Shown here piece after piece: positions 1 to 35,982 of a stretch of DNA of 35,982 nucleotides (the first letter of the stretch is position 1; each line of letters begins with the position of its first letter). This DNA comes from an uncultured Veillonellaceae bacterium (GTDB taxonomy: Bacteria; Bacillota; Negativicutes; Selenomonadales; Selenomonadaceae), in assembly GCA_900315615.1 (NCBI GenBank), contig OMZT01000095.1:1-35982 (forward strand), read 5' to 3'. The translations under genes were made by a program, and so were the position numbers. The notes beneath the pieces were generated by a model. That model worked only from the letters and a program-made list of their open reading frames with translations, did not search any database and was not told where the DNA came from.

Positions 1-1
1 T

Positions 2-76
<75 letters not shown>

Positions 77-171
77 AGTAGCATCAGAACCTCTATATTA
101 GACGGAGGTTTGCGTTGAACAGTTTTCATTGTCTGCAGTTTCGTCTCTGACGATGGATGATTTAATTGAAT

Positions 172-246
172 GCGGAAGTAGCTCAGTGGTAGAGCATCAC
201 CTTGCCAAGGTGGGGGTCGCGGGTCCGAGTCCCGTTTTCCGCTCCA
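172..246 (+). tRNA. tRNA-Gly (GCC)
   Basis: Acceptor GCGGAAG pairs with TTTCCGC (one G:U pair). The anticodon loop reads TTGCCAA, giving GCC (Gly). CCA is encoded at 244-246. It lies between two identical tRNA-Cys genes. The 95-base spacer before it holds a weak hairpin but no promoter I can defend, so the three tRNAs are probably one transcript. Confidence 0.96.
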
Positions 247-250
247 TTGT

Positions 251-325
<75 letters not shown>

Positions 326-335
326 ATGAGTTCAT

Positions 336-360
336 AGCCCGGTATGACCGGGCTTTTGTT
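336..360 (+). terminator. Terminator of the tRNA cluster
   Basis: Perfect 8-bp stem AGCCCGGT/ACCGGGCT (336-343 with 347-354) with a 3-base loop, followed by a T-rich tail. It sits 10 bases after the last tRNA and upstream of the transporter start. Confidence 0.85.
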
Positions 361-411
361 GTATATTCATATCATCTATTACTTTATGATTATGAGAGGG
401 AAGTAGATTTC

Positions 412-1581
412 ATGCTCTCGAATTTTTTAATACATCGCTTCATAAAAGATTATGATAATGTCACGGATACGACCGTGCGCGGAAACTATGGTAGGCTAAG
501 CGGTATCACTGGAATCATAGTAAATACGATTTTATGTATCATAAAGATGGGGCTTGGCGTATTGTCAGGAGCGATATCGATAGTAGCTGATGCAATCCAT
601 AACCTCGCTGATGCAGGATCTTCTATAGTTACACTGCTTGGATTTAAGCTTGCTGCGCGACCAGCCGATGCGGAGCACCCATATGGTCATGGCCGCCTGG
701 AGTATGTAGCAGGACTTTGTATAGCTGTCGCTATTATCATCATAGGTATCGAGCTTCTCAAGAATTCTATCTTGAAAATCATTTCTCCATCGGAATTATC
801 TGCTTCATGGCAGATGATAGCCATACTGTTATCGTCTATAGGGCTTCAGATGTGGCTTGGCAGATTCAATAAAAATATAGGTATTACGATCAATTCTGCA
901 GCAATACGCGCTGCGGCGACTGACAGCCTTTCCGATTGCGTGGCTACTTCGGTAGTTGTAATAAGTCTTTTGCTTCATTTCCTCTTTGGTATAAATATAG
1001 ATGGTTGGGCTGGACTTCTTGTGGCTGCTTTCATATTGCATAGTGGAATCAGTGCGGCTAAAGATACACTGCAACCATTACTCGGTCAACCACCAGATCC
1101 TGAGCTTATTGAGGCGATAGAATCAATCGTCAAGAATCAGCATGGCATCATTGGGATACACGACCTGATCATAAATGACTACGGGCCGGGGAGAATCATA
1201 GCATCACTGCATGCAGAAGTACCATCACATATGAGTTTAGTGGTTGCACATGAGATGGCTGATAACCTTGAGCAGAGCATAAAGAATCAGTGCCATATAC
1301 TGGTTTCTGTTCATATGGATCCAGTTGAGACAGATGATCCGTTTACGAGGAAGATGAAAGAGATAGCAGAAAGGATTGTCAGTGATACCGCCGATGGTCT
1401 GTCTATACATGACTTTCGCATATCATCAACTAAAAATAAGATAAAGCTTGTATTCGATGTTTCTGTACCTCCTGATTGCCCTATGTCAGATGATGATATA
1501 AAAGCGTGGATAAGGGCTAAGATTCATAATGAAGACAATAAATATGTTGCGATTGTGAATACAGACAGATTTTTCTTTTGA
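412..1581 (+). CDS. Cation diffusion facilitator (CDF) metal transporter
   Basis: Inner-membrane proton-coupled exporter of divalent metals (Zn, Mn, Fe or Co class), 389 aa. The ATG at 412 follows GAGAGGGAAG at a good distance. The frame stays open upstream but runs through the terminator and a tRNA, so a longer start is rejected. Hydrophobic helices fill about residues 30-215. The TM2 metal site is H63-x3-D67, and it is followed by the family motif HPYGHGR (89-95). The TM5 site is D171-x3-D175. Residues 225-305 form the usual cytoplasmic dimerisation domain. About 80 further residues look like a second copy of such a domain, which makes the protein longer than the roughly 300-aa FieF type. 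The H-D/D-D metal site matches neither the textbook Zn nor the Mn pattern, so the substrate is open. Confidence 0.92.
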   Translation: MLSNFLIHRFIKDYDNVTDTTVRGNYGRLSGITGIIVNTILCIIKMGLGVLSGAISIVADAIHNLADAGSSIVTLLGFKLAARPADAEHPYGHGRLEYVAGLCIAVAIIIIGIELLKNSILKIISPSELSASWQMIAILLSSIGLQMWLGRFNKNIGITINSAAIRAAATDSLSDCVATSVVVISLLLHFLFGINIDGWAGLLVAAFILHSGISAAKDTLQPLLGQPPDPELIEAIESIVKNQHGIIGIHDLIINDYGPGRIIASLHAEVPSHMSLVVAHEMADNLEQSIKNQCHILVSVHMDPVETDDPFTRKMKEIAERIVSDTADGLSIHDFRISSTKNKIKLVFDVSVPPDCPMSDDDIKAWIRAKIHNEDNKYVAIVNTDRFFF

Positions 1582-1605
1582 ACGTAAATTTATACGAGCA
1601 ATTGG

Positions 1606-1641
1606 CATACTGTGGTGTGAAGCTATCACAGTATGTTTTTT
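1606..1641 (+). terminator. Terminator of the CDF transporter gene
   Basis: Nine-bp stem CATACTGTG/CACAGTATG (1606-1614 with 1627-1635) followed by six T, 24 bases after the stop codon. Confidence 0.8.
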
Positions 1642-1684
1642 ATACGATACATAATAGGACATGAGAGCAGGGGATTCTCATGTC

Positions 1685-1724
1685 AAAAAGCGCCATAATC
1701 CCAATCAGTAGGATTATGGCGCTT
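1685..1724 (-). terminator. Terminator of deoD
   Basis: Perfect 14-bp stem (1688-1701 with 1711-1724) around a 9-base loop. Read on the minus strand it ends in TTTTT, as expected for the convergent deoD gene. A second 9-bp hairpin (1658-1666 with 1676-1684) lies just beyond it. Confidence 0.88.
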
Positions 1725-1779
1725 ACTGTATATCCCTCACCTTACTAAGTATATCAGCGTTAGGATATGCTTTATGAGA

Positions 1780-2493
1780 TTAATCTGCTATAGCAGCTTC
1801 AAGAGCAATCTTGATCATATCATTGAATGACGTCTGACGTTCCTCAGCTGTTGCTGGCTTCTCATCACTTGTGATGTGGTCGCTGACTGTGAAGATACCT
1901 AGTGCCTGGACATGGTATTTAGCTGCAAGCAGGTAGAGTGCAGCCGTCTCCATTTCAGCAGCGAGGCATCCATAGTCTGCAAGTTTATGGATGTCGAGCT
2001 CATCATCGTAGAAGCGATCCTCAGAAACAACATTTCCAACCCTTACAGGCAGACCCATCTTACGCGTTGCAGCAACTGCCTTTTCGAGGAGCTCGAAATC
2101 AGCAATTGGAGCAAAGTGAACATCATAGCCGAATGTGTTGTTGATCATGGATGAGTCCGTTGTTGCACCCTCCGCGATGACAACGTCACGAACGTGTATA
2201 TCCTTATGCAGGGCTCCACATGTGCCAACACGGAAAAGCTTCTTTACACCGAATTCAGTGATGAGTTCGTTCGTGTATATAGCTATAGAAGGCATGCCCA
2301 TTCCTGTACCCTGTACTGATACTGGAACGCCTTTATATGTACCAGTATATCCGAGTATGTTACGGATGTGAGTGTATTCTTTTGGATTGTCAAGGAATGT
2401 CTCTGCGATGTATTTTGCACGCAGTGGATCTCCAGGTAAAAGAATACGTTCTGCGACATCGCCTCTGTTGCCAGAAATATGTGGTGTTGCCAT
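1780..2493 (-). CDS. deoD: Purine nucleoside phosphorylase, DeoD type
   Basis: Cytosolic enzyme that splits purine (deoxy)nucleosides with phosphate into the free base and (deoxy)ribose-1-phosphate in nucleoside salvage. It has 237 aa, the normal length for the hexameric bacterial DeoD family. Visible motifs are the N-terminal [14 protein letters not shown] phosphate-binding region, GTGMGMPS near residue 63, RVGTCGAL near 87, EMETAALY near 180 (ribose and base contacts) and TVSDH near 203 (the Asp that protonates the purine). The start ATG follows AAAGGGG. The gene is monocistronic, with a strong promoter at 2548-2576 and a strong terminator at 1685-1724. Confidence 0.97.
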
Positions 2494-2547
2494 TTGACTG
2501 CCCCTTTCGAAAATTCAATTGTTCAGATAATATCGGAAATATAGTTC

Positions 2548-2576
2548 ATTATACCAATATAGTCATATTGTTTCAA
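2548..2576 (-). promoter_or_regulatory. Sigma-70-type promoter of deoD
   Basis: Minus strand: TTGAAA (2571-2576), a 17-base spacer, then a consensus TATAAT (2548-2553). It lies 55 bases before the start codon and is divergent from the tRNA-Leu promoter. Confidence 0.8.
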
Positions 2577-2626
2577 AGGGCATCTGTCCTATTTCATATC
2601 AAAACACTTGTGTTATTATTGCTGGC

Positions 2627-2655
2627 TTGACGATGACGCTAAACTGTGATAAAGT
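2627..2655 (+). promoter_or_regulatory. Sigma-70-type promoter of tRNA-Leu
   Basis: TTGACG (2627-2632), a 17-base spacer, then TAAAGT (2650-2655). The tRNA 5' end is 10 bases downstream, so transcription would begin close to the mature end. Confidence 0.7.
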
Positions 2656-2664
2656 AAAATCACT

Positions 2665-2748
2665 GCGGATGTGGCGGAATTGGCAGACGCGCAGGATTTA
2701 GGATCCTGTGTCCTAGACATGAGGGTTCGAGCCCCTCCATCCGCACCA
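2665..2748 (+). tRNA. tRNA-Leu (TAG)
   Basis: Class II tRNA of 84 nt with a long variable arm. Acceptor GCGGATG pairs with CATCCGC (2738-2744), the discriminator is A, and CCA is encoded at 2746-2748. The anticodon loop reads TTTAGGA, giving TAG (Leu). Confidence 0.96.
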
Positions 2749-2760
2749 ATATTGGTAAGA

Positions 2761-2797
2761 AGGATTGCAGCGACGAGGTCGTGCAATCCTTTATTTT
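2761..2797 (+). terminator. Terminator of tRNA-Leu
   Basis: AGGATTGCA (2761-2769) pairs with TGCAATCCT (2782-2790). An inner CGAC/GTCG extension with a bulged G caps it, and a T-rich tail follows. It starts 12 bases after the tRNA CCA. Confidence 0.78.
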
Positions 2798-2836
2798 CAT
2801 GTGATAAGTATAGTCTTTACGAGGGAATGGTTAAGT

Positions 2837-3673
2837 ATGCGTTTTTTTAAGGAGATTGTTCTAGCTATATTTGCAACTGTATTGGTCTTAATACCATCTG
2901 ATGTATCTGCCGTTGAGCAAAGCAGAGTACCACAGATTAGCGCGATATCAGCTGTGTTATGTGATCTTGATACGGGTAGGACCTTGTACGAGAAGAACCC
3001 TGATAAAAGGATATATCCAGCCTCGACGACAAAGATGATGACATGCTTGCTCGCACTTGAGAAAAGCAGCCCTGATAGTATTGTTGTAGCAAATGACGAT
3101 GCAGCAGATGTCGAGAGCACTCGTATAGTTGCAGGGCAGCGTTTTTATATGCGTGATATTATTTATCAGATGATGCTTATATCTGATAACGGTGCGGCAA
3201 TAGCCATAGCTGATAAAATCGGCGGAAGCGTGAGTGGATTTGCAGATATGATGAATAAAAAGGCAGCTCTGCTTGGTATGACGCATACGCATTTCGTGAA
3301 TCCGAATGGGATGCCGGATATGGCACATTATACGACTGCTCGTGATATGTCAATACTCGCGCGTGCATGCATGCAGCACTCTGCTTTCAGGCGCATCGTG
3401 GGAACAAAACAACGAAATGTATATCTCTTGACACCATCAAATAGAAAGAATTACTGTGAAAATACAAATGAATTATTATATAGTTATCCTGGCTGTACAG
3501 GCATAAAGACCGGATGGACACGTGCCGCTGGAGGATGCCTTGCAGCGTCTGCGTCAAGGAATGGCAGATCCTTGCTAGTGCTTGTATATCATTCTGATAA
3601 TGAAGAAAGCCGCTTCGATGAGGCAGCGGCTCTTCTTGATTATGGTTTTTCTATTGACGTGAATCGTAAGTAA
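2837..3673 (+). CDS. Secreted D-alanyl-D-alanine carboxypeptidase (S11 family)
   Basis: Low-molecular-weight penicillin-binding protein that removes the terminal D-Ala from peptidoglycan stem peptides. The ATG at 2837 follows GAGGG. The upstream in-frame extension crosses the tRNA terminator and is rejected, leaving 278 aa. A signal peptide (about residues 1-25, ending VSA) precedes the catalytic domain. All three active-site motifs are present: S63-T-T-K66, S116-D-N118 and K224-T-G226. The protein ends soon after the catalytic domain, so the C-terminal beta domain and amphipathic anchor of DacA/DacF are missing. It would be a small soluble or loosely attached enzyme outside the inner membrane. 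The exact DacA/DacF/DacB-like assignment cannot be made by eye. Confidence 0.92.
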   Translation: MRFFKEIVLAIFATVLVLIPSDVSAVEQSRVPQISAISAVLCDLDTGRTLYEKNPDKRIYPASTTKMMTCLLALEKSSPDSIVVANDDAADVESTRIVAGQRFYMRDIIYQMMLISDNGAAIAIADKIGGSVSGFADMMNKKAALLGMTHTHFVNPNGMPDMAHYTTARDMSILARACMQHSAFRRIVGTKQRNVYLLTPSNRKNYCENTNELLYSYPGCTGIKTGWTRAAGGCLAASASRNGRSLLVLVYHSDNEESRFDEAAALLDYGFSIDVNRK

Positions 3674-3692
3674 GACGATATCATATATGATT

Positions 3693-4379
3693 TTATTCTG
3701 CGTTTGCGTCAGATACAGTGAATATGTATCCGCTTTCAGTACCTGTGAACTGGAAGCGGATATTTTCTTGTGTAATAGAGTTATTGGCATCTTTTAGACT
3801 GCCACCTTTTTTGAACCCTAGATCACTTAAGACTTTCTTGCGGACGTTATTTGCATCAGATGGGAATAGTGACTCTGCAGTAACACCGATTGTAGTGACT
3901 AGTTTTACTAGTTCTTCCTGACTACCAGGTTTCGCAAAGACGGACAACATCTGTAATTCTCCCGTTTTCGGATCGATTCTGCCAGATACATGTATGGAAG
4001 ATGTTAGGTCATAGCCGAAGACGCTTTCGTTCTTTTTGGCAGGTTTCATCTCCATTTGGGCTTTCTTTACGTTGCGGTTCTCATTAAAGCGCTCCACGAA
4101 TAGGTTGTACTTGATTCCAAGGGATCCGGAGGCCTCAGGAACATCTTCCTTGGTGGCTATAGACTCAATTTGATCGCTCATCTGTTCTTGGTGCATCATC
4201 GTTATACCTATAGTCGATGCAATGAAAATGAAGGTTATAGCGATAATGCCGATAATCAGATATTTCTTTTTCTTCCTCTTGGCGATGGTCTCAGGATTCA
4301 GTTCCATGACAGAATGCCCGCATTTTGGGCAAGTCGTCGCTGCTGGACTGACATCGGCGTTACAATATTTACATTTCAT
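3693..4379 (-). CDS. Zinc-ribbon, single-pass membrane protein of unknown function
   Basis: Function not recognised. The preferred start is the second ATG (4379), which has AGGAG eight bases upstream; the ATG at 4385 lies almost on that site. The product has 228 aa. Residues 3-20 form a zinc ribbon (C3-x2-C6 and C17-x2-C20). A basic KRKKKK stretch comes next, then one transmembrane helix at about 40-60. The remaining 165 or so residues are polar, probably lie outside the cytoplasm, and resemble no family I can name. Zinc-ribbon plus one-helix proteins in Firmicutes often act in envelope or stress functions, but nothing here fixes a role. The gene is convergent with the carboxypeptidase and has its own promoter. 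Confidence 0.85.
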   Translation of the reverse strand: MKCKYCNADVSPAATTCPKCGHSVMELNPETIAKRKKKKYLIIGIIAITFIFIASTIGITMMHQEQMSDQIESIATKEDVPEASGSLGIKYNLFVERFNENRNVKKAQMEMKPAKKNESVFGYDLTSSIHVSGRIDPKTGELQMLSVFAKPGSQEELVKLVTTIGVTAESLFPSDANNVRKKVLSDLGFKKGGSLKDANNSITQENIRFQFTGTESGYIFTVSDANAE

Positions 4380-4417
4380 ATTCATCGCTCCTATTTCGTT
4401 ATTTATAGAACGTCTTT

Positions 4418-4446
4418 ATTATACATCCTATAAGGCTAAATTTCCA
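4418..4446 (-). promoter_or_regulatory. Promoter of the zinc-ribbon protein gene
   Basis: Minus strand: TGGAAA (4441-4446), a 17-base spacer, then a consensus TATAAT (4418-4423), about 40 bases before the start. The -35 box is weak (4 of 6). Confidence 0.6.
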
Positions 4447-4478
4447 CTACACACCGAAAGTCAGCGAGTAAATTATCC

Positions 4479-4508
4479 TTGCCATGCAGCCTCATGAAAG
4501 ACTATAAT
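4479..4508 (+). promoter_or_regulatory. Possible promoter of pncB-ddh
   Basis: TTGCCA (4479-4484), an 18-base spacer, then TATAAT (4503-4508). It would give a leader of about 150 bases before pncB. Confidence 0.5.
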
Positions 4509-4557
4509 AGTGGGGGTAATCCAGTATATGTACTTGTTCTACTAGTATGAATAGTTG

Positions 4558-4615
4558 ATGTTGAGGTGATTAAAGCGATTCGCGCATGTCAACATTATTA
4601 TGTATGAATAATAGT
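4558..4615 (+). promoter_or_regulatory. Two inverted repeats in the pncB leader
   Basis: ATGTTGA (4558-4564) and TCAACAT (4589-4595) are perfect inverted copies 24 bases apart. Right behind them ATTATT...AATAAT can form a second small hairpin (about 4595-4613). They could be an RNA leader structure or an operator. I do not recognise a known riboswitch. Confidence 0.3.
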
Positions 4616-4665
4616 ATCGCAGTTAGCTTGGTGTCTATGCTTTATCGGAGGAGGAAAGAAGCTTT

Positions 4666-6123
4666 ATGGGAATTACACAGTCAGATTCACGTAATCTGAG
4701 CATGATGATGGATCTATATGAGCTCACTATGGCAAACGGATATTTCCGGGAGGGCGACACACAAAAAAGAGCAGTATTTGACGTATTTTATCGTCGTAAT
4801 CCGGACGGGGCGGGATTTGCGATATTCGCAGGGCTCGAGCAGGTTATAGAGTACATAGAGAACATGCACTTCTCATCATATGATATTGAATATTTTAAAT
4901 CACTCGGACTTTTTGATGACGGGTTTCTTAGATATCTGTCGGAATTTAAGTTTTCAGGGGATATATATGCGTTCCCAGAGGGAACGGTCATGTATCCTAA
5001 TGAACCCGTGTTGACTGTTGTTGCGCCAATTATTGATGCCCAACTTGTAGAGACGGCAATCCTGGCACAGATCAACCATCAGTCACTGATTGCAACTAAG
5101 ACACAGCGTATCGTGCGTGCGGCACGTGGGCGTGCAGTATCGGACTTCGGTGCAAGGCGTGCGCATAACATGGACGCAGCGGTATACGGTGCGAGAGCTG
5201 CTTATATAGGCGGTGCAGCGGGTACAGCTACTGTACTGGCAGGTGAAAGGTTTCATATACCCGTAGGCGGGACTATGGCACATAGCTGGGTGATGTTCTA
5301 TAAAGATGAATTTGAGGCATTCAAGAAATATGCTGAGACTTATCCAGATGATACTGTACTTCTGATTGATACATATGATGCTTTGCGTTCCGGAATACCT
5401 AACGCTATACGCACCGCGCATGAGATTCTTGAGCCGATGGGGAAGCGCCTGAAAGGCGTGCGTCTGGATTCTGGAGATCTTGCATATCTCACTAAACGTA
5501 TGCGTGTAATGCTGGATGAGGCTGGTCTTGAGGATTGTAAGATCACTGTGTCGAACAGCCTGGATGAAAAGACGATACATTCAATTATTTCGCAAGGTGC
5601 ATGCATAGACAATTTTGGTGTAGGTGAGAGACTCATTACCGCCAAGAGCGATCCAGTATTCGGCGCGGTATACAAAATCTCTGCCGTCGAGGAAAATGGC
5701 GCATTCAGTCCAAGGATAAAGGTATCAGAGACTGTTGAGAAGATAACTAATCCTGGACTAAAGAAGGTGTATCGCATATATAGCGATAATGGGCATGCCG
5801 TTGCAGATCTGATTACGGGGTATGATGAAACCATTGATATGTCGGCACCATATGCGTATATCGATCCGGAGCGTCCATGGGAAAACCGTCATTTCAGGGG
5901 ATGCACTGCAAAGAATCTTCAGACCTGTGTCATCAAGGAAGGTAAGCGTGTATCGGGCACACGTTCATTGCAGGAATTGCAAAGTTATGTGAAGTCACAG
6001 CTTGCAAATGAGATTTGGGATGAGGAACAGCGGTTTGAAAATCCACATAAGCATTATCTTGATATGAGTCCCGGATACTATAAGATGAAGATGGATCTGC
6101 TTCATAGCTTTGAGATGGAATAA
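4666..6123 (+). CDS. pncB: Nicotinate phosphoribosyltransferase
   Basis: Converts nicotinate, PRPP and ATP to nicotinate mononucleotide, the entry step of the Preiss-Handler NAD salvage route in the cytosol. The product has 485 aa, typical of the longer Firmicutes NAPRTase. The N-terminal LYELTMANGY and FDVFYRRNP segments and the GTMAHSW motif (His near residue 206, the family's phosphorylated His) are clear. VRLDSGDL, a PRPP/phosphate-site segment, lies near residue 265, followed by TVSNSLDE and FGVGERL. The ATG follows a strong GGAGGAGG. ddh begins 38 bases downstream with no terminator between, so the two are probably co-transcribed. Confidence 0.96.
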   Translation: MGITQSDSRNLSMMMDLYELTMANGYFREGDTQKRAVFDVFYRRNPDGAGFAIFAGLEQVIEYIENMHFSSYDIEYFKSLGLFDDGFLRYLSEFKFSGDIYAFPEGTVMYPNEPVLTVVAPIIDAQLVETAILAQINHQSLIATKTQRIVRAARGRAVSDFGARRAHNMDAAVYGARAAYIGGAAGTATVLAGERFHIPVGGTMAHSWVMFYKDEFEAFKKYAETYPDDTVLLIDTYDALRSGIPNAIRTAHEILEPMGKRLKGVRLDSGDLAYLTKRMRVMLDEAGLEDCKITVSNSLDEKTIHSIISQGACIDNFGVGERLITAKSDPVFGAVYKISAVEENGAFSPRIKVSETVEKITNPGLKKVYRIYSDNGHAVADLITGYDETIDMSAPYAYIDPERPWENRHFRGCTAKNLQTCVIKEGKRVSGTRSLQELQSYVKSQLANEIWDEEQRFENPHKHYLDMSPGYYKMKMDLLHSFEME

Positions 6124-6161
6124 TCCTATTGTGATAAATATATGAAGGGGAAGGGCTTTAT

Positions 6162-7145
6162 ATGATTAGAGTGGGGATTTTTGGATATGGTAATCTCGGA
6201 CGTGGCACGGAGCTTGCCATAAGGAAAAATGATGACATGGAGCTTGTGGCTGTATTTACGCGCCGGGATCCTTCCAAGGTAAAAATACAAACAGCCGGTG
6301 TACCAGTAGTCTCTAGCGATGATGTTGCCTCCTGGAAAGACCGTATCGATGTCATGGTCATCTGTGGCGGTAGTGCTACAGACCTTCCAGTACAGACGCC
6401 GAAGCTCACCGAATTATTCAATACGGTCGATAGCTTCGATACACATGCACGCATACCAGAACATTTTGCTGCTGTAGACGATGCGGGCAAAAGGAATGGC
6501 CATGTGTCCATTATATCTGTGGGATGGGATCCTGGTCTGTTCTCACTGGCACGTGTTTATGGCGATGCCATACTTCCTGGCAGCAAGCCCTTTACGTTTT
6601 GGGGGAGGGGAGTCAGCCAGGGACATTCTGATGCTATTCGCCGCGTAAAGGGCGTCCGTGATGCTAGACAGTATACCGTACCTGTACAGAGTGCCTTAGA
6701 TGCTGTACGCAATGGTGAATCACCTGACTTTACCCCGAGGCAGATGCATACACGTGAGTGCTATGTAGTGCTCGAAGATGGAGCAGATAAGGAGCAGGTT
6801 GCGCACGATATAAAGACCATGCCAAATTATTTTGATGAATATGATACAACTATTCATTTCATTACTGAGGAAGAACTGCAGAAGAACCATAGTGGTCTTC
6901 CACATGGTGGATTTGTTATTCGTGCTGGGTACACAGGCAAAAATGACGAACATAGGCATATCATAGAATATAGCCTGCAGCTCGATTCCAATCCTGAATT
7001 CACGACGAGCGTGCTTGTGGCATATGCACGTGCTGCAGTACGCTTGCATTCAGAAGGCGTATCAGGTGCGAAATCTGTGCTTGATATTCCACCTGCTTAT
7101 TTGAGCAGCAAAAGCGATGCCGAGCTGAGAAAGAATCTGCTCTGA
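6162..7145 (+). CDS. ddh: meso-Diaminopimelate D-dehydrogenase
   Basis: NADPH-dependent enzyme of the one-step (dehydrogenase) lysine branch. It reductively aminates L-tetrahydrodipicolinate to meso-diaminopimelate, which serves both lysine and peptidoglycan synthesis. The product has 327 aa, the usual length. A Rossmann motif GYGNLGRG lies at residues 8-15. The substrate-domain segments SVGWDPGLFS near 123 and WGRGVSQGHSDA near 147 are characteristic of Ddh. The ATG follows AAGGGGAAGG. It sits downstream of pncB and ends at a bidirectional terminator shared with the convergent aminotransferase. Ddh is patchily distributed among bacteria and allows DAP synthesis without the acylated intermediates. 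Confidence 0.95.
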   Translation: MIRVGIFGYGNLGRGTELAIRKNDDMELVAVFTRRDPSKVKIQTAGVPVVSSDDVASWKDRIDVMVICGGSATDLPVQTPKLTELFNTVDSFDTHARIPEHFAAVDDAGKRNGHVSIISVGWDPGLFSLARVYGDAILPGSKPFTFWGRGVSQGHSDAIRRVKGVRDARQYTVPVQSALDAVRNGESPDFTPRQMHTRECYVVLEDGADKEQVAHDIKTMPNYFDEYDTTIHFITEEELQKNHSGLPHGGFVIRAGYTGKNDEHRHIIEYSLQLDSNPEFTTSVLVAYARAAVRLHSEGVSGAKSVLDIPPAYLSSKSDAELRKNLL

Positions 7146-7162
7146 TCCTTTGTAAGCGATAT

Positions 7163-7205
7163 AAAGAAATGGTGCTCTCGCATGCGGCGAAAGCACCATT
7201 TCTTT
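7163..7205. terminator. Bidirectional terminator between ddh and the aminotransferase gene
   Basis: Perfect 14-bp stem AAAGAAATGGTGCT/AGCACCATTTCTTT (7163-7176 with 7192-7205). The A/T-rich outer arms supply T tracts on both strands, between two convergent genes. Confidence 0.82.
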
Positions 7206-7221
7206 ATCTAATTTATTAGTA

Positions 7222-8514
7222 TCAGTATTTTTTCTCTTCGAGAACGAGTTCAAGCGCATTTAGAACGTCGTCTATATCTTTTTCTGTAATGACAAGAGGT
7301 GGCTGGAAGGCCATTACGTTACGTCCTATGCCGTTTTTACCTATGATGAAGCCGCGGTCTTTGAGCTCCTCCAATACATCGTCCAGTACATCTGGGGCAG
7401 GGGATTTATCAGGATTGACGAATTCGGCACCGACCATCAAGCCTATGCCGCGTACATCGCCTATGACCGGATGGCGTTTCTGTAGTTCCATGAGACCAGA
7501 TTTCAGCTGCTTTCCGCGCTCCTGAGCATTTTTCATCAGATTGTGTTTTTCGATATAATCGAGCACGGCGAGTCCTGCTGTGGTAGATACGGGATTTCCA
7601 CCAAGAGTTGATGCACCTGGCTGCGTATAGGTATCCGCAATCTTAGCAGTAGACATGAATGCAGATATTGGGGCACCGTTACCGAGTGCTTTTGCAACAC
7701 TCATGATATCAGGTACGACATCCCAGTTTTCTATTGCAAACATTTTGCCTGTACGTGCAAAGCCAGTCTGTACCTCATCTGCGATAAAGAGCGTACCATG
7801 CTGCTTCAGTATTTCCATTACACGCTTGAAATATCCCTTTGGCGGCACGACAATACCAGCATTGCCTTGTATAGGTTCTGCAATGAATGCAGCAGGATGA
7901 CCACTTGTTGCTGTCTTGATGATGGTTTCTATCTCATTTGCACAGGCGAGATCGCATTCCGGATATTTCTTTCCGAGTGGGCAGCGATAGCAATATGCGT
8001 TTGGAGCGAAGTTTATTCCACCAACGGGATTAGGATCTGTACGCCACATGCCAATACCAGTAAGACTCATCGTAAGCTTGGTGCGTCCGTGAAGACCATT
8101 ACGCAAAGCAATGAATTCACTGGACTTTGTATAAATCTCCGCCAAAAGGCATGAGCCTTCATTTGCTTCGGTACCGGTAGAACAGAAGAATGTCTTCTGT
8201 ATATCGCCAGGCGTTACCTGTGCTAAGCGCTCCGCTAGATTTACGAAATTTTCGGTAAGGTAAATATTGCATACGTGCTGCAGGGTCTGTACCTGCTTTG
8301 CAACCTTTGATGATATCTCAGGATTGCAATGCCCACAATTGATTACAGATACGCCCGCAAAGCAGTCTAGATACTTGCGTCCTTCGCTGTCGTACAGGTA
8401 CTGCATTTCACCCTTTACGAATTCTCTCGGCTTTTTATAGAAATGAGCGAGACATGGCATTATATATTTTTTCTTTTTTTCCAGGATAGCTTCTGGACCT
8501 ATGTATTCTGACAT
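7222..8514 (-). CDS. Class III PLP-dependent aminotransferase
   Basis: Fold-type I, class III aminotransferase of 430 aa. The phosphate-binding STGTEAN (112-118), the pyridine-N Asp in ADEVQTG (D246) and the PLP lysine K275 in SVAKALGNGAP are all present. The cysteine-rich insertion around residues 175-191 (YCYRCP...CDLAC) recalls the alanine-glyoxylate/beta-aminoisobutyrate (AGXT2-like) branch rather than ArgD or GabT. The amino donor and keto acceptor cannot be fixed from sequence. The start ATG follows AGAAGG. It lies 33 bases downstream of the U32 gene with no terminator between, so they are probably one transcript. Confidence 0.9.
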   Translation of the reverse strand: MSEYIGPEAILEKKKKYIMPCLAHFYKKPREFVKGEMQYLYDSEGRKYLDCFAGVSVINCGHCNPEISSKVAKQVQTLQHVCNIYLTENFVNLAERLAQVTPGDIQKTFFCSTGTEANEGSCLLAEIYTKSSEFIALRNGLHGRTKLTMSLTGIGMWRTDPNPVGGINFAPNAYCYRCPLGKKYPECDLACANEIETIIKTATSGHPAAFIAEPIQGNAGIVVPPKGYFKRVMEILKQHGTLFIADEVQTGFARTGKMFAIENWDVVPDIMSVAKALGNGAPISAFMSTAKIADTYTQPGASTLGGNPVSTTAGLAVLDYIEKHNLMKNAQERGKQLKSGLMELQKRHPVIGDVRGIGLMVGAEFVNPDKSPAPDVLDDVLEELKDRGFIIGKNGIGRNVMAFQPPLVITEKDIDDVLNALELVLEEKKY

Positions 8515-8547
8515 ATTCTACCTTCTCTCAAAAATGATGCTGATCTA

Positions 8548-10497
8548 TCAGATGGAATTCCTTGACTGATGGAACCTGTAAGTACCTATTCCCAAACCTC
8601 TAGGAGCATCTTCCTTTATTATTTTAAAGTCATCATCAGAGAAACCATCTTCTCCGGCAGATATGCGATCAAGTGCACGTCTATATATCGATGTCAGCTT
8701 CGCAGCATATTCTGGTGTATAGTCCTTTGCCTCTATTCGATATGAGGCTACGCCGCTGAATTTTTCTAGATAAGGATACAGGCACATGTCATTAGCAAAT
8801 AGGATATGATTCCTCCCATACTGATCCATCCTGAGGCTGTGTTTTTCTCCAGCCTCGTCGAGTAGAGCATAGTGGCGATTATTGAATTCAGGATTAGACA
8901 TTGGATCGTATCCGCCAAGTGACATTTCTGCAAGGTTGTGATCAATAATCATGGATTCATATGATCCGTGTACTACGACCTCGATAGGCATCTTGGATTT
9001 TTCAACGATTTCACGCAGCTGCTCATATGAGAGCTCATATGATGATACAGCCATGCAGCACCCGTTCTTCATAAGGAACTCAGCGGAGATGTGATTGAAT
9101 GTGTTGAAACCATAATCCGCCTGTATAGGGAAATCCGTGCACTTAGATACCATATCCAGCATACCAAGACTGTTTACCAATACGCCATCTGCATGTTCAG
9201 GTGCATACTGGAGCGTATGCATGAGCTGCTCCATTTCGCTGAACTCTCTGCGGGTAGCTGTGCGTGGGGTAGAGACGAGCACTTTCTTTCCAAGTGAATG
9301 TGCCTTAGCTATTACATCCTGTATATCCGCTACGCTTACAGGCCTTTCCGGGCGCCATACTTCACCACCTATATATACGACATCTGCACCGGCATCGAGA
9401 ACGGCTAATGCTTCGGTTTTACTGCTTACACGAACTGATAATCTCGGAGTAGACGCAAAATCACATGATATGTTTTTTTTCTGCCTCAGTATCTCTTCTT
9501 GGAATCCTGCCTCTTTTACAGCAGAACTGAAGAATCTCGGTTCTCTTTTTCCAGAAAATCCGATAGCTGTCCTGTCAGGTTTGCCCAGTGCGAATGATGT
9601 GGTGAAGTCACGTGCGCGATTATCATACAATGCTTTCCAATCTGTATCATCAGTTTGCCATGCTGCTGGATCATGCATATAGGAGTCAATAGCTTTCCTA
9701 TATACGGATACTATACGCTTGATGAATGGGGCAGGGCGCATACGACCCTCAATCTTGAATGAGCGGACTCCTGCCTGTATCAACTCTGGCAGATTCCTAT
9801 ACATGCACATGTCCTTTATGGCAAGCTTATATGGATTAGTGTCATCGAGTATCTCACCCGTATTGTCATCGATAAGCTTGTAAGGCCAGCGGCATGGCTT
9901 AAGGCAGCGCCCACGGTTGCCGCTTTGCCCGAATAGTACTCCAGAGTGTATGCACTGTCCGCTTTCAGAGATACAGATATCTCCATGTACAAAATATTCT
10001 ACTTCTATACCAGTATCCGCTTTGAAGAGCGCAAGCTCATCTAACGTCATTTCACGACTTGTAACAACACGTGTAATCCCATATTCCTGCAATTTGCGTA
10101 TGGTTGCAGTATTGTGCGTGTTCATCATGACCGATGCGTGCATAGGGATTTTTATATTCATCTCATTAACAAGCTTTATCACTGCAAGGTCCTGGACTAA
10201 TATGGCATCCGGTCTAATCTCATTCAGATAGCTAAGATATTCCTTTAGTGCGGGGAGCTCTTCATCACTGATAAGATTGTTTATCGTGACATAAAGCTTG
10301 ACGCCATGTGCATGCGTATAATCTATGGCTTTTTTCAGCATTTCATCAGAAAAATTCATGTCGCCTTCGTGCATACGCATATTAAAATGACGCCCGCCAA
10401 GATATACGGCATCAGCGCCAGCTTCAACTGCAGTTTCCAGCACATCCCAATTACCGGCAGGCGCCAGAAGCTCTACTGATTTTTTTGTAAGTAGCAT
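8548..10497 (-). CDS. U32 family (RlhA/TrhP/UbiU-like) protein with two tandem U32 domains
   Basis: Listed as peptidase U32, but characterised relatives are iron-sulfur proteins that hydroxylate RNA bases (RlhA, TrhP) or the ubiquinone ring (UbiU/UbiV). The product has 649 aa. Domain 1 (about 7-270) begins with the family signature ELLAPAGNWDVLETAVEAGA. It carries C175, C182, C198 (plus C202) and C231, good candidates for the 4Fe-4S ligands, in the context HGD-C...SG-C...NRGRC. Domain 2 (about 350-630) repeats the layout (DAGADVVYIGGE, VVVHGSYES, NDMCLYP, YRIEAKDYTP) but lacks the first three cysteines. Its closest role in a Firmicute is probably tRNA 5-hydroxyuridine synthesis, which is an inference. 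It is first in a unit with the aminotransferase. Confidence 0.9.
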   Translation of the reverse strand: MLLTKKSVELLAPAGNWDVLETAVEAGADAVYLGGRHFNMRMHEGDMNFSDEMLKKAIDYTHAHGVKLYVTINNLISDEELPALKEYLSYLNEIRPDAILVQDLAVIKLVNEMNIKIPMHASVMMNTHNTATIRKLQEYGITRVVTSREMTLDELALFKADTGIEVEYFVHGDICISESGQCIHSGVLFGQSGNRGRCLKPCRWPYKLIDDNTGEILDDTNPYKLAIKDMCMYRNLPELIQAGVRSFKIEGRMRPAPFIKRIVSVYRKAIDSYMHDPAAWQTDDTDWKALYDNRARDFTTSFALGKPDRTAIGFSGKREPRFFSSAVKEAGFQEEILRQKKNISCDFASTPRLSVRVSSKTEALAVLDAGADVVYIGGEVWRPERPVSVADIQDVIAKAHSLGKKVLVSTPRTATRREFSEMEQLMHTLQYAPEHADGVLVNSLGMLDMVSKCTDFPIQADYGFNTFNHISAEFLMKNGCCMAVSSYELSYEQLREIVEKSKMPIEVVVHGSYESMIIDHNLAEMSLGGYDPMSNPEFNNRHYALLDEAGEKHSLRMDQYGRNHILFANDMCLYPYLEKFSGVASYRIEAKDYTPEYAAKLTSIYRRALDRISAGEDGFSDDDFKIIKEDAPRGLGIGTYRFHQSRNSI

Positions 10498-10533
10498 ATA
10501 ATTCGTCCTCTCATGTGATAAATTCCAAGCTCC

Positions 10534-10562
10534 ATTATATCATCAATACTGGATTTATACAA
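10534..10562 (-). promoter_or_regulatory. Promoter of the U32-aminotransferase unit
   Basis: Minus strand: TTGTAT (10557-10562), a 17-base spacer, then a consensus TATAAT (10534-10539), 36 bases before the U32 start. It begins five bases after the stop of the methyltransferase gene, with no terminator between them. Confidence 0.72.
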
Positions 10563-10566
10563 AAAG

Positions 10567-11457
10567 TTATTCCGAGCCATGATCCAAGATAGCAAGCAGC
10601 TCATCCGCATAATCATTCATTTCGTGGTTTTGGGCAGATGATATCAAGATAGGAATGACTGCATCTTTATGAAACAATGATTCACGAATGAAGTCCGCTA
10701 AGTATTCAGGGAATATGTGATTCTTATTGCAAAGCTCCCATAAAGCATCAAGATTTCCGTTGCGATCGATGCCATATTCAATGCGTCGCAAAAAGCGGGC
10801 AAGTGTCATCCGGATATCTGTAGTATACATGCTTTTTAGGTTCATGACAGCTGATGAGAGGCGCTGTGCCTTTATGATCCATACGGGGACAGCAAGGTCA
10901 TTGCTTTGATTGGCGAAGCCATCATTTGCCCAGTGAAGAACGTCGGATTTATCGTCTGCACCAGATGGTAGAAAATGTATTTCCTTATAAAGTGCATCGT
11001 TCAGCAAATTAACGATATCCTGTTTTGCATAAAAACGCGTATCTGATGAAAATTGTCCATTTCGAATATTTTCTAGTACACCATGATAACGTATGTTATG
11101 AAATAACGTGATGAGGAATCCAGCAGGTTTTAAAAGACGATTGATATGTAATAGCGTTTGCCATGCGATATATGCATGATCCAGCACGTCCGGTGCAATG
11201 ATTATATCATATGCTTGATTGTTCAAAGTGAGCTTTTGTGTCTGTATGTCAGCTATATACCATTTTATATTGTAACCCTTGATATCGTATAGGTCTTCTA
11301 TACCCTCAAAAGGTGTAACAACATCAAAGTTTGCTTTGGGGCACAGGCTGACCAAATCCCTGAGCATTGCTGCACCGTTCAATACGAGTATATGGCAGGC
11401 GTTCTTTGATGGAATCATATAATGTAGCATGTCAGTAAAACTATTGTGCTTATACAT
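10567..11457 (-). CDS. Class I SAM-dependent methyltransferase-like protein
   Basis: 296 aa. Residues 20-165 resemble a class I methyltransferase fold. HILVLNGA occupies the motif I position without the usual GxGxG, YDIIIAPDVLDH (about 83-94) is the motif IV region, and INRLLKPAGFLITLFHN (about 104-120) is a typical post-IV strand. Residues 165-296 are helical and unassigned. Motif I is weak, so SAM binding is not certain. The gene is the last of four, eight bases after the glycosyltransferase stop. The ATG follows GAGG at six bases. By context it may methylate the glycan or protein that the glycosyltransferase acts on. That is inference. Confidence 0.72.
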   Translation of the reverse strand: MYKHNSFTDMLHYMIPSKNACHILVLNGAAMLRDLVSLCPKANFDVVTPFEGIEDLYDIKGYNIKWYIADIQTQKLTLNNQAYDIIIAPDVLDHAYIAWQTLLHINRLLKPAGFLITLFHNIRYHGVLENIRNGQFSSDTRFYAKQDIVNLLNDALYKEIHFLPSGADDKSDVLHWANDGFANQSNDLAVPVWIIKAQRLSSAVMNLKSMYTTDIRMTLARFLRRIEYGIDRNGNLDALWELCNKNHIFPEYLADFIRESLFHKDAVIPILISSAQNHEMNDYADELLAILDHGSE

Positions 11458-11465
11458 CCTTTACC

Positions 11466-12836
11466 TCACTTGAAATAAGTCATGGCCTTGTATATGCCAC
11501 TGAGAAATGACGAGCAATACGTATCCATATCTGTCAGTGATGATTGCAGGACATGTGCTCTTAGTGTCCTATGATATCTTGAAAGTTTGCTGGTATCTTT
11601 GGCAAGTGTCATGGCCTTTGAAATATATTCGTCGGTATTATGGGCAATGAGCTCAGGTAATCCGGCGGATTTAAGGATACTGGCACTGAAACGCGCTCCA
11701 TATCTGCTCCCAGCCAGCGTGATGACAGGTACTCCCATGATGAGAGCTTCTGCTGTAGATGCACCGCCTGTATATGGGAAGGTATCGAGTACGATATCTA
11801 TATTATGGTAATTGCTGAGATAATGATATGCTCCATCTAATAGCTTGAGCCTATTCATGGGGAACCCGAGACGTTGTAGCCTGTCACTGAGAAATGTGGT
11901 ACGTCCGGTCATCGTATCCTGAAGTACGAGCTTAGATGATGGCATTTGTTCAAGCAGCTTCAGCCAGAGAGAAAGTACAGAGTCATTTAATTTCATGTAG
12001 TTTTGCATAGAGCCGAATATTACCCGCGATGATGCCGGATCTTCTGGGCATACGGTAAGGGGCTCTGAAGCAACCAGTAGTTCTTCTCGCGGCATATAGC
12101 AGAATGCATGTGGAAGCATGAGTAATTTTTCCGTGAAATGACAATCCTTGCTGATGGTGCCATCGTCTGATAAGGCTTCAGCGTTTGGAAGAAGCTCTTT
12201 ATCGGCAAGGACTAAATCTATTGCGGGGACAGCTGTCGTATCAAACCATCCTATAGCAGAGATCTGTAATGGAGCAGGGCGGAGTGAAGCAATTTGCAGA
12301 GTCATCCCACCAGCACTATGACCGCCCAGGTCTATAAGTACATCAAGATTATCGTTACGTATATTTTCTGCAGCAGCTGTTAGATCCATATCCGCAAGGC
12401 TGATTGTAGATATAGATGTGGGGATATCGATAAAGGAACACGACTTCATGCTATAGCAGAATACCTGCATGCCCTTTTTAGAAAGTCCGGTTATCAATGG
12501 CATATAGAAGCCATATGATGAACTTTCTTCAAAAGATGGAGCCAGGAAACCAATACGAAGATGTTTGATATGCGAATCTCTTTCATGTAGCGGACTACTT
12601 AGCGTGGAAGGGTACACATAGAGTTTTTCAGCCAACAGCATCTGCACGTACATGTCATCATCAGATATGCCATCGAGATAGTGAATACAGAACAGATAAT
12701 TAGAGAGATGCTCCCTCTGACTGCGGAGATATTTATCGTTCATCATCGCTTGCCAGTAAGCCCTGGCAGCGCCGGCAGCATCTCCCACATCATGATAGTG
12801 CGCTCCCTCTTTTTCAAGATCGCGCCAATCTTTCAA
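11466..12836 (-). CDS. GT41 (O-GlcNAc transferase/SPINDLY-like) glycosyltransferase
   Basis: 456 aa. The GT41 landmarks are LRIGFLAPSF (93-102), DLGGHSAGG (169-177), the RPAPLQISAIGW segment near 186, and a C-terminal nucleotide-sugar half with VIFGSMQNYMKL and DIVLDTFPYTGGAS...GVPVITL. Family members move a sugar, usually GlcNAc, from a UDP donor to Ser/Thr of proteins in the cytosol. Bacterial ones often glycosylate flagellin or adhesins. Only about one TPR-like unit precedes the catalytic part. In LRIGFLAPSFEESSS the usual DFxxH appears as SFEES, so the catalytic His seems absent. The start is TTG with AAAGGA eight bases upstream, overlapping the acyltransferase stop. Confidence 0.85.
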   Translation of the reverse strand: MKDWRDLEKEGAHYHDVGDAAGAARAYWQAMMNDKYLRSQREHLSNYLFCIHYLDGISDDDMYVQMLLAEKLYVYPSTLSSPLHERDSHIKHLRIGFLAPSFEESSSYGFYMPLITGLSKKGMQVFCYSMKSCSFIDIPTSISTISLADMDLTAAAENIRNDNLDVLIDLGGHSAGGMTLQIASLRPAPLQISAIGWFDTTAVPAIDLVLADKELLPNAEALSDDGTISKDCHFTEKLLMLPHAFCYMPREELLVASEPLTVCPEDPASSRVIFGSMQNYMKLNDSVLSLWLKLLEQMPSSKLVLQDTMTGRTTFLSDRLQRLGFPMNRLKLLDGAYHYLSNYHNIDIVLDTFPYTGGASTAEALIMGVPVITLAGSRYGARFSASILKSAGLPELIAHNTDEYISKAMTLAKDTSKLSRYHRTLRAHVLQSSLTDMDTYCSSFLSGIYKAMTYFK

Positions 12837-12842
12837 ATCGTG

Positions 12843-14012
12843 TCATCCTTTCTGTACTGATTTATTCTTCGGATACACTCCTATAGTAAGCTCATTGATC
12901 AGTGGTATGATATTGCCCAGCTGGCGCACCAATACTCCTGCCGTGACCGCGATTCCTGCAGTCACGACATAGAAAACAATGGCTATAGGTGCAGTCATAA
13001 TCTTGCCTGTTTGAGCGAGGAAATATGCTAGATAAGTAATAGCTAAAGGATGTGCCAAGTATGCGAAGTAAGAGTGCTTGCCCAGTATATGCAAAAGCGT
13101 ATTCAATTTTTCTGGATATTTCTGGTACGTGAATATATTAAAGAAGAATATACTCGCCATGATCGTATATAATATACCAGCTGGTGAAAGCTGATGAGCG
13201 GTATTTATAGCTTCTAATGCTGTGTAGCCCGTATTGAAGATTAGATGATAATAGAAGCCTAGCAAGGAAACAAGGGATACCCAGAATAATATCGTAATCG
13301 TATTCCTGAATCTTTGCATGATATCCTTGAAGGAATCCATATGCCATGCAAGCCATCCACCAAGTACAAAGATAAACACATAATGCATTACCCAGTAATT
13401 GAGCCTATACATGAATACCGCACGGAGCAGGGGATCAGTAAGGCTATACACCCACGTGTTGAAAGATACCGAAAAGCTTGACCAGTAATCAAATATGATT
13501 TGTATGATGAGAAGGATGGCAAGGCCTTTCAATCCTATGCGTCGAACCATGTAGACCCATAAAGGCATTAGTATATAGAACCATATCAATATAACAAGGA
13601 AGTATAGCTGATACTTTGCATTACCAAAGAGGAGCAGGCTACCCAAGGAAGCAATCCCGGGGAAACCGACCTGATAGAATATCCCATCGTGTGCAAGATA
13701 CAAGACAGACCATACGATATATGGGATGATGACTGTCTTAGCCCTTCGTTTCATAAACGAACCATATTTAAGGGGTTTCTCAGGATCCATATTATAAAAA
13801 AGTCCGAATGCGGATATAAAGAAGAATATTGGTACTGAGAATCTTGAGGCAACCTCAAAAAGCGCAATAAGATGGATATTAGCTGAAGTATTCATGAGAT
13901 ACTGGGAGCCAACATGTATAGCTATAACACCCAGCATAGATATTCCGCGTATATATTCTATTGCTGGAAGGCGCGGTTTACTTTTTTTTATAACTAATGA
14001 ATTCGTATCCAA
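12843..14012 (-). CDS. Acyltransferase 3 family membrane protein
   Basis: 389 aa with about ten hydrophobic helices. The N-terminal IEYIRGISMLGVIAIHVGSQ (about 18-37) holds the Arg and the His expected of Acyltransferase 3 (OafA/WecH-type) enzymes, which O-acetylate sugars of surface glycans at the inner membrane. The only usable start is TTG at 14012, because an in-frame TGA lies three codons upstream and the next ATG would cut off the conserved first helix. The ribosome site (AAAAGGA) is rather far, about 12 bases. It is second in the SIMPL-acyltransferase-GT41-methyltransferase unit, 17 bases after the SIMPL stop. The acetyl acceptor is unknown. Confidence 0.88.
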   Translation of the reverse strand: MDTNSLVIKKSKPRLPAIEYIRGISMLGVIAIHVGSQYLMNTSANIHLIALFEVASRFSVPIFFFISAFGLFYNMDPEKPLKYGSFMKRRAKTVIIPYIVWSVLYLAHDGIFYQVGFPGIASLGSLLLFGNAKYQLYFLVILIWFYILMPLWVYMVRRIGLKGLAILLIIQIIFDYWSSFSVSFNTWVYSLTDPLLRAVFMYRLNYWVMHYVFIFVLGGWLAWHMDSFKDIMQRFRNTITILFWVSLVSLLGFYYHLIFNTGYTALEAINTAHQLSPAGILYTIMASIFFFNIFTYQKYPEKLNTLLHILGKHSYFAYLAHPLAITYLAYFLAQTGKIMTAPIAIVFYVVTAGIAVTAGVLVRQLGNIIPLINELTIGVYPKNKSVQKG

Positions 14013-14029
14013 AATAAATCAAAATCCTT

Positions 14030-14746
14030 TTAATTGCCAAGTAAAAAATCTATATGTACATCTGCAGAGAGATCGATAGTTCCCGGTGAGACAGGTGTAG
14101 AGTCATTGACGGTGTCAACCTTTGCAAGCATTATCCTGCTGTATGCACGAGGCTGAAAGTCTGATGTATTCTCCGACACCGATTTTACACCTATGATCTT
14201 CAGACCGAGACCCTCAGCCATAATATTTGCCTTGCTGCGTGCATCGGCAACGGCATAAGATAAAGCCTGGCTGCGTAAAGAAGAAGTATCTTTTACGGAA
14301 AATGAGAGCGAACGTATCTCATTGGCACCGGCTTTGAGGGCGGTATCTATGACCTTGCCCGTTTGATCTATATCATTTATTGTGATTACTACATTATTGT
14401 CTACTGTATATCCTTTTATCTCGTTACGACGATTTTCGCGCTCATCATATATTGGCCTGAAGGAATAATCCTCAGTGCGAATGTTCTTTTCAAAAATGCC
14501 AAGCTTCATTATTGAAGCCTTTACAGCAGAGGCTGCAGCGGCATTCTTCAACTGTGCCTTTTGAGCATCATTGGCATAGGTTGTTACACCAATTACGATT
14601 TTTGCGGTATCTGGTGTGGCAGTGACCTTTCCCGTGCCATTTACAGACATGACAGACTCTGCAGCTTCCGCATTTTGTACCGGGAACATAAGCACAGCCG
14701 CAGCAGTGATGCATATCGCCATACATAATTTCACGAATTTATTCAT
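14030..14746 (-). CDS. SIMPL domain (DUF541) secreted protein
   Basis: 238 aa. A clear signal peptide (about 1-28, ending NAEA) precedes one SIMPL domain filling the rest. Typical features are SVNGTGKVTATPDTAKI near the start, IRTEDYSFRPIY near 92, and the repeated ALKAGAN/ALSYAVADARSKAN segments. The family includes periplasmic proteins linked to oxidative-stress defence and assembles into ring-like oligomers, but the biochemical role is unclear. The start has an ideal AAGGAGG. It heads the four-gene unit, with its own promoter at 14788-14816 divergent from the secreted protein gene at 14982. Confidence 0.93.
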   Translation of the reverse strand: MNKFVKLCMAICITAAAVLMFPVQNAEAAESVMSVNGTGKVTATPDTAKIVIGVTTYANDAQKAQLKNAAAASAVKASIMKLGIFEKNIRTEDYSFRPIYDERENRRNEIKGYTVDNNVVITINDIDQTGKVIDTALKAGANEIRSLSFSVKDTSSLRSQALSYAVADARSKANIMAEGLGLKIIGVKSVSENTSDFQPRAYSRIMLAKVDTVNDSTPVSPGTIDLSADVHIDFLLGN

Positions 14747-14787
14747 GATACATTTCCTCCTTCATGTATGCTGAAATACCTTCCTAT

Positions 14788-14816
14788 ATAATAGACTGAA
14801 TCCAATTGACTGTAAA
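14788..14816 (-). promoter_or_regulatory. Promoter of the SIMPL-acyltransferase-GT41-methyltransferase unit
   Basis: Minus strand: TTTACA (14811-14816), a 17-base spacer, then TATTAT (14788-14793), 42 bases upstream of the SIMPL start. Confidence 0.65.
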
Positions 14817-14916
14817 GCATAGGATGTATATTTTATCATACATTATCTTAAAGCATGAGAAGCTACACTTTTCAGCATAGATATTCAAAATGTGCCAGCT
14901 GGATTTGTCTAAACTA

Positions 14917-14945
14917 TTGAAGCCGGATGAAATAAAAAGTATAAT
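14917..14945 (+). promoter_or_regulatory. Promoter of the secreted protein gene at 14982
   Basis: TTGAAG (14917-14922), a 17-base spacer, then a consensus TATAAT (14940-14945), 36 bases before the start codon. Confidence 0.75.
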
Positions 14946-14981
14946 AAAAATAGAAAAATATGATGAAGGGGGTAACATGCC

Positions 14982-15692
14982 ATGGAAAAGTGGATAAATA
15001 TGTCATTAGATAGCAAGATTATTTTTTTCAAGATAATGCTATCGGTTTTCCTGCTGCTCGTTGTTGCAGGAAGCGGAATGGCAGCTTCAGCAGAGTATTA
15101 TACGCCGAGCTATGCTCTGAAGGAAGCAGGGACTGCACTTTCCGTAAAAGATGAGAAGGCATTTCATAGATTCGTCGATTGTGATAGCTTGATAAAAAAT
15201 GCCTATGATGATGGCTCACGTGAGCTTTCAGATAATATAGTTTTATTATCTGAAAGATATCCTGCCGATTGGTTTTTCAAACATGATACAGCATTCATGA
15301 AGAGCTATACAAAAGCTCATCGGAAAGATGCAATAGATATGGCCGGTAAGGTTATGGAGCTTTACTTTAAGGGAACACAGAAGCCAGCTGTTTTTGAAGA
15401 TAACCCAGCGGCATGGGTCGCCTCGGACCTAGATACGTATTTAAATGAAACTAGTGCAGAAATCGTTGCTGTGTCATTGATGGATGGTGGGGATAGGGCA
15501 TCTGCCACTATAAGGCTGCATGGTCATGGCACCTACGGATCTTTGCTTGATGGAGTGGAAGTTTCGCTGGAATTGAAGATCAGCTCAACTGGAATATGGC
15601 AAATAAATAGGATAACAAATCCACATGGACTGCTCTTGCCTGTCACAGATGCAGCAGAGAAGTATTGGAAGGTATCAGGCTGGGAGGATTGA
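14982..15692 (+). CDS. Secreted or membrane-anchored protein of unknown function
   Basis: 236 aa, family not recognised with certainty. A hydrophobic stretch at about residues 14-33 ending in GMAASA looks like a signal peptide or N-terminal anchor. The rest is a soluble domain. Its start, in which ALKEAGTALSVKDEKAFHRFVD leads into helices, and its end, SATIRLHG...VEVSLELKISSTGIWQINRI, recall the DUF2939-like class of small extracytoplasmic proteins. That resemblance is by eye only. The ATG at 14982 lies nine bases after AAGGGGG. The ATG five bases earlier is out of frame and closes at once. It has its own promoter and stands between the divergent SIMPL operon and the chemoreceptor. Confidence 0.85.
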   Translation: MEKWINMSLDSKIIFFKIMLSVFLLLVVAGSGMAASAEYYTPSYALKEAGTALSVKDEKAFHRFVDCDSLIKNAYDDGSRELSDNIVLLSERYPADWFFKHDTAFMKSYTKAHRKDAIDMAGKVMELYFKGTQKPAVFEDNPAAWVASDLDTYLNETSAEIVAVSLMDGGDRASATIRLHGHGTYGSLLDGVEVSLELKISSTGIWQINRITNPHGLLLPVTDAAEKYWKVSGWED

Positions 15693-15779
15693 ACCTATTG
15701 CTTGATGTTCATGTCCTAGCATAACGTAGGGTGCGTCTTGTATAGGATTTTGAGTCTTGTTTTATATTGAAAAAATTGT

Positions 15780-15808
15780 TTGGAATTGAATGGCATCTGT
15801 GATATAAT
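15780..15808 (+). promoter_or_regulatory. Promoter of the chemoreceptor gene
   Basis: TTGGAA (15780-15785), a 17-base spacer, then a consensus TATAAT (15803-15808). It leaves a leader of about 100 bases that contains a possible small ORF. Confidence 0.7.
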
Positions 15809-15864
15809 ATTCATGCGCTTTTGTATATGCAATTATGTGAATCGGTTAATGAGGGGGAGTTGCC

Positions 15865-15930
15865 GTGTTTATGCAACTGGACAGGTGGTTGATTCTATTC
15901 TGGGGGAATGAGTATGAATTGGTTCAATGA
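15865..15930 (+). CDS. Possible 21-residue upstream ORF overlapping the chemoreceptor start
   Basis: GTG start seven bases after a strong GAGGGGGAG (15851-15859), ending with TGA at 15928-15930 inside the chemoreceptor frame. The peptide would be rich in Trp, Leu and Phe. The only support is the ribosome site and the overlap. It may be a leader peptide that couples translation, or chance. Confidence 0.3.
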
Positions 15931-17632
15931 CATAAAGCTGTCTAAAAAGATCCTGTGTCTTGTGCTTGTGTCTTTGATTGGATTGATTGCAGTATCTTTC
16001 ACCGGGTATCATTATCTATCACGCACAGGGCAGCACATGGCATTGATGTACGAGCAGAAGATGCCTGCAAGGGAACACCTAAGCGAGGCGCATGTCATTG
16101 TCAGGAAGATCCAGTCTGGGGTTCTGGAATCTGTTGCGAGCAGTGATCCAGCAAGACGCGTAAAGCTGAAAAGCGATATGACGGGGCAATTCATTGATGA
16201 GTATAATGCCGCGTGGAGCGCCTATCTTGCACTTGACCGTGATTCAGCTGCAGAGGAACTGATCCCAAAGACACAGAAGGATTGGGAATCATACAAGGAC
16301 GTAGCGGGACAGATATATGACCTTTCGATAGCAGGACGTACAGAAGATGCTATGAACCTATATGCAGGGGATGGCGTCAAGAAGCTGAATGCAATAAAGA
16401 CGGACCTGATGGAGCTTGGACGAATCAGCGGGGAGGCTGCCGCCGAGGCTAATAGGGCGAATACTGAAGATGCCCGTATTGCTGGGATAGTAAGTATCGT
16501 GATATCATTGATTGCATTCATCCTGTTGCTTTTCTTTGCGATTATTATTGGAAGGTCTGTAAATAATGGCACGGAGAGGATGCTGGACATCTGCCATAAC
16601 CTCAGGAAAGGTGATTTCCGCCATCGTGGATCCTGTACTGAACGTAAAGACGAATTCGGGGCTATGGAGCGGGCACTTTCTGAAGTTGGTGGCAATCTTC
16701 GCAAGCTGCTGCTTGAAATCAAGAAGGCGTCAGAGGACTTGACATCCGCATCCAATCAGCTAACACAGGGCTCTCAGCAGTCAGCGCAGGCTTCTGGGCA
16801 GGTCGCGAATTCTGTTACGCAGGCGGCTGCATCTGTATCGGAGCAGCAGAGAGCTGTAGATGAGAGCGTAAATACCATATCAAAGATAGCTGGCTCTATA
16901 AGTGCTGTTGGACAGAATACTGACCGCGCGGCTAAGAATTCTGAGGAAGCGGCTAAGAGGGCTCGTGATGGCCAGAAGCATGTCGAAGACGCAGTACGTG
17001 GAATGAAGGACGTAGAGAAGGTCGTGCGCATTTCGGCAGAGACTGTAGACAAGCTTGGAGAACGCTCACAGCAGATAGGTACGATAGTTGATACGATACA
17101 GGATATATCGGCTCAGACGAATCTACTTGCTCTTAATGCTGCCATAGAAGCGGCTCGTGCTGGCGATGCTGGACGTGGATTCTCTGTTGTTGCAGATGAG
17201 GTGCGTAAGCTCGCCGAGCAGTCTCAGGAAGCTGCAGAGCGTATCAGCAGCCTGATAGAGTCAATACAGTCAGATACTGGTGTAGCTGTTTCATCCATGA
17301 ACGACGGAAGGGCTAAGGTCGAGACGGGTGCTGCATCTATAGGCGAACTTACAGCTGTATTTAACGAGATTACAAAACTTGTAGATGATATGAGCAATGA
17401 GACGATAGATATTGCAGAATCTCTAAAAGAGGCCTCAAAAGATGCAGAATCTGTGACAAGAGCTGTAAAGGAGATCAGCAATCAAAGTGCGTCAGTTGCG
17501 GATGAGATGCAGTCTGTATCGGCAGCGACTGAGGAGCAGTCGGCATCTTCCGAGCAGGTTGCAAGTTCGAGTGATTCCCTTAGAAAGCTGGCAGGAAAGC
17601 TTCAGGGTTCAGTAAGCGTATTCAAGCTATGA
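15914..17632 (+). CDS. Methyl-accepting chemotaxis protein
   Basis: Membrane chemoreceptor that signals through CheW/CheA. The ATG at 15914 is preferred because GGGGG lies seven bases upstream; the ATG at 15908 is almost on it. The product is about 572 aa. TM1 is at about 10-30, then a four-helix-bundle-type sensor (about 35-188), TM2 (about 190-213), a HAMP domain (about 213-266) and a long cytoplasmic helical hairpin. The hairpin tip ([20 protein letters not shown], starting near residue 397) is fully conserved. There is no C-terminal CheR-tethering pentapeptide, since the protein ends SVFKL. The ligand is unknown. Its presence implies a motile organism. Confidence 0.96.
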
Positions 17633-17646
17633 TGAGTAAATCATGG

Positions 17647-17671
17647 GAGCCGCGAAAGCGGCTCTTTTTTT
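17647..17671 (+). terminator. Terminator of the chemoreceptor gene
   Basis: Perfect GAGCCGC-GAAA-GCGGCTC stem-loop (17647-17664) with a GNRA tetraloop, followed by seven T. Confidence 0.93.
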
Positions 17672-17681
17672 GCAGGAATCA

Positions 17682-17711
17682 TTGATATATGTGCAGAATA
17701 GCGAATATATC
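17682..17711 (+). promoter_or_regulatory. Possible promoter of cbiK-MATE
   Basis: TTGATA (17682-17687), an 18-base spacer, then TATATC (17706-17711), directly after the preceding terminator. Confidence 0.45.
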
Positions 17712-17739
17712 ATGTTTAGCGACTTTGGAGAGTGATACT

Positions 17740-18624
17740 GTGAGCGATAGGAAAAAGGCTGTCATTCTTGCAAGCTTTGGTTCATCGGATAAAACAGAAT
17801 ATGAGAACTGTCTCGGTTCATTGAAGGCAGCTGCATCTATAGCATTCCCAGACGCGGAGGTATTTGAGGCATTTACATCGGACTTCATCCGTAAGAGGAT
17901 TGCTGATGCGGGTAAAAGGATTTGCTCTGTTGTAGAGCAGCTACAGCAATGCCATAGAGATGGATTTGATGAAGTATTCGTGCAGCCGACGCATTTAACT
18001 CCTGGAAAGGAGTATTATGACAAGATCGTATTTGCACTTAGGGATTTCGTTCAATTACAAAATCATTCAGATATGAAGGTGATCTTGGGTACGACAGTGT
18101 TTGGCTGCCATGATATGCCTTCATTTTATGCAGATGATATACCACCGTTTCGTGTGCCTTTTGCAGATTCCTATGAAGATGATAGGGAAGGACTGGCTAC
18201 GATATGTTCTACATTAGCACCCGAGAAAGGGGAAATAATGGCTTTTATGGGACATGGCTCCCCAGATCGTCATAATCCTGTATATGAGACACTCCAGAGA
18301 TTGGCTGATGAAGAGGAGATTCCTGTAGTGTTTGGCGTGTTAGAGAAGACAGATACTCCTTCCTTGGATGATATGATATGTAAGCTTCATGGTATGGGAG
18401 CTAAACATGTGCTTTTGAGGCCTATGCTTCTAACGGGCGGGCTGCATGTGAAGAGAGAGATGCTTGGAGACGATAAGGAATCATTTAAATCCAGGCTTCA
18501 GCATGAGGGCTTCGAGCTACGCACGGATGATAGAGGCCTTGCAAGCTATCCTGCTTACAGTGATTTATTGTGTAGGCATATCAGGGTTACATATAGAAGA
18601 ATGATTGAGGCGAGGAATGTCTGA
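17740..18624 (+). CDS. cbiK: Sirohydrochlorin cobaltochelatase
   Basis: Inserts Co2+ into sirohydrochlorin, the first committed step of the anaerobic (early cobalt insertion) cobalamin pathway. The start is GTG at 17740, nine bases after TTGGAG, giving 294 aa, close to Salmonella CbiK. The N-terminal AVILASFGSS and FVQPTHLTPGKEY near residue 85 are typical of class II chelatases of the CbiK type. GHGSPDRHNP near 185 carries a metal-binding His, and LLRPMLLTGGLHVK lies near 230. No other corrinoid gene is nearby. The stop overlaps the MATE gene by eight bases, so the pair is translationally coupled. Some CbiK homologues can also insert iron, so a sirohaem or haem role is possible. Confidence 0.93.
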   Translation: MSDRKKAVILASFGSSDKTEYENCLGSLKAAASIAFPDAEVFEAFTSDFIRKRIADAGKRICSVVEQLQQCHRDGFDEVFVQPTHLTPGKEYYDKIVFALRDFVQLQNHSDMKVILGTTVFGCHDMPSFYADDIPPFRVPFADSYEDDREGLATICSTLAPEKGEIMAFMGHGSPDRHNPVYETLQRLADEEEIPVVFGVLEKTDTPSLDDMICKLHGMGAKHVLLRPMLLTGGLHVKREMLGDDKESFKSRLQHEGFELRTDDRGLASYPAYSDLLCRHIRVTYRRMIEARNV

Positions 18625-19978
18625 GAAGCAACGCTCGATTGATATGATTCATGGTCCAATATGGCATAAAATGCTGGTCTTAGCGATTCCAATCATTCTT
18701 TCGAGCGTTTTTCAGCAGCTTTTCAATACAGCGGATGTTGCTGTTGCAGGAAGGTATATTTCCAATCAGGCTATGGCTGCAGTAGGAAGCAATGCGCCTG
18801 TCATCAGCCTGTTCATCAACCTTTTCGTCGGATTATCTATAGGTGTCAACGTGATGGTTGCTGCTGCGATTGCACGGAAACGGTTTGTGATAGTGAGAAA
18901 GGCTGTGCACACATCTATCCTTCTTGCTGTTATAATAGGAATCGTCGTAGCTGTGGTAGGCATTATTTTTGCGAAACCATTGCTTGTTATTATAGCTGCT
19001 CCGCCAGATGTTATAGATATTGCAGCTGCATATCTACGCGTATTTTTCCTAGGCATGCCTTTTTTTATGGTCTATAACTTCGGTAGTGCAATACTCCGTG
19101 CAGATGGTGATGCAGCCCGGCCGTTTTACTGCCTTATAGTATCGAGCCTACTTAATTTTGCGTTGGATATGCTGTTCGTTATCGTTTTTGGGTGGGATAT
19201 AGAAGGGCTGGCACTGGCTACCGTTATCGCTAATGTGCTGAATGCCGTTTTGGTTATTTATTTCATGTGCATGGAGCACGGATATCTTCGTCTTGAATGG
19301 AGTATGCTGGGATTAGATAGGCCGTGTGTAGCGCGGATCGTGTCCATAGGCGGTCCAGCTGGACTCCAGGGGACGGTGTTTTCACTGTCAAATGTTGTCA
19401 TACAGGCGGCGATAAACAGTTTCGGTTCAGCAGCGATGGCAGGTGTATCCGCAGCACTCAACTTTGAATTCTTTGCGTATTTTATCGTAAATGGATTTGC
19501 TCAGGCAGCCGTCACATTTACCAGCCAGAATTATGCTACAGGACACCTTGCACGATGCCGTATTATATTCAGGCAGTCGCTTATCGGTGCAACCGTGTTT
19601 ACAGCTGTCGTTGCGGCGATCTTCCTCATATTTAGATATCCTCTACTACATATCTTCTCAACTGATCCGGAAGTGATGGAATATGCGCTGATAAGGTTAT
19701 GTGTTGTCACGGGACTAGAAATGATGACAGCATGGTATGAGATACCTGGCGCATGTCTTCGTGGCATGGGCGTATCCATGCTGCCTGCCATTGAGACGCT
19801 GATTGGCTCATGTGTACTTCGTATAGTCTATATAGCAACGTTGTTTCGTGCGATGCCTGATTATCTGATGATGACATGTATATACCCTGTAAGCTGGGCA
19901 GTCACAGGTATCATGGTCATTGGAACGTATTTTTATGTGCGCGCTAAGGTGTTCAGGACACGTGTAAGACTAGTGTAG
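18617..19978 (+). CDS. MATE family multidrug/metabolite efflux transporter
   Basis: 453 aa, about 12 transmembrane helices in two related halves, of the NorM/DinF type that exports organic cations with Na+ or H+. Typical segments are LAIPIILSSVFQQLFNTADVAVAG at the N-terminus, GLSIGVNVMVA near residue 75, ILRADGDAARPF near 160, the second-half start IGGPAGLQGTVFS, and a late GACLRGMGVSMLP. The ATG at 18617 follows GAGGCGAGG; an upstream in-frame TTG is less likely. It overlaps cbiK by eight bases. The substrate is unknown, and coupling with cbiK only hints at tetrapyrrole or corrinoid-related export. Confidence 0.93.
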   Translation: MSEKQRSIDMIHGPIWHKMLVLAIPIILSSVFQQLFNTADVAVAGRYISNQAMAAVGSNAPVISLFINLFVGLSIGVNVMVAAAIARKRFVIVRKAVHTSILLAVIIGIVVAVVGIIFAKPLLVIIAAPPDVIDIAAAYLRVFFLGMPFFMVYNFGSAILRADGDAARPFYCLIVSSLLNFALDMLFVIVFGWDIEGLALATVIANVLNAVLVIYFMCMEHGYLRLEWSMLGLDRPCVARIVSIGGPAGLQGTVFSLSNVVIQAAINSFGSAAMAGVSAALNFEFFAYFIVNGFAQAAVTFTSQNYATGHLARCRIIFRQSLIGATVFTAVVAAIFLIFRYPLLHIFSTDPEVMEYALIRLCVVTGLEMMTAWYEIPGACLRGMGVSMLPAIETLIGSCVLRIVYIATLFRAMPDYLMMTCIYPVSWAVTGIMVIGTYFYVRAKVFRTRVRLV

Positions 19979-20039
19979 CTTTCTAAGGCATTCGACTTGT
20001 GTTGAATGTTAAGGATAGGATTAAATAATAAAGATAGAG

Positions 20040-20068
20040 TTGCAATTTTTGTTGGTCTGCTTTATAAT
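20040..20068 (+). promoter_or_regulatory. Promoter of ssrA
   Basis: TTGCAA (20040-20045), a 17-base spacer, then a consensus TATAAT (20063-20068). Transcription would start about 50 bases before the mature tmRNA 5' end, leaving a leader for RNase P to remove. Confidence 0.72.
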
Positions 20069-20124
20069 GTGTATACAAGCTAATCAATGCGATTATACGC
20101 AATTGTGCGCTATACCCTTTACAG

Positions 20125-20471
20125 GGGGCCGTAAAGGTTTCGACAGGGGCAGATGGGGCATGATAAGCGAGCCCGGGGGTCATCAACCGGTTAGTAAGGT
20201 GAAAATTAAATTTAAGAGCTAACGAAGATTACGCTCTGGCCGCTTAAGGCCACCTCTGCTGCAAATTCCGCCCACTAACGCGCAGCAATAGAGGTCAAAT
20301 AGTGGGATACCATCCGGAGATGTTCCGATAAGGGTGGGAAATCTTAGGGACTCGGCCTGATTGAGCTTGTCTTTGGACTCATGATGGCTTAAAAACGACC
20401 ATAGACTGCGCTCGGAGAAAGTTATGAAACAGTGCTTTTGGACAGGGGTCCGATTCCCCTCGGCTCCACCA
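20125..20471 (+). ncRNA. ssrA: Transfer-messenger RNA (tmRNA)
   Basis: Rescues stalled ribosomes and adds a degradation tag. The 5' end GGGGCCG pairs with CGGCTCC near the 3' end (one G:U pair) to form the tRNA-like acceptor, with CCA encoded at 20469-20471. The conserved GTAAAGGTTTCGACAGGGG follows the 5' end, and GGACAGGGGTCCGATTCCCC forms the T arm at the 3' end. The tag frame is GCT AAC GAA GAT TAC GCT CTG GCC GCT TAA (20218-20247), encoding ANEDYALAA with the canonical ALAA end recognised by ClpXP/ClpAP. It is one-piece and not permuted, with its own promoter and terminator. Confidence 0.98.
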
Positions 20472-20509
20472 TATGCATATGCTACGTCCGCTGATAGCAG
20501 ACGTATGAA

Positions 20510-20545
20510 AAAAGCGCTTCCTTTTTGGAAGCGCTTTTCGTTTAC
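20510..20545. terminator. Bidirectional terminator between ssrA and sdaAA
   Basis: Perfect 12-bp stem AAAAGCGCTTCC/GGAAGCGCTTTT (20510-20521 with 20527-20538). T tracts on both strands serve tmRNA and the convergent sdaAA. A smaller hairpin (20484-20492 with 20496-20504, one G:U pair) lies just before it and may help tmRNA 3' processing. Confidence 0.88.
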
Positions 20546-20550
20546 GTGTA

Positions 20551-21429
20551 TTATGCCATTGTAAGTATTTTTTTTGCAGCAGCTTGACCTGTAGATGTGG
20601 TGGCAAGTCCGCCCATGGCTGTTTCACGTAGCGAAGTGGGTAAGGCACTTCCTATACGGCTCATTGCATCTATTACCTCATCGACAGGGATGACAGAATG
20701 TACGCCCGCAAGTGCCATATCCGCGGCAACAAGTGCATGAACAGCGTCAAAACCGTTGCGTTTAACACATGGGACCTCAACCAATCCTGCAACTGGGTCG
20801 CACACGAGACCCAAAAGATTCTTCAGTGCGAGCGCCGCTGCATCTGCAATCATGTCTGGAGTTCCACCCATCAGATCTACTGCAGCTCCAGCTGACATTG
20901 CGGCTGCTGTACCGCACTCAGCTTGGCATCCACCTTCAGCGCCTGCTATGCATGCATTTTGTTCTATGACCATACCGATTCCAGCAGCAGTAAACATCGA
21001 CAAAACAATTTGCTCATCTGAAATGTTATCATGCCATAATTGAAGGGCATAAAGTACCGCTGGCAATATGCCGCATGAGCCGGCCGTAGGACATGCAACT
21101 ATCCTTCCCATTGCTGCATTTCGTTCGGCAACGGCAACGGCAGCTGCCTCGGCGGTGCCTGCTGCATATCCCAATAGGCTTTTACCAGCATGCGCGTTAA
21201 GACGTACGGCGTCACCTCCAGTAAGGCCGGAAAATGATTTTTCCGATGTTTGGAGTCCGTTGACGATAGCTGTCTTCATGACATCCCAGTTTCCGTACAT
21301 ATCTGCAATAATCTCGGTACGAGGCTTCTGCTGGCTGTGGGTCTCATATGTGATGATAACATCCGAGAAAGTGACAGACTCCTCTCTTGTGATTTTTATT
21401 ATATCTGATATCGTGTTGAATGAAATCAT
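20551..21429 (-). CDS. sdaAA: L-serine dehydratase, iron-sulfur type, alpha subunit
   Basis: Catalytic subunit of the two-part [4Fe-4S] L-serine ammonia-lyase that turns serine into pyruvate and ammonia. 292 aa, normal for the split Firmicutes type. C113 and C119 (CPTAGSC), C160, C168 and C172 (ACIAG-EGGC-AEC), C210 and C221 (VCDPVAGLVEVPC) are present; they include the cluster ligands. The ATG follows AAGGAGG. It lies 14 bases after sdaAB. The cluster has a labile iron, so the enzyme is quickly damaged by oxygen and superoxide, which fits an anaerobe and the desulfoferrodoxin gene upstream. Confidence 0.97.
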   Translation of the reverse strand: MISFNTISDIIKITREESVTFSDVIITYETHSQQKPRTEIIADMYGNWDVMKTAIVNGLQTSEKSFSGLTGGDAVRLNAHAGKSLLGYAAGTAEAAAVAVAERNAAMGRIVACPTAGSCGILPAVLYALQLWHDNISDEQIVLSMFTAAGIGMVIEQNACIAGAEGGCQAECGTAAAMSAGAAVDLMGGTPDMIADAAALALKNLLGLVCDPVAGLVEVPCVKRNGFDAVHALVAADMALAGVHSVIPVDEVIDAMSRIGSALPTSLRETAMGGLATTSTGQAAAKKILTMA

Positions 21430-21443
21430 GAGAGTGATCCTCC

Positions 21444-22109
21444 TTAGAGTACAGCCGGTATACTGAAGGCTTTTCTTACTTCATATACCTCCTGACAGGC
21501 TTCGACAACTTCGTCGGTTGGAGTCTCATCGAGCTCCATAATCATCATTGCTGTTTCACCGCGGCTTTGGCGTGATACGTGCATAAAAGCTATGTTCACC
21601 TCGTACTTTGCTAATATGCTCGTTACCTGCGTTATGACGCCAGGTCGGTCGCGATGTATCGTTACAAGAACGGGATATTGCCCTGTTATATCGACATCAT
21701 ATCCATCGATATTCGTTACACGTATATTGCCTCCACCTATTGATGCACCAATCAGCTTAGCAGTCCTTCCGGTCACACCGATAAGATAAATCTTTGCCGT
21801 ATTTGGGTGTGCGTCTCTTATGTTCACAGACTCAAAGCTGTAATCCAGACCATGTCTCTTAGCTATTTCAAGTGCATTGCGTATGCGTTCATCATCGGGC
21901 AGAAATCCCATAATTCCTGCGATCAGTGCCTTATCCGTTCCATGGCCGCGCCCGGTTTTTGCAAATGAACCTGAAAGGCTTATTTCAGCTTTTACAGCTG
22001 GTTCTCCCAGGATCTTGAATGCCATCCTGCCTAAGCGTACGGCTCCAGCCGTGTGTGAGCTGGATGGACCAATCATCACAGGTCCTATTATATCAAAAAC
22101 ACCATGCAT
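21444..22109 (-). CDS. sdaAB: L-serine dehydratase, iron-sulfur type, beta subunit
   Basis: Partner of SdaAA. The N-terminal FDIIGPVMIGPSSSHTAGA is the family signature. The C-terminal 75 or so residues form an ACT domain (VLVTIHRDRPGVITQVTSIL), which in the family senses serine. I place the start at ATG 22109, because GGAGG lies five bases upstream and the protein then begins MHGVFDIIGP as relatives do. The in-frame ATG at 22121 sits on the ribosome site with none before it. The product has 221 aa. A hairpin at 22131-22156 separates it from the desulfoferrodoxin gene. Confidence 0.95.
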   Translation of the reverse strand: MHGVFDIIGPVMIGPSSSHTAGAVRLGRMAFKILGEPAVKAEISLSGSFAKTGRGHGTDKALIAGIMGFLPDDERIRNALEIAKRHGLDYSFESVNIRDAHPNTAKIYLIGVTGRTAKLIGASIGGGNIRVTNIDGYDVDITGQYPVLVTIHRDRPGVITQVTSILAKYEVNIAFMHVSRQSRGETAMMIMELDETPTDEVVEACQEVYEVRKAFSIPAVL

Positions 22110-22130
22110 AACATCCTCCATTGCATAGAA

Positions 22131-22156
22131 ATAGCTGCCTTCTTTCAGGCAGCTAT
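22131..22156 (-). terminator. Hairpin between the desulfoferrodoxin gene and sdaAB
   Basis: Perfect 10-bp stem (22131-22140 with 22147-22156), loop of six. On the minus strand it is followed by only a short ATTTC tail, so it is a leaky terminator, attenuator or processing site rather than a full stop. I see no separate promoter for sdaAB. Confidence 0.5.
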
Positions 22157-22180
22157 CGTTTAGTTAGCGGGCGAGTCTAT

Positions 22181-22567
22181 TCAGGCGTCGGCCTTCCAGA
22201 GACCATGCAGGTTACAGTATGCAAAAGCTGCCACAGGGGCATCATCTGCAGTAAGCTCAAACGTTACTTCTGGACTGTCTACCTCAGGGGTAAGTACTTT
22301 GCGCTGACCGCCCTTCTTGGTTGCTAGATAGACCCACGAGATATGATGTTTTGCCTCCATCGGATGTGCCACAGAACCAACCTTCACGGTTATAGTGGAG
22401 CCGTTCTTCTCGATGACTGGAACATGCTTTTCTTGAGCTGCGTCGGTAGTGTTTGCGATTAGTTCCTCCATCGGTTCACCACAGCAGCTTGGCGTACATG
22501 ATCCCTTTTCTACGAGTCCAACGAGAGTACCACATTTTTTGCAAATGAAGAATTTGCCTTTAGTCAT
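22181..22567 (-). CDS. dfx: Desulfoferrodoxin (two-iron superoxide reductase)
   Basis: Reduces superoxide to hydrogen peroxide without making oxygen, a defence typical of anaerobes, using electrons from rubredoxin. The ATG at 22567 follows GGGAGGG; the longer in-frame start has no ribosome site. The product has 128 aa. The N-terminal desulforedoxin domain has C9, C12, C28 and C29 for iron centre I (C24 is extra). The C-terminal domain has H48, H68, H74 (or H75), C118 and H121 for the catalytic centre II, and K47 of the EKHVP motif. All ligands are present, so it should be active. It lies upstream of sdaAB-sdaAA on the same strand. Confidence 0.96.
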   Translation of the reverse strand: MTKGKFFICKKCGTLVGLVEKGSCTPSCCGEPMEELIANTTDAAQEKHVPVIEKNGSTITVKVGSVAHPMEAKHHISWVYLATKKGGQRKVLTPEVDSPEVTFELTADDAPVAAFAYCNLHGLWKADA

Positions 22568-22617
22568 TTTATTCCCTCCCAAATGATTGATGAGCACGTA
22601 ATTTTCATATAATTTAT

Positions 22618-22647
22618 ATTCTACGAATTATGGATATCTTCCTGCAA
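22618..22647 (-). promoter_or_regulatory. Promoter of the desulfoferrodoxin gene
   Basis: Minus strand: TTGCAG (22642-22647), an 18-base spacer, then TAGAAT (22618-22623), about 50 bases before the start. Confidence 0.5.
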
Positions 22648-22760
22648 GACATTGTATCATATCTGGCAAAATAAAATGTATACAGATGCAGGAAATAAAG
22701 TATGAAAGATTGAAATGTCTAGTATATTGATGATGGTTATTGGGGAGGTAATTGAGTATT

Positions 22761-23630
22761 ATGAAGAAAATCGGTTTCATAGGGCTTGGAATCATGGGCG
22801 CAAGCATGGCTGGACATCTGATTGACGCCGGTTACAAGCTGTCTGTCTATAATCGTACAAAATCAAAGGCAGATGAATTGCTGGCTCGTGGCGCGACATG
22901 GTGTGATACACCTGCAGAATGTGCCAAAGATCAGGATGTAGTCATTACTATGGTTGGCTATCCGCAGGATGTTGAGGCCATTTACTTTGGAGAAAATGGG
23001 ATCATTGATTCACTCCATGAGGGTGAGTATATTATCGATATGACGACATCTTCACCTATACTTGCTGAACAGCTGTATGATGCCGCGATAAAAAGAGGTG
23101 CCCATTCCCTGGATGCACCTGTGACAGGCGGAGATGCCGGTGCCAGGGATGCGACATTGACCATCCTGGTTGGCGGAGATGAAGCTGACTATGAGAAAAT
23201 GAAGCCACTATTTTCTGTTATAGGAAAAAATATAGTATATGAAGGAAAAGCCGGCGCTGGTCAGAAGACAAAAGCCTGCAATCAAATCGCTATAGCTGGC
23301 ACCCTTGCAGGAGTTTGTGAAGCATTTGCATATGCTAAGGCCTCTGGCCTAGAGATCCAGAACGTATATGATGCTATATCTAAAGGAGCAGCTTCGAGCT
23401 TTCAGATGACAGGAGTTGTACGCAAGGGATTGGAGGGTGACTTTAACCCAGGATTCATGCTGAAGCATTTCATAAAGGACATGCACATTGGCGATGATAC
23501 TGGAAAGCGTTATGGTATTGATATGCCCGTGCTGAAGCAGGTGATGCGCGAGGCCGAGATGCTTGAGGCAGATGGCAATGGCACGAAAGGAACGCAGGTT
23601 ATGCTGAAGTATTATGACAGCAGCTTCTGA
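22761..23630 (+). CDS. NAD(P)-dependent beta-hydroxyacid dehydrogenase
   Basis: 3-hydroxyisobutyrate dehydrogenase superfamily, 289 aa. The Rossmann signature IGFIGLGIMGASMAGHL (about 4-20) leads the NAD(P) domain. DAPVTGGDAGARDATLTI near 118 is the substrate-binding signature, and K-ACNQIA near 170 holds the catalytic Lys. The C-terminal helical domain carries DFNPGFMLKHFIKDM. The substrate cannot be set by eye; 3-hydroxyisobutyrate, tartronate semialdehyde and succinic semialdehyde reductases all look like this. I choose ATG 22761. A TTG at 22752 is too close to GGAGG. A single gene with its own terminator. Confidence 0.93.
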   Translation: MKKIGFIGLGIMGASMAGHLIDAGYKLSVYNRTKSKADELLARGATWCDTPAECAKDQDVVITMVGYPQDVEAIYFGENGIIDSLHEGEYIIDMTTSSPILAEQLYDAAIKRGAHSLDAPVTGGDAGARDATLTILVGGDEADYEKMKPLFSVIGKNIVYEGKAGAGQKTKACNQIAIAGTLAGVCEAFAYAKASGLEIQNVYDAISKGAASSFQMTGVVRKGLEGDFNPGFMLKHFIKDMHIGDDTGKRYGIDMPVLKQVMREAEMLEADGNGTKGTQVMLKYYDSSF

Positions 23631-23636
23631 TACAAG

Positions 23637-23664
23637 AATCCCGGCTGATGGCCGGGATTTTTTA
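23637..23664 (+). terminator. Terminator of the hydroxyacid dehydrogenase gene
   Basis: AATCCCGGC/GCCGGGATT stem (23637-23645 with 23651-23659; outer arm overlaps the T run), loop of five, then a run of T. Confidence 0.9.
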
Positions 23665-23696
23665 TATATACATGAAATGGCGGCAGCTTATATGGT

Positions 23697-23725
23697 TTGA
23701 TTCATATGATTCTTTGTGGTAAAAT
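23697..23725 (+). promoter_or_regulatory. Promoter of the def-fmt-DUF116-rsmB-rlmN operon
   Basis: TTGATT (23697-23702), a 17-base spacer, then TAAAAT (23720-23725), 70 bases before the def start and right after a terminator. Confidence 0.7.
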
Positions 23726-23795
23726 CAATGATACATTGGTGATTGACACGGTTATTTTCCGCATTATATAAACGAAACAAGGAGGAATAATTCAA

Positions 23796-24254
23796 TTGGC
23801 ATCGCTTGAAATAAAGAAGGCAGGAAACCCTGTGCTCAAGGAGATATGTAAACCTGTAGATCGCGTGGACTCAAAGCTTAGGAAGCTGCTCGATGATATG
23901 GCAGATACACTTTATGATGCGAATGGAGTAGGGCTTGCAGCTCCTCAGGTAGGGATTCCTATACGTGTAGTAGTCATTGATGTGGGAGATGGCCTGATTG
24001 AGATGGTTAATCCGGTTATCAGATACAAGGAGGGCGAACAGCTTGGCGCAGAAGGATGCCTGTCTGTTCCAGGAATCTTTGGAGATGTCAAGCGTGCAGA
24101 AGTCGTGAAGGTCGAGTTTACAGACCGCAAGAACAAACGTAAGGTCTTGACCGGATCCGGGCTCTTGGCGCGGTGCATACAGCATGAGCTTGATCATCTG
24201 GAAGGAAGGCTTTTCATAGATATTGCAGAGAGTCTGCGTCGTGAGGAAGACTGA
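23796..24254 (+). CDS. def: Peptide deformylase
   Basis: Fe2+ metalloenzyme that removes the formyl group from the N-terminal Met of new proteins. 152 aa. All three motifs are intact: GVGLAAPQVG (44-53), EGCLSVPG (C88, metal ligand) and QHELDHLEG (H130, E131, H134). The start is TTG at 23796, ten bases after a perfect AAGGAGG; no ATG would keep the N-terminus. First gene of a long plus-strand block and directly upstream of fmt, the usual pairing because Fmt adds the formyl group that Def later removes. No priA is found before it, unlike in many Firmicutes. Confidence 0.97.
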   Translation: MASLEIKKAGNPVLKEICKPVDRVDSKLRKLLDDMADTLYDANGVGLAAPQVGIPIRVVVIDVGDGLIEMVNPVIRYKEGEQLGAEGCLSVPGIFGDVKRAEVVKVEFTDRKNKRKVLTGSGLLARCIQHELDHLEGRLFIDIAESLRREED

Positions 24255-24272
24255 GATTCTGGGGGTGCTTTG

Positions 24273-25220
24273 ATGAAGAGATTCCGTACGGTATTTATGG
24301 GGACACCTGATTTTGCAGTCCCATGCCTTGAGAAATTGATAGAAACGGTTAATGTCGTTGGTGTCGTGACGCAGCCAGACAAGCCGAAAGGCCGTGGTAG
24401 GAAGATGACGCCACCGCCTGTTAAGGTATGTGCATTAGAGCATGGCATAGATGTGCTGCAGCCGCGTAGGGTCAAAGATCCCGAGGCAGTACAGGCGATA
24501 AGTGGCATGAATCCTGAGCTCATCATAGTCGTTGCATTTGGACAGATATTATCCCAAGAAATACTTGATATACCTGAATATGGTTGTATAAACGTACATG
24601 CTTCACTGCTTCCAGAATATCGCGGAGCAGCTCCTATGCAGTGGTGCATTGTCAATGGTGAAGCTAAGACAGGAGTCACGACGATGCAGATGGATGCCGG
24701 TCTCGATACAGGTGATATGCTATTGCAGTCATCCATCGACATAGATTCCGATATAACATATGCGGGACTTTCAGAAAAGCTTAGTGCCGTAGGTGCCAAG
24801 CTTTTGATTAAGACATTGAAAGAGCTTGATGCGGGGACATTAAAGCCAGTGAAGCAGGATAACGATAAATCAAGCTATGCACCACTGCTCACGCGTGATA
24901 CGGGGAAGATCGACTGGAACCGTCCATCTACTTTCATACATAATCTTGTTCGCGGTCTTGATCCATGGCCAGGAGCATATTCGGAGCTTGACGGACATGT
25001 TATAAAGATATGGAGAACACGTACGGTTGAAGGTACAGCAAACGTAGCTCCAGGGACTGTCACAGAGTGTGGGAAAAAGTATATTCGAGTCGCGACTGGT
25101 GATGGTCTCATAGATATACTTGAACTGCAGTCACCAGGAAAAAAACGTATGCGCGCTGTTGACTTTATTAATGGTCATGGTATTGCACTTCCAGCAAGAT
25201 TTGGAGTGGATGAGATATGA
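24273..25220 (+). CDS. fmt: Methionyl-tRNA formyltransferase
   Basis: Formylates the initiator Met-tRNA with 10-formyltetrahydrofolate. 315 aa. VFMGTPDFAVPCLEKL opens the N-terminal Rossmann domain. The folate-site signature NVHASLLPEYRGAAP lies near residue 108, with D-x-GLDTGDML following near 140. The C-terminal tRNA-binding barrel covers about 205-315. The ATG at 24273 follows GGGGGTG; a TTG one codon earlier is less likely. The stop overlaps the next start in an ATGA arrangement. Confidence 0.97.
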   Translation: MKRFRTVFMGTPDFAVPCLEKLIETVNVVGVVTQPDKPKGRGRKMTPPPVKVCALEHGIDVLQPRRVKDPEAVQAISGMNPELIIVVAFGQILSQEILDIPEYGCINVHASLLPEYRGAAPMQWCIVNGEAKTGVTTMQMDAGLDTGDMLLQSSIDIDSDITYAGLSEKLSAVGAKLLIKTLKELDAGTLKPVKQDNDKSSYAPLLTRDTGKIDWNRPSTFIHNLVRGLDPWPGAYSELDGHVIKIWRTRTVEGTANVAPGTVTECGKKYIRVATGDGLIDILELQSPGKKRMRAVDFINGHGIALPARFGVDEI

Positions 25221-26065
25221 GTCAACATGCATATACAGGCCGGCCAAGGAAAAGGCTGTTTGTCGTCTTGATTATGGCGAGCTATATTCTTATGGCGTTC
25301 ATTGCTTGGGCTGTATGGCGTGTAAGCTACCTGGGGTTACTGGAGATATCTTCTTATTTACCAGCAATACTCGGTGTGATATTTACCGTTCTTATCTTCC
25401 TTACGGGGTTTGGAATATTGTCAATGATAGGTGCGGCTATGGGACTACCAGTGCTTCATGTATTCCAGCGGCAGACATACGCCCTCATCAATCTGCTATT
25501 TCCGGTTGCAGTGGCTATTGGAAAAATATTTGGCATTAAGCGTAGGCGTATAGAGGGATCATTTATTGCGGTCAGCAACCGTATCATACAGAATCATGGT
25601 ATCAAGGTACCTGCAGATCGTTTGTTGATGGTGACACCGCATTGCCTTCAGCTTGCGACATGTCCGCATAAGATCACGCGCGACCCATATAATTGTCATC
25701 GCTGTAGGGGCTGCAACGTCGGTGATCTTGTTGCATTGGCTGAGGAGACAGGATGCCATTTTTTCGTTGTTACAGGCGGGACTTTGGCAAGGCAGACGGT
25801 AAAGAAGATCCGCCCACAAGCGGTTCTCGCCATTGCGTGCGAGCGCGACCTTGCGAGTGGCATACAAGATGTTTATCCTATACCAGCGGCTGGTGTATTG
25901 AACATGCGTCCGAACGGTCCATGCTATAATACAAGAGTTGATATGGAGCTCGTAAGAAAGACGGTAAAGGAAATGATAATACCTGGCACAGAGAAACCTC
26001 GTCAGCCGCGTTTTATGAACGGTAAGCCTGTCCCAAGGAAAGATCATGACGATAAGGAAGAGTGA
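25217..26065 (+). CDS. DUF116 membrane protein
   Basis: 282 aa, function unknown in the family. Two N-terminal hydrophobic segments (about 13-35 and 47-75) and a further one near 88-105 precede a cytoplasmic cysteine-rich DUF116 domain. C143, C149, C160, C163 and C166 lie in a C-x6-C / C-x2-C-x2-C arrangement, with later C180, C208 and C236. This suggests a metal or Fe-S centre. AIACERDL near 206 and VLNMRPNGPCYNT near 227 are family segments. It overlaps fmt by four bases and precedes rsmB by six, a neighbourhood that recurs in Firmicutes. Context suggests a link to translation or RNA modification, unproven. Confidence 0.9.
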   Translation: MSQHAYTGRPRKRLFVVLIMASYILMAFIAWAVWRVSYLGLLEISSYLPAILGVIFTVLIFLTGFGILSMIGAAMGLPVLHVFQRQTYALINLLFPVAVAIGKIFGIKRRRIEGSFIAVSNRIIQNHGIKVPADRLLMVTPHCLQLATCPHKITRDPYNCHRCRGCNVGDLVALAEETGCHFFVVTGGTLARQTVKKIRPQAVLAIACERDLASGIQDVYPIPAAGVLNMRPNGPCYNTRVDMELVRKTVKEMIIPGTEKPRQPRFMNGKPVPRKDHDDKEE

Positions 26066-26071
26066 ATAGAT

Positions 26072-27406
26072 TTGAAGAAGGATATGGCGCGCCGTGCAGC
26101 TCTTGACACACTAATGGAAATAAATAACCATGGAGCATACGCTAATATTGCGCTTTCACGTGTGTTGTCAAAGAGAGAGCTATCAGATGCAGATCGAAGA
26201 TTCGCAACTGAGCTTGTATATGGTACGGTTAAAGCTGGCAAAACGATAGACTGGATGCTTGAGCGCTATATGAAAAAGCCGTTATCCAAATCAAAGGCAC
26301 CGATACGCGATATCCTCAGGCTAGGTATGTACCAGCTGAAGTATATGGATAAGGTGCCAGAATCGGCTGCGTGCAATGAGTCTGTCAATCTTGCGAAGAG
26401 ATACGGCAAAGCGTCTGCGGGATTCGTGAATGCGGTGCTGCGTTCTGCCGTGCGCGAGCCAGATAGGACTACCTTTCCCGACAAGGATGACGACCCTGTA
26501 CAGTATCTGGCACTTTCAAGTATGCATCCATCATGGCTTACAAAGCATTGGATAAAGCAGTTTGGATATGAGTCTGCTGAGAAGCTATGCCGATTTGATA
26601 ACGCCCCCGCTATCCTTTCGCTGCGTACGAATACGTTGAGGTGCAGTCGTGAAGAACTTATAGATGCGCTTGAGGAATCCGGGGCACATGCTGAGCTGTC
26701 CAGACTTGTTCCAGAGGGTGTTTTGGTGAAGTCTCATACGGGACTTGCTGGGCTTACTCCGTTGCAAGATGGAAGGGCACAGGTACAGGATGAGAGCTCT
26801 ATGATGGTGGCTCATGTTCTCGATCCACATCCTGGTGAGTTCGTGATAGATGCATGTAGTGCTCCGGGAGGTAAAACGACTCATATCGCGCAGATGATGA
26901 ACGATAGTGGTAGAATCGCGGCCTTTGATATTTACGAGCATAAGATAAAGCGCATCGAAGAAAATGCAGCAAGGCTGGGTATTCACTCAATAGAAGCGGC
27001 ATTGCTTGACGCGCGTATGATTGGTACGGAATATGAGGGCATGGCAGATAGAGTGTTGCTTGATGTACCATGTTCGGGTCTTGGAGTGCTTAGAAGACGT
27101 CCAGACGCGAGATGGCGCAAGACAGAGGAGAGCATCGCTATGCTTCCTGCACTGCAACGCGAAATCCTTGATAGTGGTGCGAGAGCGGTGAAGCCAGGCG
27201 GCATCCTTGTGTATAGTACCTGCACCATCGAGCCTGCCGAAAATGAAAGAATGGTACAGTCATTTCTGAATGATCATCCCGAATACAAATTGGAGAGTGC
27301 GGGTGCTCTTTTGCCTGTCCCTCGTAATACGGATATGGTACAGCTTTTGCCACAAATAGATGGTACAGACGGATTTTTCATAGCACGTATGCGTAGACAG
27401 AGGTAA
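26072..27406 (+). CDS. rsmB: 16S rRNA (cytosine-967-C5)-methyltransferase
   Basis: Methylates C967 of 16S rRNA with SAM. 444 aa, standard length. The N-terminal NusB-like domain covers about 1-130 (RFATELVYGTVK near 43). The Rossmann methyltransferase domain follows, with SAM motif DACSAPGGKTTH near 265, DVPCSGLG with C334 (release Cys), and STCTIEPAENE with the nucleophile C384. The start is TTG at 26072, eleven bases after AAGGAAG. The ATG four codons later has a ribosome site only two bases away, so TTG is preferred. Confidence 0.96.
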   Translation: MKKDMARRAALDTLMEINNHGAYANIALSRVLSKRELSDADRRFATELVYGTVKAGKTIDWMLERYMKKPLSKSKAPIRDILRLGMYQLKYMDKVPESAACNESVNLAKRYGKASAGFVNAVLRSAVREPDRTTFPDKDDDPVQYLALSSMHPSWLTKHWIKQFGYESAEKLCRFDNAPAILSLRTNTLRCSREELIDALEESGAHAELSRLVPEGVLVKSHTGLAGLTPLQDGRAQVQDESSMMVAHVLDPHPGEFVIDACSAPGGKTTHIAQMMNDSGRIAAFDIYEHKIKRIEENAARLGIHSIEAALLDARMIGTEYEGMADRVLLDVPCSGLGVLRRRPDARWRKTEESIAMLPALQREILDSGARAVKPGGILVYSTCTIEPAENERMVQSFLNDHPEYKLESAGALLPVPRNTDMVQLLPQIDGTDGFFIARMRRQR

Positions 27407-27410
27407 TCTT

Positions 27411-28466
27411 ATGGAAGGACTTAAAAAGAAGAATCTCCTGGGTATGGATGTAGATGAATTTCTATCAGAGCTTCAGCCGTATGGGATAAAAAAATTTCGT
27501 GCAAGGCAGATAGCCGAATGGATATATCAGAAGGGTGTACATGATTTTTCTGATATGACCAATCTACCAAAGGCACTACGTGGTGAACTTGATGATAGAT
27601 ATGTGCTCACTCCAGTTACAGAAGCCAAGAAATTGGAATCATCGGACGGGCATACGACAAAATTCCTGTTTTGCTTTGAAGATGGAACGTCAGTAGAGAC
27701 GGTGCTTATGCGCCAGCCGTATGGTAATAGCATATGCGTATCAACACAGGCTGGATGTAATATGGGATGCGCTTTTTGTGCGTCCACACTTCATGGCTCT
27801 ACCAGAGATCTCAGTACAGGCGAAATCATTGCGCAGGCATTGGCAGTGAACGATTATCTTAGAGCTGAAGGCGGAAGGGTGGATCATATTGTTGTAATGG
27901 GTTCAGGGGAACCAATGCTGAATTATGATAACGTGATTCATTTTCTACATATCGCACATGAAGAGTACGCTCTCGGTATCAGCTATAGGAATATGACGGT
28001 ATCTACATCAGGAATCATACCAGGCATCCATAGGCTGGCTGAGGAGAATATACCGATCACGCTTTCTATATCATTGCACGCACCTGAGGATGAGCTTCGC
28101 TCTGAACTCATGCCGGTAAATCGTAAATATCCGCTTCCGGAGCTGATACGTGCTGGCAAAGCATATGGCGACAAAACGAAAAGACGTGTCACATATGAAT
28201 ATATCTTGATAGATGAAGTCAATGATACACCCCGTCATGCTGCAGAGCTCGCAGAGCTTCTCAGAGGACAGCTGGCAAGTGTCAACCTGATTCCGATAAA
28301 TCCTGTAACTGAACGTGATTTCAGGCGTCCATCGACGGATCGTATAGAAGCATTTCGCCGCGCACTTGAGGACAGCCATATATCGGTGACGGTACGCAAG
28401 GAGATGGGGGCGGATATCAATGCAGCGTGTGGACAATTGCGCAATCGCTACTTGGAGAGGGCTTGA
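27411..28466 (+). CDS. rlmN: 23S rRNA A2503 / tRNA A37 C2-methyltransferase
   Basis: Radical SAM enzyme that methylates C2 of adenosine in 23S rRNA and some tRNAs. 351 aa. The radical SAM cluster motif is C116-x3-C120-x2-C123 (CNMGCAFC). The family continues with GSGEPMLNYDNV near 168 and LSISLHAP near 220. The C-terminal NAACGQLR (C341) supplies the methyl-carrying Cys. It begins four bases after rsmB and is the last gene driven clearly by the def promoter; a new promoter follows at 28531. Confidence 0.97.
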   Translation: MEGLKKKNLLGMDVDEFLSELQPYGIKKFRARQIAEWIYQKGVHDFSDMTNLPKALRGELDDRYVLTPVTEAKKLESSDGHTTKFLFCFEDGTSVETVLMRQPYGNSICVSTQAGCNMGCAFCASTLHGSTRDLSTGEIIAQALAVNDYLRAEGGRVDHIVVMGSGEPMLNYDNVIHFLHIAHEEYALGISYRNMTVSTSGIIPGIHRLAEENIPITLSISLHAPEDELRSELMPVNRKYPLPELIRAGKAYGDKTKRRVTYEYILIDEVNDTPRHAAELAELLRGQLASVNLIPINPVTERDFRRPSTDRIEAFRRALEDSHISVTVRKEMGADINAACGQLRNRYLERA

Positions 28467-28530
28467 TTGGATGGCGTGTTTTTGTCATAAGTAGGCCGCG
28501 CCTCATTGTGCTATCTTAACACTTTTTTTC

Positions 28531-28559
28531 TTGTATGATTGGCTTTTAAGTCCTATAAT
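28531..28559 (+). promoter_or_regulatory. Promoter of the FHA/PP2C/SEDS/PBP operon
   Basis: TTGTAT (28531-28536), a 17-base spacer, then a consensus TATAAT (28554-28559), 30 bases before the start. Only a weak hairpin precedes it, so read-through from rlmN is possible. Confidence 0.75.
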
Positions 28560-28588
28560 GTAAAAGACATCATCAAGGGGGCACGACT

Positions 28589-29404
28589 ATGGGCTTTGCG
28601 AGTATAGAGTCTTTTCTAGAAAATCATATAGAAGGTTTTTTCAACAAAAAATTCGATAGCGATTTGGAGTTTCCAGAGATCGAAAAAAAACTTCAAAGGG
28701 AAATCGAACGTTGCAGAAGTAAGGTAAGGCGTGGCGGCATTCCGAATATATACGATGTATATATGTCTGAAAGTGATTATAGACGCATGCCTATTGCACG
28801 CATAACCGAAGAACTGCGTGTATACATTGCAAGGCAGGTCATCCTGCTTGGAACGGTCATGGATGGAACGCTCATGGTAAGGCTGCATGCAGATGCAAAT
28901 CTGTCACGTGGTGTATGCCGTACTGAGAACGCTAAAGAGTATGGAGATGGTATGGATAGCGATGATAACGTCGCAGATGCCACGATAGTACGCCTTCCAG
29001 GGAAGTTTTCTGATGGTGCAGTATTGGGCATGAACGAGGGTGGCATATCTGATACTGTAGTGCTGAAAAATGATAACCTTTCGTCGAGACATGCGCCAGT
29101 AAAGCATGATATAGCTGTGCTTCGCGTCATCGATGGCCCTGATAAAGGAGCTGTGCTCGATCTTGGAGAAATGCAGGCAAGCATAGGCAGGAGAGAGCAG
29201 AATGATCTCATACTGACAGACCCCAGAGCGTCACGGTTGCATTCATGTATCGCCTATGAGCGACACCGTCATGTTTTATATGATGCTGGAAGCCTGAATG
29301 GTACATATCTTAATGGTGAGAAGATAGATGGGGCAGCAGTGCTGTCACCAGATGACGAGATAGGCATCGGGGGTACTTTGCTTGTTTATGAGGTGGAGTC
29401 ATGA
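28589..29404 (+). CDS. FhaA-like protein: DUF3662 N-domain plus FHA domain
   Basis: 271 aa, no membrane segment. Residues 1-105 match the FhaA N-terminal (DUF3662) layout: an initial FLENHIEGFFNKKF, then FPEIEKKLQREIE, then VYMSESDY. A variable linker follows (about 106-175) with two Thr-containing motifs, DATIVRL (130-136) and DTVVLK (155-160). The C-terminal FHA domain (about 176-271) has SIGRREQND, DPRASRLHS and SLNGTYLNG, so the phosphothreonine-binding Arg, Ser and Asn are present. In actinobacteria FhaA links PknB to control of MviN/peptidoglycan synthesis. The same gene order here suggests a similar adaptor role, by inference. The gene overlaps the next in an ATGA. Confidence 0.9.
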   Translation: MGFASIESFLENHIEGFFNKKFDSDLEFPEIEKKLQREIERCRSKVRRGGIPNIYDVYMSESDYRRMPIARITEELRVYIARQVILLGTVMDGTLMVRLHADANLSRGVCRTENAKEYGDGMDSDDNVADATIVRLPGKFSDGAVLGMNEGGISDTVVLKNDNLSSRHAPVKHDIAVLRVIDGPDKGAVLDLGEMQASIGRREQNDLILTDPRASRLHSCIAYERHRHVLYDAGSLNGTYLNGEKIDGAAVLSPDDEIGIGGTLLVYEVES

Positions 29405-29847
29405 CGGGATCGATCATCATACGCGCTTTAGGCGTGGTACTACAGTATGGTGTGCTGCTTTTCTTGTTCCTTTTCGTTGCTGGGACTTCAAAGAAGCTAT
29501 TCACTGATATGAAACGCGAAAAGAAGAGCCTTGCTGCATCGGAGACTGGCATCGGAGAGGCAGTGCTTGAGGTCGTAAAAGGTGATGACGAGCTTTTAGG
29601 CAGACGATTCGCATTTACGGATGAGATATCGATAGGGCGTGGAACTGAGAATGATATCGTGATCTCAGATAACTTCGTTTCACATCATCATGCGGTGATA
29701 TTTAGAACCGGTGGACAGTTCGTTATCGAAGATCTTGGGAGCGTTAATCCGACGCTGGTAAATGGCCAGACAGTACATGGGCGTAGGATGTTGAAGCCAG
29801 GCGATATGATACAGGTCGGAATGGCCGTGCTGAAGTTTGCGAGGTGA
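29401..29847 (+). CDS. FhaB-like membrane-anchored FHA protein
   Basis: 148 aa. One N-terminal transmembrane helix (about 8-27), a basic linker, then an FHA domain (about 48-148) facing the cytoplasm. ISIGRGTENDIVISD keeps the phospho-Thr-binding Arg. The next two motifs are unusual: SHHHA instead of SRxHA, and SVNPTLVNG instead of SxNGTxVNG. The gene overlaps FhaA by four bases. Position and build match actinobacterial FhaB/FipA, a PknB substrate tied to cell division and SEDS proteins. Confidence 0.9.
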   Translation: MTGSIIIRALGVVLQYGVLLFLFLFVAGTSKKLFTDMKREKKSLAASETGIGEAVLEVVKGDDELLGRRFAFTDEISIGRGTENDIVISDNFVSHHHAVIFRTGGQFVIEDLGSVNPTLVNGQTVHGRRMLKPGDMIQVGMAVLKFAR

Positions 29848-29852
29848 GGCAC

Positions 29853-30563
29853 ATGATAAAGGCTGCGATGAAAACGGATATTGGGCTTGTGCGCAGCAAT
29901 AACGAGGACTGCGTGTGCTCTCCTGCTGATGGCGTATTTATAGTAGCTGATGGTATGGGCGGTCCGGCGGCTGGTGAAGTAGCAAGTAGAATTGCGGCAG
30001 AGTCTGCTTTAGATGTGCTTAAAAAAGAACCTGTAAGCATTGACGCGTTAAATGATATATTTACCAGTGCCAATGAACGTATACTTGAATATGCCGGTGA
30101 GCATACAGAGTGCAATGGCATGGGAACAACTATGACAGTACTTGCCGTATTACAGGATAACAGGTACCTTTGGGCACATGTAGGCGATAGCCGCATATAC
30201 AGGTTGCACGCGGGAGAGCTGAGTCAGGTTACACGCGACGACTCATATGTTGAGGAATTGGTCGAGAAGGGTGAGATAACGCACGAGGAGGCGCGCAACC
30301 ATCCAAGGAAAAATATGCTGACCCGTGCGGTAGGTGTGGAAAAGTCGCTTAAGGCAGAAAGCTCGTCTAGCGAGTATGAGGCTGGAGATATTTTCCTGCT
30401 TTCAAGTGATGGGCTTACTAATATGGTTACAGATGATGATATACAGGATATATTGTCAGACGATAGCACACCTGATGAGAAGGTTGACCGCCTGATAAAG
30501 ATGGCACTTGATGCGGGTGGGCGTGATAATATATCCGTTATCGTGGTGGATACAGATGCGTAA
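29853..30563 (+). CDS. PP2C family Ser/Thr protein phosphatase (PrpC/Stp/PstP-like)
   Basis: Cytoplasmic Mn/Mg-dependent phosphatase that reverses PknB phosphorylation. 236 aa from ATG 29853, with GAGG eight bases upstream; a GTG at 29844 overlaps the fhaB-like stop and is less likely. Metal and phosphate motifs are RSNNEDC (about 14-20), VADGMGG (about 32-38), GTTMTV near 91, GDSRIYRL near 112, LSSDGLTN near 181 and GRDNISVIV near 222. There is no C-terminal membrane segment, unlike mycobacterial PstP, so it resembles the soluble PrpC/Stp type. The SEDS gene start overlaps its last eight bases. Confidence 0.95.
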   Translation: MIKAAMKTDIGLVRSNNEDCVCSPADGVFIVADGMGGPAAGEVASRIAAESALDVLKKEPVSIDALNDIFTSANERILEYAGEHTECNGMGTTMTVLAVLQDNRYLWAHVGDSRIYRLHAGELSQVTRDDSYVEELVEKGEITHEEARNHPRKNMLTRAVGVEKSLKAESSSSEYEAGDIFLLSSDGLTNMVTDDDIQDILSDDSTPDEKVDRLIKMALDAGGRDNISVIVVDTDA

Positions 30564-31821
30564 TATATTCTTACTATTAGTAGCGGCACTAGGTGCTCTT
30601 TTCGTGGGGAATGGTACGTTTCATTCGTTCGTGCTCCAAAAAGAAACGCAGGTATTCCTGTGGCTCATAATAGCAGCATCCGTCATCGCAGCTGCAGATA
30701 TATTCCTCAGGAGGAAGCATTTTCGTGATTTGCCATTTCAGATGGCCGTGTTCTTATCAGTTGTTGGTATAATCATGATTTCCAGGCTTAAAGCGGCACT
30801 TTTCGTGCCTCAGCTAAGATGGCTCGCTATCGGCGTATGTGTGTTCGTGCTCACGGTCTGCTTCCGTAAGAAACTTTTTCGGATGTTGAGATATCAATAC
30901 ATATTAGGCATATTATGTATCATTGTACTTATGCTTCCGCTTATATTCGGGACGGAGATAGGTGGCAGTAGGAACTGGATCGTACTTGGACCGATAGAAG
31001 TTCAGCCATCTGAATTCGGCAAATTGCTTTTGATATTTTTTCTAGCATCATATCTATCAGAGCATAGACAGATGTTGTCGCTTCCTAATAATAAATTTCT
31101 CATGATGAGATTCGCGCCAATCAGATTCATGGCACCGCTTTTAGCCATATGGGGAATGGCTATCCTGATGTTTGTCGCGGCAAGAGACCTCGGCTCGGCA
31201 TTATTATTCTTTGGTATAGCGGTTGCCATGACATATATGGCGTCCGGCAGTAAATCGTATACAGCGGTGGCTGTCATTGCGTTCATGCTTGCGGCCGTTC
31301 TGAGCTACCATCTGTTCGGCCACGTACGTGTAAGATTCGATATATGGCTTAATCCCTGGAGTGATCCTTCAGGGGAGGCCTATCAGATTGTCCAATCACT
31401 GTTCGCAATCGGCTCTGGAGGTATATGGGGCACTGGGCTCGGACATGGACAACCTGGACTTATACCAGAAGTTCATACAGATTTTATTTTTTCCGCTATT
31501 GGCGAGGAGCTGGGACTCCTGGGAATGATTCTCATCATGACGATCTATCTATTACTTTTCTGGTGTGGTATAAAAGCTGCACTACGTACCGCCGAAAGCT
31601 CACATGCACTACTTGCAGCTGGGGCATCGGTGATATTGCTACTGCAAGCCTTCATTATCATAGCAGGAGTGACAAAGTTCCTGCCGCTTACAGGAATCAC
31701 ACTGCCATTTGTCAGCTATGGTGGCAGTTCCATGGTTACATGCTATCTATTGCTCGGTATTATCACATCGATACCAGAGAGCAGCATAAAGAAACGTCAT
31801 AATTTGAAACAAAATGACTGA
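30556..31821 (+). CDS. SEDS family peptidoglycan polymerase (FtsW/RodA/SpoVE-like)
   Basis: Polytopic inner-membrane glycosyltransferase that polymerises lipid II, working with a class B PBP. 421 aa, about 10-11 helices. Signatures are VLGPIEVQPSEFGKLLLIFF near residue 148, the extracellular loop with GLGHGQPGLIPEVHTDFIFSAIGEELG near 295, and GITLPFVSYGGSS near 388. The ATG at 30556 lies inside the end of the phosphatase gene and has no strong ribosome site, so it is probably translated by coupling. The cognate PBP follows 14 bases later. By gene order it matches the actinobacterial RodA gene beside pbpA; a division (FtsW) role cannot be excluded. Confidence 0.94.
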   Translation: MRNIFLLLVAALGALFVGNGTFHSFVLQKETQVFLWLIIAASVIAAADIFLRRKHFRDLPFQMAVFLSVVGIIMISRLKAALFVPQLRWLAIGVCVFVLTVCFRKKLFRMLRYQYILGILCIIVLMLPLIFGTEIGGSRNWIVLGPIEVQPSEFGKLLLIFFLASYLSEHRQMLSLPNNKFLMMRFAPIRFMAPLLAIWGMAILMFVAARDLGSALLFFGIAVAMTYMASGSKSYTAVAVIAFMLAAVLSYHLFGHVRVRFDIWLNPWSDPSGEAYQIVQSLFAIGSGGIWGTGLGHGQPGLIPEVHTDFIFSAIGEELGLLGMILIMTIYLLLFWCGIKAALRTAESSHALLAAGASVILLLQAFIIIAGVTKFLPLTGITLPFVSYGGSSMVTCYLLLGIITSIPESSIKKRHNLKQND

Positions 31822-31835
31822 TCAAGGGGATTTTT

Positions 31836-33230
31836 ATGGAGAACCGTAAGCTGAAGAAGAATATACTTGCTGTTGCAGTGGTAATGGCGGTATTTTTCGT
31901 GGCGCTTATGCTTTATACATCGTATATATCTGTCATAGAGGCCGGTTCATTGGCAAAAAATCCTCTGAATCACCGTCAGGCTGCATACGATGAGAACATC
32001 ATGCGCGGATCCATTCTCGATGCGCATGGCAATGTGCTTGCTGAGGGCAAGGCCAGTGCAAGGAAATATCCATATGGGAAGGTCGCTGCGCCGGTAACCG
32101 GATATATTGGCAGTAAGCTGGGGGCATCCGGTGTAGAGAATTATGCGGGAGGAGACCTTTCGGGACATTCCCCAGAGCTATCGATGCTTGGGCCTATATC
32201 CCAGCTGTTCCAGTCGGAGCGCGGTGCAGACGTGAAGCTGACGATAGATATGCGCGTGCAGAAGGCTATATATGATGCGATGAAAGGACGTAAAGGATCC
32301 GCTGTTGTTTTAGATGCGCGTACCGGAGCTGTTATTGCTATGGTATCGCTTCCCTCATATGATCCTTCAAGCGTGGAGAAAAATTGGAGTCAGCTCTCAA
32401 ATGATAAAGACAGTCCTTTATTGAACAGAGCGATATCTGGACTCTATCCTCCTGGATCCACTATAAAGCCTTTGATTCTTGATGCGGCACTTCGCTCAAA
32501 CGCAGCCACACAGAATGAGACGTTCAAATGCACAGGCGCGCTTGACGTGGGAGATGGACATAGCATACGGGAAAGCCATGGTGCAGTACATGGCAAGGTA
32601 GATCTCAGGCATGCACTCATGGAGTCATGCAATGTGACATTCGGAACGCTTGCAATGAGGATGGAAGGCAAAGGACTATCTGAGGTATTCGATAGATTTG
32701 GATTTGGACGCGTAGCTGAGGGTGAGATTTCTGAGTCGACACAGCGCTTGCCGGATTTTGCTAAGCTTTCAAAGGGCGAGACGGCTCAGATCGGTATAGG
32801 GCAGGGAAGCTTGCTTGTAACGCCACTGCATATGGCACTGCTCGCATCTGCATTCGCAAATGATGGCAAGGTGATGAAGCCATACCTAATAGATGAGGTT
32901 ATTTTTCCAGGTGGAGCAACGATAAAGAAGGGCAGTCCATCAGAATGGTATACGGCAACAGACAGTGCGAGTGCAGCACTAGTTGAAAAATGGATGCGCG
33001 ATGTTGTCACAAATGGCACCGGCACGAGAGCTATCGTGAAGGGCGCCAATGTTGCCGGCAAGACAGGTACAGCAGAAAATTCATCTGGCGAAGACCACGC
33101 GTGGTTTATCGGCTCCGCTGATGTAGACGGCAGACGAATAGCGTTTGCCATCATCGTAGAAAATGGTGGCGGTGGCGGTCGTATGGCTGCTCCAATAGCA
33201 AAAGCCGCTATTGAAAGCATGATGCACTGA
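31836..33230 (+). CDS. Class B penicillin-binding protein (PbpA-like transpeptidase)
   Basis: Membrane-anchored DD-transpeptidase that crosslinks peptidoglycan made by the SEDS partner upstream. 464 aa, short for the class and near actinobacterial PbpA. A short cytoplasmic tail and TM helix (about 9-31) are followed by a reduced N-terminal dimer region beginning RGSILDAHGNVLAEG (57-71). The transpeptidase domain has S208-T-I-K211, S264-C-N266 and K409-T-G411, all intact. The ATG follows AAGGGG. No terminator separates it from the kinase gene, but a promoter-like sequence lies at 33232. Confidence 0.95.
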   Translation: MENRKLKKNILAVAVVMAVFFVALMLYTSYISVIEAGSLAKNPLNHRQAAYDENIMRGSILDAHGNVLAEGKASARKYPYGKVAAPVTGYIGSKLGASGVENYAGGDLSGHSPELSMLGPISQLFQSERGADVKLTIDMRVQKAIYDAMKGRKGSAVVLDARTGAVIAMVSLPSYDPSSVEKNWSQLSNDKDSPLLNRAISGLYPPGSTIKPLILDAALRSNAATQNETFKCTGALDVGDGHSIRESHGAVHGKVDLRHALMESCNVTFGTLAMRMEGKGLSEVFDRFGFGRVAEGEISESTQRLPDFAKLSKGETAQIGIGQGSLLVTPLHMALLASAFANDGKVMKPYLIDEVIFPGGATIKKGSPSEWYTATDSASAALVEKWMRDVVTNGTGTRAIVKGANVAGKTGTAENSSGEDHAWFIGSADVDGRRIAFAIIVENGGGGGRMAAPIAKAAIESMMH

Positions 33231-33231
33231 A

Positions 33232-33260
33232 TTGACTGATTGTATAAGATGGTATGATAT
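33232..33260 (+). promoter_or_regulatory. Possible internal promoter before pknB
   Basis: TTGACT (33232-33237), a 17-base spacer, then TGATAT (33255-33260), 40 bases before the kinase start. This is the only gap of 70 bases within this block. Confidence 0.5.
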
Positions 33261-33300
33261 GATAGAATGTAAGATATTGAGATAGACTGGAGGAGACAGC

Positions 33301-34992
33301 ATGGTTTTAGGGGAGCGATACGAACTGCTTGACCGCATAGGCAGCGGCGGCATGGCGGATGTTTTTAGTGCCCGCGACCGCTTACTGGACAGGATGGTTG
33401 CGGTAAAGGTGCTGCATTCGCAGTTTGCCAATGACGCATCTTTCGTTTCCAGGTTCCAGCATGAGGCGCAGGGCGCAGCAAAACTCTCACATCCTAATAT
33501 CGTTAGCATATATGATGTAGGTGAAGACGGCGGGAGCCATTATATAGTTATGGAACTGGTCACTGGTAGCACTTTGAAGGAAAAGATCGCCAGTCAGGGA
33601 CATCTTACAGTAGAAGAATCTTTACGCATGGCCGGCTGCATAGCCAGTGCGCTAGAGGCAGCACATGCAAAGGGGCTTGTTCACTGCGACATAAAGCCGC
33701 ATAACATCCTTATTGCTGATAATGGCAGCGTGAAGGTTGCTGACTTCGGCATTGCGCGTGCAGTGTCAAGCTCCGCAGCAACATTCGATGGCAACGTTGT
33801 AGGCTCGGTGCATTATCTTTCACCTGAGCAGGCCAAGGGAACGAGTGTCACGACAAAGTCGGATATATATTCACTCGGTGTTGTGCTCTTTGAGATGCTC
33901 ACGGGCAGGGTGCCATTTACAGGCGAAACACCTGTCAGTGTCGCGTTGAAGCAGATTACAGATCCAGTGCCATCGCTCAGGTCATTCGATCCGACAATTC
34001 CGATGGGAGTGGATGCAATCGTCCAGCGTATGATGAGCAAGGATCCGTCCATGCGTCCATCAGCGCGCGATGCAGTCATGATGATACGAGAAGCCCAGGG
34101 GAGATTCGCGCCTGAGCCCGTCAATGACCCATATGCTACACAGGTGCTCCCAGCAGCAAGAGTCGCACGTGCTGCGAATCAGATGGAAAATCGTGATGAT
34201 ACATCAAAGCCACTATATAAATCTAAGAAATTCGTATTCTTCCTTGTGATTATACTGATAGCTGGCTTCTTTACAGGAGCATTTCTTTCGTTCGGCAAAT
34301 TCTGGAGCAGCGAAGAGATCGTAGTGCCTGATGTCACAGGTAAGCAGATGGCACTTGCAAAGCAGATACTTGAATCAAAGAAACTCCGCGTTGAGGTCGC
34401 TGAAACATATGACGCCGATGTGCCGGCAGGTGAGGTCGTATCACAGACTCCGGAAGCAGGCACTAAGGTAAAAGAAGATCGTCTCGTCACGATATATGTG
34501 TCAAAGGGCGGCGAGGAAATGAGTATGCCTGACCTCAGAAGCCTTACGAGAGAAAGCGCGGAGGAAAGGCTAGAGAAACTCGGACTTAAGATAGGCTCTG
34601 TTACCGAGAGATACTCAGATGAGAAAAAGGGCACAGTTATAAGCCAGGATCCACGTGCTGGCTCTAAGATACATAAGGGACAGACGGTAGATCTCGTTAT
34701 AAGTAAGGGCGAGAAGGAAGATAAGTCCAGCGTACCGGATGTGACTGGTGCTTCGTTGGATAGTGCTCGTTCGGCACTGGCCGCAGCTGGCTATAATGTA
34801 GGAAGCGTAACTGAGCAGGTCAGCTCGCAGCATGCGGGAACCGTCATAAGGCAGTCTCCGGGTGCTAATTCAAAGGCAGCAAAGGGAACGTATATAAATC
34901 TTGTTATAGCAAAATCAGGAGCTGCTGATAAATCTGGTGAAAAGGGGCACAAAGCCCCAAATCCTGATTCTACGACGGGAAAGACAAAATAA
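33301..34992 (+). CDS. pknB: PASTA-domain Ser/Thr protein kinase (PknB/PrkC/Stk family)
   Basis: Membrane kinase that senses muropeptides or lipid II outside and phosphorylates Ser/Thr inside. 563 aa. Kinase domain about 7-265: glycine loop GSGGMADV (14-21), catalytic K36 (AVKVL), catalytic loop H128-C129-D130 with K132 and N135, DFG (148-150), and SPEQ (174-177). The loop has Cys instead of Arg before the Asp. A basic KSKK stretch leads into one TM helix (about 311-330), then three PASTA units (about 341-403, 408-470, 477-538) and a Lys/Pro/Ser-rich tail. Targets may include the FHA proteins upstream. The ATG follows GGAGGAG. Confidence 0.96.
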   Translation: MVLGERYELLDRIGSGGMADVFSARDRLLDRMVAVKVLHSQFANDASFVSRFQHEAQGAAKLSHPNIVSIYDVGEDGGSHYIVMELVTGSTLKEKIASQGHLTVEESLRMAGCIASALEAAHAKGLVHCDIKPHNILIADNGSVKVADFGIARAVSSSAATFDGNVVGSVHYLSPEQAKGTSVTTKSDIYSLGVVLFEMLTGRVPFTGETPVSVALKQITDPVPSLRSFDPTIPMGVDAIVQRMMSKDPSMRPSARDAVMMIREAQGRFAPEPVNDPYATQVLPAARVARAANQMENRDDTSKPLYKSKKFVFFLVIILIAGFFTGAFLSFGKFWSSEEIVVPDVTGKQMALAKQILESKKLRVEVAETYDADVPAGEVVSQTPEAGTKVKEDRLVTIYVSKGGEEMSMPDLRSLTRESAEERLEKLGLKIGSVTERYSDEKKGTVISQDPRAGSKIHKGQTVDLVISKGEKEDKSSVPDVTGASLDSARSALAAAGYNVGSVTEQVSSQHAGTVIRQSPGANSKAAKGTYINLVIAKSGAADKSGEKGHKAPNPDSTTGKTK

Positions 34993-35005
34993 CGGAGGTG
35001 AGCCA

Positions 35006-35899
35006 ATGCCCGATGGGAGAATCATAAGAACGAGAAACAGCTTTTATTACGTCCAGACGGCATGTGGCTTAATCACCTGCAAGAGGCGTGGCAGACTGAA
35101 ACGGAATAAAAAATCCGATGACGCACTCGTAACGGGGGATTTCGTAGACATATTAATCCTACCCGATGGCGAAGGCGTTATAGAGCGCAGATTACCAAGA
35201 AATAACGTCATGAAGCGTCCACCAGTTGCGAACGTCGACCAAGTTGTGCTTACATTTGCAGCCAAGAATCCGGATCCACATCCGCTGCTTGTATCGCGCT
35301 TCTTAGTGCTTGCTGAGTGGGCCAAAATACCGCGAATAGTGATATGCGTAAATAAGATGGATCTCATTACTGAGACCGAAGATGATATTTTCCCGGATTA
35401 TGAGAATGCAGGGTACGATGTAATACGAGTATCTTCCAAGACAGGTATGGGCATTAAGAAGCTGCGTGCCGGACTCGTTGGGCGTACAACGGTATTTGCA
35501 GGACCTTCAGGAGTGGGTAAGTCGTCATTGCTGAATGCAATAGATCCCAGGATGAACCTTCAGACGGGTGATATAAGCAGCAAGATAAAGCGCGGTCGGC
35601 ATACCACTCGTGTAGCACAGCTCATACCATATGCTGGCGGATATGTTGCGGATACGCCTGGCTTCAGCTCTGTAGAGGAACTGTTAGAGATCGATCCATT
35701 ACTTTTGCCCGGATATTTCCCTGAGTTCCATCAATTTGCTGATGGGTGTAGATTCCACCCATGCACGCACAGTCATGAGCCGGATTGCAGCATAAAGTCA
35801 GCCGTCGAAGATGGTAAGATCAGCAGGAGACGGTATGATGCATATCTATCATTATTGGAAGAGATAAACGAGGCACGTAGAAGCAAATACAGGTCATAG
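35006..35899 (+). CDS. rsgA: Small ribosomal subunit biogenesis GTPase
   Basis: Circularly permuted GTPase that checks 30S maturation. 297 aa from ATG 35006, seven bases after CGGAGGTG; a longer frame upstream overlaps pknB and lacks a site. The N-terminal OB domain covers about 1-65. The permuted G motifs run G4 (NKMD) near 116, G1 (GPSGVGKSS) near 168, and G3 (DTPGF) near 216. The C-terminal zinc knuckle has C-x4-C-x-H-x5-C (CRFHPCTHSHEPDC) near 250. It begins 13 bases after the kinase stop, a neighbourhood common in Firmicutes (prkC-rsgA-rpe). Confidence 0.97.
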   Translation: MPDGRIIRTRNSFYYVQTACGLITCKRRGRLKRNKKSDDALVTGDFVDILILPDGEGVIERRLPRNNVMKRPPVANVDQVVLTFAAKNPDPHPLLVSRFLVLAEWAKIPRIVICVNKMDLITETEDDIFPDYENAGYDVIRVSSKTGMGIKKLRAGLVGRTTVFAGPSGVGKSSLLNAIDPRMNLQTGDISSKIKRGRHTTRVAQLIPYAGGYVADTPGFSSVEELLEIDPLLLPGYFPEFHQFADGCRFHPCTHSHEPDCSIKSAVEDGKISRRRYDAYLSLLEEINEARRSKYRS

Positions 35900-35915
35900 A
35901 AAAGGGGATAATAAA

Positions 35916-35982
35916 TTGGTCAAGGTAGCACCATCAATACTTTCAGCGGATTTTGCAAATCTTGAACGTGATGTGAAAGAAA
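35916..35982 (+). CDS. rpe: Ribulose-phosphate 3-epimerase, N-terminal part (cut by window end)
   Basis: Only the first 22 codons are in the window. The translation from TTG 35916 reads VAPSILSADFANLERDV shortly after the start, the invariant beginning of Rpe, which interconverts ribulose-5-phosphate and xylulose-5-phosphate. AAAGGGG lies about nine bases upstream. The gene follows rsgA by 16 bases, the usual Firmicutes order. The rest lies beyond the window. Confidence 0.93.
   Translation, partial: MVKVAPSILSADFANLERDVKE

Follow-up and report, generated by a model that had tools for sequence, protein, structure and literature searches.

A likely lineage-specific join of a SIMPL–acyltransferase gene pair and a GT41–methyltransferase-like gene pair in a Selenomonadaceae bacterium

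The functions of stand-alone acyltransferase-3 (AT3) proteins of the OacA, WbaK and WecH type are treated in a paper that also asks whether AT3-only acyltransferases require a partner, 'SGNH or otherwise' (PMC9558356). An R-X10-H motif in TMH1 is described as a feature of AT3 domains in the accessible text of PMC9833829, and that of PMC12423673 unites AT3 and HGSNAT in the TmAT superfamily. Among SIMPL/DUF541 proteins, which include E. coli YggE and Brucella BP26, a Veillonella member appears in an outer-membrane proteome table (PMC5491611, as excerpted). For the GT41 glycosyltransferases, the excerpted text of PMC9715652 gives the roles of three SPINDLY residues, K665 and Y744 (donor-site Lys and Tyr) and H495 (active-site His), and names Thermobaculum as the organism of the solved structure 5djs. 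A description of a SIMPL–AT3 gene pair was not found in the openly accessible literature that was searched; one paper retrieved on this link, PMC9020721, concerns photoreceptors, going by its available part.

The window analyzed here (35,982 nucleotides) is the whole of contig G000:C135, which belongs to a 1.97-Mb draft genome in 188 contigs (G000) of an uncultured Veillonellaceae bacterium placed in the Selenomonadaceae. An initial annotation had described four genes on one strand, and we confirmed their coordinates and the gaps of 17, 6 and 8 bases between them. The four open reading frames, all on the minus strand, encode a SIMPL protein, an AT3 protein, a GT41 glycosyltransferase and a methyltransferase-like (MT) protein. 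The features of this region are as follows.

14030..14746, minus strand: SIMPL/DUF541 protein, 238 aa, first of the conserved pair (PF04402, E 8.9e-52)
12843..14012, minus strand: AT3 membrane protein, stand-alone, 389 aa, TTG start (PF01757, E 1.8e-37)
11466..12836, minus strand: GT41 glycosyltransferase, short, 456 aa, TTG start (PF13844, E 1.5e-28)
10567..11457, minus strand: MT protein, 296 aa, lacking glycine-rich motif I (Methyltransf_11, 22.6 bits)
8548..10497, minus strand: U32 peptidase-family protein, next in the run (PF01136, E 6.9e-100)
7222..8514, minus strand: class-III aminotransferase, final gene of the same-strand run (PF00202, E 4.8e-103)
14788..14816, minus strand: promoter-like site 5' of SIMPL, TTTACA-17-TATTAT (10/12 consensus match)

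The U32 gene lies 69 bases past the MT gene and the aminotransferase gene a further 33 bases on, on the same strand, and neither the MT–U32 nor the U32–aminotransferase gap was found to hold a minus-strand terminator-like site. Judged from this arrangement, the four-gene run is probably co-transcribed, and position 10567 is not necessarily the end of the same-strand run, which may extend into the U32 and aminotransferase genes. A single promoter had also been assigned to the four genes. The 10/12 match exists at 14816-14788, but sites equal to it are not more frequent than chance predicts (28 in the region versus 25.7 expected), and the match is therefore no evidence of a promoter. Beside the SIMPL start, a divergent gene on the plus strand (14982-15692) encodes a protein of 236 aa whose N-terminus contains a hydrophobic stretch; the protein had no match in Pfam or NCBIfam.

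The SIMPL protein matches PF04402 over its whole length (176.8 bits, cut-off 25.2). Its N-terminus is hydrophobic and signal-peptide-like, as judged by eye, and it matches the PDB entry 4hvz, a periplasmic immunogenic protein of 26 kDa (E 6.4e-18). Against the NCBIfam model for the E. coli-type oxidative stress defence protein it scored 115.7 bits and did not reach the cut-off of 249.

The AT3 protein scored 129.6 bits against PF01757 (cut-off 31). Acyl_transf_3 is the sole domain found in its 389 residues, and a C-terminal SGNH domain is absent. R22-X10-H33 in TMH1 is invariant across 22 aligned members; the RXXR site in TMH3 reads R89-R90-A91-K92, with R90 the sole invariant residue of the four in the 22 sequences. 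A structure model built from 22 sequences (mean pLDDT 85.1) aligned with human HGSNAT (8vlg_B; Z 17.2, rmsd 5.1, 312 aligned) and with GWT1 (8xij; Z 12.5, rmsd 6.7, 318 aligned), the next unrelated match having a Z of 5.6. By Foldseek alone HGSNAT ranked first, with an E of just 0.15 and a prob of 0.99, and the AT3 profile had no match among PDB sequences up to E 1. The TMH1 motif and the modeled fold match to HGSNAT and GWT1 together make transmembrane acyl transfer a well-supported prediction for this protein.

Each of the two genes was found in 57 of the 60 relatives searched, SIMPL in 134 and AT3 in 142 of 150 Negativicutes genomes, and the window AT3 is up to 69% identical to AT3 proteins of Selenomonas and Mitsuokella, which by itself would place the organism in or close to the Selenomonadaceae. 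Eighty named Selenomonadaceae AT3 loci were collected; two of them end too soon on the upstream side, leaving 78 usable. SIMPL lies directly 5' of AT3 in 54 of these. In nine named loci, mainly of oral Selenomonas, the SIMPL and AT3 matches share 2 bases, and the widest gap is 268 bases. Same-family genomes with both genes gave a similar picture: SIMPL is directly 5' of AT3, on the same strand and within 300 bases, in 22 of 35 (the window's genome counted), and the adjacency recurs in 15 of 28 genomes of a second, overlapping family sample. Within 3 kb of the 54 paired loci, the commonest gene family occurs in 16/42 upstream and 10/44 downstream flanks. With its flanks variable and the pair itself kept, SIMPL–AT3 outlives its surroundings.

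Outside the Selenomonadaceae, SIMPL and AT3 lie within 7 kb of each other in 11 of the 99 genomes with both genes. These 11 belong to 11 different families, and the two genes are on the same strand in 10 of them; the 150-genome class count of SIMPL–AT3 distance omits weak second AT3 matches and the weak AT3 match of genome G075. The lack of linkage in the other 88 genomes suggests that the linkage is old and was often lost. Since SIMPL is not near AT3 in 24 of the 78 named loci either, a partnership of the two, if any, needs no gene adjacency. In some of the outer families SIMPL and AT3 share a neighbourhood with genes for a YgjP-like peptidase and DNA polymerase III alpha, in some cases also with U32 (some of these genes were identified by eye), and old synteny alone could explain their proximity there. 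Taken further, this neighbourhood would favor a reading in which a shared promoter or old synteny keeps SIMPL and AT3 together with no common function and the GT41 and MT genes landed next to them randomly, a reading that the native GC of all the genes also fits. In the Selenomonadaceae, however, the pair persists while its flanks vary, and its ends often overlap or nearly touch, so that we regard such a chance neighbourhood as quite unlikely.

One genome (G010) holds a broken SIMPL–AT3 pair, in which a 36-codon AT3 fragment, 81% identical, adjoins SIMPL and the full AT3 gene lies 53 kb off. The segment (G010:C6:444345-446208) contains one full SIMPL match, two partial SIMPL matches in tandem and the AT3 fragment, and looks like a decaying copy of the pair.

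The window GT41 scored 99.8 bits against PF13844 (cut-off 25). Its best solved relative is SPINDLY (8dtf, E 2.5e-40), and Thermobaculum OGT (5djs) is also among the closest. The NCBIfam equivalog for HMW1C/NGT was not reached (39.8 bits, cut-off 1000). The N-terminus is short, and Pfam gave no TPR match in the protein. A first scan of the named genomes with the GT41 query found no relatives; pair-type relatives are 38-44% identical to the window protein. The equivalents of SPINDLY K665 and Y744 are kept in 15/15 aligned GT41 sequences. Nine of the 11 pair-type sequences, namely the window protein and 8 of 10 aligned relatives, lack the equivalent of H495, whereas those of L146 and L155 keep it. 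From these motif states, the window GT41 is likely, not certain, to be active. Among relatives, long tandem GT41 arrays with open frames of up to 1800 aa stand beside GT2-like/GT11-like genes (L252:4656-15900 and L243:7747-14618).

The glycine-rich motif I of SAM-dependent methyltransferases has the form GxGxG. This motif is absent from all 15 aligned members of the MT family, which have at its position a hydrophobic stretch, then E, D or N, then a small residue. The window protein passes the Methyltransf_11 cut-off narrowly (22.6 versus 21.2 bits), with the profile matched in the C-terminal half only, and its single-sequence structure model has a mean pLDDT of 38.6. Thus, of the gene identities first given to the run, SIMPL, AT3 and GT41 are upheld by Pfam, but the methyltransferase assignment is weak because the SAM motif is absent, and the protein may be a pseudo-enzyme. 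Among G000 and the 60 relatives, 35 of the best 42 MT matches lie within 3 kb of a GT41 gene on the same contig. A paralogous MT accompanies a GT2-like gene and longer GT41 genes.

GT41 and MT are joined in loci L142, L144-L150 and L275-L279, mainly behind a gene for a membrane metallophosphoesterase (MPE). The order in L142 and L278 is MPE-GT41-MT-TauE-CstA-UxaC; L148, L149, L150, L275 and L276 are similar, with some parts missing or inserted. In the window's own genome, contig G000:C170 carries MPE (1961-3088) and, 60 bases later, UxaC, without GT41–MT between them (L265:1961-4519), and ends 142 bases past UxaC. The aminotransferase gene accompanies U32 in L177, L181, L194 and L201, and the last two, from uncultured Mitsuokella, have the order SIMPL-AT3-U32-aminotransferase with AT3–U32 spacings of 1.0 kb and about 0.25 kb. 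In the window, GT41–MT sits between AT3 and U32–aminotransferase, parting the genes that are joined in these two loci. The MPE–UxaC arrangement without the pair and the position of the pair inside SIMPL-AT3/U32 indicate that GT41–MT changed site. As far as gene order can tell, it appears to have moved within the genome, which is the simplest history. Foreign acquisition was rejected, as GC and GC3 match those of the neighbours (GC3 0.42 for GT41 and 0.39 for MT). A 158-aa frame (L194:8310-8786) and more sequence with no called gene stand between AT3 and U32 in one of the Mitsuokella loci, in the same place as GT41–MT in the window.

Flagellin had been suggested as a target of the modification. 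This suggestion fits a GT41 paralogue of the same genome and not the window pair. The paralogue (L254, G000:C7:403-9202) has 908 aa with GT41, GT2 and TPR domains; its gene comes after flagellin-like, FliW, FlaG and FliD genes, and the protein is likely a flagellin glycosyltransferase. The genes that adjoin GT41–MT pairs of the window type are not flagellar ones; they include metallophosphoesterase, CstA and UxaC, and a flagellin locus for the window pair was rejected. Judged by titles, no paper on Selenomonas flagellin glycosylation was found.

The two pairs seldom meet. Among the listed GT41 matches of G000 and 60 relatives, AT3 and GT41 are adjacent in G000 only (25 listed GT41 matches were compared by script and the rest by eye, and 42 of the 59 listed MT matches were used). 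Neither GT41 nor MT was found within the available flanks of the 80 named AT3 loci. In the 95 family genomes that have both AT3 and a listed MT, these genes are within 4 kb of each other only in G000 and in G166; the count uses listed MT and AT3 matches, and the omission of some AT3 genomes with no listed MT leaves the 95 unaffected. Some genomes in which MT was not found still carry AT3 and SIMPL, for example G007, G010, G023 and G035. The initial annotation would have been refuted, by its own terms, if relatives carried SIMPL apart from the other three genes; SIMPL stays with AT3, but both are apart from GT41–MT in nearly all of them.

The second case, G166, is of a different genus and has the order GT2-MT-GT41-SIMPL-AT3 on one strand, with Tad pilus genes directly downstream (L274:299-5372, G166:C71). 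Its MT is of a different subtype and lies on the opposite side of SIMPL–AT3 from that in the window, so the join in G166 is most likely independent. Under random placement 0.24 AT3–MT joins are expected, with a P of 0.21 for one beyond the given case. The G166 join could reflect the two pairs working together, but it is a hint only. It bears on the proposal that all four proteins decorate a glycan or glycoprotein stepwise. In such a pathway GT41 would glycosylate a protein in the cytosol, MT would methylate the sugar, and after export AT3 would acetylate the product outside with the assistance of SIMPL. The tight gaps on one strand would agree with this, as would G166 as a second lineage, with its different MT–GT41 directly 5' of SIMPL–AT3 and Tad pilus genes after it. 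Against it stand the separation of the pairs in all but two of the 95 genomes, the occurrence of AT3 and SIMPL where MT was not found, and an MT that lacks motif I. We judge a single pathway very unlikely, and its claim of stepwise decoration by all four proteins is unsupported.

We think it likely that the unit did not evolve as one pathway but joins two older pairs in a way specific to this lineage. The best reading is that the run is young and serves two functions, of which the older is that of a SIMPL-associated envelope acyltransferase. In this function, cytosolic acyl-CoA would supply AT3 with an acyl group, probably acetyl, for transfer across the inner membrane to an envelope acceptor on the extracytoplasmic side, and exported SIMPL would act in this process outside that membrane. 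In the second function, cytosolic GT41 would put a sugar on a protein. MT would be methyltransferase-derived, with SAM binding probably lost, and may serve as an accessory or recognition partner of GT41. The GT41–MT pair would have left its place behind MPE for the site between AT3 and U32–aminotransferase, where it is probably under the SIMPL promoter.

SIMPL is a candidate extracytoplasmic partner of AT3. A stronger proposal, which we hold to be rather unlikely, is that SIMPL is a dedicated partner standing in for the SGNH domain that fused enzymes have, by receiving the acyl acceptor or presenting it, and that GT41–MT joined the pair twice as its products feed the same envelope modification. 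If SIMPL were indeed the AT3 partner, DUF541 would gain a function and it would be explained how AT3-only proteins finish the transfer. The recurrent SIMPL–AT3 pair provides a testable lead on the role of the widespread SIMPL/DUF541 proteins. With each of its genes nearly class-wide, the pair makes both the role of SIMPL and the question of an AT3 partner testable. The pair is a more durable discovery than the four-gene unit, and a tight unit of this kind can mislead when relatives are not compared.

The window GT41 resembles SPINDLY and Thermobaculum OGT in its PF13844 domain and in having the equivalents of K665 and Y744. It differs from them in its short N-terminus without TPR, in the absence of the H495 equivalent and in its pairing with a degenerate MT. 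The window AT3 resembles the stand-alone AT3 proteins of the OacA, WbaK and WecH type and the TmAT superfamily in PF01757, the R-X10-H motif, the absence of SGNH and the HGSNAT-like fold of its model. Unlike OacA, WbaK and WecH-type proteins, it is nearly class-wide, its RXXR site is R-R-A-K, and it is paired with SIMPL, of which the accessible text on AT3-only proteins makes no mention (PMC9558356). The window SIMPL resembles E. coli YggE and Brucella BP26 in its whole-length PF04402 match and its PDB match to 4hvz; it differs in scoring under the cut-off of the NCBIfam model for the E. coli-type protein and in the pairing of its gene with AT3.
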